Assembly: GCF_000695095.2 (NCBI RefSeq)
Contig: NZ_CP011454.1
Span: forward strand, 2,356,001 to 2,420,000
Length of the DNA stretch: 64,000 nt
Direction: 5' to 3'
Source of the DNA: Gemmatimonas phototrophica
GTDB taxonomy: Bacteria; Gemmatimonadota; Gemmatimonadetes; Gemmatimonadales; Gemmatimonadaceae
Part shown: positions 1-64,000 of the stretch, in pieces
How the letters are laid out: each line of letters begins with the position of its first letter
How positions within the stretch are numbered: the stretch's first letter is position 1
The notes under the pieces: model-generated
Databases searched by the model: none
Seen by the model: the letters and a program-made list of their open reading frames with translations, nothing else
What the model was told of the DNA's origin: nothing
Translations under genes and position numbers: made by a program

Positions 1-521
1 ACAAGGGCGTGCTGGTTCCGGCGGTCATCGAAGGGGCCATCGCGTTGGCACGCAGCCGCTCGTTGCCCATCGTGGTCGATCCGAAATTCCGGAATTTCTT
101 CGCCTACCGGGGCGCGACCGTCTTCAAACCGAATCGGCGTGAACTGGAGAGTGCCCTCGGCGCGGCGGTGGACCTCGATCACCCCGCGGCGCTGCCGGAA
201 ACGTTCGCGCGGCTGGGCGTCGAACACCTGCTGCTCACGCTTGGCGAACGCGGGATGGCGTTGGTGTCAGCCGACGGCGTCGTGCATCGGGTCCCAACGA
301 CAGCACGCGAGGTGTACGATGTGGTCGGTGCGGGCGACACCGTCACCGCCTATCTGGCCACCATGCTGGCTGCCGGGGCGAACACGCTTGAGGCAGCCAT
401 CGTGGCCAACTACGCCGCAGGGGTGGAAGTCGGCAAACTCGGCGCCGCCACGGTGTCCCCGGACGAAGTACTCGAAGCCTATGATGCGCATCATGCGGAT
501 GGGGCTTTGTTGTCCGCCTAG
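1..521 (+). CDS. D-glycero-beta-D-manno-heptose-7-phosphate kinase (RfaE1/HldE kinase domain), 5' partial
   Basis: The reading frame is open at the left edge (first full codon at 3), so the N-terminus lies outside the window; about 172 residues are visible. The segment has the PfkB/ribokinase fold signatures: a VVDPK strand, FKPNRRE, and the catalytic GAGDT motif in VYDVVGAGDT. The tail VGKLGAATVSP is typical of the RfaE heptose kinases rather than of fructokinases. The enzyme would phosphorylate heptose-7-phosphate at C1 for ADP-heptose synthesis. The protein ends after the kinase domain, with no adenylyltransferase domain, so the two HldE activities are probably encoded separately. A gmhA-type isomerase for the preceding step lies about 6 kb away at 6837-7424 on the other strand. 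Confidence 0.82.
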   Translation, partial: KGVLVPAVIEGAIALARSRSLPIVVDPKFRNFFAYRGATVFKPNRRELESALGAAVDLDHPAALPETFARLGVEHLLLTLGERGMALVSADGVVHRVPTTAREVYDVVGAGDTVTAYLATMLAAGANTLEAAIVANYAAGVEVGKLGAATVSPDEVLEAYDAHHADGALLSA

Positions 522-542
522 CGACAACGGGGGGCGAAAGGG

Positions 543-554
543 ACTGGCGCCAGT
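543..554. repeat. 12-bp perfect palindrome upstream of the tRNA genes
   Basis: ACTGGCGCCAGT is a perfect palindrome in the spacer between the kinase gene and the first tRNA. A second near-palindrome, GGTCACATGACC, lies at 597-608 just before the tRNA 5' end. No function can be assigned. No good -35/-10 pair was found for this tRNA. Confidence 0.5.
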
Positions 555-613
555 GCGCCCATCGCCCGAAACTACAGTGGTGCAGTGAACGGTCGTGGTC
601 ACATGACCGGTAC

Positions 614-687
614 GGTCCGGTAGCTTAGTCGGTTAAAGCAGTCGACTCATAATCGATCGATCGTGGGTTCAAGTCCCACCCGGACCA
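614..687 (+). tRNA. tRNA with CAT anticodon (elongator Met, or Ile2 after lysidine modification)
   Basis: A full cloverleaf can be folded. The acceptor stem is 7 bp (614-620 with 680-686) with discriminator A687. The D arm starts at 623. The anticodon stem is 641-645/653-657 with loop CTCATAA and anticodon CAT at 648-650. The T arm contains GGTTCAAGTCC. The first acceptor pair is G-C and the anticodon stem lacks the three G-C pairs of initiators, so it is not tRNA-fMet. The loop matches both elongator tRNA-Met and the tRNA-Ile that reads AUA after lysidine modification; the sequence alone does not separate them. CCA is not encoded (A is followed by TTC), consistent with dependence on the cca gene at 4802-6076. 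Confidence 0.93.
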
Positions 688-689
688 TT

Positions 690-724
690 CGCGCCCCGAC
701 CCCAGCGGTTGGGGCGCGTTTTTT
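690..724 (+). terminator. Intrinsic terminator after tRNA (CAT)
   Basis: CGCGCCCC (690-697) pairs with GGGGCGCG (711-718), extended inward by GACC/GGTT to about 12 bp. A run of six T follows at 719-724. It begins three bases after the tRNA and is a textbook rho-independent terminator. Confidence 0.9.
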
Positions 725-745
725 CTCTGTTTTGCGGGCGGGGGC

Positions 746-774
746 TTCCCACACCCGAGTTGCACCGTTACGTT
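746..774 (+). promoter_or_regulatory. Candidate promoter for tRNA-Val
   Basis: TTCCCA (746-751), 17-bp spacer, TACGTT (769-774). The terminator at 690-724 separates the two tRNAs, so tRNA-Val needs its own promoter. The implied start, near 781, leaves a leader of about 39 nt. The -10 fits the TANNTT pattern seen upstream of other genes in this window. Prediction by eye only. Confidence 0.3.
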
Positions 775-818
775 TTCGATCCGTCAGGTGCTGGTCGCCT
801 GCGGCGAAACATGGTGTC

Positions 819-892
819 GGGCGCGTAGCTCAGCTGGTTAGAGCGCTGCTTTCACACAGCAGAGGTCCGGGGTTCGAGTCCCTGCGCGCCCA
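819..892 (+). tRNA. tRNA-Val (CAC)
   Basis: The acceptor stem GGGCGCG (819-825) pairs with CGCGCCC (885-891), with discriminator A892. The anticodon stem CTGCT (846-850) pairs with AGCAG (858-862). The loop TTCACAC gives anticodon CAC at 853-855, reading GUG. D and T arms are canonical. CCA is not encoded. Confidence 0.95.
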
Positions 893-898
893 TACGGA

Positions 899-928
899 AC
901 GGCCGGTGATCTGACGATCACCGGCCGT
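899..928. terminator. Hairpin terminator between tRNA-Val (+) and hflX (-)
   Basis: A perfect 13-bp stem, ACGGCCGGTGATC (899-911) with GATCACCGGCCGT (916-928), and a 4-nt loop TGAC. It starts 7 nt after tRNA-Val and lies 33 nt beyond the hflX stop codon, so it probably serves both converging units. The T run on the plus side is short (TTTGCGTT). Confidence 0.75.
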
Positions 929-960
929 TTGCGTTGTGCCCACCAGCAAGCCCGCGCGAT

Positions 961-2163
961 TTATGGCAACGGGACAGCAGCGACGTTAGGGGACGTGGAA
1001 CGCGTGACCCCCTGCGTAACGATGACCCGCACCCCGGACTGCCGAAGCCGTCCAATCGTGCGTTCGTCGAGCCGCGCGCGAAGCACGATGACATCGTCGT
1101 CGGCGCGCTGATCCAGCACCTCTCCATCCCGATGCACTTCGGCGATCAGTCGCCCATTGGCGGCCGGGATATGGACCTCGAGAATGGGGCGCTGATTGCG
1201 CATGCTGTGCAACAACGTCGCCTTGAGGCCGTCGAGCCCACCCGGCTCCAGGGCAGACACGAACAGCGAATTCGGCATCAGATTGGCCACGCGCTCGCGA
1301 ACCGACGAGGCATCCTCGGCGGATATCGCATCCATCTTGTTCATCACGTAGGTGAGTGGTCGCTCGGACAATCCCAGGTCATTCAGGACGCCGTCCACGA
1401 CGTCACGTTGTTCCTCCCACGCCGGATGACTGGAGTCGATCACGTGCAACAGCAGATCCGCTTCGCGAGCTTCTGAAAGTGTGGCCCGGAATGATGCCAC
1501 CAGATGGTGAGGCAACTTGCGAATGAAACCCACGGTATCCGTCAACAACACCGTATAGCCATCACCGACTTCCACTTCACGCGTCAATGGATCGAGCGTG
1601 GCAAACAGTCGATCTTCGACAAACACATCGGAATCGTTGGCCATGCTGCGCAGGATGGACGATTTCCCGGCGTTGGTGTACCCGACCAGCGCCACCCGGA
1701 AATGAGTGTGCCGCCCCTGGCGCTGCACCTCGCGCGCCCGCTCGACGTCGGCCAGTCGTTCTTTGAGAATGCGGATGCGATGCTGAATGAGTCGGCGATC
1801 CGTTTCCAGCTGCGTTTCACCTGGACCACGCATACCGATACCACCTCGCATCTTCTCAAGGTGGGTCCACATCCGCGTGAGGCGAGGCAACAGGTACTCC
1901 AGCTGCGCCAACTCCACCTGCATTCTCGCTTCGTTCGAGCGGGCCCGCGTGGCAAAGATGTCGAGAATGAGCTCGGCACGATCCATCACGCGCGTATTGA
2001 CGATCAACTCGACATTCTTTCCCTGTGCCGGGGACAGCTCGTCATCGAAGATGACCAGGGTCGCGCCCAGTTCCTTGATGCGCTCCTTGAGTTCCTCGAC
2101 CTTGCCGCTGCCGAGGTACGTGCCCGGATGCGGTCGATCAAGTTGCTGCGTGAGCGTACCCAC
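961..2163 (-). CDS. hflX: GTPase HflX (N-terminus probably extends to about 2310)
   Basis: HflX is a ribosome-associated GTPase that splits stalled or hibernating 70S particles. From the GTG at 2163 the protein has 400 residues: GPGE hinge (residues 113-116), Walker A GYTNAGKS (161-168), then the DTVGFI and NKMD GTPase motifs. The frame stays open upstream to the stop at 2362-2364. The extra codons encode a typical HflX N-domain start, including ERAILVSAPF and EHLQELARLADTAGAQVVG. That stretch has no ATG, GTG or TTG, so a rare start is likely: ATC at 2310 or ATT at 2316, just after an AGG. 2163 is given as the nearest conventional start. It is last in an operon behind rarA and a lipoprotein gene. 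Confidence 0.93.
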   Translation of the reverse strand: MGTLTQQLDRPHPGTYLGSGKVEELKERIKELGATLVIFDDELSPAQGKNVELIVNTRVMDRAELILDIFATRARSNEARMQVELAQLEYLLPRLTRMWTHLEKMRGGIGMRGPGETQLETDRRLIQHRIRILKERLADVERAREVQRQGRHTHFRVALVGYTNAGKSSILRSMANDSDVFVEDRLFATLDPLTREVEVGDGYTVLLTDTVGFIRKLPHHLVASFRATLSEAREADLLLHVIDSSHPAWEEQRDVVDGVLNDLGLSERPLTYVMNKMDAISAEDASSVRERVANLMPNSLFVSALEPGGLDGLKATLLHSMRNQRPILEVHIPAANGRLIAEVHRDGEVLDQRADDDVIVLRARLDERTIGRLRQSGVRVIVTQGVTRSTSPNVAAVPLP

Positions 2164-2361
2164 GACCTGTGCCCCCGCCGTGTCGGCCAGACGCGCCAGT
2201 TCCTGAAGGTGCTCATCGACAAAATGCTTCGCTGAGCTCCGCTTGAACGGCGCACTGACCAGAATGGCCCGTTCGACGGGCAGCGTGAGATTGATTGGCT
2301 CGCGACTGATGAGAATCGACCTGCGTTGAATGTCTCGAAAATGCCGTAAATGGCGGCGGGA

Positions 2362-2847
2362 CTATTTCGCGCCCGCCACGGAGGAGTAGCGTCCCGTTTG
2401 ATCATACGGACGGGTGAAGTTGCCGAGCGGCGTGGCGACCGTAAAATCGCCACGTACCCGGTAGTTCACCGTGCCCGATTGAATCAGGGCGCGTCCGGCA
2501 GCCCCAAGACCGGCATACGTGAACCGGATCGGCAGTTTGACCAGCGAGGAATCCTTCTCGGGGACCACAAAGCGACTGTCGAGCGCCCCTTCTCCCAGTT
2601 TGATCGAATCGACGTCCACCTGATAGGTCATCTTGAGGGCGTCGAGTTTGTATCCGTTGGGATTATAGACCGACAGCACGACATCCACGCTGCCGCCCGA
2701 GAGCCCGAGGCCGGTGATGTTGAACTCCCGCAACCTCACATCCGGCTCCTTGAATGTCGCCCGCCCAAGAGCGGCACAGCCAACAGCGCCGGTGGCGACG
2801 ACAGCCACTACCACGGCGGTCACCATTCGTTTCATGCGCATGCTCAC
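2362..2847 (-). CDS. LEA type 2 family lipoprotein
   Basis: About 161 residues. The N-terminus MRMKRMVTAVVVAVVATGAVGC is a lipoprotein signal peptide with the lipobox cysteine near residue 24. The mature part (RLREFNITGLGLSGGSVDVVLSVYNPNGYKLDALKMTY...) has the single beta-sandwich pattern of LEA-14/WHy-type proteins, including the hallmark NPN motif. These are membrane-anchored proteins of uncertain function, often linked to stress or envelope. The GTG start at 2847 overlaps the rarA stop (GTGA) and has GGAG 7 nt upstream; an ATG at 2841 is an alternative. The stop is in the same frame as the hflX upstream extension. Confidence 0.75.
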   Translation of the reverse strand: MSMRMKRMVTAVVVAVVATGAVGCAALGRATFKEPDVRLREFNITGLGLSGGSVDVVLSVYNPNGYKLDALKMTYQVDVDSIKLGEGALDSRFVVPEKDSSLVKLPIRFTYAGLGAAGRALIQSGTVNYRVRGDFTVATPLGNFTRPYDQTGRYSSVAGAK

Positions 2848-4265
2848 GCGTTTTCTCCAGAGGTTGTCGTTGGGGTCTGACCGTCGGCGGTCGCTGCTGA
2901 ACTGTTCGTACCCGAGGATGCCACCGGTGGTCCCCCGCGTTCTGCCCACCACGCCAACCGCTGCGCGATGCGCTTCTCCTCCCCGAACGGACCGGGGTGA
3001 TAATACGTTTGCCCCTCCAGCTGATCCGGCAGGTAGGCCTGCGCCACGAAGGCACCCGGGAAATCGTGTGGATACTGATACGGCACACGCCGTGCCTCAT
3101 CGGCGCGCAGGTGCATTTCCGAATTCAGCAGGTGGGCCGGGACTGGTACCGCGGGCGTGCCCTGCGCCGCCTGTTGCGCGGCCTGCCACGCCAGATAGAG
3201 CCGATTGGATTTCGGGGCGGTTGCGCAGTAGACCGTCGCCTGAGCGACCGCGCGCTCCCCTTCAGCAGGGCCAAGGCGACGGTAGGCCTCCCAGGAGGCC
3301 ATCACCACCGGAAGGGCTTCGGGATCGGCGAGGCCGATGTCTTCGGTAGCGATGGCGGCCAGCCGTCGCAGGAAGATCTGCGCGTCTTCACCGGCCAACA
3401 GTGCCCTGGCCAGCCAGTACAGGGCCGCATGCGGCTCCGAGCCTCGGCAGGACTTATGAAAGGCCGAAAGGATGGCATGGCGATCGATGTCCACGCGATC
3501 GTAGGCGACGACGCGTAGCCCCATGGCGGCGGATAGGGCCTCGATGGTGATGGCCGCCCCATCCGCCAACGTCGTCGCGACCGCTTCCAGTGCACCAAGG
3601 GCCCGGCGGGCGTCGCCATCACTTTGCTCACCGAGCCAGCGAACGGTATCCGGGTGCGCCTGCAACGCGCGCGCGCCAAGCCCCCTGGCCGCATCGGTCA
3701 TCGCTCTCACGACCACCTGCACGACATCCTCGGTCACCAGTGGGCGGAGCGCGTAGACCCGACAGCGGGAGAGGAGTGCACCCACCACCGCAAATGCCGG
3801 CACTTCGGTGGTTGCTCCACAGAGCGAAATCACTCCACTCTCCACATGCGGCAACAACGCATCCTGCTGCGATTTCGCCCAACGATGGATTTCGTCCACG
3901 ACCACAAGGGTGCGACGCCCGTCAAAGTTCAGGCGCCGCTCAGCATCCGCCACGATCTCACGCAGTCGCGGGATCCCATCCGTCACCGCATTCAGAATCA
4001 CGACGGTCTGTTGCGTATAGCGCCCAATCAGACTGGCGATGGTGGTCTTTCCCGTTCCGCTCGGGCCGGTGAGAATCACACTGCCAATGGTGCCGTTCCG
4101 AATGGCATCCCCCAGCGGACGGCCCGGGGCCAGCAAATGCTGCTGCCCCACCACGTCCTCAAGCCGATCCGGGCGCAGGCGCGCGGCCAATGGTTCGGCC
4201 TTGCCGGCACCGCCAAAGAGAGACGGCCCCTCACCCTCACTGCCCTTCCCCGCGCCTTTGCTCAT
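2844..4265 (-). CDS. rarA: Replication-associated recombination protein RarA (MgsA), AAA+ ATPase
   Basis: 473 residues. A clamp-loader-like AAA+ ATPase acting at stalled replication forks. Walker A is GPSGTGKT (residues 67-74; GPPGTGKT in most relatives). Walker B is VVVDEIHRW (about 121-129), followed by KSQQDALLPHVESG. The sensor-1 strand is GATTEV (150-155), where relatives read GATTEN. The C-terminal tetramerisation region includes HKSCRGSEPHAALYWLARALLAGED and a terminal YQYPHDFPGAFVAQAYLPD. The ATG overlaps the stop of the upstream unknown gene (ATGA), and the stop overlaps the downstream lipoprotein start, so the three are translationally coupled. Confidence 0.93.
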   Translation of the reverse strand: MSKGAGKGSEGEGPSLFGGAGKAEPLAARLRPDRLEDVVGQQHLLAPGRPLGDAIRNGTIGSVILTGPSGTGKTTIASLIGRYTQQTVVILNAVTDGIPRLREIVADAERRLNFDGRRTLVVVDEIHRWAKSQQDALLPHVESGVISLCGATTEVPAFAVVGALLSRCRVYALRPLVTEDVVQVVVRAMTDAARGLGARALQAHPDTVRWLGEQSDGDARRALGALEAVATTLADGAAITIEALSAAMGLRVVAYDRVDIDRHAILSAFHKSCRGSEPHAALYWLARALLAGEDAQIFLRRLAAIATEDIGLADPEALPVVMASWEAYRRLGPAEGERAVAQATVYCATAPKSNRLYLAWQAAQQAAQGTPAVPVPAHLLNSEMHLRADEARRVPYQYPHDFPGAFVAQAYLPDQLEGQTYYHPGPFGEEKRIAQRLAWWAERGGPPVASSGTNSSAATADGQTPTTTSGENA

Positions 4266-4792
4266 ACGGTGACTTCCGCGAGGCCCAGCCGCTCGGCCGC
4301 CGTTTGCAAGGCCTGCTCAAGCTGGGATTCTGGACGCAAGGTACTACGTGATGGGATCCACGTGGGCCGTGGCGGGACCTCCCGCTCTACGAGGCCCAGC
4401 CCATCCAACAGGAAGCCCCATCGATCCGTTCGCGCGTAAATCACCAGCAGCATTTCCGGGGTCAGCGACAGCTGATCGTTCCCGGTACCCACCGTGAGTT
4501 CAACGCCACCATAAGCCGACAACGGGAGGCGCAGACGGCCCATGGTTTCGCGGACATCGGGAAGCGCGAGCAGCGATCCCGTCCAGGTCCGCGCCGTGCG
4601 AACATCGTGCAGGCGAACATCGACCGCCGGATCGAGATAGGCGCTGAGCGCATGCCACAAATCCACCACGCGCTCCGAGGAGGCCCCGACCTTCGTCGTG
4701 GTGAAACCCTCGTGCGACGTCATCACAAACCAATCGGTCGCGTCCCGAAAACGATGTCGGCCCGCCTGGGCGAGACTGGTGAGTTCACTCAT
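4262..4792 (-). CDS. Conserved-looking protein of unknown function between cca and rarA
   Basis: 176 residues, not recognised. It is soluble, with no signal peptide or membrane segment. The N-terminal third is rich in aromatic and charged residues (HRFRDATDWFVMTSHEGFTT). The middle is beta-rich (VELTVGTGNDQLSLTPEMLLVIYARTD), and the C-terminus is a probable helix (SQLEQALQTAAERLGLAEV). It starts 9 nt after cca and overlaps rarA by ATGA, so it is expressed with both. Codon usage looks like that of its neighbours. Function cannot be assigned; tRNA or fork-repair association is suggested only by position. Confidence 0.75.
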   Translation of the reverse strand: MSELTSLAQAGRHRFRDATDWFVMTSHEGFTTTKVGASSERVVDLWHALSAYLDPAVDVRLHDVRTARTWTGSLLALPDVRETMGRLRLPLSAYGGVELTVGTGNDQLSLTPEMLLVIYARTDRWGFLLDGLGLVEREVPPRPTWIPSRSTLRPESQLEQALQTAAERLGLAEVTV

Positions 4793-4801
4793 GGCGACGC
4801 G

Positions 4802-6076
4802 TTACGCGGGGTGTGCGGCGAGCGACAGCAGTGTCTCCCGCGTATTGCACGCGGGATCGTCAATGACCGCATCCAGCAAACGCTGCAGCGTCTGCCCAAG
4901 ATGCGGACCGGCCGCGATTCCTGCGCGTCGGAGGTCATCACCATCCACCGCCAGATCCGCCACCTCGATAGCCTCGTTGAACGCGATCCGCAGGAGCTGT
5001 CGATACAACGCACGCACGGTGCGGGGCTCCACCCGTCGGTCGTCGGTTGCCCAGCGCGCCGCGCACAGACGCAGAAAGGCTGCAACCCGCAGTCGCCCCA
5101 CGGCCGCTGCCAGACGGCGCAGATCGGCGCCGGACGGCGCGGATCCTGACGCCAACTGGTCGCCAAGCGAAGCACCAAAACGCGCATACCGGTCAACGAG
5201 CACCGACACCGTGGTGATGTCCTGATTGGAAAAGCGCAACGCCCGCATGGCCTGCTCCGCCGCCTTTCCATCGTGACCGCTAAAGAGCGCGGCAAACCGC
5301 AGCGGCTTCCGTAACGGTCTCGTGGAGAGCCCCGGCACCGGCAAGGCATCGACCGCGCGCAACAGGCTGTCTGGCGCGTCGGCGAGGGTGGGCACCAGCG
5401 AGGCAAAAGCGCCGCTCTCCCGCCAGCGGGCCAACGCGTCGGAAGGGCGCACCACCTGTTCCATGGTTTTGTCCAGTTCCTGCTTGACCCGTTCCGGAGA
5501 CAACCGGGTGAGGAACGGTGCGCTGGCGACAATGGCCAACCACGTCGCCTCCTCAATCGCGAAATCAAAACGTGCGGCAAAGCGGATCGCCCGTAATGCA
5601 CGCAGGCGGTCTTCGCGCATGCGTGCGTCGGCGTTCCCGACGGCGCGGACCACCCCTCGCTGCAGATCGGCCTGCCCCTCAAAGGGATCACGCAGGACCC
5701 GGGCAATGGGGTCGTAGGCAATCGCATTGATGGTGAAATCACGCCGCGCGAGATCTTCATCAAGGGAGGCCCCAAACTCCACTTCTGCATGGCGGCCGTC
5801 GGTGCGAACATCATGCCTGAACGTGGTGACCTCGTGCATGCGCCCATCCCGATCGAGCACGCCGATGGTGCCGAACTCAATACCGACGGGCACCGTCCGC
5901 TTGAACAGGCGACGGACCTCCGGCGGCGTGGCCGATGTGGCCAGATCCCAGTCCAGGTGCGCCAGCCCCAAGAGCGCATCGCGCACGGCACCGCCAACAC
6001 ACCACGCCTCAAAGCCCGCGTTCTGCAACGTCCGCGCGACTTCAATGACCTGGCCCGGTGGCCGCAAGGCGGGCAC
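4802..6076 (-). CDS. cca: CCA tRNA nucleotidyltransferase / poly(A) polymerase family
   Basis: 424 residues, class II nucleotidyltransferase. The head domain shows CVGGAVRD (residues 26-33) and the metal-binding DWDLAT (42-47, D42 and D44), then RRDFTINAIAYD and RMREDRLRALRAIRFAARFDF of the neck. The C-terminal body is less conserved. It adds or repairs the 3' CCA of tRNAs, and neither tRNA in this window encodes CCA. The start is a GTG at 6076 with a weak upstream AGG. The upstream SDR stop is 11 nt away, so it is cotranscribed. Some family members are poly(A) polymerases, and the motifs do not fully exclude that. Confidence 0.9.
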   Translation of the reverse strand: MPALRPPGQVIEVARTLQNAGFEAWCVGGAVRDALLGLAHLDWDLATSATPPEVRRLFKRTVPVGIEFGTIGVLDRDGRMHEVTTFRHDVRTDGRHAEVEFGASLDEDLARRDFTINAIAYDPIARVLRDPFEGQADLQRGVVRAVGNADARMREDRLRALRAIRFAARFDFAIEEATWLAIVASAPFLTRLSPERVKQELDKTMEQVVRPSDALARWRESGAFASLVPTLADAPDSLLRAVDALPVPGLSTRPLRKPLRFAALFSGHDGKAAEQAMRALRFSNQDITTVSVLVDRYARFGASLGDQLASGSAPSGADLRRLAAAVGRLRVAAFLRLCAARWATDDRRVEPRTVRALYRQLLRIAFNEAIEVADLAVDGDDLRRAGIAAGPHLGQTLQRLLDAVIDDPACNTRETLLSLAAHPA

Positions 6077-6087
6077 CTGGAGGGGGG

Positions 6088-6840
6088 TTATCCGCAGAGC
6101 ACGCTCCCGCCATTCACGTTCAGAATTTCGCCCGTGACATGCCGCGCCAGCGGACTGGCGAGGAACAGGACCGGTCCGGCAATGTCCATGGGGCTCGCCA
6201 CACGTCCCAGCGGGATATTGGCTTCAATTCGACCACGATCGGCCGCGAAGGGGCGGATGACGGCTTCCGTATCCACCCACCCGGGGGCGACGCTGTTCAC
6301 CGTGATATCATGCGAACCCAGTTCCACCGCCAGCGATTTCACGAACGAAATCATCGCCCCCTTGGAGGCGGCATAATCGGCATGCCCGGCTTCGCCGCGC
6401 TGACCCGCAGTACTGGAGATGAACACCAGCCGTCCACCATTCGGCATGTGCCGCACAGCCGCTCGAGCGCCGAAGAACATGCCGTCGAGATTGGTGGCCA
6501 GCGTGTGGTGCCATCGCTCATCATCGAGCGCACTCACCGGCACGGGTACGTCTGGCCAGACCCCGGAGTTGCCAACGAAGATATCCACGTGACCGAAGTG
6601 CTCCACAGCCATCGCCACGAACGCATCATTGGCTTCGCGTGTAGCCAGATCGCCTTTGTACGCAAAGGCCTGTACGCCCATGTCCGTCAGTTCCCGGACA
6701 AGCGCCTGTGCTTCTTCGTCTCGGGACCGATACGCAATCCCCACATCCACACCAGCCTGAGCCAGCAGCCGCGCACAGGCCGCGCCGATACCGCGAGCCC
6801 CACCCGTCACCAGCGCTTTCTTCCCAGTGAGATTGATCAT
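6088..6840 (-). CDS. SDR family NAD(P)-dependent oxidoreductase (FabG-like)
   Basis: 250 residues, classical short-chain dehydrogenase. Cofactor motif TGGARGIG (residues 12-19), structural N117, and catalytic Ser142/143, Tyr156 and Lys160 in YAASK. The usual NAG motif reads NSG (91-93). The C-terminus ILNVNGGSVLCG resembles 3-oxoacyl-ACP reductases, but family members act on many sugars and alcohols, so the substrate is open. The ATG overlaps the stop of the sugar isomerase gene (ATGA) and cca follows after 11 nt. The coupling with a heptose-type isomerase makes a sugar-modifying role worth considering (inference). Confidence 0.85.
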   Translation of the reverse strand: MINLTGKKALVTGGARGIGAACARLLAQAGVDVGIAYRSRDEEAQALVRELTDMGVQAFAYKGDLATREANDAFVAMAVEHFGHVDIFVGNSGVWPDVPVPVSALDDERWHHTLATNLDGMFFGARAAVRHMPNGGRLVFISSTAGQRGEAGHADYAASKGAMISFVKSLAVELGSHDITVNSVAPGWVDTEAVIRPFAADRGRIEANIPLGRVASPMDIAGPVLFLASPLARHVTGEILNVNGGSVLCG

Positions 6841-7424
6841 AGCGTCGCCTCGATGGCATCACAGATGGCGTGCTGAATGCACAGGTGAATTTCCTGCGCC
6901 CGGTCGGTCCGCGAGGTTGGAACCACTAGACATAAATCCGCCCGGTCCTTGAGCGCGCCGCCATCCTTGGCACTCAAGGCCAGCACAGGAATGCCCTTGG
7001 CGCGCGCAGCATCCGCCGCCAGCAAGACGTTCGGGGAATTGCCGCTGGTGGAATGGATGATGAGGAGATCCCCCGCCTTCCCGATGGCCTCGATCTGTCG
7101 TTCGAAGATATGATCGAATCCGAAGTCGTTGCCGGTCGCCGTGATCAACGACGTGTCTGTGGTGAGCGCGATGGCGGGATACGCCCGACGGTTACGCATG
7201 TATCGCACCACGTACTCCGTGGCCATATGCTGCGCGTCAGCCGCCGAGCCGCCGTTGCCGCAGAACAGGAGCGTCCCCCCTCGGGACACGGTGTCCTGCA
7301 CCATGCGCAGCGCCTGGCCAATTTCCTGTTCCAGCTGAGCGGCAGCACGTTCCGCGGTGGTGGCCAATTCACGGAGAGCGCCCAGCAAGGGCGCCACGGC
7401 GGGGGAAGTTTCGCGGGTCATCAT
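6837..7424 (-). CDS. gmhA: SIS-domain phosphosugar isomerase, GmhA-like (sedoheptulose-7-phosphate isomerase)
   Basis: 195 residues from the ATG pair at 7424/7421. The frame extends to 7631, but that part is low-complexity Arg-rich shadow sequence antisense to nothing conserved. It has a SIS-domain phosphosugar site GNGGSAADAQHMATE (residues 56-70), SLITATGNDFGFDHIFERQIEA and IIHSTSGNSPNVL, the pattern of GmhA/LpcA. GmhA converts sedoheptulose-7-phosphate to heptose-7-phosphate, the substrate of the kinase encoded at the left edge of the window. DiaA (DnaA regulator) is a close paralogue and cannot be fully excluded. The ribosome-binding site is weak. It overlaps the SDR gene. Confidence 0.85.
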   Translation of the reverse strand: MMTRETSPAVAPLLGALRELATTAERAAAQLEQEIGQALRMVQDTVSRGGTLLFCGNGGSAADAQHMATEYVVRYMRNRRAYPAIALTTDTSLITATGNDFGFDHIFERQIEAIGKAGDLLIIHSTSGNSPNVLLAADAARAKGIPVLALSAKDGGALKDRADLCLVVPTSRTDRAQEIHLCIQHAICDAIEATL

Positions 7425-7449
7425 GATTGGAAGAAAGGACCGGTCAGCC

Positions 7450-8193
7450 TCATCGACCGAATAACCGCTTGACGCGCTCCATGAGTCCGGCCTTGAGCGG
7501 CGGCACCGGCAGCGGGTCTTCATCGCGCAATACGCAGTCGGCGTTGGCAAACGTGAGCAGGTGGACTTGTTCATCCGCACCACGTTCCAACAGCCATTCG
7601 CGCGCGCTTGCCAACGAGCGAGCGTCGCCATGGTTATCCGAGGCCAGGATATCGATGAGTCCCTCGCTCAACATGTTTCGCGCCAAATCTGCCGGCACAC
7701 CACGTCCCATGAGGACCGACGCATCGGTCTGGATGACGACGCCCATTCTCCGCCACTCCCGGACGGCATCGAGCGTGCAGCCGAAATATCGCTCCGGATG
7801 TGCCAGCACCGGGGTGCGTCCGGCGCGGGCGATCCGACGAAGCTCGCTACTGGCCCCTCGTGGGAGGCCGCCCCGCGTGAATTCCACGAGAAGCGCCCGG
7901 GACTGCCCCAACGCCAGATGCGGCGCGCTCAGATCCACGTTGGGACTATCGAGCATGATCTCCCACCCCAGTTGCAACGCCAGCCCCGCCGGCGCCCGCT
8001 GCTGCAACTGGGCAAAGAGCTCGCGATGGCGTTCGATCGGTGCGTGCGCGGACTGGCTGGCGTTCAGGTGCGGTGTGCAGACAAGCGTGGTGACGCCCTG
8101 CGCCGCAAACCGTTCCAGCACTGGCAGTGACACGTCGAACGAGGGAGAACCATCGTCCACACCAGGCAACAGGTGCGTGTGGATATCAATCAT
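7450..8193 (-). CDS. PHP-domain tyrosine-protein phosphatase, CpsB/CapC/YwqE-like
   Basis: 247 residues. It opens with MIDIHTHLLPGVDDG, the first metal-binding motif of the PHP superfamily. CTPH (residues 39-42), AHPERY and SDNHGD supply further metal ligands. The layout is that of CpsB/Wzb-type manganese-dependent phosphatases, which dephosphorylate the bacterial tyrosine kinases controlling capsule or exopolysaccharide export. No cognate tyrosine kinase or Wzz protein is in this window. It sits 25 nt upstream of gmhA on the same strand, consistent with a surface-polysaccharide unit. Confidence 0.85.
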   Translation of the reverse strand: MIDIHTHLLPGVDDGSPSFDVSLPVLERFAAQGVTTLVCTPHLNASQSAHAPIERHRELFAQLQQRAPAGLALQLGWEIMLDSPNVDLSAPHLALGQSRALLVEFTRGGLPRGASSELRRIARAGRTPVLAHPERYFGCTLDAVREWRRMGVVIQTDASVLMGRGVPADLARNMLSEGLIDILASDNHGDARSLASAREWLLERGADEQVHLLTFANADCVLRDEDPLPVPPLKAGLMERVKRLFGR

Positions 8194-8280
8194 GCGTCCT
8201 CCCTGGCCAGACCGTGCGCGCGTCGGCGCGCCACGCTGCAGCCCGCACGAGCAAGCCTGGCGCGACGCGACATGCGCCGG

Positions 8281-8652
8281 TCACCCCTTGAGTGCTTCAG
8301 GCAATGCCGCGATGCGCGCCATGGCACGCGCGGCCCGCTCTTCCAGTCGCGCGGGATCGTCCGCTGCCGCCTGGAAGGCGTAAGTGATGAGCGCATCCAC
8401 CGCCAACAGATCGAGCGCCGTGGCGCGCGACGTGGAGCCTGAGGCCAGGAGTTCATCCAACAACTGCTCCCCAGCCTCCAGGCACGCTTCCGGAACCTCA
8501 GCCACAGGACGGGCTGCCGACGCACTAACCAACGTGCTCAGCCGACGGTGGAGAGCGGGTGGTGGTGCGGGATCCATTCGCGCGATCCACTCACCAACCG
8601 TTGCAGCCGTGGCCATGCTTTGCTCCGCGCCGCCAGCGGGCACCATCATCAC
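8281..8652 (-). CDS. Small protein of unknown function downstream of alaS
   Basis: 123 residues, not recognised. It is predicted to be all-helical and Ala/Glu-rich, for example EACLEAGEQLLDELLASG and LLAVDALITYAFQAAADDPARLEERAARAMARI. There is no signal peptide or membrane segment. The GTG at 8652 overlaps the alaS stop (GTGA), and ATGs at 8649 and 8646 are alternatives. The tight coupling to alaS argues that it is a real gene. The 87 nt to the next gene show nothing obvious. Confidence 0.65.
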   Translation of the reverse strand: MMMVPAGGAEQSMATAATVGEWIARMDPAPPPALHRRLSTLVSASAARPVAEVPEACLEAGEQLLDELLASGSTSRATALDLLAVDALITYAFQAAADDPARLEERAARAMARIAALPEALKG

Positions 8653-11429
8653 GCCACCGCCAGCCGCGCAACGATGTCGGCCACTGCGGAAAGCGCACGG
8701 TCGATCTGCGCGGCATCCACCCCCGCTTGGGCCATGTGCGGCTTTCCACCGCCCCGACCACCAACAGTCGCGGCGACATCACGCACAACGATGTCAGCCC
8801 GCAATCCGCGATCACGCACATCATCCGTGACCACCGCGAGCAGCGCCCCCTTCCCGTCTGCCAAAGCCGCGCCCAACACCGCCACACCACTGCCCAGCGC
8901 TTCCCGCACGGCATCACCGAGCGCCTGCAGTGCTTTCACGTCCGCCACGTCCACGCGAGCGGAGACATAGCGTACCCCCGCCTCGTCGGTCGCCTGCGCC
9001 ACCAACTGCTGTGCGAGACCACCGCCCTGAGCACCACCACGCATGGCCTCATCGAGACGCTTCTCCAACTGCTTCCGCTCGTCCATCAGCGCTTCGAGCT
9101 TCCGGTCAATCTGCTCCAGCCCGGTAGCCATCCCCGACAGTGGCACCTTGAGTCGCGACGCGACCTGCAACAGCGTCCGTTCGCGGTCGGCCATAAACTG
9201 GAACGCCCGAGGGCCAGCCACGGCCTCTATACGACGGACGCCGGCGGCCACGCCCCCTTCGCTGACAATGCGCACCAGACCGATTTCGGAGGTGTTGCGC
9301 ACGTGCGTTCCGCCACAGAGCTCCACCGACAACGACGGAATCTCGACGACGCGAACCACATCGCCATACTTCTCGCCAAACAACGCCATCGCGCCTCGTG
9401 CCACTGCTGCCGTATATGAGTCCTCGGCGATCGTTACCGGCACCGACGCCCACACCCCGGCATTCACATCGGCCTCGATGGCGGCCAACTGCTCGGCCGT
9501 CACTGGTCCGTGATGCGTGAAGTCGAAACGCAGTCGATCCGGTGACACCAGTGAGCCGGCCTGATGCACATGCTCGCCGAGCACCTTCCGCAAGGCGGCG
9601 TGCAGCAAGTGCGTGGCGGTATGGTGTCGCTCGGTATCCTTGCGCCGATCACGCGGCACGGCCGCATGCGCACGGCCAAAGGTGATTTCTCCAGAAGCGG
9701 TCCCGATGGCGGCGATCCGACCGTCAAGCTTGCGAACTTCGTTGACGACGACCGACCATCCCTCGCCGGTGATAGTCCCTTGATCGGACACCTGTCCGCC
9801 CGACTCCGCATAGAACGGCGTCTCGCGCAGCATGACCGCCACCCTACCGTCAGCCAGCTGGCGTACCGCCGTCACCAGCGTATCGACTTCGATCACGTCG
9901 TACCCCACGAACCGCCCAAGCTTCTCGAGGTGCTGCTGATCATGCGTCCACTGCGTGGGATCGGCGAAGTCATCGGCGCTCACGGCAATCTGCTTCGACT
10001 TCCGTTCGTCCTGCGACTGCTTGCGCTGCGCGGCCAACGCCTGCTCAAAGCCCGAGATGTCCACGAGATAGCCACGCTCGCGGGCCATCAACTCGGTCAG
10101 GTCAATCGGGAAACCGAAGGTGTCGTACAAACGGAAGGCATCTTCACCAGACAGCGTACCGCGCAAACGGGGCGACCCCTGCGTGGAGTTCTCAGGCGCC
10201 AACTCCTCAAAGCGCGACATCCCGGCATCGATCGTGGCGAGGAAGCGGTCTTCTTCGGCACGCGTCGTCTCGAGAATGTGCTTCCGCCGCACGTGCAACT
10301 CGGGGTACAGGTCACGCATGTGCTCAATGAGCGTTTCCACGACATGCACGAGCGTAGGCTCACGCCGCCCCAGCAGCCAGGCATGCCGCACCGCCCGACG
10401 GAGGATGCGGCGCAGTACATAGCCCCGCCCTTCATTGCTGGGAAACACACCATCCGCCAACAGGAACCCTACCGCACGGGCGTGATCCGCCAGCACGCGG
10501 AACGAGGCCGGATCGATCTCCTTGCCGTCCTTGCCCACCGCCTTGCCAAGACCAACACCCGGGCGATACGGATACTTGATTCCAACAACATCCTCCACCT
10601 TTTCGATGAGCGGACGGAAGCCGTCCGTGTGGAAGTTGTTCGTTACCCCCTGCATGACCGCCGCGATGCGCTCAAGCCCCGCCCCCGTATCCACAGAGGG
10701 CTTGGGGAGCGGCACCAGCGTCCCATCCGCCTGACGGTCATACTGCATGAACACGAGGTTCCAGATTTCCAGGAACCGGCCGGCCTCGGCGCCTTCCACG
10801 AAGGCATCCAGTGAATAGTCGGCAATGTCCGTATTCGTCCACTCGCCAGACGCATCGGCCGGGAACGCCCAGTCAGGTGCCATCTTGGCGAGGTCAACGT
10901 AGATCTCCGTACACGGTCCACACGGACCCGTATCGGCCATCTGCCAGAAATTGTCCTTCGCCCCCAGACCGTAAATGCGGTTGTCTGGCACGTTGGCCAC
11001 ATCCTTCCACAACTGACGCGCTTCATCGTCCTCGTGAAAGACCGTGACACGAAGATGCTCACGCGGGATCTTGAGCTCTTCGGTGACAAACTCCCAGGCG
11101 AAACGGATTGCGTCGCGCTTGAAGTAGTCCCCGAACGAGAAGTTGCCCAGCATCTCGAAAAACGTGTGGTGACGCGCGGTGTGGCCGACCTGCTCGAGGT
11201 CGTTGTGCTTGCCACCGGCGCGCACGCACTTCTGCGACGTGGTGGCGCGCCGCTTGCCTTCGGGCGCGTCCTCCATGCCGAGGAAGACTTTCTTGAACTG
11301 GACCATCCCGGCGTTCGTAAACAGCAGGGTGGGGTCGTCGGAGGGTACGAGCGAAGAGCTCGGACGGATGGCGTGGCCGTTCTTTTCGAAGTAGGCCAGG
11401 AATCGGGCGCGGATTTCGGCTGCGAGCAT
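8649..11429 (-). CDS. alaS: Alanyl-tRNA synthetase
   Basis: 926 residues, full length. Class II catalytic core at the N-terminus (IRARFLAYFEKNGH, FTNAGMVQFK, KCVRAGGKHNDLEQVG, FFEMLGNFSFGDYFK). The editing domain has the zinc motifs HTATH near residue 600 and CGGTH near 705. The C-terminal coiled coil and C-Ala region end in a GGRGGGKPHMAQAG glycine-rich motif. It charges tRNA-Ala and clears mischarged Ser/Gly. There is no Shine-Dalgarno sequence; a TATATT element lies 10-15 nt upstream of the ATG, so near-leaderless initiation from its own promoter is possible. A 42-nt gap separates it from recX. Confidence 0.98.
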   Translation of the reverse strand: MLAAEIRARFLAYFEKNGHAIRPSSSLVPSDDPTLLFTNAGMVQFKKVFLGMEDAPEGKRRATTSQKCVRAGGKHNDLEQVGHTARHHTFFEMLGNFSFGDYFKRDAIRFAWEFVTEELKIPREHLRVTVFHEDDEARQLWKDVANVPDNRIYGLGAKDNFWQMADTGPCGPCTEIYVDLAKMAPDWAFPADASGEWTNTDIADYSLDAFVEGAEAGRFLEIWNLVFMQYDRQADGTLVPLPKPSVDTGAGLERIAAVMQGVTNNFHTDGFRPLIEKVEDVVGIKYPYRPGVGLGKAVGKDGKEIDPASFRVLADHARAVGFLLADGVFPSNEGRGYVLRRILRRAVRHAWLLGRREPTLVHVVETLIEHMRDLYPELHVRRKHILETTRAEEDRFLATIDAGMSRFEELAPENSTQGSPRLRGTLSGEDAFRLYDTFGFPIDLTELMARERGYLVDISGFEQALAAQRKQSQDERKSKQIAVSADDFADPTQWTHDQQHLEKLGRFVGYDVIEVDTLVTAVRQLADGRVAVMLRETPFYAESGGQVSDQGTITGEGWSVVVNEVRKLDGRIAAIGTASGEITFGRAHAAVPRDRRKDTERHHTATHLLHAALRKVLGEHVHQAGSLVSPDRLRFDFTHHGPVTAEQLAAIEADVNAGVWASVPVTIAEDSYTAAVARGAMALFGEKYGDVVRVVEIPSLSVELCGGTHVRNTSEIGLVRIVSEGGVAAGVRRIEAVAGPRAFQFMADRERTLLQVASRLKVPLSGMATGLEQIDRKLEALMDERKQLEKRLDEAMRGGAQGGGLAQQLVAQATDEAGVRYVSARVDVADVKALQALGDAVREALGSGVAVLGAALADGKGALLAVVTDDVRDRGLRADIVVRDVAATVGGRGGGKPHMAQAGVDAAQIDRALSAVADIVARLAVA

Positions 11430-11438
11430 AAGTGGCTC

Positions 11439-11444
11439 AATATA
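11439..11444 (-). promoter_or_regulatory. TATATT -10-like element close upstream of alaS
   Basis: On the minus strand TATATT is followed by GAGCCACTT and the alaS ATG. No purine-rich ribosome-binding site is present. No convincing -35 was found at 17 bp. It belongs to the TANNTT group discussed in the findings. Confidence 0.3.
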
Positions 11445-11471
11445 GACAACTTGGAGAGCGACTGCAGCGGC

Positions 11472-12128
11472 CTAGTGCCCTTCGTGCAAGACCTCTTTGG
11501 CGATACGGCGGGCAATCGTACCTCCGTATCCGCGCCGCAGCAGAAACCCTAGCAGCTTGCGCTGCGCCGCCGCGGGGTCTTCGGCTGTAAGCGAACGGGC
11601 GCGCCTTACGGCGACGGCCCGACAGGCCGCCTCCTCGTCGAAGCCATCCTCAAGCATCGCGTCGGCGACCGCCTCAGAGACCGTGGGACCAGCCACCCCT
11701 TTTCGACGTAACTGCTGCTTCACCCGGGCCGGTGCCTCTCCCTTGCGCAGTCGGGCGGAGGCCTCGGCCTGTGCGACCTGCTCATCGGACAGCACCCCTG
11801 ACTGTTCCAGCCGATCAAGGGCCTCGCGGATCTGCGCCGGAGTCGCGTCGCGCTTACGGAGCCTGACCTCCAATTCCCGGCGCGTGCGACGCCCGCGCGC
11901 CAGATAGTCCAAGGCGCGGTCAGCCAGGTCGGTGATGACGTGCTCGTGCAGCAATCGGTCGAGGACCGTGGGCTCGATGGGCATTCCGGCACGGGTCAGC
12001 CCCGTCTCGGCCATTACACCAATGCCGACGACGAGCTGACGCCCGTCACTGAGCGACAACAGATAGCGACCGGGGCGTCGCGGGGACTCCCGGAGCTCTT
12101 TGAGCAGGAGGGATTCGGAGTGAGTCAT
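11472..12128 (-). CDS. recX: Regulatory protein RecX
   Basis: 218 residues from ATG 12128 (an in-frame TTG at 12134 is possible). It is made of three-helix RecX repeats: ALDYLARGRRTRRELEVRLRKRDATPAQIREALDRLEQSGVLSDEQ, then ASARLRKGEAPARVKQQLRRKGV, then AAQRKLLGFLLRRGYG. RecX binds the RecA filament and inhibits or remodels it. It lies directly behind recA, separated by a very strong hairpin, so it is probably expressed by read-through, as known for recA-recX elsewhere. alaS follows after 42 nt. Confidence 0.92.
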   Translation of the reverse strand: MTHSESLLLKELRESPRRPGRYLLSLSDGRQLVVGIGVMAETGLTRAGMPIEPTVLDRLLHEHVITDLADRALDYLARGRRTRRELEVRLRKRDATPAQIREALDRLEQSGVLSDEQVAQAEASARLRKGEAPARVKQQLRRKGVAGPTVSEAVADAMLEDGFDEEAACRAVAVRRARSLTAEDPAAAQRKLLGFLLRRGYGGTIARRIAKEVLHEGH

Positions 12129-12132
12129 GGGC

Positions 12133-12209
12133 AAAAAAGAGCCGAGGGGCTACTCACGATGAGGAGTGGTGATCCGGGCACCACTTCCCACCGCGAGCAA
12201 CCCCTCGGC
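12133..12209 (-). terminator. Exceptionally long hairpin terminator between recA and recX
   Basis: On the minus strand GCCGAGGGG (12209-12201) pairs with CCCCTCGGC (12149-12141). Pairing continues inward through TTGCTCGCG/CGTGAGTAG with G-U pairs and then GTGGGAAGTGGTG/CACCACTCCTCAT. This gives a stem of about 31 bp with one mismatch and a 7-nt loop. TCTTTTTT follows (12140-12133). The recX ATG starts only a few bases beyond. Confidence 0.9.
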
Positions 12210-12243
12210 CCTCACACACGCGTCCGGTATGAGCGGGCGGTGC

Positions 12244-13320
12244 CTATTCCTCCACTTCGTCTGCCGGTGCATTGGGGGCGGGCGCCGTCATGCCCAGCAC
12301 CACTTTCACCTTCTCCTCAATCTCTGCCATCAGCACGGGATTGTCCTTGAGGAACATCTTGGCGTTCTCACGCCCCTGCCCGATGCGCTGGGAACCATAG
12401 CTGTACCAGGCGCCCGCTTTGTCGATGATGCCGGACTCGGCGCCAATATCGACCAGCAGCGACGTATGGCTGATGCCTTCGGCGTACATGATGTCAAACT
12501 CGGCCTGCTTGAACGGCGGGGCGACCTTGTTCTTCACCACCTTCACACGAACGTGCGACCCGATGACGTCTTCCTTTTCCTTCACGGGACCGATGCGACG
12601 GATGTCCAGACGAAGCGACGCGTAGAACTTGAGCGCCTTACCACCGGTGGTGGTCTCCGGGTTGCCGAACATGACGCCGATCTTTTCGCGCAGCTGGTTG
12701 ATGAACACCACGGAGACCTTGGAACGGGCAATGGCACCGGTCAGCTTGCGCAGCGCCTGGCTCATGAGGCGCGCCTGCAAGCCGACGTGCGAGTCGCCCA
12801 TATCGCCTTCGATTTCCGCCTTGGGCACCAGCGCCGCCACCGAGTCGATCACAATGACGTCTACCGCTCCCGAGCGTACCAGGATCTCGCAGATTTCCAG
12901 TGCCTGTTCGCCTGTGTCAGGCTGCGAGATAAGCAGGTTCTCGATATCCACCCCAAGCTTCTTGGCGTACTCGGTATCGAGGGCGTGCTCGGCATCGATG
13001 TAAGCCGCAACGCCACCCGCACGCTGGGCATTCGCCACGACGTGCAGACAGAGCGTGGTCTTGCCGCTCGACTCAGGACCGTAGATCTCGGTGATGCGAC
13101 CACGCGGAATTCCGCCCACGCCGATTGCCGCATCGAGATTGATCGCACCCGTCGGAATGGACTCGACGCGAACCTTGGAGTCAGTGCCCAGCCGCATGAT
13201 CGAGCCTTTGCCGCAGCTCTTCTCGATTTGCGCGACCGCGAGCGCCAGGGCCTTGCGCTTGTCGTCTGTAATTACCGAACCCGCCATGAGGACCGCCGTC
13301 GTAAGGGGTGAAGCTGCCAT
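12244..13320 (-). CDS. recA: Recombinase RecA
   Basis: 358 residues. Walker [10 protein letters not shown] (residues 81-89), the Walker B strand [14 protein letters not shown], the L1 region [26 protein letters not shown], the L2 region [19 protein letters not shown], and an acidic tail ADEVEE. It catalyses strand exchange and coprotease activation in the SOS response. The ATG at 13320 gives an N-terminus about 11 residues longer than usual; M12 (13287) starts a more typical [14 protein letters not shown]. No clear Shine-Dalgarno marks either. I could not identify a LexA box in the 100 nt upstream. Confidence 0.99.
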
Positions 13321-13372
13321 GCCCTGGCTCGCGAAAATCTAGGGAGAACGCGAGCAGGACCAAGACCCGAAT

Positions 13373-13401
13373 AAAGTACGAAGAAAACGCGATGTGGACA
13401 A
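13373..13401 (-). promoter_or_regulatory. Candidate recA promoter
   Basis: On the minus strand TTGTCC (13401-13396), 17-bp spacer, TACTTT (13378-13373). The predicted start is about 46 nt before the recA ATG. The -10 follows the TANNTT pattern. No palindromic SOS operator is visible around it. Confidence 0.4.
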
Positions 13402-13420
13402 CTACCGCAAGTGCCCGATT

Positions 13421-13786
13421 TCAGGGCAGTTCAAACGCATTGGGTATATGCCTGACACGGACAGTTTGACCGATTATCAGCACTCCAACCACGTCGAAGC
13501 GATACTGCGTGGTTTTGGAGCCGAACCGATCGACCCAGACCCGAGCCGACTTCCCGAGCTCCCACTGTTTCCGGTGGTGCACCGCTTCCACTGGCGACCC
13601 GAAGGACACGCCACGACGCGCCTTGACCTCCACGAATGCCACATGATTGTCACGACGCACCACCAGATCGATGTCGCGGTGTCCACTCCGAAAGCGGTGA
13701 GCCACCACCTGCCATCCATCCCGCATGAGCCAGCGCGCCGCAATGCGTTCGCCAAGCAGTCCAAGTTCCTGCCGCGCTTTCGTCAT
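13421..13786 (-). CDS. YraN/UPF0102 family endonuclease-like protein
   Basis: 121 residues. The fold is Holliday-junction-resolvase/restriction-endonuclease-like: LGLLGERIAARWLMRDGWQVVAHRFRS, then the catalytic-type GHRDIDLVVRRDNHVAFVEVKAR (D in DID, E-V-K), then RKQWELGKSARVWV. Biochemical function in this family is poorly defined, but nuclease activity is expected. It is a lone gene upstream of recA. On the minus strand TAAACT sits 6 nt before the ATG and no Shine-Dalgarno sequence is evident, so it may have a very short leader. Confidence 0.88.
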   Translation of the reverse strand: MTKARQELGLLGERIAARWLMRDGWQVVAHRFRSGHRDIDLVVRRDNHVAFVEVKARRGVSFGSPVEAVHHRKQWELGKSARVWVDRFGSKTTQYRFDVVGVLIIGQTVRVRHIPNAFELP

Positions 13787-13840
13787 GGAGCGAGTTTACC
13801 GCCCCCCTCTGACAAAAGTCGCATCACTTCTTCGCCCATT

Positions 13841-13888
13841 GTGCGATAGCTACGCGGCACGTCGGCGGTGAATGCGGTTCTATCGCAC
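13841..13888. repeat. 9-bp perfect inverted repeat upstream of yraN
   Basis: GTGCGATAG (13841-13849) and CTATCGCAC (13880-13888) are separated by 30 bp. It lies between the end of the glycerophosphodiesterase gene and the start of yraN. There is no T run, so an operator or long hairpin is more likely than a terminator. Confidence 0.5.
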
Positions 13889-13908
13889 GGACCTGGCGCC
13901 GTGGCCGC

Positions 13909-14682
13909 TCACCCCCCGCTGCGCGAGGCGAGAATGAGCCCCGGATCGTCGCTGATGATCCCGTTCACGCCCTTTCGCCACAGCCGATGAGCATGCGACG
14001 CGCTATTCACCGTCCAGATGTGCGTAGGGATCCGGTGCGGACGCATGGTGCGCACAATGGCCCCTACGGGTACGGGAATCCCGATATGCGCTGGGGGAAT
14101 ACACAGCGCGTGATACCACGAGGCCGCGACGGGGCGTCGGAGCAATGCGGGAACCACCAGTCCTGCCGCCTCCGGTTGGCTTGCCCCTAATGCCACATTA
14201 CCGCCCCGCAGCGGACGCGTGCTTTCCGGATCAAACCCGGCGACGATAATGCGCCCTGCGAGCTTGTGACGGGCAATCGCCGCTTGCAGCATGGACGTCG
14301 CGGCGGCCGTCTTCAGCTCAATAATGAGCGGGAGCGTAGCAGGCAGCGCATCGATAACCTCATCGAAGGTCGGCACGCCAACTCTTTTTCCGCGCCAAGG
14401 GAAGTCGCGCCCGTTTCGCGAAAATCGCGCCCCCGCGTCCACGTCGCGTAACTCGGCCGCCGTTCGGCTGGCCACCGGTCCCTTGGCATCAGTCGTTCGA
14501 TCCAACGTCGCATCGTGCATCAGGACCAGCACGCCGTCCTTGGAGAGATGCAGATCGAACTCCACGGCATCGACCCCCAACGCGACCGCTTCCAACAGGC
14601 TGGGCAGCGTGTTCTCAGGGGCGTGCGCCCGGTTGCCGCGGTGACCAATCACCGGCCGAGCGTCTGGATCAAGCAGGATCAT
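13909..14682 (-). CDS. Glycerophosphodiester phosphodiesterase
   Basis: 257 residues from ATG 14682. The frame extends to 14781, but the extension is Arg-rich and runs through a terminator. GDPD/UgpQ signatures: VIGHRGNRAHAPENTLPSLLEA (catalytic HRG and PEN), VDAVEFDLHLSKDGVLVLMHDATLDRTTD (metal ligands E and D, catalytic H), ELKT and HIWTVN near the end. It is cytoplasmic in type, with no signal peptide, and hydrolyses glycerophosphodiesters to glycerol-3-phosphate. There is no Shine-Dalgarno; TATCTT lies 6 nt before the ATG, suggesting a leaderless transcript. Confidence 0.9.
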   Translation of the reverse strand: MILLDPDARPVIGHRGNRAHAPENTLPSLLEAVALGVDAVEFDLHLSKDGVLVLMHDATLDRTTDAKGPVASRTAAELRDVDAGARFSRNGRDFPWRGKRVGVPTFDEVIDALPATLPLIIELKTAAATSMLQAAIARHKLAGRIIVAGFDPESTRPLRGGNVALGASQPEAAGLVVPALLRRPVAASWYHALCIPPAHIGIPVPVGAIVRTMRPHRIPTHIWTVNSASHAHRLWRKGVNGIISDDPGLILASRSGG

Positions 14683-14688
14683 CTGCGC

Positions 14689-14694
14689 AAGATA
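14689..14694 (-). promoter_or_regulatory. TATCTT -10-like element abutting the glycerophosphodiesterase start
   Basis: On the minus strand the order is TATCTT, GCGCAG, ATG. The hexamer occupies -12 to -7 relative to the A of ATG, the geometry expected if transcription starts at the start codon. The -35 region (TTCGGA at 17 bp) is poor. Confidence 0.35.
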
Positions 14695-14736
14695 ATGCCT
14701 CGCCCGGGTATTCCGAACGGACCGTCGGCAACGCCG

Positions 14737-14776
14737 AAAAACGACAACGGGGCGACACCCGAAGGTGCCGCCCCGT
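14737..14776 (-). terminator. Intrinsic terminator of the TonB-dependent receptor gene
   Basis: On the minus strand ACGGGGCGGCACC (14776-14764) pairs with GGTGTCGCCCCGT (14759-14747), with one mismatch and a 4-nt TTCG loop. TTTTT follows at 14741-14737. It isolates the receptor gene from the downstream phosphodiesterase. Confidence 0.88.
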
Positions 14777-14822
14777 CGCAACTCACACCGATGCGATGTG
14801 AGGGGACGCCAACCCTGTCTCG

Positions 14823-17744
14823 TTAGAAAGAGTACTGGATTCGCGTCATGATCATGCGGCCGATCTCCGGCACGCCCGGGAAGGTACGTACACGGTTATC
14901 GAACATGTTGGTCGCGTTCAGCGACCACATGAGTCGCTGGCCGCCGAGGTCAAAGCGCTTGGAAACCTGCGCATCCACCAGGAACTGCTCGGGGACGTTT
15001 TCGTAGCAGAATGTGCCGGCCGGTGCCGGGCTGCAGCGATTGGCACCGCCTGACGCGTTCGCTGCCGCGCCGGTCTGCCCGGCAGCCAGTGCGTACGCCA
15101 CGTTGGTGGCATAAACACCGGAGTTCACCGGATACGCTTCTGCATACCGGCCACGGAGGTCAAAGCCCAGGCCATTGTCGTCGTTCTTGTAGCGCATGCC
15201 GAGCGAGCCACGGGACATCGGGGAGTTCGACATAAGCGGCTGGTTGTTGCCGCCGTCGATGCCCTGAAACACGTTGCGGCTCTGCCAGCTGTAGGCGAGG
15301 TCAAGCGTCACGCGATCGGTAGCACTGACATCTACCGCCATGTCGACGCCACGGACCCAGATCTTGCCGGCTGAGGTGAGGTATGTGGCATAAATCGCAT
15401 TGGCCGCAGACGGCTGGTTGGCAAAGGTGACCACACCGACTGGGAGCGCCGCCACGCTGGGAGTCAGCGCCGTCGCAACGCCGCCCGCCAGTGCCTGAAT
15501 CTGTTGGAGCGACAGTCCCAACGGCTGTGAGGCGAAGAACGCCCCAAGCTGCTGGCCCATGTATCCACCCAACTGCTGCGGGTTCCCGAAGAACACGTTC
15601 GGGGTGGCAACGGCCGCGGAGGTGCCGACGTCGCCACGTTCCTGGCCCCAGCCAGCAATGTCGTAGCGCAACTTGTTGCCAATGATGCCCTTCCACCCGA
15701 TTTCAAACGTGTTGTTGAACGATGCCGCCAGGGGACGGATATCCTGCAGCTGTGCATCGGTGACCGCCGTCGTGGGGGCGGTGATATACGACACGCGCGT
15801 GGCAAGATCGGCGGACGTGGGAGAACGGCTCCCCAGGTACTGCACGGCACCCGTGGCCAGCGCCGTCGCCTGTGCCGCGGTAAAGCCGTTCTGCTGCAGG
15901 GCGGCCGCAATACCCGGGATCAAGCGCGGGGAGAGCGCCTGAATGGCGCCGGGGAATGCGGCAGCGGCCGAAGTACCGGTGAAGTTCCCGCCGTTGGCGT
16001 AGGCCGACTTCATGCACAACGAGCCCAACGCACTGCCGTTGCAGTTGCGCGCGAACTGGAACCCTTCCTTTGGCGGATTGCCGCGCGCCCGGATATCGAA
16101 TCCGGAACCGCCCACATTGGGCGACTGAATGAGATCGAGGAAAAAGGAGAAATTGGCGGGCGTCGAGAAGGCCCGGTTGTACGTGAACCGAATATTCTGA
16201 TTTTCCGCCGGCTTGAGAATGATGGCGGCCCGGGGCGAGAAGAACTGGCCCTTGATGACATTGTTCCCGTCACCACGCGCCGCCAGTAACACCTCGAGGT
16301 ACTTGTTCGGACGCGTCGTGGACTGCACATACGCCCCGTACTCGGTGACGTTGTCCACGTCCTCATTCACGCCGTTGATCGTGTTTCCCGTCTGCGGGTT
16401 CGTCCAGATGTAATCGACGCCGTAGGTGAACGTCTGCTTCTTGCCCATATCGAACCCGTGCTGAACCTGACCAGCCGCCACTCGCGACTTGTCAACGATG
16501 GGCTGGCCCGAACGCAGCAGGTATGTGCCACTGGCATCCTGCGCATCGTCATTGCCGGCGTTGCTGCTGTTCAGGAAGGCCTGGGCAAAGAACTTGTTCC
16601 AGCGGAAACGCTGCTGGACGCTGAGATACGTCCAATTCTTGATCTGCGCCGATCCATTGGCGCCCGTGAGTTCGATGCCGCTACCGACCTTCGTGTAGCC
16701 CACCGTCGTAATGGCTTCGGTATTCACCGTGGGCCGAACATCGACACGCGCTTCGCCGGTGAAGCGCTGGAGATCAAAGTCACGCTGATTGGCCAGCCCG
16801 CGGCGCGCTGCGGGAACGTTGCTCGTGCTCGGGAACAGCGTGGGCTCACTGCGATCGTTGTACTCCCAATCGCGCCCCTGCATGTATTCGCCGGAGAGCT
16901 TGAAGGCCACGTTCTCATTGAGTTTCTGCGCCGTCCGCACACCGGTACGGATCACCGAACGCTCGCCGCCGTCCACGCTGATCGTCGTCCCCTGTGAATT
17001 GAAGGGCGACTTCGTGATGACGTGCAGCACACCGTTGGAGCTGTTCGGACCGTACAGCGCGGACGCCGGCCCGAGCAGCACCTCCATGCGATCGATGTCT
17101 TCGTTGGTGCCCGTAAACAGGAAGGGTACGTTCACGCGCAACGACGGCACGCCGGCAAAGCGGTAGTCCTGCAGCATGAGCATGGACCCGCTGAACGCAT
17201 TGTTGAAACCACGGGCCACCACGTTGGCCTGCGCAATACCGCCCCGATTGATATCGACACCAGGCGTGGTACGCAGGTGATCGGTAACCGTGACGGCGGG
17301 CGTGGACTCGATCCGCTCACTGGAGATCACCGAGATCGACGCCGGTGCATCGAGCGCCTTTTCCGGCCGGGCGCGGCTGGCCGTCACCACGGTTTGTGAG
17401 AGGGTGGATACGGCTTGATTCAACGCAAAATTGACCACCTGACCGGGACGGACATTCTGGACGGCCTTGCTTTCGTAACCGATCAGCCGCGCCGTTACCG
17501 TGTACGAGGCGTTGGCAAGTCCGACCACGCGGAAACTGCCGTCCGGCCCGGTGATCCCGCCATATGCCTGTCCGCCCGCGGCCTGGGCCTTCACGCCAAC
17601 ATTTTCGATTGGCCGCCCGGTCGAGGCATCGGTCACCTTGCCGGTGATCGAGCCCGACTGCGCGTCAAGCTGCGCGGCGGCCACGGGCACTATGCCCAGC
17701 GCCAGCACGGCAGACGCGATTACACGACGGAAAAACAGGGACAT
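14823..17744 (-). CDS. TonB-dependent receptor with N-terminal carboxypeptidase-regulatory-like domain
   Basis: 973 residues from ATG 17744, with GAGG 8 nt upstream. The signal peptide is FRRVIASAVLALGIVPVAAAQ. Next comes a CarboxypepD_reg-like beta-sandwich (about residues 30-115: GSITGKVTDASTGRPIENVGVKAQ). The plug follows (VVTASRARPEKALDAPASISVISSERI to YGPNSSNGVLHVITKSP), then a 22-strand-type barrel ending in a terminal Phe (RIQYSF). It is an outer-membrane active transporter with unknown substrate. The N-terminal domain is typical of SusC-like and peptide/protein-sensing receptors, but no SusD partner is adjacent. It is a single-gene unit with its own terminator. No B12 or other known riboswitch is visible upstream. 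Confidence 0.93.
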   Translation of the reverse strand: MSLFFRRVIASAVLALGIVPVAAAQLDAQSGSITGKVTDASTGRPIENVGVKAQAAGGQAYGGITGPDGSFRVVGLANASYTVTARLIGYESKAVQNVRPGQVVNFALNQAVSTLSQTVVTASRARPEKALDAPASISVISSERIESTPAVTVTDHLRTTPGVDINRGGIAQANVVARGFNNAFSGSMLMLQDYRFAGVPSLRVNVPFLFTGTNEDIDRMEVLLGPASALYGPNSSNGVLHVITKSPFNSQGTTISVDGGERSVIRTGVRTAQKLNENVAFKLSGEYMQGRDWEYNDRSEPTLFPSTSNVPAARRGLANQRDFDLQRFTGEARVDVRPTVNTEAITTVGYTKVGSGIELTGANGSAQIKNWTYLSVQQRFRWNKFFAQAFLNSSNAGNDDAQDASGTYLLRSGQPIVDKSRVAAGQVQHGFDMGKKQTFTYGVDYIWTNPQTGNTINGVNEDVDNVTEYGAYVQSTTRPNKYLEVLLAARGDGNNVIKGQFFSPRAAIILKPAENQNIRFTYNRAFSTPANFSFFLDLIQSPNVGGSGFDIRARGNPPKEGFQFARNCNGSALGSLCMKSAYANGGNFTGTSAAAAFPGAIQALSPRLIPGIAAALQQNGFTAAQATALATGAVQYLGSRSPTSADLATRVSYITAPTTAVTDAQLQDIRPLAASFNNTFEIGWKGIIGNKLRYDIAGWGQERGDVGTSAAVATPNVFFGNPQQLGGYMGQQLGAFFASQPLGLSLQQIQALAGGVATALTPSVAALPVGVVTFANQPSAANAIYATYLTSAGKIWVRGVDMAVDVSATDRVTLDLAYSWQSRNVFQGIDGGNNQPLMSNSPMSRGSLGMRYKNDDNGLGFDLRGRYAEAYPVNSGVYATNVAYALAAGQTGAAANASGGANRCSPAPAGTFCYENVPEQFLVDAQVSKRFDLGGQRLMWSLNATNMFDNRVRTFPGVPEIGRMIMTRIQYSF

Positions 17745-17861
17745 CACACACCTCGTGTGGGAGGGAAAAACTTCGAGGTTCGGCGGGGCGACGATGATTC
17801 GCCGCCACTGAGGTAGGAATCCGCTCATCCGGTACGCCGGTGGGATATGCGGAATGTCCCT

Positions 17862-17940
17862 ACGTTGGCGGAGTGAGCCTTACTCGTCAATACACAAACG
17901 AGACAAAGCGGCGTTAAAGCAACCAGAAACGTTGGCGGAG
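17862..17940. repeat. Two 12-bp direct repeats flanking the receptor promoter
   Basis: ACGTTGGCGGAG occurs at 17862-17873 and again at 17929-17940, 67 bp apart centre to centre. One copy lies just upstream of the predicted -35 and the other just downstream of the predicted start, as for a two-site operator. Confidence 0.5.
17889..17917 (-). promoter_or_regulatory. Candidate promoter of the TonB-dependent receptor gene
   Basis: On the minus strand TTAACG (17917-17912), 17-bp spacer, TGTATT (17894-17889). The leader to the ATG would be about 140 nt. The elements are moderate matches only. Confidence 0.3.
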
Positions 17941-18003
17941 GACTCCTGAGCACGGGGCCAGTCGAATACTTGCCATGCCCAGCGTTTCGACGCCGCGCCG
18001 AGT

Positions 18004-20346
18004 TTACGCCTCGCCGCAGATGCGGTCCAGATCCTGCACCCCGACGAGCACATCCCGTGGACGGGCCGCACCTTCCGAAGGCGCCAGCACCCCCGCAGCT
18101 TCGAGTTGATCGATAATGCGTGCCGCCCGGCCGTAGCCAATCTTCAGTCGGCGCTGCAACAGCGAGGTCGATCCCTGACGGTGCTGGATCACCACTTCCG
18201 CCGCCTCCCGGAATCGGGCGTCGCGATCATCGGACCCGGTGGCGTCATCGTCGTCGTCGCCGGCCGCTTTCGCCTCCTGCGCCCGGACCGTTTCCAGAAT
18301 GTCAGGTTCCGAATAACCGGGACCGCCAGCCGCATCCGCCTCCAGGCGAGCCCGCGCGTCGTCATACCATCGCAGCAACTTTTCCGTATCCTCGCTGGAC
18401 AGATACGCGCCCTGCAAACGCGAGGGCTCCGATTTCCCAGGCGGAATGAACAGCATGTCGCCGTTGCCCAACAGCGCTTCGGCCCCGGCACCGTCGATGA
18501 TGGTCCGGCTGTCCACCTGCGAGGCGACCCGAAAGGCAATCCGGCACGGGAAGTTCGCCTTGATGAGCCCTGTGATCACGTTCACGCTGGGACGCTGGGT
18601 GGCCAGAATGAGGTGAATGCCGATAGCACGCGCCTTCTGTGCCAGCATGGCGATCGGCGTCTCTACCTCGCCTTGCACCGTCATCATCAGGTCGGCCATT
18701 TCATCAATCACCACCACGATATACGGCAGAATCCCGGCGGTGTACGTCCGATCTTCAAAGGCCACATCGGGACTGCGGGGCTTGAGCACTGGCCCCCCCT
18801 CGCCAACCGCGTGCTGCGCGACGCGCTTGTTGAACTCCTGCAGGTTCCGGCAGCCGTTGGCTTCAAGCAGCCGGTAGCGATCCTGCATCTCCATCACGGC
18901 CCACTTGAGTACCGCCGCGGCGTCACGGTTATCAGTAATGACCTTGTGCCGGAGATGCGGCAGCGTGTTGTACACGCTGAGTTCCACCATCTTCGGATCG
19001 ACCATCAGAAAACGCAGTGTCCGCGGCGTGTGCCGATAGACCAGACTGGTGATGATCGTATTCACGCACACGGATTTGCCGGACCCGGTCGCACCGGCAA
19101 TCAGCAGGTGCGGCATTTTGGCGAGATCAGCCAGCACCGGCCGCCCCTCCAGATCCTTCCCGAGCGCGATCGGCAGCGCCGCGCGCGCCGAGCGAAACTC
19201 CGCCGCCTCCAGCACCTCGCGTAGCACGACCATTTCCGGCGTGGGGTTTGGTACTTCCACGCCCACCGCGCCACGACCGGGAATTGGCGCGACGATGCGA
19301 ATGCTCGGCGCACGCATCGCCAGCGCCAGGTCATCGGCCAACGCGGCAATTTGCCGTACCTTGATGCCGGCCGCCGGTTCAATTTCGAACTGTGTCACCG
19401 TCGGACCGGTCGTCCGCCCAACCAGTTCACCGTCCACCTTGAAGGTGCGCAAGGTGTTCATGAGCTTTTCACCGGCCAGATCGAGTTCGCGCTTCCCCTG
19501 ATCCGCATTGCGCACAGGGGCTGCCGTGAGCAGTTCCGTGGGCGGCAGGTCCTCGCTGAATGCCGCCGGTTCCGCCTGCTGGTCGAGCGCAGCCTCCACC
19601 GACTCTTCGCGCGAGTCCTTCCCCTTCCGGCCCTTGCGGTCGGCTACGCCGTCACGCGCTGGCTCGGCCGGCGCGTCTTCCACCACCACATCCTTGTTGC
19701 GCGAGCGGGTCGGCGACGTACTCAGCACATCGCGCGCCAAAGCGGGGTCGATCGCCGGCATCTCTTCCGGGTCCGGAGCCAGCCGCTCTGCGAGCGTCGG
19801 CGTCCACGCGGGCCCCGCCGCCTTCTCTGCCCCCGACGTCCCCGGACCAACCAGCAACCGAATGGGGTTCCACCGCAGCGTCGCGACAGTCAGGGCACTG
19901 GTGGCAAGGACAAAGGCGATCCACGCACCGGCCGTCCCCAGCCCTTTTCGCAGATAGAAGGCCGCAAAGCTACCCCACAAGCCTGCGCCATCAGAAGCGG
20001 CCGGTTCACCACCCAGAGCCAATCCAATGGCCACGGGCACCAACATGACCGTCCCGGCAAAGAGGAGCGTCCAATCGGAGGCATCATCCGCCCGCCGAAT
20101 GCGCCCGAACATGGCCAGCGCCACCACAAGACACCCAAGAGCAATGAGCACCATGCCGGGGATGCCAACGGCAGAGACGAGGATACAGCGTGCGATGGTC
20201 CCGGCCGGCCCGAACGGTCCAACGGCATCTCCGCAGGACACACTGCTGGACGGCGTCCGCTGAAACATCAGTGCGCCCACCAGGAACACCGACAACAGAC
20301 TGAGACCAATGGCCCCCAGTTCGCGTCGCAGCAGCTGTTTTTCCAT
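18004..20346 (-). CDS. ftsK: DNA translocase FtsK/SpoIIIE
   Basis: 780 residues. Four hydrophobic segments lie in the first 160 residues (LGAIGLSLLSVFLVGALMF, AVGIPGMVLIALGCLVVALAMF, LLFAGTVMLVPVAIGLAL, GAWIAFVLATSALTVATL). A charged linker spans about 165-285. The motor follows, with Walker A GATGSGKS (418-425), Walker B IVVVIDEMADLMM and ATQRPSVNVITGLIKANFP. A C-terminal winged-helix gamma domain (about 715-775, HRQGSTSLLQRRLKIGYGRAARIIDQLEAAG) reads polar motifs. It pumps chromosomal DNA through the septum. It is last in a long operon, 21 nt after comB. Confidence 0.97.
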   Translation of the reverse strand: MEKQLLRRELGAIGLSLLSVFLVGALMFQRTPSSSVSCGDAVGPFGPAGTIARCILVSAVGIPGMVLIALGCLVVALAMFGRIRRADDASDWTLLFAGTVMLVPVAIGLALGGEPAASDGAGLWGSFAAFYLRKGLGTAGAWIAFVLATSALTVATLRWNPIRLLVGPGTSGAEKAAGPAWTPTLAERLAPDPEEMPAIDPALARDVLSTSPTRSRNKDVVVEDAPAEPARDGVADRKGRKGKDSREESVEAALDQQAEPAAFSEDLPPTELLTAAPVRNADQGKRELDLAGEKLMNTLRTFKVDGELVGRTTGPTVTQFEIEPAAGIKVRQIAALADDLALAMRAPSIRIVAPIPGRGAVGVEVPNPTPEMVVLREVLEAAEFRSARAALPIALGKDLEGRPVLADLAKMPHLLIAGATGSGKSVCVNTIITSLVYRHTPRTLRFLMVDPKMVELSVYNTLPHLRHKVITDNRDAAAVLKWAVMEMQDRYRLLEANGCRNLQEFNKRVAQHAVGEGGPVLKPRSPDVAFEDRTYTAGILPYIVVVIDEMADLMMTVQGEVETPIAMLAQKARAIGIHLILATQRPSVNVITGLIKANFPCRIAFRVASQVDSRTIIDGAGAEALLGNGDMLFIPPGKSEPSRLQGAYLSSEDTEKLLRWYDDARARLEADAAGGPGYSEPDILETVRAQEAKAAGDDDDDATGSDDRDARFREAAEVVIQHRQGSTSLLQRRLKIGYGRAARIIDQLEAAGVLAPSEGAARPRDVLVGVQDLDRICGEA

Positions 20347-20367
20347 GCCTCCTCCGGACGCCGACCG

Positions 20368-21114
20368 CTAGCGCGACGCCGTCACGCCGGCCAACTGCAG
20401 TTGCCGGTCATGGTAGCGCACCGCGACATCAAAACGGTCCAGCGATAAGCACGCCTGTACATCCGCTTCAAATCCGTTCGCGGCGAGCGAGCGGGCATGG
20501 GCGGCCTCAAATGCAACACTCGCGATTCCACCCACAAAGGGACGCTCGACGGCCTCGGCCACGCGCGCGCCATCACCACGCACCACATCGTGCCGACCCT
20601 CGGCAATGCCGCGCACCAGACGACCCGCGCACACCACATCTTCCAGCGCGAGATGTCGTTCATGACCGGCACACACCACCGTTACGTCGGCGCCGTCATT
20701 CAACGCCTCACGTACGGCCGCCACCGTCGCGGCCGCATTGACGAATGCCGCGAAAAAACAGCTGCGCGCGCCCTGCGCCGACGTCAGCGCGGCTGTGCCG
20801 TTGGTGGTGCTGTACAGGATGGTTCGGCCCGAGACCGCTTCGGCCGTGTACTCCAACGGCGAGTTCCCGAGGTCAAAGCTCTCAGGCCGAACCATGCGCC
20901 GCTCGCCCGCCAGTTGCACTTCCCCGCGGGCATACGCCTTGGCCCGCATGACGGTTTCTTCGATCGTCTCGAACGGAATCACGGCGCGGGCGCCGTTAGC
21001 CAACGCCGTCGCCACCGTGGTGGCGGCGCGCAGGACATCGATCACCACCACCACGCGATCGGCCACATCGGCGGGCGCCACGGGGGCCTCGCCGAGCAGC
21101 ACGTCGATTCGCAC
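20368..21114 (-). CDS. comB: Probable 2-phosphosulfolactate phosphatase (ComB family)
   Basis: 248 residues. It has ComB-family motifs VVVIDVLRAATTVATAL near the N-terminus, ESFDLGNSPLEYT, and LYSTTNGTAAL, followed by VVCAGHERHLALEDVVCAG. In methanogens ComB makes sulfolactate for coenzyme M. Bacterial members occur without coenzyme M synthesis and their substrate is often unknown, so the family name should not be read as proof of activity. The GTG start overlaps the accC stop by one base (TAGTG). Confidence 0.82.
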   Translation of the reverse strand: MRIDVLLGEAPVAPADVADRVVVVIDVLRAATTVATALANGARAVIPFETIEETVMRAKAYARGEVQLAGERRMVRPESFDLGNSPLEYTAEAVSGRTILYSTTNGTAALTSAQGARSCFFAAFVNAAATVAAVREALNDGADVTVVCAGHERHLALEDVVCAGRLVRGIAEGRHDVVRGDGARVAEAVERPFVGGIASVAFEAAHARSLAANGFEADVQACLSLDRFDVAVRYHDRQLQLAGVTASR

Positions 21115-22472
21115 TAAGACGGGTCCCTGAGGAGGTCCGCGCCTTCAAACTCGAGCCACTTGGTGTGCACTTTACCCGCCTGGAAGCCGGGGTGTTGCAT
21201 CACGCGGGCCAGAAACGGCATGGTGGTCTTCACCCCCTCCACCACAAAACTCTCCAAGGCAATCTGCATGCGCTTGAGGGCTTCCTCGCGCGTGTTTCCC
21301 TGCACGATGAGCTTGGCAATCATCGAGTCATAATACGGTGGCACGGTGTATCCCGCATACGCATGCGTATCAATGCGCACTCCCGGACCGCCGGGCTGAT
21401 GAAACACTTCAAGCTTGCCGGGCGACGGCTGGAAATTCCGCGACGGATCTTCGGCGTTCACGCGGCACTCGATGACGTGGCCACGGAACGGCGGCACTTC
21501 CTTCACCGACAACGGCAAGCCGGCCGCCACGCGGATCTGTTCCTTCACCAGATCCACCCCGGTCAGCATCTCGGTGACCGGATGCTCCACTTGAATGCGG
21601 GTGTTCATCTCCATGAAGTAAAATGAGCCGTCTTCGTCGAGGAGCATTTCAATGGTGCCCGCGCCAACGTAGTTGATGGCCTTGGCCCCACGTGTTGCCG
21701 CTTCCCCCATGCGCTCCCGCAGCTCGGGCGTCATCACCGGGCACGGTGCTTCTTCGATCAGCTTTTGATGCCGACGCTGAACAGAACAATCGCGCTCGCC
21801 GAGGTGAATGACATTGCCGTGCATGTCCCCCATGACCTGAAACTCCACGTGACGGGGACGTTCAAGGAACTTCTCCACGTACACGTCGCCGTTGCCGAAG
21901 GCCGAGAGCGCTTCGGAACGGGCCAGTTGGAAGGAGCGCAGGAAATCATCGGGGTCGCGGGCCACGCGCATCCCCTTGCCGCCGCCACCAGCCGCCGCCT
22001 TGATGATGACCGGAAAACCGATACCACGGGCGAACTCGAGCGCCTCCTCCGGATCTTCCACCGGTCCCGGGGACCCTGGCACGATGGGGACCCCGACCTC
22101 CTGCATTGCCCGCCGGGCCGACGCTTTGTCGCCCATCACGCGGATTTGCTCGGGGGTCGGGCCGATGAACGTGATGCCCGAGGCACGACACGTTTCCGCA
22201 AACTCGGCGTTTTCGGCCAGAAACCCATAGCCCGGGTGGATCGCATCCGCCCCGGTAATTTCCGCGGCCGCAATGAGCCGCGGGATCTTCAGATATGATT
22301 CACGACCCGAGGGGGGCCCAATGCACACGTCATCGTCGGCGTACCGGACATGGAGCGACTCACGGTCAGCTTCCGAGTACACGGCGACCGTCTGGATATC
22401 CAGCTCACGGCAGGCGCGAATTACGCGGAGGGCGATTTCCCCGCGGTTGGCGATGAGGACCTTTTTGAACAT
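21114..22472 (-). CDS. accC: Acetyl-CoA carboxylase, biotin carboxylase subunit
   Basis: 452 residues. ATP-grasp enzyme: [21 protein letters not shown], the glycine-rich ATP loop [38 protein letters not shown], the metal-binding [14 protein letters not shown], and the C-terminal [16 protein letters not shown]. It carboxylates the biotin on AccB using bicarbonate and ATP, the first half of malonyl-CoA synthesis. AGGGG sits immediately before the ATG. accB is in the same operon but separated by pilT; the carboxyltransferase genes accA and accD are not in the window. Confidence 0.97.
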
Positions 22473-22532
22473 CCCCTATGGTGGCGAGGTAACGCGCTTG
22501 CCGCCAGCCCTTTACACCGCCCGGTTACCGCT

Positions 22533-23711
22533 TCAGCCGGCGCTGCTGCCCGGCTTGAAGCCCGAAAATGAGGTGTCGCTCGCCCCGTCCACCCCCTGCA
22601 CCCGCAGCGCAAACTCGGCCGGGTTGGTGGCATTGAACAGCGCATTCTCGTAGGAGATCACGCCACGCGAGTACCAGTTCATGAGGGACTGGTCGAAGCT
22701 CTGCATCCCGTACGCGACGCTGCCTTCCTTGATCAGGTCGGGGATATTCAGCGCCGAAGACAGGTCGCGGATCTGGTCGCGGACGGCTTCCGTATTCACC
22801 AGAATTTCACAGGCCGGGACGCGGCCGGGCTGATCGGCGCGCGGTACCAGTCGCAGTGAGACCACCGCCGACAACGCATTGGCCAGTGCGAAACGCACCT
22901 CGTTCTGCTGGTGCGGCGGGTAGAACGACAACACCCGATTGATCGTCAGGGTCGCGTCCGTGGTGTGCAGCGTGGAAAAGACCAGGTGACCGGTGCCGGC
23001 GGCCTTGAGTGCCACCTCCAGCGTCTCAAGGTCACGGATTTCACCGATCATGATGACATCCGGGTCCTGCCGGAGCACCCGACGCAACGCCTGCGAGAAG
23101 GAGGAGGTGTCGGTACCGACTTCACGCTGGTTGATGTGACACTTCACATCACGGTGCACAAATTCAATGGGATCTTCAATGGTGATGATATTCGCGTTGC
23201 GGCGCTCATTGATGTACTGAATCATGGCCGCGAGCGCCGTGCTCTTCCCGGAGCCCGTCACGCCTGTCACCAGCACCAGTCCACGCGGCTTGAGCGAGAT
23301 GTGCTCGAGGACCGAGGGCAGATTGAGGTCGCGAATACTGGACGCCGCGTGCGCGATGGCGCGCATGGCGAACGCCACGGTGCCCTTCTGCTGGTAGACG
23401 TTGACGCGGAAGCGACCGATGCCTGGCACATTGATGGCGAAGTCTGATTCGCGCATCTCCACGAACTCGCGCAATTGCGCTGGCGGAAGCAGATGTTCCG
23501 CCAGCGCTCGCAATTCCTCGGGCCGCATGGGCGGCATTTCGAGGGGAACGAGGTCTCCGTGCAATCGCAGCGTGGGAGGACGGCCGACCTTGAGATGCAG
23601 GTCGGACGCCCCTTCTCGCACCATACGCTGGAGCGCAGCCTTGAGGTCAAGGCCTGTCGCCGGTGTCGCACTGGGGGCGGCGCCAGTCGCGGCGCCGGAG
23701 ACCATCGTCAT
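22533..23711 (-). CDS. pilT: Type IV pilus retraction ATPase PilT
   Basis: 392 residues. An N-terminal PAS-like fold (MVREGASDLHLKVGRPPTLRLHGDLVPLE) precedes a RecA-like motor: Walker A GVTGSGKST (residues 150-158), the Asp box IITIEDPIEFVH, Walker B RQDPDVIMIGEIRD, and the His box FSTLHTTDATLTINR. A C-terminal AIRNLIRE-type region is represented by IPDLIKEGSVAYGMQSFDQSL. It drives pilus retraction and twitching. No other pil gene is in the window. It lies 11 nt after accB and 60 nt before accC, an unusual insertion into the acc genes. Confidence 0.95.
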   Translation of the reverse strand: MTMVSGAATGAAPSATPATGLDLKAALQRMVREGASDLHLKVGRPPTLRLHGDLVPLEMPPMRPEELRALAEHLLPPAQLREFVEMRESDFAINVPGIGRFRVNVYQQKGTVAFAMRAIAHAASSIRDLNLPSVLEHISLKPRGLVLVTGVTGSGKSTALAAMIQYINERRNANIITIEDPIEFVHRDVKCHINQREVGTDTSSFSQALRRVLRQDPDVIMIGEIRDLETLEVALKAAGTGHLVFSTLHTTDATLTINRVLSFYPPHQQNEVRFALANALSAVVSLRLVPRADQPGRVPACEILVNTEAVRDQIRDLSSALNIPDLIKEGSVAYGMQSFDQSLMNWYSRGVISYENALFNATNPAEFALRVQGVDGASDTSFSGFKPGSSAG

Positions 23712-23722
23712 GTCGTCATGTC

Positions 23723-24223
23723 TCAGCCGGTTGGATCAATGCGGTAGAGGACTTGGCCGTATTCCACCGGATGCGCGTCGGAGACACTGATCTCACGGAC
23801 GACCCCGTCGAACTCCGACTCTAGCTCGTTCATGATCTTCATCGCTTCGATGATGCAGACGATCTGGCCCTTGCTGATACGATCGCCGACCGACACGTAC
23901 GGCTTCGCACCCGGCTCTGGCGCCGTGTAGAACGTCCCCACCATGGGCGACTTGATCTCGAGGGCCGCAGACTTCGGTGCCTCGGCTTTCGGCACCACCG
24001 TCCCCCCCTCCTCTGCAGGACGCGCTGCCGGCGCGGCAGGCAACACGGCTGGTGCGGGCATGGGCATGGCAGCCGGCATGGCCTGCGCTACGGTTACGCC
24101 GCGCTGCTGCGGACTCTTCGAGATACGGAGCTTCATCCCCTTGTCGGAGGAGATCTCAATGGAATCCACGGTGGAGCCGTCGAGCATCTCGATCAGCTTC
24201 TTCACGTAGCGCAGGTCGATCAT
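23723..24223 (-). CDS. accB: Biotin carboxyl carrier protein of acetyl-CoA carboxylase
   Basis: 166 residues from ATG 24223; the open frame continues upstream to 24520 but only as low-quality sequence. The N-terminal IDLRYVKKLIEMLDGSTVDSIEISSDKGMKLRISK is typical of AccB. A Pro/Ala-rich linker (about 46-82) follows, then the biotinyl domain with IEAMKIMNE and the biotinylated lysine at about residue 129. Its C-terminus VEYGQVLYRIDP completes the hammerhead fold. It carries carboxybiotin between AccC and the carboxyltransferase. It follows pepQ by 53 nt. Confidence 0.96.
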   Translation of the reverse strand: MIDLRYVKKLIEMLDGSTVDSIEISSDKGMKLRISKSPQQRGVTVAQAMPAAMPMPAPAVLPAAPAARPAEEGGTVVPKAEAPKSAALEIKSPMVGTFYTAPEPGAKPYVSVGDRISKGQIVCIIEAMKIMNELESEFDGVVREISVSDAHPVEYGQVLYRIDPTG

Positions 24224-24276
24224 GGCGGGAAAGGCTGGGGAATGCGCGGCAACCCAAAGGGCCGACAGCGCAGAGA

Positions 24277-25386
24277 TCAGGCGATTTCGAGCAACTGCCG
24301 AGGGAAACCGGTAAGTACCCGGGCCCCGGCGTCTGTGATCAGGACATCGTCCTCGATTCTCACCCCACCCCAATCCGGGCGATAGATGCCCGGCTCGATA
24401 GTGACCACCATACCAGTGGCAAGGGGAGCGTCGACGGTTCGGGCCAAACGAGGCGACTCGTGCACTTCCAGACCAATACCATGGCCCAGTGAATGCCCGA
24501 ACGCCTCGCCGTACCCACACGCGGCAATGTAGTCTCTTGCCACCGCATCTGCAGCCATCCCCAGCATACCGGCCCGAACCGCACCCGAAGCGCGAATATT
24601 TGCTTCCAGAACGATGTCATAGACTTCCCGCTGTTCCGCAGACGCGCTCCCTAGAACAACCGTCCGGGTGATATCCGAGCAGTATCCGTCCGCCACCGCT
24701 CCGAAGTCCAGCAGCACCAGATCACCTTTGGCGAGCAGGCGATCGGCGGCGCGCGCATGAGGAAGGGCCGAGCGAGGCCCCGACGCAACAATGGAAGGAA
24801 AAGGAAACGCCTCGCTTCCAGTCTCCCGCAGATGCCGCTCCAACCGGCCAGCGACCGCGGTCTCCGTCAAGCCGGGCACCAATTCCTTCAGGGTGTGCTC
24901 CAGCGCCGTTTGCGCCATTTGGACCGCTCGCTCAATCGCGGCCACTTCGCCAGGGTCTTTGACCGCTCGCAACGTCTCCACCAACTCAATGGCCGGCCGC
25001 CATTGCCAGCGACTGCCCTGCTCCAGCAACCGGGCGAAGTCACGGTGCATCAGGTGTGCGGACTCAAAGCCGATGCGCTCGACCCCGGCCATCCCCACAA
25101 TCGCCGGCCAGAGTCCGGTCCAAAGGCTGGTGGGCTCGATGCGAACCGTAGCGGCCCCGCCTACTTCATCCCCGACCTGCGTTTCGTAGCGGAAATCGGT
25201 AAACAGGACACATTCGCGCGCCGTGACGAACAGCAGCGCACTGCTCCCCGAAAACCCGGTGAGGTAGCGGATGTTGGGGAGCGCCGTGACGAGCAGGCCA
25301 TCCAGGTCGGCGCGGCCAATCGCGTCTCGTAGGGCGGCGAGACGGCGGGGCCGGAAGTCAGCGGGTACCTCTGCATCAGCGCGCAT
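24277..25386 (-). CDS. Xaa-Pro peptidase (M24 family aminopeptidase P / PepQ-like)
   Basis: 369 residues. The N-terminal creatinase-like domain (LLVTALPNIRYLTGFSGSSALLFV, FTDFRYETQ) is followed by the M24 pita-bread domain. Dinuclear metal ligands are visible in VLLDFGAVADGYCSDITRTVVLG (two Asp), GHSLGHGIGLEVHESP (His), IEPGIYRPDWGGVRIEDDVLIT (two Glu). It removes residues before proline or cleaves X-Pro dipeptides. Aminopeptidase P versus prolidase cannot be separated by eye. It is the third gene of the TPR-aroQ-pepQ-accB operon; this order next to accB is common in many bacteria. Confidence 0.92.
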   Translation of the reverse strand: MRADAEVPADFRPRRLAALRDAIGRADLDGLLVTALPNIRYLTGFSGSSALLFVTARECVLFTDFRYETQVGDEVGGAATVRIEPTSLWTGLWPAIVGMAGVERIGFESAHLMHRDFARLLEQGSRWQWRPAIELVETLRAVKDPGEVAAIERAVQMAQTALEHTLKELVPGLTETAVAGRLERHLRETGSEAFPFPSIVASGPRSALPHARAADRLLAKGDLVLLDFGAVADGYCSDITRTVVLGSASAEQREVYDIVLEANIRASGAVRAGMLGMAADAVARDYIAACGYGEAFGHSLGHGIGLEVHESPRLARTVDAPLATGMVVTIEPGIYRPDWGGVRIEDDVLITDAGARVLTGFPRQLLEIA

Positions 25387-25403
25387 GGCGCGATGCTACG
25401 CCT

Positions 25404-25844
25404 TCAGCCGCGGGAACGCAACGTATGGATGAGGCCGCGCAGCGCAAACTCATACCCGTGCGCTCCGAATCCACAGACCATCCCCAACGACGCGCTCGCG
25501 AGCATGGAGTGACGGCGCTCAGGTTCACGGGCGTGAATATTGGACAAATGCACTTCAACGAAGGGAAGCGCGGTGGCCGTCAGGGCATCCCGCAACGCGA
25601 GGCTGGTGTGCGTGTAGGCCCCAGCGTTCACCACGACACCGCTCACCACCCCGCGCCAGGCGTGTAGCTGGTCAATGAGCTGCCCTTCCCCATTCGCCTG
25701 ATAGTCTCGCAGCTCGACGCCGAGGGATTCGGCGACAGGCACGAGACCGGCCAGGATGTCTGACAGCGAAGCCGTCCCGTAAATGGACGGCTCACGTGTA
25801 CCAAGCAGGTTGAGATTGGGGCCATTCAGCACGCCAATGATCAC
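25404..25844 (-). CDS. aroQ: 3-dehydroquinate dehydratase, type II
   Basis: 146 residues, the normal length for the type II dodecameric enzyme. GPNLNLLGTREPSIYG carries the catalytic Tyr and Arg; NAGAYTHTSLALRDAL the substrate Asn; VEVHLSNIHAREPERRHS the catalytic His. It catalyses the third step of the shikimate pathway. The GTG at 25844 overlaps the stop of the upstream TPR gene (GTGA), and pepQ follows after 17 nt. Confidence 0.97.
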   Translation of the reverse strand: MIIGVLNGPNLNLLGTREPSIYGTASLSDILAGLVPVAESLGVELRDYQANGEGQLIDQLHAWRGVVSGVVVNAGAYTHTSLALRDALTATALPFVEVHLSNIHAREPERRHSMLASASLGMVCGFGAHGYEFALRGLIHTLRSRG

Positions 25845-28351
25845 GCGTTCCCCAATCCCTTGAGCCAGGCAGAGAACTGCGCCAGATCGTCGCTGGTTCG
25901 CACCGAAGGGTCGCTCTCCGCCATGCTCGCTGACGGGGGCTCAGCCGATGGAGCCGCCGCACTGCTCGCGGCAGGGTCGGGGAAGAACCGGTCAAAGGAG
26001 AAATCCCCCCCACTGCCAACGGCCGGTGCTGACATCGGCGTGGCGGGACCAGCGGCGGACACCGCCGGGGATGACGCGTGAGGAGTGGGAAATGCGGACG
26101 ATCTGATTGGCGTGGGCTGACGTACGGCGCCATACGCCGGAGTGGGCTCCCGTGAGACGCCCGGGTCGCCAAAGAAGCTGTCGGCGAACGAATTGCCCAC
26201 AGCCCCCGTCTCCAACGGCATTGGCGCGAACGCGTCGGCCAATACCTGAGCAGCGTCATTGTCCTGCGCTTCCGCCGATGCACCGAACAGGGCCGCGAGC
26301 GAGTCTGGCGACGGCACGCCCTCCGACTGGAGCGCCGGAGTAGGCATGGGCGTGGCCGACAACGGGGTCACCGACGCGGACGCGACGGGCGTGGCCGCCC
26401 GCGGTGGGGTGCGGCGAGGAACTCGTCGGGCCGCCAATGCCGCGAAACGCTCACGCGCGGTGTACAACGACACGGGCGCCGCCGCCGTGACCTGTTCCTG
26501 CAGTTCTGCCAGGCGCGCCGACAACACGGGATCGTAGGGACGGCGACGTACCAGCTCCTCGTACACAACCACGGCCCGATCGACAAATCCCTGCGCGACG
26601 AGCAATTCGCCCATGGTTTCCGTTACGAATGCCGGAGCCGACTCGGTCGCATCCGCGGACTCGTCGTCCGACAGTTCGTCCACCGACACGTCGTCGGGTT
26701 CCCCACTCGCACGGGCATCTTGCTCCATGGCCTGCACAATGGCCGCAACATCGTCAGACGGTGTTCCACTGGCGGCCAGCCACGGCAACTCTTCGCGCGG
26801 GTCCGCCGCACTGACCAGATCATCGACTTCGTCGAGGGCGCCAATGGGCACTGCCTCATAGGCCGGCGACTCGGACGTGATCGCCGCGTCCAGCAATGGG
26901 CCGGCCTCGCCCACCACCTCATCGACCACCTCATCGACCACCTCATCGACCACGGTATCCGAGCCATCGACAGCCACCTCAACTGTCGGGCCATCGGCAG
27001 CCCCGACATCGATGAACTGGAGGGCGTTTTCTGGCGTTGGCGTTGTCCACGCTGGTGTAGACCAGGCCGGTGTCGGCGACGCGCTCAGCGCCACCAGATC
27101 CGCCTCTTCGCCAAGAACTTCCGGTTCGGGCAACGGCAGAGGCGCGACGACTGGATCCCGCGGCTCACGGCCAAACGCTTCCGCCGCTTCTGGGAGCACC
27201 TCAACACTGAGTGGCGTAACCTGCCGTGGGGTTGGCTGGCGCGACGTGAACTCCGTCGTATCCGGCCAATCCGCAGTGACCAACCCCTCTTCAAATTCAA
27301 CCGCCAGATCGGACGGTGCCGGCGTCTCGGTCGGCTCGGCCGAGGTCAGCGCCAGAGTGGACTCTTCGGCCGGCAGCTCTTCTTCGAAGCCGAAGGGATC
27401 ATCCGCCATCGCCTGACCAGTGGGTGCGTCAATCATCGGGCGCGCTTCCGCCACCTCAACAAACGCTACCTCAACCAATTCACCGACGTCAGCCGCCAGC
27501 GGCTCCTCTGCCACCGGCGCCTCAGCTGCAGGCGACTCGGTCAGGGGGTCGAAGCCAAGGTCAATGGGCTCGGCAGGCGTGTGGCTGAGCTCCACTTCCA
27601 CCACCGCGGCGTCGGTCGCCTCTGCCCCCAAGGCATTGCCGGCCGATTCAATAGCTTCCAGATCGAAGAATGCATGCGACTCCGGATGCCGGAGGCTCGC
27701 ATTGACCTCGTCGAAGTCAACGGCGCGCATGGCGGCGTCAGGGGTCGGCGCCAACGGCAGGTCGCCCACCGCATTTTGCGGATATGGGGGAGTCGCGATT
27801 GCCCCCAGATCCGTCCGCACCGGGATGGCCCCGAGGGACAGAAAGTCGAGATCCTCAAGGGGCTCGGCGGACGGCGCAGAGGCCGAGGGCTCCTCGGCTA
27901 CCACCGCGGGTACGGCCACCGGCGGGGTTCGAACCGCCGCCATGGGACGTATCGGGGTCGCCAGAGCGGCCAGCTGATGCGCGATGTCGTCGTTCCGGGG
28001 GTCCGTTTCGAGAGCCCGCTCATACCACCGCCGTGCGGTAGCCGTGTCACCAACCTGCCGGGCAATATGCCCAAGATGGTGCAACGCGATGAGGTTCTCG
28101 GGATCGAGCGCCAGAGCCTGCTCGAATACCACCCGACCCTCGTCCAGTTCGCCACTCTCAAAGAGGGCCTGGCCGAAGACGATATACCCACTCATATGAC
28201 CGGGCTGCTTGGGCAGGTGCTCGCGACAGAGCGCGATGGCCTGCGTCAAGTCTCCGGCTTTCCGGAGTTCGTTGGCCAGCGGCGCAAAAAAGCGGCGCGG
28301 GTTCTCCTCGAACTTTTTCCGGAGCTCGTCGATCCGGGCGGCAGTGCTCAT
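25841..28351 (-). CDS. Large TPR protein with acidic disordered linker (836 aa)
   Basis: 836 residues. TPR units at about residues 10-130 (RFFAPLANELRKAGDLTQAIALCREHLPKQP, GYIVFGQALFESGELDEGRVVFEQALALDP, IALHHLGHIARQVGDTATARRWYERALETDP). Then about 430 residues of Ala/Glu/Pro/Val-rich sequence, probably disordered. A lone helix pair follows (TETMGELLVAQGFVDRAVVVYEELVRRRPYDPVLSARLAELQEQV), then a second Ser/Pro/Ala-rich stretch and a short C-terminal helix LAQFSAWLKGLGNA. There is no signal peptide, so it is cytoplasmic; a scaffold role is plausible but unproven. VDEV repeats derive from a 12-bp minisatellite. It heads the operon, and a 350-residue Pro/Ala/acidic composition is shared with the TPR protein at 32090. 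Confidence 0.85.
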   Translation of the reverse strand: MSTAARIDELRKKFEENPRRFFAPLANELRKAGDLTQAIALCREHLPKQPGHMSGYIVFGQALFESGELDEGRVVFEQALALDPENLIALHHLGHIARQVGDTATARRWYERALETDPRNDDIAHQLAALATPIRPMAAVRTPPVAVPAVVAEEPSASAPSAEPLEDLDFLSLGAIPVRTDLGAIATPPYPQNAVGDLPLAPTPDAAMRAVDFDEVNASLRHPESHAFFDLEAIESAGNALGAEATDAAVVEVELSHTPAEPIDLGFDPLTESPAAEAPVAEEPLAADVGELVEVAFVEVAEARPMIDAPTGQAMADDPFGFEEELPAEESTLALTSAEPTETPAPSDLAVEFEEGLVTADWPDTTEFTSRQPTPRQVTPLSVEVLPEAAEAFGREPRDPVVAPLPLPEPEVLGEEADLVALSASPTPAWSTPAWTTPTPENALQFIDVGAADGPTVEVAVDGSDTVVDEVVDEVVDEVVGEAGPLLDAAITSESPAYEAVPIGALDEVDDLVSAADPREELPWLAASGTPSDDVAAIVQAMEQDARASGEPDDVSVDELSDDESADATESAPAFVTETMGELLVAQGFVDRAVVVYEELVRRRPYDPVLSARLAELQEQVTAAAPVSLYTARERFAALAARRVPRRTPPRAATPVASASVTPLSATPMPTPALQSEGVPSPDSLAALFGASAEAQDNDAAQVLADAFAPMPLETGAVGNSFADSFFGDPGVSREPTPAYGAVRQPTPIRSSAFPTPHASSPAVSAAGPATPMSAPAVGSGGDFSFDRFFPDPAASSAAAPSAEPPSASMAESDPSVRTSDDLAQFSAWLKGLGNA
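26913..26948. repeat. Three perfect 12-bp tandem repeats inside the TPR gene
   Basis: The unit ACCACCTCATCG is repeated three times without change, followed by a partial fourth copy. On the coding strand it gives VDEVVDEVVDEVV. Because the unit is a multiple of three, copy-number change would keep the frame. Confidence 0.9.
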
Positions 28352-28387
28352 CCGTGCGTTGCCCTCAAGGTGGTATCCCGCGCAGTT

Positions 28388-28404
28388 GCCGGTGTCACAC
28401 CGGC
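28388..28404 (-). promoter_or_regulatory. Hairpin in the 5' leader of the 836-aa TPR gene
   Basis: GCCGGTG (28388-28394) pairs with CACCGGC (28398-28404) around a 3-nt loop, about 40 nt before the start codon and downstream of the predicted promoter. No T run follows, so it is a leader hairpin rather than a terminator. Role unknown. Confidence 0.3.
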
Positions 28405-28448
28405 GGCATCCGGCAGGTGAAACATGGCGGCACTGGCGAAGACTGGGA

Positions 28449-28478
28449 ATTCTTCGCCTGCAACCGGCGGGAAGTCAA
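28449..28478 (-). promoter_or_regulatory. Candidate promoter of the TPR-aroQ-accB-pilT-accC-ftsK operon
   Basis: On the minus strand TTGACT (28478-28473), 18-bp spacer, AAGAAT (28454-28449). It lies about 98 nt before the start codon, in the divergent region shared with the chaperone gene at 28631. Confidence 0.4.
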
Positions 28479-28512
28479 TTGTGATCACGTGAATAGGAAG
28501 TCGTGGCGTGTC

Positions 28513-28542
28513 TTGCCTTTAGGAGAACGCGCTGGCTAGCTT
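28513..28542 (+). promoter_or_regulatory. Candidate promoter of the SurA/PpiD-type gene
   Basis: TTGCCT (28513-28518), 18-bp spacer, TAGCTT (28537-28542). The start would be near 28549, about 80 nt before the GTG. The -10 fits the TANNTT pattern of this window. Confidence 0.4.
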
Positions 28543-28630
28543 TCCAGACTCTTCGGTACACGCCCGTCTCCAGGGAGGTGCGTGTGCCTTTCCGTTTGCC
28601 CGTTTTTTCCGACCGAAGGAGTCACGCCCC

Positions 28631-30463
28631 GTGCTGCAATCGATGCGGAGCGCCGCGAAGTACATCTGGATCATCCTCATCGTGGCGTTCGTTGGCAGCT
28701 TCCTGCTGTACGAGACCTCGGGCTTGGCTGGTCGTGCTCCGGTGACCACCACCACGTCCATCGCCACGGTGAATGGCGAGGAAATTCTCCTCACCACCTG
28801 GCAGAACGCTGTCACCGCGCTCGAACAGGAGCGCCAGCAGCAACTGGGCAGCGCCATCACGCTCGATGAACGGCAGCAGCTCGAAGAGCGTGCGTTCAAC
28901 GAACTCGTGACGGATCTGCTGCTGCAGCAGGAATACAAGCGTCGGGGCATCACGATTACTGACGACGAAATCCTCCAAGCGGCACGAATGGCCCCGCCCC
29001 CCCAGGCAATGCAGTCCCCGGACCTGCAAACCGATGGCCAGTTCGACATGCAGAAGTACATCCGGCTGTTGAGCAGCCCCATGGCGCGCCAGTCGGGCAT
29101 GCTGGCAGGTCTTGAGGCGTACTATCGCAACGAGATCCCCAAGCAGAAGCTGTTCGACCAGATCGCCAGTGGGGCGTACATTTCGGACGAGCGTCTCTGG
29201 CAGGTGTATCGTGACCGTCACGACAGCGCCACGGTGAGTTACGTGGTCCTCTCCACGGCGGCCCTTACAGATACGGCCGTGAGTGTCACAGACGCGGAGA
29301 TTTCGGCTTTCTACGAACGGAACAAGAAGCGGTTTGAGCGCCCATCACGGGCGGTCGTCTCCCTGCTGACGGTTCCCCGGTCCGTCACCGCCGCGGACTC
29401 CAGCGACGCCAAGGCTCGCATCGACGCCTTGCGTGCCGAAATCGCCGGTGGCGCCAAGTTCGAAGAGGTAGCGACGCGCTCGTCCACTGACTCGGTCTCC
29501 GCCCTGAACGGCGGGGCGCTGGGTCGTGGTCCCAAGGGCCGCTTCACCCCCAAGTTCGAAGACGCCGCGTACGCACTGAAGGTGGGTGAGATCTCGCAGC
29601 CCGTGCTGACCCCATTCGGCTGGCACATCATTCGTGTTGATGACAAGAAGGGCGATACGTTGGACCTCCGGCACATTCTGGTGACCATTGGCCAGAGTGA
29701 TTCGAGCGCGACGCGCACCGATCGCCGGGCCGACTCGCTGGCCAGCAAGGCGGGTAGCCAGGAAGATCCCAAGGCGTTTGACGAGGCCGCCAAGATGCTC
29801 GGCCTCACTGCGGCTGCGGCCGTGGTGATCGAGAAGGAGCCGCTGTCGTTCGCCGGCCGCTATGTCCCCAGCGTCAGCGCCTGGGCCTTCTCCGGCGTGC
29901 GCCCGGGAGAAACCTCGGACCTGTTCGATTCGCCGGATGCGTATTACATCGCCCGGTTGGATTCACTCTCGAAGGGTGGCCCGCAGCCGTTGTCGGCAGT
30001 GAAGGAGGACATTCGTCGTCGCCTGTCACGTGACAAGCGCGTCGAGAAGCTGCGCCCGATGGGCGAACAGTTGGCCCAGGCGGCCAAAGCGTCCAGCCTT
30101 GAGGCCGTCGCGGCCCAGCGAAACCTGCAGGTCGAGAAGTCTGCGCCGTTCGCGCGCGTGGATGCTGTGCCGGGACTCGGTCAGTTCACTCCTGCCATCG
30201 GTGCGGCGTTCGCGGCCCCTGTGGGTCAGGTGGCTGGCCCGTTCACGGCGCTCGAAGCCATGGTCGTCATGCGGGTGGATGCCCGTACGGAAGCGAATCG
30301 GCAGGCGTTCGAAGCCGAGAAGTCCATTCAGCGCCAGCAGTTCCTGCAGTCGGCCCGCCAGCAGAAAGTCGATGAGTTCCTGACCAACCTGCGTGAGAGT
30401 GTGAAGGTCGATGACCGTCGCACGGAAGTGCTGTCGCAGTTGCGTCGGCAATCAGATAGCTGA
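28631..30463 (+). CDS. Membrane-anchored peptidyl-prolyl isomerase, SurA/PpiD type
   Basis: 610 residues. A short cytoplasmic start precedes one transmembrane anchor (YIWIILIVAFVGSFLLY, about residues 11-27), then a SurA_N-like chaperone domain (VNGEEILLTTWQNAVTALEQERQQQLG). A central parvulin domain (about 235-345) includes ARIDALRAEIAGGAKFEEVATRSSTDSVSALNGGALG, KVGEISQPVLTPFGWHIIRVDDKKGD. The layout matches PpiD, an inner-membrane periplasmic foldase acting on emerging outer-membrane proteins. GTG 28631 is chosen because AAGGAG lies 9 nt upstream; ATG 28643 is possible. It is monocistronic, between a divergent promoter region and a strong terminator. Confidence 0.9.
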   Translation: MLQSMRSAAKYIWIILIVAFVGSFLLYETSGLAGRAPVTTTTSIATVNGEEILLTTWQNAVTALEQERQQQLGSAITLDERQQLEERAFNELVTDLLLQQEYKRRGITITDDEILQAARMAPPPQAMQSPDLQTDGQFDMQKYIRLLSSPMARQSGMLAGLEAYYRNEIPKQKLFDQIASGAYISDERLWQVYRDRHDSATVSYVVLSTAALTDTAVSVTDAEISAFYERNKKRFERPSRAVVSLLTVPRSVTAADSSDAKARIDALRAEIAGGAKFEEVATRSSTDSVSALNGGALGRGPKGRFTPKFEDAAYALKVGEISQPVLTPFGWHIIRVDDKKGDTLDLRHILVTIGQSDSSATRTDRRADSLASKAGSQEDPKAFDEAAKMLGLTAAAAVVIEKEPLSFAGRYVPSVSAWAFSGVRPGETSDLFDSPDAYYIARLDSLSKGGPQPLSAVKEDIRRRLSRDKRVEKLRPMGEQLAQAAKASSLEAVAAQRNLQVEKSAPFARVDAVPGLGQFTPAIGAAFAAPVGQVAGPFTALEAMVVMRVDARTEANRQAFEAEKSIQRQQFLQSARQQKVDEFLTNLRESVKVDDRRTEVLSQLRRQSDS

Positions 30464-30476
30464 CACGCAGTAACCG

Positions 30477-30518
30477 AAAAAGCGCCCCCGCGAGCTGAGC
30501 TCGCGGGGGCGCTTTCTT
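30477..30518. terminator. Bidirectional terminator between the PpiD-type gene (+) and tatA (-)
   Basis: A perfect 15-bp stem, AGCGCCCCCGCGAGC (30481-30495) with GCTCGCGGGGGCGCT (30499-30513), loop TGA. TTTCTT follows on the plus side and AAAA (30477-30480) precedes it, giving a T run on the minus side too. Confidence 0.93.
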
Positions 30519-30544
30519 GTGTACCCCGGATGACGGCGTTGCGA

Positions 30545-30799
30545 CTACTGCAGTAACCGCTTGGGCTCCGGACGCTCTTCCTCGCGAGCCGCGGTAACCG
30601 GGGTGCCCGGGGCGATCTGCTGCTCCGTGCGCGGCGGCTCCGTGATTTGTCGCTGCGCATCACTGAGGTTGCGCTTGAACTCGTTGATGCCCTTGCCGAG
30701 CGATCCCGCAATTTCCGGGATGCGCTTCGCCCCGAAGAGGAGAAGCACGATCACCAGAATGATCATGATCTCCATGAAACCGAAATTCTGTAGACCCAT
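30545..30799 (-). CDS. tatA: Sec-independent protein translocase subunit TatA
   Basis: 84 residues from ATG 30799; the upstream open frame to 31123 is a shadow. A single N-terminal transmembrane segment (FGFMEIMIILVIVLLLFG) is followed by the FGAKRIPEIAGSLGKGINEFKRNLSD hinge and amphipathic helix diagnostic of TatA/TatB, and a charged tail. It forms the pore-like component of twin-arginine export. tatC lies far away at 43726. A separate tatB is not seen, so this may be a minimal TatAC system. Confidence 0.92.
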   Translation of the reverse strand: MGLQNFGFMEIMIILVIVLLLFGAKRIPEIAGSLGKGINEFKRNLSDAQRQITEPPRTEQQIAPGTPVTAAREEERPEPKRLLQ

Positions 30800-30810
30800 G
30801 GGAAACGCTC

Positions 30811-31089
30811 CTAGAAGAGGGACCGCGCGATCAGGTAAGCGATCAATACCCCGAGGAGGCTCAGCAGGGAGACATCCAGGGCGACTGGTCCAACCGCAAA
30901 CTTCAATATAATCAGATCCACGGGAAGTGGACCAACCGCCGGGGTGACCCCCGTGGTGAGGAACTCCTTCACGGCCCCGGCAGGGAGGAAGCGACGGGCG
31001 ACCTGGGTGAGCAGCCCCCCACTTACGAAACCGGACGCCAGTACCAACAGGTGAAACACCGGACGATGCTTTGATGGTCCCTTGGCCAT
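30811..31089 (-). CDS. Small two-helix membrane protein, DUF4321-like
   Basis: 92 residues. A hydrophobic N-terminal helix (VFHLLVLASGFVSGGLLTQVA), a GVTPAVGPLPVDLIILKFAVGPVALDVSLLSLLGVLIAYLIARSLF C-terminal half with a glycine-proline turn and a second membrane helix. The pattern fits my memory of the DUF4321 family, usually encoded near cell-division or envelope genes; no function is known. The ATG overlaps the polyprenyl synthase stop (TAATG), and tatA follows after 11 nt. Confidence 0.75.
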   Translation of the reverse strand: MAKGPSKHRPVFHLLVLASGFVSGGLLTQVARRFLPAGAVKEFLTTGVTPAVGPLPVDLIILKFAVGPVALDVSLLSLLGVLIAYLIARSLF

Positions 31090-32093
31090 TACCAGCGACG
31101 CTCCACCACGTAGCCAATGGCATCCATCAGCGACGATTTGGAAGGTCCTTCCGGGAGCTCGGCCAGTGCGTCTTCGGCCTCGCGGGAGTACTGATCGGCT
31201 CGACGCCGGGCAAATTCCAACCCGCCGTGATCCCGCACAATTGCCACGACTTCGGCAATGGCTTCATCGTCCGGCTCTGGGGACGCAAAGAGGGCATCCA
31301 CGCGACTCCGCGCGGCCGCAGGCATCTCGCGAAGCGCCGCGATGAGCGGAAGCGTGACTTTGTGCTCCTTCAGATCCAGACCGCTGGGCTTGCCGGTCAT
31401 CTCCTGCTGCTCCGTATAGTCGAGCAGGTCGTCGGCGACCTGAAACGCCATGCCCAACCGCTCACCAAAGCGCGTGAGTGACTCGCGATGCTGCGGCGCA
31501 CCACATTGCGCTCCCACATCACATGCGGCCATGAACAGTGCGGCAGTCTTGGCGCGGATCAGTGTCTCGTAGTCGCTCTCACTGAACGACAGCGCATCGT
31601 ACTGCGCCAACTGTCGGATCTCGCCCAGGGTCATCTCGTTTGACGCGAACGTGATCGCTCGCATTGCGTCGAGATCTCCGATGGTCACCAGTTCCCGCAA
31701 GGCCCGCAGGTACAGGAAGTCACCCATGATGACCGAGACCTGATGGCTGAACAGGGCATTCAGCGTGGGCATGCCCCGGCGCAGCACGGAATGATCAACT
31801 GCGTCGTCGTGGACGAGCGTGGCGAGGTGTATCAGTTCGATAATGGCCGCGAAGGTGATCGCCTTTCTGGGCGATTCCCCATCGACACTGGACGACAGTA
31901 GCAGCAACGTAGGGCGGAAGAGTTTCCCCTTCATCCCCATCAGGTGCTCCTGGACATTCTGCACAAGCGGTACGTCTGCCGAGACGATACGCCACAACTC
32001 CTCCCCCACCGCAGTGAGGTCGGAGCGTACAGGTGCCTGGATGTCGCGCAATGCGGCGGCCAGCGCGGACGGAGTCCGCGTGGAAAGCGTCAT
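31089..32093 (-). CDS. Trans-polyprenyl diphosphate synthase
   Basis: 334 residues. The first Asp-rich motif LVHDDAVDHS (D96, D97, D100) and second motif DDLLD (221-225) define an all-trans polyprenyl synthase of the IspB/HepT type. GKLFRP and KTAALFMAACDVGA are further signatures. It elongates farnesyl or geranylgeranyl diphosphate, most likely for the menaquinone side chain. Chain length cannot be read safely from the residues before the first motif. It overlaps both neighbours: the TPR gene upstream (ATGA-type) and the DUF4321-like gene downstream. Confidence 0.93.
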   Translation of the reverse strand: MTLSTRTPSALAAALRDIQAPVRSDLTAVGEELWRIVSADVPLVQNVQEHLMGMKGKLFRPTLLLLSSSVDGESPRKAITFAAIIELIHLATLVHDDAVDHSVLRRGMPTLNALFSHQVSVIMGDFLYLRALRELVTIGDLDAMRAITFASNEMTLGEIRQLAQYDALSFSESDYETLIRAKTAALFMAACDVGAQCGAPQHRESLTRFGERLGMAFQVADDLLDYTEQQEMTGKPSGLDLKEHKVTLPLIAALREMPAAARSRVDALFASPEPDDEAIAEVVAIVRDHGGLEFARRRADQYSREAEDALAELPEGPSKSSLMDAIGYVVERRW

Positions 32094-35000
32094 CGGGAAG
32101 CCTGCTCGAGTGCCGCCAAGCGGGCGGCTACGTCACGGAAGTTGATATCGGTCGCGTACACGCGCTGAAAATAGCTACGGGCCTCGTCCCTGCGCTGCAG
32201 GGCTTCGCACGAATATGCGAGAAGATAGAGGACTCCAACGCGCTGGTCATCATCCAGTCCGGGTTCGTGGAGCGCCCGGGACAGGACCGTCGCGGCGACC
32301 TGGAATCTCCCCTGCTCCACGAAACATTGCCCCAAAGCCTCGTACGCCGGTAGCCGGTGCGCACGACTTCTAAGCGCCTTCTGGAATTCGGCGATCGCGT
32401 CGTCGAGCAGTCCCATCTCCTTGTATGCCACCCCAAGGTCGTAGTGACTCTCGAAATCGTCCTCACCCAATGAACGCGAGACCCCCTCCTTAAAGTGCCT
32501 GAGCAGGGAATCAAAATCCGCCTGTTCGTCGCCACTGATGGCCGGCTCCCGCATGCGCATGCGGGTATCCACCGGCTTGTCATCATCACGTAGCCAGTCG
32601 GCGAGATCCACGAAGCTATCGTCGGGCCGTGCGGCTACTGCCGGGGGGGGCGGAGGCGGCGCGGCGGGGCCGAGGGCCTCGCGCGCTCGGTCGTCGTAGG
32701 GGTCAATTTCGAGCACCCGAGCATAAACGGCGCGGGCGCGACCCTCCTCGGCCATACGAACCAGAGCATCGGCCAGATCCAGATAGGCCAGCCGCAACCG
32801 CTGCTGGTCATTGCTGCGGACGGCCAGCTCCACCCGTTTTTGGTGGTACGGGACCCGGTCAGGGCTCACATGCACCAGTTCGTCGGCAATATCCGAGGCC
32901 GCCACGAATTCGCCGTCATTCACCAGCCCGGTCTGGGCCGTTTCCAGCTCCGCCAGCGCCGCGTCTCGCTCGCCCGCCTCGAACAGCGCCTCGGCCAGTC
33001 GCCGGCGCAGCAGCCAATTCTTCGGCAGCCGGGCCACCGCTGCGCGGAGCGCATCCCGTCGGGAGGACGCCACACTGGTTGCCGCTTCAGCCACGGCAGC
33101 AATAGGCAAGGCAGGCGTGACGCTCACCGGTCGGCGAGGCACCTCGTCGGCACCGGCGTCCTCGTCCTCAACGGCTTCGGGGTCGAAGATCGTCTCGGCC
33201 GCATCATCATCGACGTCGAAGGTATCGTCTATACCGACGACCGGCTCCTCAGATCCCCTCCCGGCGGCCGATGCCAACGGCCATGACGCCGGCGCTTGCC
33301 GATCCGCGGCGCCGGCGGCCGCATCTGCGGGTTCGGTGGCGACCGCCTCCACCGACAGGGGCGTGTCGCGCAGAGCGCTCAGCGCGTCAGCGACTGCCGA
33401 GTCGGTGTCGGGAGCCGGCGAAGACGTCGAGACGGAGAGCCCCGCGTCAACAATGGCGTCGTCCAGCAGGAGAGGGGGGAGCTCGCCTGGCAGAATGAAA
33501 TCGTGCGGATCCAACCGGAACGGCGGCCGGTACGGCTCCAGCTGCTCTTCCACCTCATCGATTACGTCGTCGATGTGGGCCAGAACCGCTGCCGGCGGGA
33601 CCTCCGTCAGCACCACGGCCGTGTCGATGACTAGCTCTTCTTCCTCGACTTCCTCTTCTGTGGACGTGATTGCTGGCGCCACGATCTCCGACTGCAGCAT
33701 CGGCATCGGCACGATGGGCGTAAGCACCATCGGCAGGACCGGGATCTCTTCCGCTTTCGCCGCGTCTTCAGCCAGCTCCACCAATTCCCGACCCGCCGCA
33801 ATGGCGGCATCGAGCTCCGGGACTGATTCTACCTCCAGTGGCTCGATCGAGAGATCGTGGACATCGATCTCGGCGTCCTCAACAAAGGCCGGCACGTAGG
33901 CTGGTGTCTCGGTGTAGATCGCCCGGGCCACCCCCTGGTCGTTCGCCGAATCCTCGTAATCTTCGATGACAGCGTCATCGAGATGGGGAAGGTCCGGTTC
34001 GTTATCGGGGGGAAGGATCCACGTCACATCGGTGGCGTGAAGAGACGGATCCACATCCAGCACCGGGCTCAGCACCTCGTCGGGGGCAAAGCCCTCCAGC
34101 ACGGGCGTGCCCTCTAGGTCTGCGAACTCGCCATTGGCCTCCAGCCCCTCAAGCGCTGGTACCGCACGATTCGCCATGGGCGTGGGGGCCGCGCGGTCAA
34201 CAAACGGCTCCACCAACGGCTCCACCAACGGCTCCACCCACGGCTCGGATTGGACCGACAACGCGTCGATCACCGGTGCGTCAAGCTCAAGCGGCAATGC
34301 CATGGCGGACGAGTCGGCCATGGTTGGATCGACCGCAGCGGGTTCCAGCTCCACGCCCGTCTCTGGCGTGACCGGATCGACGACATCGACGGGAGCGAGG
34401 TCAGCGAGCGCCGGGGCCGGTTCGACCGTGGGCTCCAGCCCTTCCATGGTAACGATCAGCGCCGCCGACAACGGCGTAATTACCGAGGCGGTGGGCACCA
34501 CCGTTTGTGACACCGGGGTCGGAATCTTTGCCGTTCTGGCCGGCGTGCGCCGTGACGCCTCGCCGTAGTCCACATCGAGGAACACCAGGTCCTGGGACTT
34601 CTGGTCACGCACCACCGTGTTGGACGCCGGCGTGGGCTGCCGGTCGGAGCGGAGCGGTGTCTTGCGGCGCGGAAGGGCAATCCCTGAGCGTGCCGCAAGG
34701 TCATCGACCATGGTGCGCACGTCGTTGAGCTCCGGCATGAGATCGAGCACTTCCGCCAGCGCCCGGATCCCCTCCTCAATTCGCCCATCCTGCTGCATGC
34801 GGGTGGCGTATTCGAGGAAGTTCCGGGTGGCATCTCCGCGGAGTCCCTTTCGCGCCGAGATGCGTCCGAGCGTGAAGTACACGTTGGCCCGCCCCGGTGC
34901 ATTCCGCAGGATCTTGTTGCAGAGGGCAATGGCGTTGTTGAAGAGGCCGGACGTGGCGTAGTGCTCTACCGCCCGCTCGTAGTACGTGATGGCGTCGGGG

Positions 35001-35176
35001 ACGCGCCCCTGCCGGAGCGCGAGGTCGCCCACCTTGTTGTAGAGGGCAACGTCTACGTCCTCGCCAGCCGACTCGCTCTCCTCAATGGCCTTGACGTACG
35101 AGGCAATGGCGCGGTCGATCTGCTTGAGCTGCTCGAACTCAGCCGCCTTCTTCCGATACTTCGCGGCGTTGGACAT
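32090..35176 (-). CDS. Giant TPR protein with long acidic linker (1028 aa)
   Basis: 1028 residues. N-terminal TPRs at about 5-170 (RKKAAEFEQLKQIDRAIASYVKAIEES, LYNKVGDLALRQGRVPDAITYYERAVEHY, NNAIALCNKILRNAPGRANVYFTLGRISARKG, EEGIRALAEVLDLMPEL). A highly acidic Val/Pro/Glu-rich, probably disordered region covers about 190-720. C-terminal TPRs occupy about 730-1028 (NWLLRRRLAEALFEAGERDAALAELETAQ, DLADALVRMAEEGRARAVYARVLEIDPYDD, LGVAYKEMGLLDDAIAEFQKALRS, YEALGQCFVEQGRFQVAATVLSRAL). There is no signal peptide. It is the first gene of the operon with polyprenyl synthase, DUF4321-like and tatA. Function unknown; adaptor or scaffold is an inference. Confidence 0.87.
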   Translation of the reverse strand: MSNAAKYRKKAAEFEQLKQIDRAIASYVKAIEESESAGEDVDVALYNKVGDLALRQGRVPDAITYYERAVEHYATSGLFNNAIALCNKILRNAPGRANVYFTLGRISARKGLRGDATRNFLEYATRMQQDGRIEEGIRALAEVLDLMPELNDVRTMVDDLAARSGIALPRRKTPLRSDRQPTPASNTVVRDQKSQDLVFLDVDYGEASRRTPARTAKIPTPVSQTVVPTASVITPLSAALIVTMEGLEPTVEPAPALADLAPVDVVDPVTPETGVELEPAAVDPTMADSSAMALPLELDAPVIDALSVQSEPWVEPLVEPLVEPFVDRAAPTPMANRAVPALEGLEANGEFADLEGTPVLEGFAPDEVLSPVLDVDPSLHATDVTWILPPDNEPDLPHLDDAVIEDYEDSANDQGVARAIYTETPAYVPAFVEDAEIDVHDLSIEPLEVESVPELDAAIAAGRELVELAEDAAKAEEIPVLPMVLTPIVPMPMLQSEIVAPAITSTEEEVEEEELVIDTAVVLTEVPPAAVLAHIDDVIDEVEEQLEPYRPPFRLDPHDFILPGELPPLLLDDAIVDAGLSVSTSSPAPDTDSAVADALSALRDTPLSVEAVATEPADAAAGAADRQAPASWPLASAAGRGSEEPVVGIDDTFDVDDDAAETIFDPEAVEDEDAGADEVPRRPVSVTPALPIAAVAEAATSVASSRRDALRAAVARLPKNWLLRRRLAEALFEAGERDAALAELETAQTGLVNDGEFVAASDIADELVHVSPDRVPYHQKRVELAVRSNDQQRLRLAYLDLADALVRMAEEGRARAVYARVLEIDPYDDRAREALGPAAPPPPPPAVAARPDDSFVDLADWLRDDDKPVDTRMRMREPAISGDEQADFDSLLRHFKEGVSRSLGEDDFESHYDLGVAYKEMGLLDDAIAEFQKALRSRAHRLPAYEALGQCFVEQGRFQVAATVLSRALHEPGLDDDQRVGVLYLLAYSCEALQRRDEARSYFQRVYATDINFRDVAARLAALEQASR
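34203..34238. repeat. Three perfect 12-bp tandem repeats inside the giant TPR gene
   Basis: The unit AACGGCTCCACC occurs three times without change and encodes VEPLVEPLVEPF on the minus strand. The unit sequence differs from that in the other TPR gene, but unit length and copy number are identical. Confidence 0.9.
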
Positions 35177-35252
35177 GAATTCGGGGCAAGCTCCAGAAAG
35201 CAGGAAAGTTCACAGCCGGAAATGGCCGCAGCGACACCAAGCTATCTACGGC

Positions 35253-36530
35253 TCAACCTGTCACGTGACAAGCACGTCCGCCGCGCCACGACCCGATACA
35301 GAGACGCTCGCCAAACCAGTAAGGCAACGCTCGGTAGTCCTCTACGGCGTGGACCGCGATATCGGCCTTATATCCCGGGGCAAGCTGTCCGGTTTCCCCC
35401 GCCAGCCCCAGCGCGGCCGCACCATTCACCGTTGCAGCGACCCACGCTTCAGCGGCGGACATCCGCAATTCACTGACAGCGAGCGTCAACACCAGCGGAA
35501 AGGCCTGCAACGGCGATGTCCCGGGGTTGAAGTCGCTGGCCAAGGCAACGGCCGCCCCCGCCTCCATCAAGGCGCGTACGGGCGCCTGGCGCCCCGTCCC
35601 AAGGAACAACATCGTCGCCGGCAGGACAGTCGCGACCGTGTCGCTGGCGGCCAGCGCCGCCACACCGGCTGGCGACACCGCCGCCAGGTGGTCCACGCTC
35701 ACTGCGCCCAGCTCCACCCCTAGCGCCGCCGCCCCGCCGTCGTGCAACTCGTCCGCATGCATCTTGGGGCGCAGCCCCAGAGGCTTGCCGGCGTTTAACA
35801 CCAGCCGCGTTTCCTCGGCGTTGAACACTCCGGGCTCGCAAAAAATGTCGGCGAACGTCGCCAGCCCTTCCGAGGCCACCTGCGGGAAAATGTCCCGGGT
35901 GATGGTCTCGATCCATGCCGCACGCCCATCGGTGCGCTCGCGATACTCCAGGGGGATCTCGTGGGCCGCTAGACAGGTGGCCACGACGCGCATGGGGCCT
36001 TCCGCCGCTAGGCGGGCAATGACCCGCAGCGTCCGCAACTCATCGTGGGGGGTGAGACCGTACCCGGATTTGATTTCGATGGTCGTCACACCCCCGGCGG
36101 CGATGCGGGCTAGTCGGGGACCAGCCAAGGCATACAACTCCTCATCGGACCGTGCGCGCAGATCGCGCACCGAACTGTGAATTCCGCCACCGCGCCTAGC
36201 GATTTCCATGTACGGCACACCGGTGGCGCGCAGTTCGTGCTCGCTGAATCGCGCGGCGCCAAAGACCGCATGGGTGTGTGAATCCACGAATCCGGGGGCC
36301 AGTAGCCCCCGCTGGCAATCGACCTCCGCGGCGTTGGGAATCTGACGACGCAACGCGTCATCTGACGCCGTGGCGACAATGCGATCCCCCTGCACCGCCA
36401 CCCCCAGCCCGGCATGTACGCCGGCCGCCTGCATTTCGATGCCACGGCGGGCCCGCCCGGGGCCGGCACACGTGATGGTCTGGGCCGCGTTGACGAACAG
36501 CGTCGTGGGGTGCGCGTGGAGAGAGGTCAT
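35253..36530 (-). CDS. hutI: Imidazolonepropionase
   Basis: 425 residues. Amidohydrolase metal motif VDSHTHAVFG; substrate-pocket sequence GGGIHSSVRDLRARSDEEL; EIKSGYGLTPHDELR; later ligands in KMHADELHDGG and SDFNPGTSP. It opens the imidazolone ring to give N-formimino-L-glutamate, the third step of histidine breakdown. It is last in the hut cluster, 15 nt after the radical SAM gene. The fourth-step enzyme (HutG or HutF) is not in the window. A 12-bp palindrome TGTCACGTGACA overlaps its final codons. Confidence 0.97.
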   Translation of the reverse strand: MTSLHAHPTTLFVNAAQTITCAGPGRARRGIEMQAAGVHAGLGVAVQGDRIVATASDDALRRQIPNAAEVDCQRGLLAPGFVDSHTHAVFGAARFSEHELRATGVPYMEIARRGGGIHSSVRDLRARSDEELYALAGPRLARIAAGGVTTIEIKSGYGLTPHDELRTLRVIARLAAEGPMRVVATCLAAHEIPLEYRERTDGRAAWIETITRDIFPQVASEGLATFADIFCEPGVFNAEETRLVLNAGKPLGLRPKMHADELHDGGAAALGVELGAVSVDHLAAVSPAGVAALAASDTVATVLPATMLFLGTGRQAPVRALMEAGAAVALASDFNPGTSPLQAFPLVLTLAVSELRMSAAEAWVAATVNGAAALGLAGETGQLAPGYKADIAVHAVEDYRALPYWFGERLCIGSWRGGRACHVTG

Positions 36531-36545
36531 GGCAACCGTGCGTCG

Positions 36546-37538
36546 CTACTCGGTGGGAGTGACTGTAGCCATGACGTCCCGTACGCGGGACGCGAGGCGC
36601 AAGGGAGCCTGTGCCTCACCTCGGCAGGCGTAGAAACAGGCGTTGCAGTTGATGGGCTCATACCCCCGGTACGAATCCCACGGGCCGTCCGGCTTGAAGT
36701 CGGGACACCGCCGTACCTGCCCCTGCGGGTCAATGTGAATGGTGGTGGACCCGCTGTGACAAGGCTCGTTCATTTCGCCGCGGACATAGCGCGGGATCTG
36801 TTCGAGATAGTAATCAGAGTTGGTAATGACGCCGGCGCGCTTGCGCTTGTAGGCGAGCAACGCGTCGACCACGCGCTGGACTTCGGCCGGATCGATCGCC
36901 TGCAGCACGTGCTCTTCGTTGCCATTCTTGAGCGCGGTGTAGACGGAGAAATTCACCCCTCCACCCATGGCGGCCGCCTTCTCCACAATAGGGAGAATCT
37001 GATCGAGATTGTCGTTCTTGATCACGGTATTGAAGCGCACGCCGCCAATGCCGGCCTTCCGCATACGCGGCACGAGATCGAGAATCTTTTCGGTCAACCC
37101 CGGAATACCGCGCGCCGTGTCATGTCGACCATCGAGATAGTCGAGGGAGATATTGAATTGGTCCACCCCTGCATCCCACAGCGACTGCGCCCGCTCGAGG
37201 GAGAGCATGCCGGCGTGCGTAATGAGCTGCACATAGGTGTAGCGTACGGAGCTGCGGACGGCACGCACAATGTCTTCAAGATCACGCCGCAATGTGGGCT
37301 CGCCACCGGTGAACGTGACCAGCATGGGACTGAAGTGCTTCGCGATCTGCGCGAAGTTGGCCCATTCCCGTTGCTTCTCGCTGGCCGGCGTCTGCCAGTA
37401 GTCGCAAAACCCACAACGCGCATTGCAGCGCATCGTGACTTCAAAGTTCAGCAGGACCGGCCGTCGCCGAAGACGTAACCACGCATACTTGGCCAGAAAG
37501 ATCGGAACATGATACGGCTTATACCGGCTGGACAGCAT
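36546..37538 (-). CDS. Radical SAM protein with SPASM/twitch-like cysteine tail, inside the hut operon
   Basis: 330 residues from ATG 37538 (GGAG 5 nt upstream; the frame runs on to 37652 as antisense shadow of hutU). The 4Fe-4S/SAM motif is CNARCGFC (C38, C42, C45), with GGEPTLR as the SAM-binding strand. The C-terminus has a second cysteine set, C260, C278, C298, C301 and C305, in RRCPD and NCNACFYACRG, suggesting one auxiliary cluster as in twitch/SPASM peptide- or protein-modifying enzymes. The N-terminal YKPYHVPIFLAKYAWLRLRRRP is amphipathic. No histidine-degradation step needs such an enzyme. It sits 10 nt after hutU and 15 nt before hutI. Substrate unknown; no small precursor peptide is evident alongside. 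Confidence 0.88.
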   Translation of the reverse strand: MLSSRYKPYHVPIFLAKYAWLRLRRRPVLLNFEVTMRCNARCGFCDYWQTPASEKQREWANFAQIAKHFSPMLVTFTGGEPTLRRDLEDIVRAVRSSVRYTYVQLITHAGMLSLERAQSLWDAGVDQFNISLDYLDGRHDTARGIPGLTEKILDLVPRMRKAGIGGVRFNTVIKNDNLDQILPIVEKAAAMGGGVNFSVYTALKNGNEEHVLQAIDPAEVQRVVDALLAYKRKRAGVITNSDYYLEQIPRYVRGEMNEPCHSGSTTIHIDPQGQVRRCPDFKPDGPWDSYRGYEPINCNACFYACRGEAQAPLRLASRVRDVMATVTPTE

Positions 37539-37548
37539 CAGGACTCCA

Positions 37549-39210
37549 TCACTGTTCGCGCATGGGCAAGCGAATACCCTCACGCGCTGCCGTGTCCAGC
37601 GCAATCTCGTAGCCCGCGTCGGCGTGGCGCGCCACGCCAATGCCCGGATCATTCGTCAGGACGCGCTCCAGTCGGCGCCGCATGCGCTCGGTTCCATCAG
37701 CGACGATGACCTGCCCGGCGTGCAGCGAATTGCCAATGCCCACGCCACCGCCGTGATGGAACGAGACCCAGCTTGATCCGCTGGCCACATTCAGGAGCGC
37801 GTTGAGGATGGCCCAGTCGGCAATCGCATCGCTGCCGTCCTTCATGGCTTCCGTTTCGCGGAAGGGCGACGCGACGCTGCCTGTATCCAGGTGATCCCGA
37901 CCAATCACAATGGGCGCCGCCACCTCACCGCGCGCCACGAGGTCGTTCAGTGCCAGCGCAAAACGCGCGCGCTCGCCCTGTCCCAGCCAACAGATGCGAG
38001 CCGGCAGTCCCTGAAAAGCAATGCGTTCCTGCGCCAGCGTGATCCACCGCGCGAGCTGCGCGTTGTCCGGAAACATCTCCAGCGCCAGCGCATCGGTGCG
38101 AGCAATGTCGGCCGGGTCGCCGGAGAGGGCGACCCAGCGGAATGGCCCCTTCCCTTCACAGAACAAGGGACGGATATACTCCGGGACAAAGCCCGGAATA
38201 CGAAACGCATCTTCAAGTCCCGCATCGAAGGCGACCGTACGGATGTTGTTGCCGTAGTCGAAGGCCACCGCGCCGCGATCCTGCATGGTGCGCATGGCGC
38301 GCACATGGGCCACGATGCTCGCATCTACCCGTTCGAGGTACGCGGCCGCATCCGCTTCGCGCAGTGTGCGCGCCTCTTCGAGGGAGAGCCCGGACGGGAT
38401 ATATCCCACCAGCGGATCGTGCGCGCTCGTCTGATCGGTCACCACGTCCGGGGTCAGACCACGGCGGACGAGTTCCGGAAGTACGTCGGCGGCGTTGCCG
38501 AGCAACGCCACCGAGAGACCGGCGCCCGCGGTCTGCGCCTCGCGCAGCCAGACCAGGGCCTCGTCCAGCGATGAGGTGCGGCGATCGCAGTAGCGGGTGC
38601 GGATGCGCATATCGATACGACTCGAATCAACCTCCACCGCCAGCACGGCGGCGCCGTGCATGGCCGCGGCGAGCGGTTGTGCGCCACCCATACCGCCCAG
38701 ACCGGCCGTCACCACGAAACGTCCCGCCAGTGTCCCACCAAAATGCCGCGACGCGACCGCGCCGAAGGTTTCGTAGGTCCCCTGCACGATGCCCTGCGAG
38801 CCGATGTAAATCCACGACCCGGCCGTCATCTGTCCGTACATGGTCAGCCCGAGTTTTTCGAGCCGACGGAACTCGCTCCAGGTGGCCCAGCGCCCGACGA
38901 GGTTGGCGTTGGCAATCAACACGCGGGGCGCATCACTATGGGTGCGAAAGACCGCCACCGGCTTGCCACTCTGCACCAGCAGCGTTTCGTCGTCGTTCAA
39001 CGACTCCAGCGTGCGCACGATGGCATCGAACGCGTCCCATGATCGTGCCGCCCGCCCGGTGCCTCCGTAGACCACCAGGTCATCGGGCCGTTCCGCGACA
39101 TCGGGGTCGAGGTTGTTGATGAGCATGCGCAACGCCGCTTCCTGCTCCCATCCCTTGCAGCGCAGCGCTGCCCCACGCGGGGCGCGCACTTGTCGCGGTC
39201 CACTGGTCAT
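37549..39210 (-). CDS. hutU: Urocanate hydratase
   Basis: 553 residues, the usual length. NAD-dependent enzyme with [25 protein letters not shown], the dinucleotide region [20 protein letters not shown], the catalytic-type region [14 protein letters not shown] and the C-terminal [24 protein letters not shown]. It hydrates urocanate to imidazolonepropionate. The start codon shares bases with the hutH stop, so the two are translationally coupled. Confidence 0.98.
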
Positions 39211-40727
39211 CAGATCACCACCGACGTCGTCAGGCTGTCAAAGGCTCCGGACGCCATGGCGGCACCAAGCCGGGCAATATCCGGAGCGGGCGACCGATCA
39301 CCACTGGCGGGCGCCACCTGCGCACGCACCAGTGCGTGCGCAGCTTCCACCGCCATGCTGCTCCGCAGCGGCCGGCGATGCTCAAGCGCTTCGGCACCGG
39401 CAATCAGTTCGATCGCCAGCACATGACGCAGGTTTCGCACGGAGCGACGAAGCTTGAGCGCTGCGTTCATCGCCATGGGAACCACATCTTCCTTGTTACC
39501 GTCGGTGGGAATCGAATCCACACTCGCCGGATGCGCCAACAGTTTGCACTCGCTGGCGAGCGCAGCGGCGGTAACCTGTGACATCATGTGCCCCGACTCG
39601 AGGCCGGGGGACGCCGCGAGAAAGGGCGGTAGCCCCTGATTGAAATCGGGGTGCACCAGCCGATCAATACGCCGCTCACTGATGACGGCCAGGTTGGCCG
39701 TAATGATGGCCAGCATATCGCTCGCCATGCCCACGGCCTGTCCGTGAAAATTCCCACCGCTGAGCAATTCGCCGGTGGCGAGCACCAGCGGATTGTCGGT
39801 GGCGGCATTCAGCTCGCGCTCGATGATGTCACGCGTGAAGCGCAGCGCATCCAGCGCAGGGCCATGGACCTGCGGCACGCAGCGCAACGCATATGCGTCC
39901 TGCACCCGCGGATCACCAAAGCGATGCGACTCGCGGATTTCACTCCCCCCCAGGAGCACGCGCAACAGCGCGGCAGATTCTGCCTGCCCCAGTTGGCCGC
40001 GTGCCTCCTGAATCCGGGCGTCAAAGGCGTCGGGCGTTCCAAGCAGCGCCTCCAGTGTCATGGCCGTCGCGACATGGGCAATCCCCCAAAGTCTGATCAG
40101 CTCAGCACACGCCAGCCCGGCCACCGCCGTATGCGCCTGCGTGCCATTGATGAGCGCCAGCCCCTCTTTGGCCGCCAAGGTCACCGGCGTGAGGCCTACC
40201 TCTGTCATGAACACCGAGGCGAGATCTTCCCGATCGCCGAATCGTGCCGGCCCTTCGCCAATGAGCGCCAATGCCAGATGCGCGAGCGGCGCCAGATCCC
40301 CACTGGCCCCCACACTGCCCTGCTCAGGAACGACCGGCCAGATGCCGGTATTCAGCATCCCCAGCAGCGTATCCACCACATCGGGGCGCGCGCCGGCGTA
40401 AGCGGTCGCCAGGACATTGGCCCGCAGCAACATCATGGCCCGCACCTCCCGCTCAGGCAGCGGATCTCCCACGCCAGCGGCATGACTCCGTACCAGATTG
40501 CGCTGCAACGCCGTCAGCTGCTCGAGCGGAATGGTCACCTCGCTCAGCTTGCCGAAGCCGGTATTGATGCCATACACCGGTGCGCCGCGATCCACCGCGC
40601 GATCAACAACCGCACGGGTCTCAACCATGCGCGCACGTGCTTCGGGCGACAGCGAGACGGGACGCCGGGCGTCGGCGACGGCAAGCAGGTCGGTCAGGCG
40701 GAGGGAACGACCGTCAAGATGCAGCAC
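39210..40727 (-). CDS. hutH: Histidine ammonia-lyase
   Basis: 505 residues. The Ala-Ser-Gly triad that cyclises to the MIO electrophile is present at 141-143 ([13 protein letters not shown]). [10 protein letters not shown] (52-61) carries the catalytic Tyr. It deaminates histidine to urocanate and is first in the hut cluster. It begins 38 nt after lptD with no terminator between, so hut expression may partly depend on the envelope operon (inference). No HutC-type regulator is in the window. Confidence 0.97.
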
Positions 40728-40765
40728 AGGCAGGACTCCCTCGCCCGGAAGGGCGAAGCAGTGCC

Positions 40766-43729
40766 TCAGAAGTTGCTCGACCGATACGTTTGGCGGTCGT
40801 AGTTGAACTTGAGGTCAGGTTGGGCTTTCAACGCGATGAAGAAGTTGAAAGCGAAGTTACCACTCGGGGTCTGCGAGAACGAGAAGACGGCACTCCAGTC
40901 GTGCAACTGGCGCTGCAAGCCAATCTGTTGGCTGGCAAAGCGAGCCCGCTCCACATCATACTGGGTGGTCCACTGCGCGGACCAATTGGGGGTGATGCCG
41001 AACGACATGCTGGCATTCACACTCTGCACCGGAGGCTGGCGAACAAACGGGGCACCAATGGCACTTTGTCCCGTCCCGAGTCCCGTGGGTGGCGACGTCT
41101 GGGCGTTGAGGAAACAGCGCTCGTACGCAGCGATGCCCTGAGAGCGGAAAGGCTCACACTGTTTGACCGGATCCACCTCGATAACCAACCCGTTGCCAAC
41201 GGGCGCACGCTGGCGCGCCGCGTTGTACTGGATGTTGAGGTTCCATCCCTGGTCCGAACCCGGCAGCGCCGACTGCATCCCGCGCATAGCGCCTCCCCCG
41301 GCCGCATTCATCTGGCGTGTTTGGCGTGTGATGTTCTCCTGCGACGCCGTTTGCCGAGGATTGATGGACGCGCTATCCGCCAGATCCGGCACCTCCTTGC
41401 CCAGCAACTTCGCCAGAAAGCCAAAGATGGCCGATTTGCTGTTCAGGGAGAACGTGACCCCCATGTCGGTGCGGTACGGATCGAAGACCGCCGTATCGGA
41501 GGCCGGGTCACCCTGAAAGAGATCGTAGCTGGCGCGGAAATCGAGCCCCGGCAGCAGATCCGTCCGTCCGCCAATGGAGAACATCTTGTCGGTGAATCCG
41601 TTGCCGGTACTGTCGGCCCGCACAAAGTCCCAACTCAACGGCGAGAAATTGAGCGACAACAGCTTGATCTTGCGTCCCTGATCGGGTTCGGAATCGGTGG
41701 GGGCGCGCAGCTTGGCTTCGAGATTGGTGGTCAGGTTGAGCGAGACGCGATTCTGCGCCAGCGCCCCCAGGTACCCCACGCGCGTGCGTCCGATGGCCTG
41801 CAGATACTCATCGCTTACCGAGGCCGCGGGGGAATAGCTGTAGCTGATCGCCGGCGTGATGGCGTGCCGCAATTTTGAGATGGGGCCGATGCCGGGGAGC
41901 ATGGCATAGAGCGTGGGAGACGCACTCAGGGCGTAGCTCAGCCGCTTGCTCTGTGACACCCACTTGCCACCGCTGCGTTCGGTGCGGACAAAGAGCCCCC
42001 CCTGATCCACATTGGCCACCGATACGCTTGGGGACACGTTCCACGTGCCCTGAAAGAACCGCGGTAGATTGAACGAGGTGGTCCAATCCACGTTGGTTTC
42101 AAAGGTCCGGGCAAACACACGGATGCTCCGCACCGACGTATCGCGCACACCAATGATCTCGCGCTGCTCGGGGTAATCGCGGTACTGCTCCGTCACGGTG
42201 AACGAGTTCTGCCACTGGAAATCCCAGAGCTTGATGGGCGTATCGAATCCGAACTGCATGTTGCGGCGGCTCGCATTGAAGCGCGCACTATCCACGCCGC
42301 CACTGTTGTTGATGTTGTAGACAAATGGGAACTGCAGTCCCTGGTCGATCTTGCTCGACCCTGAGATCCCCAAACGCAAAGATGGCGTCCACGAGACCGG
42401 TCCGGCTTCGAGCGTCCCTGTGGTCACATTGAGCTGCGGGAAGTCCATGTCCACTTGCGGACGTCCCGGATATTGCACTCGCGAGCCACCCACGTTGATG
42501 GAGGCTGGCCCAATCTTGGTCTGGTAATTCAGCTGCGACCGGATGGTGGCATTGGCGGCCATCGGGTTCACGGTCGTATTGCGTTGAATCTGGGTGTTCT
42601 GCACCAGGTTCATACGCGCCGTCAACTTTGTATTTTTCGAGAAATCCTGGTTGTGATTCCAGGTCCACGACGTATTGCTGGTCCCGTTCCGGAGCGCCAT
42701 GTATGACATGGCCAGCTCTCCGGTAATGAACCGGTTCACCCAGCGGTAGCGCATGTCGGCATTACTGCGCAAAAACCCGGGGTCGATCTCGGAACTGCGG
42801 GCTCCCGAACGCCAGTCCATGGAGACTTCGGCGTTCATGTAATCATTGATCGCAAAAAAATAGCCAATGTTCTGCACACTGCGGCGATACGACGGGCTGT
42901 TCCGGAACAATTCGGCCACGCCGAAATTCGGCGTCAGCATGCCGCTCCGGCGACCGGACCGCACATCCTGGAAGAAGAACGGGATCCAGAACACCGGCAC
43001 TTCGCCGATGTACAGCACCCCCGGGCGCGCCACCATGACATTCTGCGACACGAACTTCATGTCGCGCGTCGTGAAATGGAAATGCGGCTCGGCGTGATCG
43101 CAGTACGTAAACGAGCCGTTCTTGGCGAACACCACGTGGCGACCGCTGACGAGCGTATCCGATAGGATCGTGCTTTCTTTGGCTGTGAGAAACAGACGCT
43201 GGCCACTCACCACCGATGTCGAGAACCCATTGGTGAACCCTTGCCGCGCCTCAAGATCGTATTCGATCCGTGAAGAAATCACGTCATCGGCGTCCTGCGC
43301 CGTTGGATCGCGCAGGAGTACCGTGTCGCCAGTCGCGACGACCTTCTTCGTCGAATCGTTGTACTGGATGGAATCGCCCACCAGCATCGTCTCGTCGCGA
43401 AGTACCGCCGACGGCTTTCCCTTGAGAATGAGAATGCGCGTATTGGCATTGAACTTCACCGTATCGCCCTGGTACTGCACCTTTCGGTACCCTTCCAGAT
43501 CGAGCAGCGCGCGCATGGCGGAATCGGGGGCAGTCCACTGATACACCCGCGAATCCTTGGACAGCGGCCTCGTACTATCCTGCCCGGCCGCAGGCTGCCC
43601 CACGCCTGCCGGTCGCTGAGGGCGCTGCGGGGCGCGCTGCGCCTCTGCAGGAGCGCTCGCCACGAACAGCCCGGCCAGCACCGCCAGCCCGGCGCGCCAC
43701 CAGCCGCGACGGGTGGGGCACTTGGTCAC
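40766..43729 (-). CDS. lptD: LPS-assembly outer-membrane protein LptD (OstA) family
   Basis: 987 residues. Signal peptide ending near APAEA. An OstA-like beta-jellyroll (about residues 75-200: NANTRILILKGKPSAVLRDETMLVGDSIQYNDSTKKVVATGDTVL). Then the family hallmark region VPVFWIPFFFQDVRSGRRSGMLTPNFG and a large barrel ending in a terminal Phe (YRSSNF). It would insert lipopolysaccharide or a related lipid into the outer leaflet. The paired cysteines of enteric LptD are not obvious, as in many distant homologues. The start overlaps the tatC stop (ATGA). lptE is not recognised nearby. Confidence 0.88.
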   Translation of the reverse strand: MTKCPTRRGWWRAGLAVLAGLFVASAPAEAQRAPQRPQRPAGVGQPAAGQDSTRPLSKDSRVYQWTAPDSAMRALLDLEGYRKVQYQGDTVKFNANTRILILKGKPSAVLRDETMLVGDSIQYNDSTKKVVATGDTVLLRDPTAQDADDVISSRIEYDLEARQGFTNGFSTSVVSGQRLFLTAKESTILSDTLVSGRHVVFAKNGSFTYCDHAEPHFHFTTRDMKFVSQNVMVARPGVLYIGEVPVFWIPFFFQDVRSGRRSGMLTPNFGVAELFRNSPSYRRSVQNIGYFFAINDYMNAEVSMDWRSGARSSEIDPGFLRSNADMRYRWVNRFITGELAMSYMALRNGTSNTSWTWNHNQDFSKNTKLTARMNLVQNTQIQRNTTVNPMAANATIRSQLNYQTKIGPASINVGGSRVQYPGRPQVDMDFPQLNVTTGTLEAGPVSWTPSLRLGISGSSKIDQGLQFPFVYNINNSGGVDSARFNASRRNMQFGFDTPIKLWDFQWQNSFTVTEQYRDYPEQREIIGVRDTSVRSIRVFARTFETNVDWTTSFNLPRFFQGTWNVSPSVSVANVDQGGLFVRTERSGGKWVSQSKRLSYALSASPTLYAMLPGIGPISKLRHAITPAISYSYSPAASVSDEYLQAIGRTRVGYLGALAQNRVSLNLTTNLEAKLRAPTDSEPDQGRKIKLLSLNFSPLSWDFVRADSTGNGFTDKMFSIGGRTDLLPGLDFRASYDLFQGDPASDTAVFDPYRTDMGVTFSLNSKSAIFGFLAKLLGKEVPDLADSASINPRQTASQENITRQTRQMNAAGGGAMRGMQSALPGSDQGWNLNIQYNAARQRAPVGNGLVIEVDPVKQCEPFRSQGIAAYERCFLNAQTSPPTGLGTGQSAIGAPFVRQPPVQSVNASMSFGITPNWSAQWTTQYDVERARFASQQIGLQRQLHDWSAVFSFSQTPSGNFAFNFFIALKAQPDLKFNYDRQTYRSSNF

Positions 43730-44490
43730 GCGGCCTCGGCGGCAAGGCTCCGCTCGCGTCGCCGCACGATGAGCTTTGAGACGGTAATTGAGACTTCGTA
43801 CAGCCCGTAGAGCGGGATGGTCAGCAAGAGCAACGACGTAGGATCACTGCCGGGCGTAATGACAGCCGCGGCAATAAGACACCCGACGGCAGCGTGGCGG
43901 CGAAACTTTGACAGGTACTCCGGCTGCACGATGCCCAGCGCAGACAACAGGGCGATCACCACCGGCAGTTCAAAAATGGCGCCGAAGGCGAGACACATCG
44001 AAATGATGAGACCGATAAAGCGGTCAACCGTTGGCATGACCACAGCGGCTTCGCTTTGAAACGAAAAGAAGAACGCGAGCGTGACCGGCACGACATACTT
44101 GAACGCCAGCAGCATACCGAGCAAGAACAGCACGGCCGCGCCAACGAGTGCCGGGATCACGACCTTCTTTTCGTGCTTGTACAACGCCGGCGACAAAAAG
44201 CCCCAGATCTGCCAGGCAATCACCGGCGACGCCGCAATGAGCCCGAGCGTGATAGCCGCATCCATGGCGATGTCGAAGAGATCACCCGGCGCCGTTACGA
44301 TCATAGGCCCCTTCAGGAACGGCCGAATGGGCTCCGACAGAATGGCCACCACATCGATCTGCTTGCTGAAGATCAGCACAAAAGACACACCGATCCCGAT
44401 GGCCAACGCCAAGGCGATCTTGAAAAGGCGCCAACGCAGCTCCTCGAGGTGCTCGAGGAACGGCATTTCTGCAGGGCTACTACCGGTCAT
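43726..44490 (-). CDS. tatC: Sec-independent protein translocase subunit TatC
   Basis: 254 residues from ATG 44490. MPFLEHLEELRWRLFKIALALAIG is the TatC N-terminal signature. Six membrane helices follow, with the conserved FLSPALYKHEKKV loop, and FELPVVIALLSALGIV and VAAVITPGSDPTS near the C-terminus. It is the twin-arginine signal receptor. tatA lies 13 kb away at 30545. It stands between cpoB and lptD, overlapping lptD by 4 nt. Confidence 0.96.
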   Translation of the reverse strand: MTGSSPAEMPFLEHLEELRWRLFKIALALAIGIGVSFVLIFSKQIDVVAILSEPIRPFLKGPMIVTAPGDLFDIAMDAAITLGLIAASPVIAWQIWGFLSPALYKHEKKVVIPALVGAAVLFLLGMLLAFKYVVPVTLAFFFSFQSEAAVVMPTVDRFIGLIISMCLAFGAIFELPVVIALLSALGIVQPEYLSKFRRHAAVGCLIAAAVITPGSDPTSLLLLTIPLYGLYEVSITVSKLIVRRRERSLAAEAA

Positions 44491-44521
44491 GCGTAGGGGA
44501 TTCCAAAGTAAGCGGCAGCCC

Positions 44522-45388
44522 TTAACGGAGCGTCTTGAGCGTTTCCGTGGCCAGTTCTGCCTCGTCGCTGCGCGGGTAGCGTGCGACAACCTGCTCGAAC
44601 AACTGGCGCGCCTGTGCGGTATTCCCCTGCTTCAACACCAGCTGGGCGCGCTTGTACAGCGCCGTGGGGGCTTTGGCCGACGACGGGTAGGCACTGACGA
44701 CGGCGGCATAGGCGGCATCAGCCGCCGGCACGTTGTTCTCTTTGGCCAACGACTCCGCAATCCAGAACTGGGCATCCGAGGCGTAATCGGATTGCGGGTA
44801 GTTCGTAATCAGCTCCTGAAACGTCATGCGAGCCGTTGCCGTGGCCCCGCGAAGCAACTGGTCACGTCCCGTGGTATACAGCTGATTGGGACCAGCCAAT
44901 ACCGAAGTCGTGTCAACGGCAACGGCCGGTGGTGTCGTCGCGGGAGGATTCGACCGACTGCTCCCACTGCGTCCGGACGGTGCCGGATCAGCCGACGGCG
45001 CCGGCGCCGTCGGTGGAGGCGTCATGGTGTTTCGCACCTCCATTTCTGCCCGCAAACGCGCAATGGTGGCCTGACTCTGCCCCAGTAGCGTTTGGATCTG
45101 CAACAGCTGTTCACGAACCCCACGCATCTCGCCGCGCACATCGCCCTGGATGCTTACGGTACGCGCGCTGACCTTGGCCAGTGAATCACTGGCCACCTGA
45201 ATCAGTCGCTGCGTTTGCGCGAGTGCGTCTTTGTGCTCCTGCTGGTTCTTCAGCATCTCGGCGCGCAGCGACACGATATCGCCTTGGACAATGCGAACAT
45301 CGCCACGCGTCGCAAAGCAGCCCCCCGTGGCGCCAAACGCCACGAGGGGAAGCAGACGCCACACACGGTGGAAATACGGTTGGAACAT
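44522..45388 (-). CDS. cpoB: Cell division coordinator CpoB/YbgF-like (Tol-Pal associated) lipoprotein
   Basis: 288 residues. Lipoprotein-type N-terminus LLPLVAFGATGGC. A coiled-coil region spans about 30-120 (VSLRAEMLKNQQEHKDALAQTQRLIQVASDSLAKVS). A Pro/Ser linker follows, then three C-terminal TPRs (YTTGRDQLLRGATATARMTFQELITNYPQSDYASDAQFWIAESL, AAYAAVVSAYPSSAKAPTALYKRAQLVLKQG). In proteobacteria CpoB is periplasmic and links Tol to peptidoglycan synthesis; here a lipid anchor is predicted. It lies 29 nt after pal. Confidence 0.9.
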   Translation of the reverse strand: MFQPYFHRVWRLLPLVAFGATGGCFATRGDVRIVQGDIVSLRAEMLKNQQEHKDALAQTQRLIQVASDSLAKVSARTVSIQGDVRGEMRGVREQLLQIQTLLGQSQATIARLRAEMEVRNTMTPPPTAPAPSADPAPSGRSGSSRSNPPATTPPAVAVDTTSVLAGPNQLYTTGRDQLLRGATATARMTFQELITNYPQSDYASDAQFWIAESLAKENNVPAADAAYAAVVSAYPSSAKAPTALYKRAQLVLKQGNTAQARQLFEQVVARYPRSDEAELATETLKTLR

Positions 45389-45417
45389 GTCAGTCTCTCC
45401 GGGTGTGGCGATGCAGG

Positions 45418-45975
45418 TCAGCTGGCGGGCTTCAGATTCTCGCCGCCGGCCATGATTTCGAACTCGTCACGACGATTCTTCGACCACGCTTCTTCCGTGG
45501 AGCCCTGCACCGCGGGACGCTCGCGGCCGAACGACGACGTTTCGATGCGCGAGGCATCGATGCCACGGTCGGTCAGATAGCGCTTGGCCGCTTCGGCCCG
45601 ACGACGGCCGAGCGCAATGTTGTATTCGTCGCTACCGCGTTCGTCGCAGTGTCCGGCGACCCGGATGCGCAACGCCGGATTCGCGTTCAGAATGGCAATC
45701 TTCGCATCGAGCGAGGACCGGGCATCATCACGCAGTTCGTCAGCGTCGTACTCGAAGAAAATCGTCTCCAGCAACCGCATGCGGGCCGACGCCACTTTCT
45801 CGTTGTAGGCGGCCATGGTGTCCACCGGCGTAGCCCGCGGCGGCGCACGGTCAGGCACACGCTCAGCGGGCGTGGACGGCGGCGTGGGTGCCACGGTCGG
45901 CTGCTTCTTTTTGCAGGCGCCGAGGACGAGCGCCGAGGACATCAGGACCAGCATCACACGAGAGCTACGCATCAT
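45418..45975 (-). CDS. pal: Peptidoglycan-associated lipoprotein Pal
   Basis: 185 residues from the ATG pair at 45975/45972. Lipobox VLGAC near residue 20, a Pro-rich linker, and a C-terminal OmpA-like peptidoglycan-binding domain (IFFEYDADELRDDARSSLDAKIAILNANPALRIRVAGHCDERGSDEYNIALGRRRAEA, with the peptidoglycan-binding D and R residues). It anchors the outer membrane to the wall. The upstream 104 nt to tolB hold no recognisable terminator. Confidence 0.96.
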   Translation of the reverse strand: MMRSSRVMLVLMSSALVLGACKKKQPTVAPTPPSTPAERVPDRAPPRATPVDTMAAYNEKVASARMRLLETIFFEYDADELRDDARSSLDAKIAILNANPALRIRVAGHCDERGSDEYNIALGRRRAEAAKRYLTDRGIDASRIETSSFGRERPAVQGSTEEAWSKNRRDEFEIMAGGENLKPAS

Positions 45976-46079
45976 CTTTTCAGGCTCCGGAGAGTGAGGG
46001 GGGAGACCAGCCACTGCACGACAACACCAACGGGCGTACCCTGTGGAGAGAACACGCCTTTACAACTGAAAAGCTGCGA

Positions 46080-47375
46080 CTACTGCGCCAGCAGGCGTGG
46101 AGACCACGCCGACAAGCGCGTTTCCGGCCCGCGCGTCAACTGCCGAGCACGACCGGTTTCGGTATCAACAACCCACAACTGACGCACCCCACTGCGGTTG
46201 GAGGTGAGCACCAGATGACGCGAGTCCGGCGCCCACGAGGGGTCGTCGTTCCGGCCATCGTTCGTCACCTGCCGCACCGACTGGTCGCGCAGATTGATGG
46301 TCATGATCTGAAACGTGCCACCGTTGCGGGACTGAAACGCCACAAGACGACCGTCCGGCGACCAATCCGGCCCCGCACGATAGTCCCGATCGCCAAAGGC
46401 CGCCGCCGTCAGCAGTTCCGCGTTCGTACCATCCAGATCGCTAATATAAACCTCCGGATGCCCCGAACGATCGGACATGAAGGTCAGCCGCTGTCCGTCG
46501 GGGCTGAATGAGGGTTGGGCGCTGGCCCTTCCCCGACCCACGGTGATGCGGCGGGGCGCGCCCCCCTCCATGGGCTGGACATAGAGATCCGTCCCACTTT
46601 CGGACCCTCGGGCGTACACCAGCGTCCGACCGTCAGGCGAGATGGCCGGCGTCGTGTGTTCAATGCCTGACGCGCTGGCCAGCGTACGCTGGGCCCCCGT
46701 CTGCAGATCGGTGAACATGATGGGGTTCCGGACCCCGTCGAGCACGCTGTACACCAACCCACGGCCCGTGGGAAGCCACTGCGGTGACATGCCGGACGGC
46801 GTGACCGCGGTGACGTTGGCCCCATCGCTGTCCACGGTCCATACCCGCCCGCCCCGCGTGAAGGCAATTCGGGTCTGGGCAATGCCACGCTGCCCGGTCA
46901 CCCACTCTTCCACCGCATCGGACACGCCATGCACCGCGAGGCGCCAGGCAGCGGACAGCGCCGGCGACGGCAGGGCGAAGTCCTTCTGGCTTCGGATGCT
47001 CTTGAGCCCGACATCATGAAGCACGACACGCACCCACCCGCTGGGCAGAACGGTGCCCTGAACGATGCCATCCACCCCCAGCTTGGCGAACAACGCCCAA
47101 TTGATGGTGCCCGTGATTGCCGGCGCGGCCGATGACCCCACCACCGTGAAGCGATCGCTGTAATCGAGGTCGCGGCTCATCATGGCGGTGAGCGAGTCGC
47201 CATTGGCCCCGCGTACCGGCACCACGATCAGCGTCGTCTTCTCGCCCGGGCGGTACTGGAGCCCCAGACTGACGCCCTTGGTGGGCTGGGCGCTGGCGAC
47301 ACGCGTCGGCCCACTCAACACCGACAACACGGCGCACATGCCTGCAACGAATCGGACAAACGGGAAACGGGCCAT
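46080..47375 (-). CDS. tolB: Tol-Pal system beta-propeller protein TolB
   Basis: 431 residues from ATG 47375. Signal peptide FVRFVAGMCAVLSVLSGPTRVASA. N-terminal TolB_N domain (about 30-165) and a six-bladed PD40-type propeller with repeats such as HTTPAISPDGRTLVYAR, AQPSFSPDGQRLTFMSDRSGHPEVYISD and GPDWSPDGRLVAFQSRNGGTFQIM. It is periplasmic, interacting with Pal and TolA. It starts 34 nt after the tolA/tonB-like gene. Confidence 0.95.
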   Translation of the reverse strand: MARFPFVRFVAGMCAVLSVLSGPTRVASAQPTKGVSLGLQYRPGEKTTLIVVPVRGANGDSLTAMMSRDLDYSDRFTVVGSSAAPAITGTINWALFAKLGVDGIVQGTVLPSGWVRVVLHDVGLKSIRSQKDFALPSPALSAAWRLAVHGVSDAVEEWVTGQRGIAQTRIAFTRGGRVWTVDSDGANVTAVTPSGMSPQWLPTGRGLVYSVLDGVRNPIMFTDLQTGAQRTLASASGIEHTTPAISPDGRTLVYARGSESGTDLYVQPMEGGAPRRITVGRGRASAQPSFSPDGQRLTFMSDRSGHPEVYISDLDGTNAELLTAAAFGDRDYRAGPDWSPDGRLVAFQSRNGGTFQIMTINLRDQSVRQVTNDGRNDDPSWAPDSRHLVLTSNRSGVRQLWVVDTETGRARQLTRGPETRLSAWSPRLLAQ

Positions 47376-47409
47376 CAACACGGTGGGAAGAAGAGAGAAG
47401 GCGGAGCGC

Positions 47410-48171
47410 TCACTGCGGTCGCAATGCGTAATCGAATGTGAAATACACCACCAGCACATCATCTGCCCAGCCGGTTGGCAAGGGGCCAAAACTGCGGGAG
47501 GAGCCCACCACCTCAATGGCCCCCATGGCATCAAGATCATACAACCGATCGCCCGACCGTTTGACTACCTCGATACCCACCACGGTGCCATCGCGCCGAA
47601 TCATGAACTTGAGTTCGGTGACCAGCGCGGCCGAGACCTTTCGCGGCGACCAATTGAGCGCAATTTGCCGCACGATATTCGACAGGTACCCGGGATAGGG
47701 GAATGCGATCCCGTCGGTGCGCACGTTGGCCACATCGGCGCCTTTCGTCCCCGTCGCTCCCGCTCCGGACTTCGGCGCGACGTTCTTGCGTGTGGTTGTA
47801 GCGGCCGGGGCATTTTTCGCCCCACCCTTCTTGGTCCGGTCGGTGGACGGCGTGGCCTTGGGCGAAGGCAAGGTCTTCTTGGCCTTGGACGCCGACGGCA
47901 TCGTCTTTTCCTCTTCCACCCGCTCGGCACCAGCAACAGCATCTTTTGCCGCAGTGGCCTCGTCGACGGGCTTCTCAACACCAGCCTGCCGCAATCCCGC
48001 CTGACCAATCAGTTCCACCCGATAGACGGGTGGCCGTGGGGGTTCAGGGCGACTGCCCGCCCACAGCACGACGCCAAGCAGGGCCACGTGCACCAATGCC
48101 GACAGCGCCATTCCACCGCCCAACCCGCGGCGCCCTGCCACGGACGAACGAGATGCACTGACGGTCGCCAT
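47410..48171 (-). CDS. TolA/TonB-like energy-transducing protein
   Basis: 253 residues. One N-terminal transmembrane anchor (MALSALVHVALLGVVLWAG, with the conserved S-H pattern of the TonB/TolA helix). A Lys/Ala/Pro-rich spacer follows (about 60-145), then a C-terminal TonB_C-type domain (YLSNIVRQIALNWSPRKVSAALVTELKFMIRRDGTVVGIEVVKRSG). By position between tolR and tolB it serves as TolA. The C-terminal domain is closer to TonB, so it might also energise the receptor encoded at 14823 (inference). Confidence 0.9.
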   Translation of the reverse strand: MATVSASRSSVAGRRGLGGGMALSALVHVALLGVVLWAGSRPEPPRPPVYRVELIGQAGLRQAGVEKPVDEATAAKDAVAGAERVEEEKTMPSASKAKKTLPSPKATPSTDRTKKGGAKNAPAATTTRKNVAPKSGAGATGTKGADVANVRTDGIAFPYPGYLSNIVRQIALNWSPRKVSAALVTELKFMIRRDGTVVGIEVVKRSGDRLYDLDAMGAIEVVGSSRSFGPLPTGWADDVLVVYFTFDYALRPQ

Positions 48172-48173
48172 AC

Positions 48174-48587
48174 TCAGCGATTCTCTTCCGGCTCAGCGAC
48201 GAGTCCCACTTCCGTGATGCCCCGCGCCTTCATGGCGGCCACCAGTCGGATGACCGTGCCGTAGTCCACGCTCTTGTGCGCACGCACAAACACCCCACCG
48301 CCGCCCTTCCGGTCCGACAGCGCCTTGATGCTCCCCGCGAACTCCTCGTAGGTGAGCTTGGTGTCATCCACGAAGATCTGGCCCGTGCGGTCAACGGTGA
48401 CCACCAAACCGTTCTTGGGCTCCAACGGCTTGACTTCGGCCGAGGGCAAATCGATGTCCACGCCGCCCTGCATCATGGGCGCGGTGATCATGAAGATGAT
48501 CATGAGCAGCATCATGACATCGATGAGCGACACGACGTTGATCTCGCCGTTGACGCCCATGCGCTCCCCACGTCGGCCACGGCGCAT
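48174..48587 (-). CDS. tolR: Biopolymer transporter TolR/ExbD
   Basis: 137 residues. One transmembrane segment with the essential Asp (VVSLIDVMMLLMIIFMITAPMM), then the periplasmic ExbD domain (VDIDLPSAEVKPLEPKNGLVVTVDRTGQIFVDD). With TolQ it forms the proton-driven motor. It starts 3 nt after tolQ and ends 2 nt before the tolA-like gene. Confidence 0.96.
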   Translation of the reverse strand: MRRGRRGERMGVNGEINVVSLIDVMMLLMIIFMITAPMMQGGVDIDLPSAEVKPLEPKNGLVVTVDRTGQIFVDDTKLTYEEFAGSIKALSDRKGGGGVFVRAHKSVDYGTVIRLVAAMKARGITEVGLVAEPEENR

Positions 48588-48590
48588 GGG

Positions 48591-49331
48591 TTAGATCCGC
48601 CCCTCGCGCACCATCAGGGCCACCAGCTCCGAGCCGAAGCCCTCCAGCTCATTGTCAAACCGATTCAGTCGCGACGCAAACACGTTGTAGGCAAACGCGG
48701 CGGGAATGGCCACGGCGAGTGCGGCCGCGGTGGCAATGAGCGCCGTGGCGATACCCGGGGCCACGGCGCCGATGTTCCCCGAGCCCTTGGTGGCGATGCC
48801 TTCGAAGGCTTCAATCACCCCGAGCACGGTGCCGAACAGCCCGATGAGTGGACTGACACTGCCAACGGTCGCCAGCCACGGAATGAATCGCCCGAGCTCT
48901 TCCCGCTCGCGCCCCGACTGCGAGTCAAGCACCAGGCGGAGCGCTTCCACTTGTGAGCCAGACAAGCGCGCCGTGCGATCGGTGGTGGCTCCCAACGCCG
49001 GCTTGGTGTCATTGATGAACTGCACGGCCCGCGAAAAGACCGCCGTGAACGGGCTCGCCTTTGAACGCTGGGCCATCAACATGGCGTCATCAATGCCCCG
49101 CGCGCGCTCAAATTCGCGCACGAAGGATGCACCGCTGGATTCCGCCACACTGAAGGCACGCCACTTGGCGAACATGATGGCCCATGACAACAGCGACAAC
49201 ACCGCCAACAGCAAGAGCACGGCCTTGGTGACCGGATCGCTGGTGAGAATGAGCTCAAAGAACGACCGCGGGGCGGCACTCCCGCCTTGAGTGGACAGCT
49301 GCAGCAGGAAGAGCCCGCTCACCGCGCTCAC
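48591..49331 (-). CDS. tolQ: Motor protein TolQ/ExbB/MotA family
   Basis: 246 residues from GTG 49331, which overlaps the stop of the upstream epimerase gene (GTGA); the open frame further upstream is a shadow. Three membrane segments (AVLLLLAVLSLLSWAIMFAKW; WLATVGSVSPLIGLFGTVLGVIEAF; IATALIATAAALAVAIPAAFAYNVF) with the conserved proton-channel region. It energises TolA with TolR. Confidence 0.95.
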   Translation of the reverse strand: MSAVSGLFLLQLSTQGGSAAPRSFFELILTSDPVTKAVLLLLAVLSLLSWAIMFAKWRAFSVAESSGASFVREFERARGIDDAMLMAQRSKASPFTAVFSRAVQFINDTKPALGATTDRTARLSGSQVEALRLVLDSQSGREREELGRFIPWLATVGSVSPLIGLFGTVLGVIEAFEGIATKGSGNIGAVAPGIATALIATAAALAVAIPAAFAYNVFASRLNRFDNELEGFGSELVALMVREGRI

Positions 49332-50305
49332 GCCTTGGCCTCGGCGGCGAGTCGCGCGCGGCGGTCGGAAAAGAACGTGAAGGTGTTGGTGAGCCCTTGC
49401 GACAGTGGCACCTTGGGTGACCACCCCAACACAGTGCGAGCCTTGTCCGTCTGGAGCGCAGACCGGGCGAGTTCACCAGCCCGGGCCGGCGCATAATCGA
49501 TGGGGGCCGTGGCACCGGACACCGTACGCAGTGTTTCGGCGAGCGTATTGACCGAGGTTTCAATGCCGGTGCCAATGTTGAAGGCGCGGGCATCAAGACG
49601 GCCTCGGGGGGGCAATGTGGCCGTGGCGGCGGCAAAGTTGGCACCGGCCACATCACCTGCGTAGACGTAGTCCCGGGTCTGCTCGCCGTTGCCGAACACG
49701 GTGAGCGCGCGCCCATCGAGCAACCGGTTGCAGAAGATGGCCACCACGCCGGCCTCACCATGCGGGTCCTGACGCGGACCGTATACGTTGCCATAGCGCA
49801 AAGCCACGGTGTCGAGTCCATGCACCCGACCGTAGTACGCGAGATAATACTCCACGGAGAGCTTGGCGATGCCGTACGGCGCTTCCGGATCCTTCGCAAA
49901 GGATTCGGTGCTGGGGGGCGGATCGAAATCGCCATACAGCGCCCCACCCGTGGACGAGAAAATCGTCCGCGTGGGATGTCCACCCGTGCGCACGGCTTCC
50001 ATGAGGTTGAGTGTCCCGAGAATATTGCGCGTGGCATCATAGACCGGGTCGAGCACACTGCGGCGCACATCAATCTGTGCAGCCAAATGACACATCACGT
50101 CAAATTTCCCATCACGCACCAACGTCGCCGCGTCGGGCGAGGTGATGCAGCCCCGCACGAAGCGCGCTGCCGACGGAATGTTTTCTTCACGACCACTTGA
50201 GAGATCGTCAAGGATGGTGACCTCCCATCCTTCGGCCAGAAACCGGTCTGCCACATGGGAGCCGATGAATCCCGCACCGCCCGTCACCAGGACTGAATTC
50301 GCCAT
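49328..50305 (-). CDS. NAD-dependent epimerase/dehydratase (UDP-glucose 4-epimerase-like)
   Basis: 325 residues from ATG 50305. Extended SDR: cofactor motif VTGGAGFIGSH (8-18), LAAQIDVRRSV, FSSTGGALYG, the catalytic YGIAK, RYGNVYGPRQDP. The substrate is probably a nucleotide-diphosphate sugar (UDP-glucose/galactose or uronate type); exact specificity cannot be read. It overlaps tolQ by 4 nt, so a surface-sugar enzyme is translationally coupled to the Tol motor. The ribosome-binding site is weak. Confidence 0.9.
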   Translation of the reverse strand: MANSVLVTGGAGFIGSHVADRFLAEGWEVTILDDLSSGREENIPSAARFVRGCITSPDAATLVRDGKFDVMCHLAAQIDVRRSVLDPVYDATRNILGTLNLMEAVRTGGHPTRTIFSSTGGALYGDFDPPPSTESFAKDPEAPYGIAKLSVEYYLAYYGRVHGLDTVALRYGNVYGPRQDPHGEAGVVAIFCNRLLDGRALTVFGNGEQTRDYVYAGDVAGANFAAATATLPPRGRLDARAFNIGTGIETSVNTLAETLRTVSGATAPIDYAPARAGELARSALQTDKARTVLGWSPKVPLSQGLTNTFTFFSDRRARLAAEAKA

Positions 50306-50352
50306 GCCGTGTGCAGCCTCTCCATTGGGGTATTGAGTTGTGGATGTTCGCA

Positions 50353-50430
50353 ATGTAAACACGCGCCGGGGCCCACGGGGCACCCGGCGCGTCTTGAACT
50401 GCAGGAACTTCAATGTGGGAACGTTTACAT
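50353..50430. repeat. Inverted repeat ATGTAAAC / GTTTACAT flanking the terminator
   Basis: ATGTAAAC at 50353-50360 and its reverse complement GTTTACAT at 50423-50430, 62 bp apart. They bracket the hairpin downstream of the LysM gene and precede the epimerase-tol operon. AT-rich islands of this kind are rare in the window. Confidence 0.45.
50360..50391 (-). terminator. GC-rich hairpin after the LysM gene
   Basis: CGCGCCGGG (minus strand, 50391-50383) pairs with CCCGGCGCG (50370-50362), with an inner GCCC/GGGC helix, followed by TGTTTAC. The T run is weak but the stem is strong. Confidence 0.6.
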
Positions 50431-50470
50431 CGCGCAGGAACGTGACACCCCTGCGGCATCTCAAAAAAGA

Positions 50471-51925
50471 TCAGGGCGCTTTGGCGTAGCGGCGTGCGGT
50501 CATCCCCACGCTGATTTCGGTCTGGTACTGACGCGTGATCACGGTCGCCGAATGATCTCGCTCCGCGCGGACAACACGGACGGTTGCCACCAGAGCCTCC
50601 GTGCTTCCCTTGGCAATGCGGCGGTACACCGCGAGCTCATCGCCGGCCTTCAATCCCTGCGCGCTTCCAGCCCCCACGAGGAGAAAACTCTGGAGCGTGG
50701 GCATGGCTTCCTGCCCGTCGAGCCAGCTGACTGTGGTGCTCACGTCTGGTGCGTCGAGCTTCACGGCCTTGACCCATTCCGCGTTGGACTCGCTCGCGAC
50801 CAACAGGCGTTGTCCTTGTTCAATCCGTCCGGTCTGCCGGCGGACCATCGCGAGGGCTGGCTTCCCGGCGTCTGCCTTCACCACCTCAATGACGCCGGTC
50901 GGGTACACCAGCACTTGTCCTTTGGCGAACGTGCCTGGGGTCACGAAGGTGATGAGGCGGTCACCCACCTTGTAGCTCCCCTTCGGGGGAGGCTCGAGCT
51001 CCACTTGATCCGTCTTGATGGCACGCTGCGGGTATGCTTCTCCCGACGTTTGCGGGGAACCCACACGGGCCAGAATGCGCCCCACATTCACCAGCGACTG
51101 CTCACCCACCAGAAACGGAGCCGCCTCATACTCGGCGGTACGTGGTGCCGGTGTGTTGGGACGCAAGACCGCGCGGGTGCGCCGTTCGGCCTCAGCGGCG
51201 TCTGGCAGATCGCGGTGGAAAACAGTCACCACCTCGCTGGCTTTCCGGGAATCCACTTGGGCATCCTGATCAACCAGTCCAATGCGAAGGACGGTGCGTT
51301 CGCCCATCATGGTCCCAACCGTCGGCGTCAAGTTTGCCTTTTCGGTCTCGGAGGCGGCTGGTGCCGTCGGTGCTGCGGGCGTTACGGGCGCGGTCACACG
51401 GGCCTTCGCCCCCGCGCCTGCGTTGCCTTTGCCCGCCGTCTGGCCGGCCAAGGAACCGGCCGGTGCCCGGGAGGAGATCTCATCAGGCTTGGGCAGGGTG
51501 CCTTCCCCAGCCTTTGTCAGCGCCGCCTTGGGGACAGTACTGTCCGCTGGGGCGGCAGCGACCTCGGCAGCCTTCGCTCCACGAACGGTGGGGCGGGCTG
51601 GTACGGTAAGCCGCATGCCAACCCGTAGGGGCGGCTCATCCGTGATGGGGATACCGTTGCGTCGTGCCAGGGACTGCCACTGGTGTCCGTCACCGTAGTA
51701 ACGGGCGGCGAGGCTCCAGAGCGTCTCGCCGGCCTTCACCACGTGCGACTTGGCAGCCGCCTCCTGCGCGGCGGGCTTCGCGTCCTGCGCATGGAGCAGC
51801 GTGGGACGCCACACCAGCAACAGGGCGAGGGTAGCAAGAACGGCAACAACCAGGCGGCCCAGCATGGCGGTCGCCTGACCGTGCGGATTGGCGGTGGAGG
51901 CGTGCGCCCGGTTGGCAGCGCGCAT
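50471..51925 (-). CDS. LysM-domain protein of unknown function
   Basis: 484 residues from ATG 51925 (GAGG 7 nt upstream). The signal peptide or anchor is AMLGRLVVAVLATLALLLVWRPTLLHAQ. One LysM domain follows (about 57-105: SHVVKAGETLWSLAARYYGDGHQWQSLARRNGI..LRVGMRLTVP). Then a Thr/Ala/Pro-rich linker and a C-terminal region with two repeats resembling SH3-type beta-barrels (KVGDRLITFVTPGTFAKGQVLVYPTGVIEVV; LKAGDELAVYRRI..). It is likely a periplasmic peptidoglycan-binding protein. It is preceded by a highly structured leader and stands just upstream of the epimerase-tol cluster. Confidence 0.85.
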   Translation of the reverse strand: MRAANRAHASTANPHGQATAMLGRLVVAVLATLALLLVWRPTLLHAQDAKPAAQEAAAKSHVVKAGETLWSLAARYYGDGHQWQSLARRNGIPITDEPPLRVGMRLTVPARPTVRGAKAAEVAAAPADSTVPKAALTKAGEGTLPKPDEISSRAPAGSLAGQTAGKGNAGAGAKARVTAPVTPAAPTAPAASETEKANLTPTVGTMMGERTVLRIGLVDQDAQVDSRKASEVVTVFHRDLPDAAEAERRTRAVLRPNTPAPRTAEYEAAPFLVGEQSLVNVGRILARVGSPQTSGEAYPQRAIKTDQVELEPPPKGSYKVGDRLITFVTPGTFAKGQVLVYPTGVIEVVKADAGKPALAMVRRQTGRIEQGQRLLVASESNAEWVKAVKLDAPDVSTTVSWLDGQEAMPTLQSFLLVGAGSAQGLKAGDELAVYRRIAKGSTEALVATVRVVRAERDHSATVITRQYQTEISVGMTARRYAKAP

Positions 51926-51951
51926 CGGCAAACCTCGACAAAGGGATGGTC

Positions 51952-52037
51952 TTGTGCGTCCGGTATTTCAGGACGCGGGTACCCGCACAACACCGCATGC
52001 AAGTCCCCATATCGCAGACGCCTTCGGCGTCACGGGG
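51952..52037 (-). promoter_or_regulatory. Structured leader of the LysM gene with competing hairpins
   Basis: GCGTCC (51956-51961) can pair with GGACGC (51971-51976). The palindrome GCGGGTACCCGC (51975-51986) overlaps the second arm. TTGTGCG (51952-51958) can instead pair with CGCACAA (51984-51990). Upstream in transcription, GACGCC/GGCGTC (52017-52031) forms a tight hairpin inside CCCC/GGGG. It matches no riboswitch class I could recall. Confidence 0.45.
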
Positions 52038-52089
52038 TAACGAGCCAATCCCACCGCCGCTGGCCTGGATCATTTCATTGGTGGCACTT

Positions 52090-52118
52090 CCATAACGCCG
52101 GATCCCCGGGCGTTATGG
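52090..52118 (-). terminator. Hairpin after ssb lacking a clear T run
   Basis: CCATAACGCC (52090-52099) pairs with GGCGTTATGG (52109-52118) around 9 nt, starting 17 nt after the ssb stop. No U tract follows, so it may be a partial terminator or an RNA stabiliser. Confidence 0.5.
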
Positions 52119-52134
52119 GACCTGCTTCTGCAGA

Positions 52135-52644
52135 TCAGAACGGCAAATCGTCGTCTTCGTCGGCGAGCGCACCGGGGAAGTCATTGAAATCATCGCCGCC
52201 TGCCGCTGGAGCGGCCGCCTTGCGGGGCGCCGACGGTGCCGGAGCCCGACGAGGCGCAGAGTCCATGTCGTCGCCCATGCCGCCGGAACGCCCACCGCCC
52301 CCGCCCAGGAGCATCAACTCCTTAACCTTGATTTCGGTGGTGTAGCGCGTCTGCCCCTCTTTGTCCTGCCACTGACGATATTCGATCTCCCCTTCCACGT
52401 AGATCTTTTCGCCCTTCTTGACGTACTTCTCCACCACGTCGGCCAGGCCGCTGCCGCGCGCACTGTTCCACACCACGCAGCGGTGCCACTCGGTCTTTTC
52501 CTGCTTGTTGCCCGTCTGGTCCGTCCACTGCCGGCCCGTGGCCAGCGAGAACGTCGCCACGCGGCCACCGGTTCCTACGGTGCGGATTTCGGGATCACTC
52601 CCGACGTTGCCAATCAGAATGGCCTTGTTCAAGCTGCGGCTCAC
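52135..52644 (-). CDS. ssb: Single-stranded DNA-binding protein
   Basis: 169 residues from GTG 52644, chosen because GAGGAGG lies 4 nt upstream. OB fold: SLNKAILIGNVGSDPEIRTVGTGGRVATFSLAT, then EWHRCVVWNSARG and YVKKGEKIYVEGEIEYRQW. A Gly/Pro/Ala-rich linker and the acidic tip DEDDDLPF, the docking peptide for repair proteins, complete it. It protects ssDNA during replication and repair. Confidence 0.98.
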   Translation of the reverse strand: MSRSLNKAILIGNVGSDPEIRTVGTGGRVATFSLATGRQWTDQTGNKQEKTEWHRCVVWNSARGSGLADVVEKYVKKGEKIYVEGEIEYRQWQDKEGQTRYTTEIKVKELMLLGGGGGRSGGMGDDMDSAPRRAPAPSAPRKAAAPAAGGDDFNDFPGALADEDDDLPF

Positions 52645-52695
52645 GATGCCTCCTCGAAAATCGAATGAACTGCTGATGTGGTATCGAACGACCGG

Positions 52696-52701
52696 ATAAT
52701 A
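52696..52701 (-). promoter_or_regulatory. Candidate -10 element of ssb
   Basis: TATTAT on the minus strand, preceded by TG; the leader would be about 44 nt. A TTGTCA lies 12 bp upstream, too close for a normal -35. Moderate evidence that ssb has its own promoter. Confidence 0.35.
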
Positions 52702-52752
52702 CAGGAACCGGTCTGACAATGCGTGACCGGAAACTCGCCCATTGTCCCGTAA

Positions 52753-53262
52753 TTACGCAGAGCTTTCCGTCGCTCCGGGAAGCGTGCGGCGGAGCACCAA
52801 GGCATCCTCGGTCGGATGCTGATAATAGCCACGGCGGCGGCCAACCATTGAGAATCCTCTCGCAGTATACAGGGCGCGGGCGGCCGTATTCGAGATACGC
52901 ACCTCGAGAAACACCTCGACCACCCCTCCCGCATCAGCCCACGTGAGAGCGTCATCCAGCAAGCGACCGCCCATTCCCTGCCCACGCGCCGCGGGGGCCG
53001 TACAGATATTGGCAATTTCTCCCTGATCGGCAGCCCGAAGGAGAATGCAGTAGCCCAACAGCTCCCCGTGAGGATCGGCAATAACCCTCAGGCGCGCGTA
53101 GTCGCGCTGCAACAGGTCGGTAAAGGCGGACGGAGGCCACGCGTCGCTGAAGGAAGCCGCCTCGATGGCAGCCACCGCTTCCACATCAGCCGACGCCATG
53201 TTCCGAAGCGTCAGGCCGTCCGTGGCCAGCCCCGGTGACGCCCCGTCTCGCCCCAATGGCAC
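52753..53262 (-). CDS. rimI: Ribosomal-protein-alanine N-acetyltransferase RimI-like
   Basis: About 169 residues from GTG 53262; the frame is open to 53328 and other GTG starts overlap tsaB further. GNAT fold: LRNMASADVEAVAAIEAASFSDAWPPSAF, the acetyl-CoA loop APAARGQGMGGRLL, FLEVRISNTAARALYTARGFSMVGRRRGYYQ. It acetylates the N-terminus of S18 in model species. The tsaB-rimI pairing is very common in bacteria and supports the call. Confidence 0.9.
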   Translation of the reverse strand: MPLGRDGASPGLATDGLTLRNMASADVEAVAAIEAASFSDAWPPSAFTDLLQRDYARLRVIADPHGELLGYCILLRAADQGEIANICTAPAARGQGMGGRLLDDALTWADAGGVVEVFLEVRISNTAARALYTARGFSMVGRRRGYYQHPTEDALVLRRTLPGATESSA

Positions 53263-53273
53263 GGACGCGGTCG

Positions 53274-53981
53274 TTACGACGACACGACTGGCGAGTCTGG
53301 CAACGGCTTCCCGTGCGACTCCTCCCACTTCACCTGCGCCTCAGCCAGCCGCCCATATATGGGCTCCCATCCCTCGAGTGACACGGCTTCGTCGCGCCAG
53401 CGGCCCTGCGCTCCGGCCAGATCCCCAACGGACGGTTCCACGATACAGGGCTCGTCCCCAAAGGGAGAGGCACACACCGCCACCCGCCCAGCCGCCGTAC
53501 CGGCCGCTTCCAGTTGTGATGCCGGGATGCGCGCCAAAGGACCTGACGGGGATACCGAGCCTTCCGCGGACCGCTCGACGGGGAGCACATAGCGCTCGCC
53601 ACGCAGCGCGTCGGCGTGCACCAGATAGCGCCCAGGCGCCAACGAGGGCGATGCGGTGGCTGCTGCCACGAGGAGCGATGGCACCGCGTACAAGGCACAG
53701 CCCGTTCCATGGGCCAGCCCCTTGGCCAATGACGCCGCAATGCGCAGCGACGTGAAGCTACCTGGGCCTTCCCCACACACGACCCCCTGAAGTACTCGAG
53801 GGCTCAGCCCGTTGGACGCCAGCAGATGCTGCATGGCCGGGAACAGGCGGTCCTCACGGCCAACGCCCATGGGCACCACTTCTACACCGGCAAGCCCGCC
53901 ATCAAGCCAGAGTGCAACCGACCCGACGGCGGTCGATGCCTCAATGGCGAGCAGTGGCGCGGTAAAGGAGAGAGAAGGCAC
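53274..53981 (-). CDS. tsaB: tRNA threonylcarbamoyladenosine biosynthesis protein TsaB
   Basis: 235 residues. Actin-like ATPase fold with LLAIEASTAVGSVALW at the N-terminus and the diagnostic GVVCGEGPGSFTSLRIAASLAKGLAHG. It partners with TsaD and TsaE to make t6A37 in ANN-decoding tRNAs. tsaE lies 1.7 kb upstream at 55645; tsaD and tsaC are not in the window. The start is a GTG; GGGAGG lies about 12 nt upstream. Confidence 0.93.
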   Translation of the reverse strand: MPSLSFTAPLLAIEASTAVGSVALWLDGGLAGVEVVPMGVGREDRLFPAMQHLLASNGLSPRVLQGVVCGEGPGSFTSLRIAASLAKGLAHGTGCALYAVPSLLVAAATASPSLAPGRYLVHADALRGERYVLPVERSAEGSVSPSGPLARIPASQLEAAGTAAGRVAVCASPFGDEPCIVEPSVGDLAGAQGRWRDEAVSLEGWEPIYGRLAEAQVKWEESHGKPLPDSPVVSS

Positions 53982-54026
53982 ACAGGGATTCTACCTCCCC
54001 ATCCTCCCGCGACGAACCCCCCGGCG

Positions 54027-55511
54027 TCAAGCGACCCGGTGGGATCGTGAGTCTATCGACTGAACGGGGATCACTTCCTGGAGCTGCTCGAATCCATCCT
54101 CGGTCACCGTCGCCAAGGAGGCAAAAATCCCGGTCTCCGCCAGACCTACCGCCGCCTCGAACACCTGGGGATCAAACGCGGTCCCGCGATCGCGAGCCAT
54201 GATATCGACGACCGTGGCAACGGGCAGGCCATCACGATACGGGCGATTGGCCGTCAGGGCCTCATAGACGTCGGCCACTGCAAGGACGCGGGCCGTGAAC
54301 GACAGCTGTTCTCCGCCCACGCGCCACGGATATCCGCGACCATCCAATCGCTCGTGGTGGCGTGCCGCATCAGGGGCGAAATGGCGGAATGCCGACACGT
54401 GGTCAAGAATCTCCAGCGTCCACGCGGGGTGTTTGCGAATCTCTGCGAACTCGTCGTCGGTCAGCTTGTCTGGCTTGTCGAGGATGCGGTTGGACACCCC
54501 GAGCTTGCCAATGTCGTGCAACAGTCCCGCACGCAACATATCGCGCGAGCCTGCACCATCCACGCCAAGCGCACCAGCAATTCCGACCGCGTAGCGTGCC
54601 ACGTTTGTGGAATGCCGCGCCGTGAACGGTGTCTTGGCGTCGATCACGGCCGCAAACGCAAACGCGATGCGGTCCAGTCGCTCGTCGGTAGCCACCAGGG
54701 GCGCACTACCCGGCTCCAGCGCCACGACCGATTCCCCCAGTCGTTCACTGTCGGCCAGCTGCGACCACCACGCCGCGTCGCGACGGAATGCCAGCAGATG
54801 ATCCACCATCGTTGGATCAAACCACGTCCCGCGACGCTTCCGCGCCATCTCCATGGCGGCCTTCGTTCCCTGTTCGCTCCAGAATGCTTCCACGGTTTGC
54901 GCCAGCAGAATGATGCGGGACATGAGCGGGATCTCTTCTCCGGCGATGCCGAAAGGATGCCCCAACCCACACCAGTGTTCATCCACATACAGAATGGCTT
55001 CCGAGGTCGCCGCCGGGAACCCGAGCACCTGCGCGATCTGCGCGCCACGCTCACACCGCGTCTGAATGATGTCCCGGGTCAGCGTTGGTGTTTGCGCGAC
55101 CATGAGGAAGTGGCGAATGCGATGCACCGGGTTGAGCCCTACCCCGCAGCTCCTCGCCGTTCGCATGGCCAGCGTCCAGCGATCGTGCCAGTCCACCAGA
55201 CGCATGTTTCGCTTGAGCTCCTGATCGGGACTGCCAAACAAGGCCGACATGCGCGCGGCATTGCTGGAACAGCCGGAGTCCTTCAGGAGTGCCGCATAGT
55301 ACAACGCCTCCAGCTCGGCGCGCCCTAATCCCGCGGCCTCCCCAAGGCGCATCGCCAGCAACGTGCTGCGCAGCGTGTGCCCCGGTCGCTGCCCTTCAGT
55401 GAGGTCCAGGGCGTACGTCAACGCAGCAATGACGTCGGCCAATCGCACCGTGCCGACGCGGCCGGCACCAATCGCCGCAGAAGGTTTCGGAGTCAGTCGT
55501 GGCACGATCAC
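54027..55511 (-). CDS. HD-GYP domain protein with degenerate N-terminal HD domain
   Basis: 494 residues, soluble. The N-terminal half resembles an HD domain whose key pair is lost: H45 and then LLKDSG, where K77-D78 replaces His-Asp, followed by DEHWCGLGHP. The C-terminal half is a complete HD-GYP domain: H300 in ARHSTNV, GLLHDIGKLG (H332-D333), H361, HHERLDGRGYP (385-395) and VADVYEALTANRPYR. HD-GYP enzymes hydrolyse c-di-GMP. No receiver domain is fused; the N-terminal half may be a sensor or dimerisation module (inference). GTG start. Confidence 0.9.
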   Translation of the reverse strand: MIVPRLTPKPSAAIGAGRVGTVRLADVIAALTYALDLTEGQRPGHTLRSTLLAMRLGEAAGLGRAELEALYYAALLKDSGCSSNAARMSALFGSPDQELKRNMRLVDWHDRWTLAMRTARSCGVGLNPVHRIRHFLMVAQTPTLTRDIIQTRCERGAQIAQVLGFPAATSEAILYVDEHWCGLGHPFGIAGEEIPLMSRIILLAQTVEAFWSEQGTKAAMEMARKRRGTWFDPTMVDHLLAFRRDAAWWSQLADSERLGESVVALEPGSAPLVATDERLDRIAFAFAAVIDAKTPFTARHSTNVARYAVGIAGALGVDGAGSRDMLRAGLLHDIGKLGVSNRILDKPDKLTDDEFAEIRKHPAWTLEILDHVSAFRHFAPDAARHHERLDGRGYPWRVGGEQLSFTARVLAVADVYEALTANRPYRDGLPVATVVDIMARDRGTAFDPQVFEAAVGLAETGIFASLATVTEDGFEQLQEVIPVQSIDSRSHRVA

Positions 55512-55644
55512 CGGTCATCTAAGGCCCGTCCCGCGTGGCGCGGGTCTCTCAAGTAACGAGTATCGGACGCTCAGGTTACCAAACCAACGGGACGAACAGG
55601 CGGCCCCAGACTACCCACCTGTGGTCCGGCTCGCGCGATGACGA

Positions 55645-56130
55645 TTAGCGCCGGGTGGGTGACACCACGCGCAGCACGCGCCGCATGGGGTCGGTGGCGT
55701 CATGTGACAACGTGATGGTGATGACGTCGTGCGGCAGGGTGTGAAGCGCTCGCTCCGGCCACTCCACCAACAGCACGGCCGCGGATGCCATCAGCTCGTC
55801 CCAGCCAAGCGCATCCAGTTCGGCGTCGCTCTTGAGACGATACAGGTCAACGTGAACGACCGGCCCTCTCGGCGCCTCATATTGCTGCACCAGCGAGAAG
55901 GTTGGGCTGGTGACGGCCGCCAGATTCGGGACGCCAATACCAGCGCACAACGCCTTCGCCAACGTCGTTTTGCCGACCCCGAGATCTCCCTCGAGTGCGA
56001 TGATCGCGGGGCGCGGCAACGCCGCCCCAACCGCCTTCCCCCACGCTTCAAGTGAATCACGATCGGGAGAGCGCGGCGCCCCACGGGCCAGCAGATGTTC
56101 GAGGGCGTGACTCAACGGCTCAGCGCCCAC
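55645..56130 (-). CDS. tsaE: tRNA threonylcarbamoyladenosine biosynthesis ATPase TsaE
   Basis: 161 residues from GTG 56130, chosen because GGAGG lies 5 nt upstream; it overlaps the uvrB end by 11 nt. Walker [10 protein letters not shown] (residues 48-56), [34 protein letters not shown] and LLVEWPER are diagnostic. It energises the TsaBD complex for t6A formation. Confidence 0.94.
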
Positions 56131-58219
56131 GCTTTCCTCCCGCCCGACGCATGGGCGCACTGCCTGGCGGTCGCTTGGGCGCCGCCGTATTGCCACGCGC
56201 TTGCGCCGGCTTCTCCCCCAGCGCGGTGCGCACCTCAAACAGCTGATCGCGCAATCGTGCCGCCGCCTCAAAGTCCAATGCCGTCGCGGCCTCCCGCATG
56301 GCCACTTCCAACTCCCCAACCAACTGCTCCAGTTCGGGGCGGGAACGCGCGGTGCTCTCGCTCTTCAAGCGCTTGGGCGCCGGCGCCTCCCCTTCACGTT
56401 CCACACGAGCATCGGCCACGCGCGTAATGAATCGCACTTCGTCCACGCTCTTGCTGACCCCGGTCGGCACAATGCCGTGCGCCACGTTGTGCTCATGCTG
56501 AATGGTACGCCGACGATCGGTTTCATCCATGGCGCGCTGCATGGAGCCGGTAATGCGATCGGCATAGAGAATCGCTCTGCCGTGCAAATTGCGCGCCGCG
56601 CGCCCAATGGTCTGGATGAGCGAGCGATCACTGCGCAAAAATCCTTCCTGATCGGCATCAAGGATGGCTACCAGGGAGACCTCCGGCATATCGAGTCCTT
56701 CGCGCAACAGATTGATCCCCACCAACACATCGAACTCGCCGAGGCGAAGACCACGGACGATCTCCATGCGCTCAATGGCATCGATGTCCGAATGCATGTA
56801 GCGCACCCGAACGCCCATCTGCTGCAGGTAGTCCGTGAGATCCTCCGACATGCGCTTGGTCAGCGTGGTGACCAGCACCCGTTCACCCTTCCGCTCGCGC
56901 ACGTGAATCTCGTGCAGCAGATCATCCACCTGCCCCTTCACCGGTCGGACCTCGAGCACCGGATCGAGAAGTCCCGTAGGACGGATGACCTGTTCTACCA
57001 CGACCCCCTCAGACAGCTGCAACTCCAGCTCCCCCGGGGTGGCGGACACATTGATGAGCCGCGGCACGAGTTGCATGAACTCATCGAACACCAGCGGTCG
57101 ATTGTCCAAGGCACTCGGCAAACGGAACCCGTAGTCAACCAGCGTGAGCTTGCGCGCCCGGTCGCCATTGTACATCGCACGCACCTGCGGCAGCGTGACG
57201 TGCGATTCGTCCACCACGACCAGAAAATCATCCGGGAAATAATCCAGCAAACACGCCGGACGTTCGCCCGACTGTCGCCCGCTGATGTGCCGCGAATAAT
57301 TTTCGATGCCAGCACAGGTCCCGATTTCCGCCAACATCTCCAGATCGAAATTGGTGCGCTGCTCCAGTCGCTGTGCCTCGAGCAACTTCCCAGCCATCCG
57401 CAGCTCGGCCAGGCGCTCCGCCAATTCGTCGCGAATGGCCTTTGACGCCCGCTCAATCGTGGGACGATTGGTAATGAAGTGCTTCGCCGGATAGATCGCC
57501 ATGCGCTCCAGCGTGGCTATTGTATCTCCAGTGACCGGATCGATCTTGGAAATGCGCTCGATTTCGTCGCCCCACAGCTCCAGCCGTACCGCCTGTTCCT
57601 CGTAGGCCGGATAGATCTCCACGGTATCGCCACGCACGCGAAACGTGCCGCGATCGAAGGCGACATCATTACGCAGATATTGAATGCCGACCAGAGCGCG
57701 CAGAATATCGTCGCGCGGGATCTGTTGCCCGCGCGCCAACGACACCATGCGCTCGCGATAGGATACCGGATCACCCAGGCCATAGATGGCCGATACCGTG
57801 GACACGATCACCACATCTTCTCGTTCCATCAGCGACGACGTTGCCCGCAAGCGCAGCCGATCAATGTCTTCGTTGATGCTGGCGTCCTTCTCGATGTATG
57901 TATCGCTTGAGGGGACGTAGGCTTCGGGCTGATAGTAGTCGTAGTACGAGATGAAGTACTCGACCGCATTGTTCGGAAAGAACGATTTCAGTTCCCCGTA
58001 CAACTGCGCCGCCAACGTCTTGTTGTGCGACAGCACGAGCGTGGGCCGCCCCCATTCCTCAATGACGTTGGCAATCGTCATGGTCTTGCCGGAGCCCGTG
58101 ACGCCGAGCAACGTCTGGATCCGATCGCCGCGATGCAGCCCGGATTTGAGTTCCGCAATGGCGCGCGGCTGATCGCCGGCGGGCGAAAATGGCGAATGCA
58201 GGCGATACAATGAGCTCAT
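56120..58219 (-). CDS. uvrB: UvrABC excision nuclease subunit B
   Basis: 699 residues from ATG 58219. Walker A GVTGSGKT (39-46). The damage-probing beta-hairpin [12 protein letters not shown] lies at 92-103. Helicase motifs [10 protein letters not shown] and RAARN. The C-terminal UVR motif ([31 protein letters not shown]) contacts UvrC and UvrA. It verifies damage in nucleotide excision repair. There is no Shine-Dalgarno; TATATT sits 6 nt before the ATG, suggesting a leaderless damage-response transcript. Confidence 0.98.
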
Positions 58220-58225
58220 TGCCGG

Positions 58226-58231
58226 AATATA
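58226..58231 (-). promoter_or_regulatory. TATATT -10-like element abutting the uvrB start
   Basis: On the minus strand the order is TATATT, CCGGCA, ATG, placing the hexamer at -12 to -7 as for transcription starting at the start codon. The -35 at 17 bp (ACCGAA) is not a consensus match. Confidence 0.4.
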
Positions 58232-58310
58232 GCGCTCATCGGCATTTCTTCGGTATCCCTTTCCGGCAACAGGCCGCAACCGCTGCGCCCGGCATCGGGC
58301 GTTCGAACTG

Positions 58311-60488
58311 CTAGTCCTCGGCGGTGATCTTCTCGCGCCGGCTCACGACCGCGATGCCCTTCACGCGCCGAGCCGCCTTCATGATCCGTTCGAGATGCGC
58401 CAGGTTCTCCACTTCCACCATGGCTGAGCCTGACACTTTGCCATCGGTTGTCTTGAGCTCGAGGCTCTTGATGTCCGTACCGGTCGCACTGACGGCCGCT
58501 GCGACATCAGCGTATAGCCCGCGCCGGTCATTGCCCTCCAACGCGAGCCGTACGACAAAACGCTCACCGGCCATTTCCTGCCAGTCGATATCCAGGCGGC
58601 GTTCCGGCTCGTGGGCCAGCAGCAGCAGATTGGGGCAGTCACCGCGGTGGATGCTGACGCCGCGCCCACGCGTGACATAGCCAACCACCCGGTCGCCTGG
58701 AACCGGCTGACAACACTGGGCGTAGCGAACCAGCAGCCCGTCTGCGCCCTGAATGCGAATGCCCTTCCCGGTTCCTCGGACCCGATCGACAATGCGCTCG
58801 AGGGTGCTCGGCTTCTCCGCCTGCTCCGGCGTGGTATCGAGCAACGGGTGTAGCAGCTTGAGGACCTGCAAGACATGCACGTCGCCGGCGCCCACGCTGG
58901 CAATGAGATGGGGCGCATCCTTGAGCTTGAGCAACCGCGCAATGGGATACAAATCCTGCTCATCCGCCTTGGGCAAACGGCGACGGCGCAGTTCGCGCTC
59001 GAGGATTTCCTTGCCCAGGCGCATGGCCGAGGAATGTTCTTCAAGGCGCAGCAGCTGGCGGATCTTGTGTCGGGCCTTGCCCGTGCGCACATGCGCGAGC
59101 CAATCGCGACTGGGCTTTGCATTCGGATTGGTGAGAATCTCCACCGTCTCCGAGTTTTTGAGCTCACGCGAGAGGGGGGCAATCCGACCGTTCACCTTCG
59201 CGCCGGCACAATGGGCACCAACCTGCGAGTGCACCGCAAAGGCGAAGTCCAGCGGCGTCGCCCCCTTGGGCAACTGAATCACGTCGCCGGTCGGGGTAAA
59301 GACGAAAATCTCGTCCTGATACAAGTCGAGCTTGAGAAACTCGAGGAACTCCCCGGGCGTCTCCGCATCGAGCTGCAACTCAAGCACCTGGCGGAACCAC
59401 GCCAGCTGCTTGTCCAGTTCATCGGCGCTGCGCGAATTCTCCTTGTACAGCCAATGCGCCGCGATACCGAAGTCCGCAGTACGATGCATATCGCGCGTAC
59501 GGATCTGAATTTCGAACAGCTGCCGACCAGGACCGAACACCGTCGTGTGGAGCGACTGATAGCCGTTGCTCTTTGGCTGTGCGATATAATCCTTGATGCG
59601 CTCCTGCACCGGTGTCCAGCCGTCGTGGATCACGCCCAACGCGTGATAACACTCCAGGACGTTGGGGACGATGACGCGAATGGCCAGCAGATCGTAGATA
59701 TCCTCGTACGGGCGATCTCGCTGCTGCATCTTCTTGAAGATCGACCACAGGTGCTTGGGGCGCCCCGTGACTTCGACATCCGCGATCCCCGCCTCCGTAA
59801 GTCGCTTCTCCAACGGCTCACGCATCTGGCCAATGAGCGCTTCACGCTCTCCACGCTTGGCCGCAACCAGTTTGGCCAGCGTCTTGTACGCCTCCGGTTC
59901 AAGATGCTTGAACGCCAGGTCCTCAAGCTCCCAGCGCACCTTGGCCATACCGAAACGGTGGGCCAGCGGGGCATACAGATCGCGCGTTTCCTGCGCAATG
60001 CGTCGACGTTTTTCGGGAGCGAGCCAATCAAGCGTCCGCATATTGTGCAGGCGATCGGCCAACTTGATGAGAATGACGCGGGCGTCTTTCGCGATGGAGA
60101 GCAGCAGCTTGCGGTAGTTCTCCACCTGCCGCTCTTCCCGGGACGACATGGGCAGATTGGCAATCTTGGTCAACCCGTCCACGATCTGCGCCACTTCCAC
60201 CCCGAACTCACGGGAGACATCCTCGACCGTGATATCCGTGTCCTCGACGATGTCGTGAAGCAAGCCACAGGCAACCGTGGTGGTGTCCAGCTGGAGGTCC
60301 GCCAGAATGCGCGCCACCTCCACACAGTGGGAGACGTACGGTTCCCCCGAGTGGCGGACCTGACCGGCGTGCGCCACATCGGAAAACTTGTAGGCGCGCA
60401 CGAGCAGATCGTGGTCGAGCCGATCATAGGCGCCATCGGCGCCCGGCCCGAACCCCGGAATCATGTCGTGCAGCGCAATCGTCGTCAC
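58311..60488 (-). CDS. Bifunctional (p)ppGpp synthetase/hydrolase (Rel/SpoT)
   Basis: 725 residues. HD hydrolase domain with H54 and [11 protein letters not shown] (H78-D79), so hydrolysis should be intact. Synthetase domain with [51 protein letters not shown] and FEIQIRT. TGS domain ([33 protein letters not shown]). C-terminal zinc-finger/helical region and ACT domain ([34 protein letters not shown]). It sets stringent-response alarmone levels. The GTG start overlaps the radC stop. Confidence 0.97.
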
Positions 60489-61198
60489 AACAGTCCTGCC
60501 TCCGCAAAGCTTACGTATCGTCCGCGGCCCACAATCACGTGATCATGCACCGGTATGTCCAGCAATCGCCCCGCAGCCACCAACTGCTCCGTCACCGCCC
60601 GATCCTCCGCACTGGGCGTGGGATCACCACTCGGGTGGTTATGAACCAGTATCACTGCCGCTGCTCGTTCGGCAATAGCCTCCCGAAACACCTCGCGTGG
60701 ATGCACCAGTGAGGAGTTGAGAAGCCCCCGCGTAACCAGCACATCCCGTTCCAGGCGATGCTGCGCATCAAGGATAGCGACATGGAACTCCTCCACCGGC
60801 GCATCCTGCAGTCGCGGTGCATAGACCGCGGCAACATCGCGCGGGCTGCGCAGCGGCTGTCCCGCCTCCCGTGCTTCCCCGGCCATCCGCCGCCCAAGCT
60901 CAAGTGCCGCCTGTACGGCCGCCGCCCGCGCCTGTCCAACCCCTTGCACCCGCGTCAGCGTCGCCATGGGCATTGAGGCAAGCCGTCCCAGCGACCCACC
61001 ACTCTGCTCAAAAATCACCTGCGCACAGGCAAGCGCCGACACCCCTCGGTTTCCCGACCCCAGCAGCGTCGCCAGCAGTTCCGCAGTACTCAGCGCTTGC
61101 GCACCGAGCATCCGCAGTCGCTCCCTCGGCCTTTCAGCAGATGGAAGCTCTTTGATCTTAAGACGAGGTTGGGTGGACTGGCTAGTCGTGAACGACAC
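60485..61198 (-). CDS. radC: DNA repair protein RadC family (JAB/MPN domain)
   Basis: 237 residues. An N-terminal helix-hairpin-helix region (LTRVQGVGQARAAAVQAALELGRR) precedes a JAB1/MPN metalloprotease-like domain with HNHPSGDPTPSAEDRAVTE (H186, H188, D199 as metal ligands). The real biochemical role is unsettled; the original DNA-repair assignment is doubtful. The GTG start has GGAG about 7 nt upstream. It is first in the operon with rel. Confidence 0.93.
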   Translation of the reverse strand: MSFTTSQSTQPRLKIKELPSAERPRERLRMLGAQALSTAELLATLLGSGNRGVSALACAQVIFEQSGGSLGRLASMPMATLTRVQGVGQARAAAVQAALELGRRMAGEAREAGQPLRSPRDVAAVYAPRLQDAPVEEFHVAILDAQHRLERDVLVTRGLLNSSLVHPREVFREAIAERAAAVILVHNHPSGDPTPSAEDRAVTEQLVAAGRLLDIPVHDHVIVGRGRYVSFAEAGLL

Positions 61199-61253
61199 CG
61201 TGGGCTCCCGTGGCAGAAGAAATCGCGACGCATCGCGAAGGGAACAGCCACTC

Positions 61254-61280
61254 TACCGTGCTTCGCCGCCCAGCACGGTA
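61254..61280. repeat. 8-bp inverted repeat in the divergent radC / decarboxylase region
   Basis: TACCGTGC (61254-61261) and GCACGGTA (61273-61280), 11 bp apart. It lies 55 bp upstream of the radC start and 60 bp upstream of the decarboxylase start, a suitable place for an operator acting on either gene. Confidence 0.5.
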
Positions 61281-61327
61281 CCGCGCCAACGCGCATCGGC
61301 TCATGACAACGCGGGACGCCACCTGTC

Positions 61328-61333
61328 TATCTT
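61328..61333 (+). promoter_or_regulatory. TATCTT -10-like element close to the decarboxylase start
   Basis: TATCTTTG is followed by CTGCT and the ATG, leaving 7 nt between hexamer and start codon. ATGACA lies 19 bp upstream. The form TAnnTTTG resembles the -7 element known from Bacteroidota. No Shine-Dalgarno sequence is present. Confidence 0.4.
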
Positions 61334-61340
61334 TGCTGCT

Positions 61341-62885
61341 ATGGCCGCTACCCCTTCCAACCCGCCGCGCGACGCCACCACGCGCGTCACGTTCGACCCA
61401 GACACAGACACCGACTGGGCGGCCCTGCGCACGCTGGGGCATCGCATGCTGGATGACCTCATCGATGCCCAGCAGGCGCTACCCCATACGCCCGTCTGGC
61501 GCCCTCTCCCACCGGCCAAACGTCCCCTCTTTCAGAAGGACGGGCCGGAGCACGGTGTGGGGGCCGCTGCGGCCTATGAACTATTCCGCACCCACATCCT
61601 CCCCTACGGACTCGGCAATTGGCACCCCCGCTTCTTTGGCTGGGTGCAAGGCAATGGGACTCCGCTGGCGATGCTGGCCGATATGCTCGCATCGGGCATG
61701 AACCCTCATATGGGCGGGTTCAACCATGCGCCCGCCATGGTGGAGCGACAGGTCATTGCCTGGTTTGCTGAGTGGTTTGGCATGGAGGGAGCGAGCGGAT
61801 TGTTTGTGACTGGCGGGACCATGGCCAACGTGCACGCGCTTGCTTGTGCACGAGTGACCATCGCCCACCTTCGTGGGCACGACGTGCGCAGTGAGGGCGT
61901 GCAGTCCTGGCCAGGTGAGCAGGCGCAAGCGCCACTGGTGTTCTATGGGTCCCGGGAAACCCATGGGTGGGCGCAAAAGGCGGCGGAATGGCTTGGGCTT
62001 GGCGTTCGCGCTTTTCGCCAGGTGCCGGTGCGTCCTGACTTCACGATGCAGCATGAGCTGTTGAAGGACATGATTGCGGCCGACCGTGCGGCGGGGCTCA
62101 TGCCGTTCTGCGTCATTGGCACGGCTGGTACGGTGAACACCGGGGCCACCGACGACCTGAACGCGTTGGCCGATCTGTGTGCCAACGAAGCGCTCTGGTT
62201 TCATGTCGACGGCGCATTTGGTGCCCTGGCCGCGCTCTCTCCTCTTGTCCGCGAGCAAGTGGCCGGCATGGAACGGGCCGATTCATTGGCGTTCGATCTC
62301 CATAAGTGGGGGTCGATGCCCTTTGAGTGCGCCTGCGTGCTGGTTCGGGACGCCGCCGCTCATCACGCCGCGTTCCACAATAGTGCCAGCTATCTCACGC
62401 CGAGCGATCGTGGCCCAACTGCGGGCGGCATGTATTTCAACGAACGCGGCTTGGATCTGACCCGAGGGTTCAAGGCCCTCAAGGTGTGGATGCAGCTGCA
62501 GGCAGATGGCGTTGACAAGCTGGGGCGCATCATCGCGCAGAATGTCCACCAAGTGCGTGCGCTGGTCTCACAGATTGATGCGCATCCTGAACTGGAACGG
62601 CTGGCGCCTGCTCCACTCAATATCGTCTGCTTCCGGTATCGGCCAATCATTCACGGCAGCGCGTCTCTCTCTTCGGATCGCCTCGATGCACTCAACCGCG
62701 AGTTGCTTTCGCGGTTGCAGGAACGGGGGATCGCGATGCCCTCGAGCACGATTGTCGACGGCCAATTCGCCATTCGCGTCGCACATGTGAACCATCGCAG
62801 TACCATTGACGACATGACGGCGCTCGTGGGCGACATCGTGGAGTTGGGTCGTGAGGTCCACGGCGCGCAAACCGCTGCGCCGTAA
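61341..62885 (+). CDS. PLP-dependent group II amino acid decarboxylase
   Basis: 514 residues from ATG 61341; the frame is open upstream but non-homologous. Group II (AADC/GAD-like) decarboxylase: HPRFFGWVQGNGTPLAMLADML, GLFVTGGTMANVHALACAR (PLP phosphate site), ETHGWAQKAAEWLGLG, VIGTAGTVNTGATDDL, WFHVDGAFG (Asp pairing the pyridine N) and SLAFDLHKWGSMPFEC with Schiff-base K322. The substrate is probably aromatic or acidic amino acid; specificity is not readable. It is a lone plus-strand gene with its own terminator. Confidence 0.92.
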   Translation: MAATPSNPPRDATTRVTFDPDTDTDWAALRTLGHRMLDDLIDAQQALPHTPVWRPLPPAKRPLFQKDGPEHGVGAAAAYELFRTHILPYGLGNWHPRFFGWVQGNGTPLAMLADMLASGMNPHMGGFNHAPAMVERQVIAWFAEWFGMEGASGLFVTGGTMANVHALACARVTIAHLRGHDVRSEGVQSWPGEQAQAPLVFYGSRETHGWAQKAAEWLGLGVRAFRQVPVRPDFTMQHELLKDMIAADRAAGLMPFCVIGTAGTVNTGATDDLNALADLCANEALWFHVDGAFGALAALSPLVREQVAGMERADSLAFDLHKWGSMPFECACVLVRDAAAHHAAFHNSASYLTPSDRGPTAGGMYFNERGLDLTRGFKALKVWMQLQADGVDKLGRIIAQNVHQVRALVSQIDAHPELERLAPAPLNIVCFRYRPIIHGSASLSSDRLDALNRELLSRLQERGIAMPSSTIVDGQFAIRVAHVNHRSTIDDMTALVGDIVELGREVHGAQTAAP

Positions 62886-62918
62886 ACGATGTGGCCGTTG
62901 TCGCCACCCGCACAACGC

Positions 62919-62952
62919 AACGAGGGGCGACCAATGCTGGTCGCCCCTCGTT
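62919..62952. terminator. Terminator between the decarboxylase (+) and the last gene (-)
   Basis: A perfect 15-bp stem, AACGAGGGGCGACCA (62919-62933) with TGGTCGCCCCTCGTT (62938-62952), 4-nt loop ATGC, then CCTTGTATT. It lies midway between two convergent stop codons (62885 and 62972). Confidence 0.8.
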
Positions 62953-62971
62953 CCTTGTATTGCAGATCGGA

Positions 62972-64000
62972 TTAGCGTCCGCCGGGGGGACGCGGCTTCG
63001 CGGTGCGACCGCCACCGTCCGATCCGCCGCCCGAGGAGCTTCCCGCGCCACCACCCGTACCGCCGGAGCTGGCCGGTGGCGTATACGTTGCCCCACCAGT
63101 GCCAGCGCCTGACCCTGCATACGGGTCTGCCCGGGTATACCCGCCACCGTTCACCGCACGCCCTCGGACCGTGGGAACCCCACCGCCACTTCCGGTGCCT
63201 GGGTTCGGGATAATCATCACCGGCCCACCACCGTAAAAGACACCGTTACCCCAACCATTTCCCCAGCCGTTGCCCCACGGTGAAAACTGATTGAAGCCGT
63301 AGTTCATTCCCCAATTCCCGCCGTAGGGGCTGTTGAACCCCCATCCCCACGGATCGAACATGCCAAACCGATAGCCGAGCCCCCACGCGCCCATACCGCC
63401 AGGGCCGTAACAGAAATCATCCATCAAGGCGCATCGGGATTGCACACCGCGCTGACGCAGACCGTTGCGTGACGCGACGATGTCGGGGCCAAGTCCTGCC
63501 CCTTGCGGTGTGACCACTGAGGGGCCGAGTTGGAAGCGCTCCGGATTGGCCAACGCCACCATCACATCAATAACGCGTGACGGGACACCACGATCCGCCA
63601 GCCGAATGAGCGTCTTGCCATCGAGGGCAAACTGCTGTCCGAGCTCGGCGAGCCACGCCTCTGCCAAACTCGCCGGCACGTTGGTCGCGACACTGACCAC
63701 CGCGTCCGTGCTGATCGGTGCTCCCGTAGACAGTCGCAGTGCTCGGGTAGAGCGCAGGGTGCCCGCCGACAAACCGGCGGGCAGAGCGCTATCCCCTTCA
63801 AAGCGGAAGCGCGACACGGTGGTCGCCTCGTTCTTGCCAACGGCGAGATGCTGAAACTGCACCCACTGCCCCGCCGGATTCATGGACATCATCCCAGTTT
63901 CCACGCGCTTGACGCCGCGGGAACAGGTCAGTTCAGCCCGGAGGATCAATCGGGTGTCATCCGCGGCCCACATGGCGGTTTCGTCGCCCTCACATTCATC
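62972..64000 (-). CDS. Protein of unknown function with Gly/Asn/Trp-rich C-terminal tail, 5' partial
   Basis: The frame is open through the right edge (a conventional Met occurs at 63973, but DECEGDETA precedes it in frame), so the N-terminus is outside. 342 residues are visible. The first part is soluble, with AADDTRLILRAELTCSRGVKRVETG and a segment SLAEAWLAELGQQFALDGKTLIRLADRGVPSRVIDVMVALANPERF. The second part is a Gly/Asn/Trp/Tyr/Phe-rich tract (WGWGFNSPYGGNWGMNYG, FSPWGNGWGNGWGNGVFYGG) and a Gly/Ser/Pro-rich end. Probably exported or surface-associated. Not recognised. Confidence 0.78.
   Translation of the reverse strand, partial: DECEGDETAMWAADDTRLILRAELTCSRGVKRVETGMMSMNPAGQWVQFQHLAVGKNEATTVSRFRFEGDSALPAGLSAGTLRSTRALRLSTGAPISTDAVVSVATNVPASLAEAWLAELGQQFALDGKTLIRLADRGVPSRVIDVMVALANPERFQLGPSVVTPQGAGLGPDIVASRNGLRQRGVQSRCALMDDFCYGPGGMGAWGLGYRFGMFDPWGWGFNSPYGGNWGMNYGFNQFSPWGNGWGNGWGNGVFYGGGPVMIIPNPGTGSGGGVPTVRGRAVNGGGYTRADPYAGSGAGTGGATYTPPASSGGTGGGAGSSSGGGSDGGGRTAKPRPPGGR

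Follow-up and report, generated by a model that had tools for sequence, protein, structure and literature searches.

The full SPASM domain of radical SAM enzymes is a seven-cysteine motif with two auxiliary clusters; the twitch domain is a truncated SPASM with the motif CX9-15GX4C plus further Cys. The twitch domain carries one auxiliary cluster, ligated by four Cys in BtrN, and peptide maturases are plentiful in the twitch/SPASM class (PMC9012708). The described enzymes compared here with the radical SAM protein of the studied locus (below, rSAM) are BlsE, cytosylglucuronate decarboxylase (PDB 7vob; PMC3715490); BtrN, 2-deoxy-scyllo-inosamine dehydrogenase, a twitch enzyme; PqqE, SkfB, and SuiB, SPASM peptide maturases; and MoaA, GTP 3',8-cyclase of the twitch class. 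A literature search on radical SAM enzymes with the hut operon or in Gemmatimonas yielded nothing relevant.

The window (the whole stretch of 64,000 nucleotides that was analysed) comes from a genome assembled as a single contig of 4,716,552 bases and contains rSAM in the following setting:

43726..44589, minus strand: tatC-like gene, named from sequence and synteny; member of the ancient block
40766..43729, minus strand: gene of an lptD-like outer-membrane protein, named from sequence and synteny; constant upstream border of the rSAM interval
39210..40727, minus strand: hutH, histidine ammonia-lyase (TIGR01225, 616 bits vs. cutoff 539)
37549..39210, minus strand: hutU, urocanate hydratase, directly upstream of rSAM (TIGR01228, 943 bits vs. 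cutoff 375)
36546..37538, minus strand: rSAM, predicted twitch-type radical SAM enzyme of 330 aa (ORF, Pfam, alignment, fold)
35253..36530, minus strand: hutI, imidazolonepropionase, directly downstream of rSAM (TIGR01224, 389 bits vs. cutoff 298)
32090..35176, minus strand: gene of a large TPR protein (tpr), named from sequence and synteny; constant downstream border of the rSAM interval
31089..32093, minus strand: polyprenyl synthetase-like gene (pps), named from sequence and synteny; member of the ancient block, used in the tree

The gaps between hutU and rSAM and between rSAM and hutI are 10 nt (37539–37548) and 15 nt (36531–36545), respectively, and hutH and hutU have 1 nt in common; both the coordinates and the NCBIfam equivalogs agree with the first-pass annotation, which had placed a radical SAM gene between hutU and hutI with gaps of this size. 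The rSAM start codon at 37538 (MLSS...) is conserved among relatives; a longer ORF reaching 37652 is a mechanical call. HutG- and FTCD-family genes are found in the same genome, hence the later steps of the histidine pathway need no new enzyme.

Pfam Radical_SAM (PF04055) matches the protein with 85.6 bits (cutoff 29.5), and C38, C42, and C45 form the CX3CX2C radical-SAM cluster motif, so that motif, Pfam match, and core fold all place rSAM in the superfamily. The C-terminal region follows the twitch cysteine pattern, C260-X12-G-X4-C278 ... C298-X2-C301, and ends in the run C298-x-x-C301-x-Y-A-C305-R-G-E; both are invariant in the 61 aligned family members, as are all eight cysteines (C38, C42, C45, C260, C278, C298, C301, and C305), each of which the first-pass annotation had pointed out. 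This invariance shows that the cysteine pattern is not due to chance. A full SPASM domain is not seen in rSAM, since the C-terminal cysteines number five. Given the motif and the folds nearest to an AlphaFold2 model (pTM 0.80, mean pLDDT 76), i.e., BlsE (Z 19.7), PqqE (18.3), SkfB (17.5), and MoaA (17.4), rSAM is assigned to the twitch/SPASM class. Cysteines C260, C278, C298, and C301 are candidate ligands of an auxiliary cluster, the pattern suiting a single cluster with four Cys ligands, of the BtrN kind; thus, the auxiliary cluster proposed earlier gains support from CX12GX4C plus CX2C and from the nearest folds.

The top structural match, BlsE (3.3 Å over 272 residues), has the radical SAM core in common with rSAM, and its C-terminal region is also aligned; however, the identity is 20%, the BlsE model of NCBIfam yields 43 bits vs. 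the 400-bit cutoff, and nucleoside antibiotic genes are absent near rSAM. Four cysteines of rSAM, in the order CX12GX4C ... CX2C, match those of BtrN, although the Z-score of BtrN is only 13.2, and rSAM adds a fifth invariant cysteine, C305. MoaA is similar in the radical SAM core (E-value 1e-19 to PDB 1tv7), but its model gives rSAM 82 bits vs. the cutoff of 284. PqqE, SkfB, and SuiB resemble rSAM in the fold and in CX12GX4C opening the C-terminal domain; the differences are five C-terminal cysteines in rSAM vs. seven of full SPASM, lack of an adjacent precursor peptide, and, for PqqE, 73 bits vs. the cutoff of 381. The occurrence of these three maturases among the nearest folds, as well as the abundance of peptide maturases in the class (PMC9012708), allows for a tentative alternative, that rSAM matures a small (RiPP-like) peptide or a protein specific to the family, encoded at another genomic site; however, no conserved small ORF adjoining rSAM is seen in the rSAM loci, where the short gaps to the neighbours leave no room for one, and small-molecule enzymes BlsE and MoaA match equally well or better.

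Radical SAM subgroup models, suggested in the first-pass annotation as a way to classify the protein, do not name it: rSAM is below the cutoff of every named NCBIfam radical SAM equivalog (MoaA, PqqE, HpnH, BlsE, AhbD, PTO1314, and others), the best score being that of PTO1314 (88 bits vs. 306), and its distant relatives do not pass any NCBIfam cutoff either. Outside the family, there are only relatives of 27–33% identity; the nearest ones are four-Cys twitch proteins from other Gemmatimonadota-level families (loci L147–L161), which have C260, C278, C298, and C301 in common with rSAM, but lack C305 and reside in other gene neighbourhoods. The absence of C305 from distant relatives sets the family's version apart.

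The gene is present in 159 of 179 genomes of the family, which is probably Gemmatimonadaceae, and in 102 of 105 good ones, almost always in a single copy. Family genomes lacking rSAM are mostly incomplete assemblies (e.g., the contig of G031 stops inside hutI), and a closed hutU|hutI junction without rSAM is seen among them in G101 only. Relatives in families f7, f9, f4, and f2, about 52–58% identical among themselves, make up a second type; the two types do not occur together in any of 159 genomes. Genome G176 has three copies on three contigs (L099, L100, and L101), two of which cluster with another genus, suggesting contamination. The protein is under strong purifying selection, and an uncharacterised twitch enzyme kept under strong constraint by about 97% of good family genomes presents a clear target.

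Elsewhere in the order and class, outside the family, the ancient block reads tatC-lptD-hutH-hutU-hutI-tpr-pps, with hutU adjoining hutI (e.g., L200, L203, L204, and L206); some of the sister-family blocks miss some hut genes, and none contains an rSAM homologue at E ≤ 0.01. The lack of rSAM from these blocks indicates that a single event brought it into the hutU|hutI junction, prior to the diversification of the family; one insertion in the family ancestor would be the simplest reading of these gene orders. Descent from one insertion explains the conserved order of hut and rSAM without a functional link.

We examined 103 rSAM loci, of which 97 are readable on both sides (two G176 loci are likely contamination). 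Among the readable loci, 80 have the order hutU-rSAM-hutI, 13 lptD-rSAM-tpr, and 4 hutH-rSAM-tpr; hence, 17 of 97 have neither hutU nor hutI at the locus. The hut-embedded arrangement, which about 82% of readable loci retain, has median gaps of 18 and 36 nt around rSAM and, given such short gaps, rSAM and hut are probably co-transcribed. In L065, L085, L097, and L112, a stretch of about 0.8–1.9 kb separates rSAM from hutI. In a quickly built maximum-likelihood tree based on pps, rSAM, and lptD, with SH-aLRT support only, hutI was lost from the locus about seven times independently by parsimony count, and rSAM was retained every time.

The departed hut genes are located elsewhere, often still clustered (L130, L133, L134, L135, and L138), and an rSAM homologue is found beside none of the relocated or replacement hut clusters at E ≤ 0.01. 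HutU encoded in L134 and L135 is about 75% identical to that of the window, hence here the native hut set has probably moved. In G067, G180, G134, G393, G244, G243, and G419, identities of HutU, HutH, and HutI to those of the window are 63–64, 48–50, and 38–44%, respectively, vs. 70–76, 52–55, and 50–53% for the sister family; as these replacement proteins are more distant than those of the sister family, the set is probably foreign. Such divergent sets (HutU of 63–64%), located at L128–L133 and L138, appear to replace native hut in several lineages. The dN/dS ratio of rSAM is 0.024–0.098 in hut-less loci vs. 0.030–0.085 in hut loci, these being rough values, with several dS above 1; the constraint persisting where the Hut proteins are foreign argues against rSAM serving a Hut protein.

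The opposite case is presented by G101 (100% complete, 20 contigs), the one genome that retains hut without rSAM: hutH-hutU-hutI lie inside one contig, rSAM is missing between hutU and hutI, and it is not found in the genome at E ≤ 1e-30. As G101 is nested in the family on the tree, the absence of rSAM is a secondary loss. Of the 105 good family genomes, 104 have hutU, hence presence and absence supply no natural experiment in which rSAM occurs without hut. That rSAM and hutU occur together was considered as evidence of a link and discarded, both being near-universal in the family. The data show that rSAM and hut need not adjoin, and that hut can persist without rSAM; a histidine-derived substrate of rSAM is still compatible with them.

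A functional tie of rSAM to histidine use is not supported. If the place in the operon reflected the function, rSAM would modify a Hut protein or convert a side metabolite derived from histidine or urocanate. The tight spacing inside hut, seen family-wide at 80 of the 97 readable loci, and the presence of hutU somewhere in every rSAM-bearing good genome, point in this direction, but we consider it quite improbable, given that rSAM never accompanies hut on relocation, is constrained where the Hut proteins are replaced by foreign ones, is absent from the hut blocks of related families, and was dropped by G101, which kept hut, and that no pathway step is obviously missing in a genome with HutG- and FTCD-family genes. 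A component of the hut system would be expected to move along with hutH, hutU, and hutI, and at none of the approximately seven departures did rSAM do so; the gene is therefore not locked in the hut operon, as the first-pass annotation had described it. Of the three roles suggested there, that of a passenger is favoured by the evidence, and those of a Hut-protein modifier and of an enzyme handling a histidine or urocanate metabolite are disfavoured. Two observations that were to speak against a link were also named there, and literally neither is made: homologues are not equally common away from hut, 82% of the readable ones being in hut, and the gene order is family-wide, not confined to one strain. 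The locus is a case of a tight operon position being misleading, with the hut neighbourhood conserved by descent throughout a family and rSAM, judging by the recurrent departures and foreign replacements of hut, not depending on that neighbourhood.

The explanation we deem likely is that rSAM is a twitch radical SAM enzyme of the whole family, that its substrate lies outside the Hut system, and that the hut operon serves it as an expression site. Following its insertion between hutU and hutI, rSAM would be expressed from the hut operon or, where hut departed, from the tatC-lptD-tpr-pps run, and, as an enzyme needed by nearly all family members, would act on a substrate outside histidine catabolism. 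Judging by the class, the [4Fe-4S] cluster on C38, C42, and C45 would cleave SAM, producing the 5'-deoxyadenosyl radical, which would abstract a hydrogen atom from the substrate. With C260, C278, C298, and C301 as ligands, an auxiliary [4Fe-4S] cluster might then accept an electron, as in a BtrN-like oxidation, or else, again by analogy with the class, support another, redox-neutral step of the BlsE or MoaA kind; C305 may act as an alternative cluster ligand or a catalytic thiol. That the C305-bearing enzyme catalyses an undescribed reaction on a central metabolite or protein, possibly one that does have a connection to histidine or urocanate, seems to us a remoter prospect.

The interval between lptD and tpr holds rSAM in all 97 readable loci, and where hut departed, rSAM follows lptD by about 13–55 nt. 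In another lineage of the phylum, a relative of 27–29% identity has a gene for a LolD-like ABC ATPase on one side and one for a LolA-like protein on the other. Together, these observations might suggest that rSAM belongs with the envelope genes (lptD, tat, tpr, and pps), its target being a lipid or protein of the envelope. We regard this as unlikely: the tatC-lptD...tpr-pps block occurs without rSAM in other families, hence the neighbourhood is inherited, not recruited, and further relatives adjoin pntAB or moaA instead. The location next to LolD- and LolA-like genes is that of a four-Cys twitch relative from family f11, seen in five genomes (L149, L152, L154, L155, and L156), where the three genes form a conserved triad.

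A search of plasmids with rSAM by tblastn yields only general MoaA/PqqE-like proteins of less than 30% identity. A scan of contigs for exact peptide patterns, which has limited sensitivity, finds close relatives in records named Gemmatimonas, Gemmatimonadetes, or Gemmatimonadaceae, the exceptions being a pond MAG (L037), a spurious 20-aa match (L056), and one mislabelled record (L042). The latter, titled Candidatus Kuenenia stuttgartiensis, has a Gemmatimonas-like locus with 81% identity; a wrong title or a mixed bin is the probable reason.
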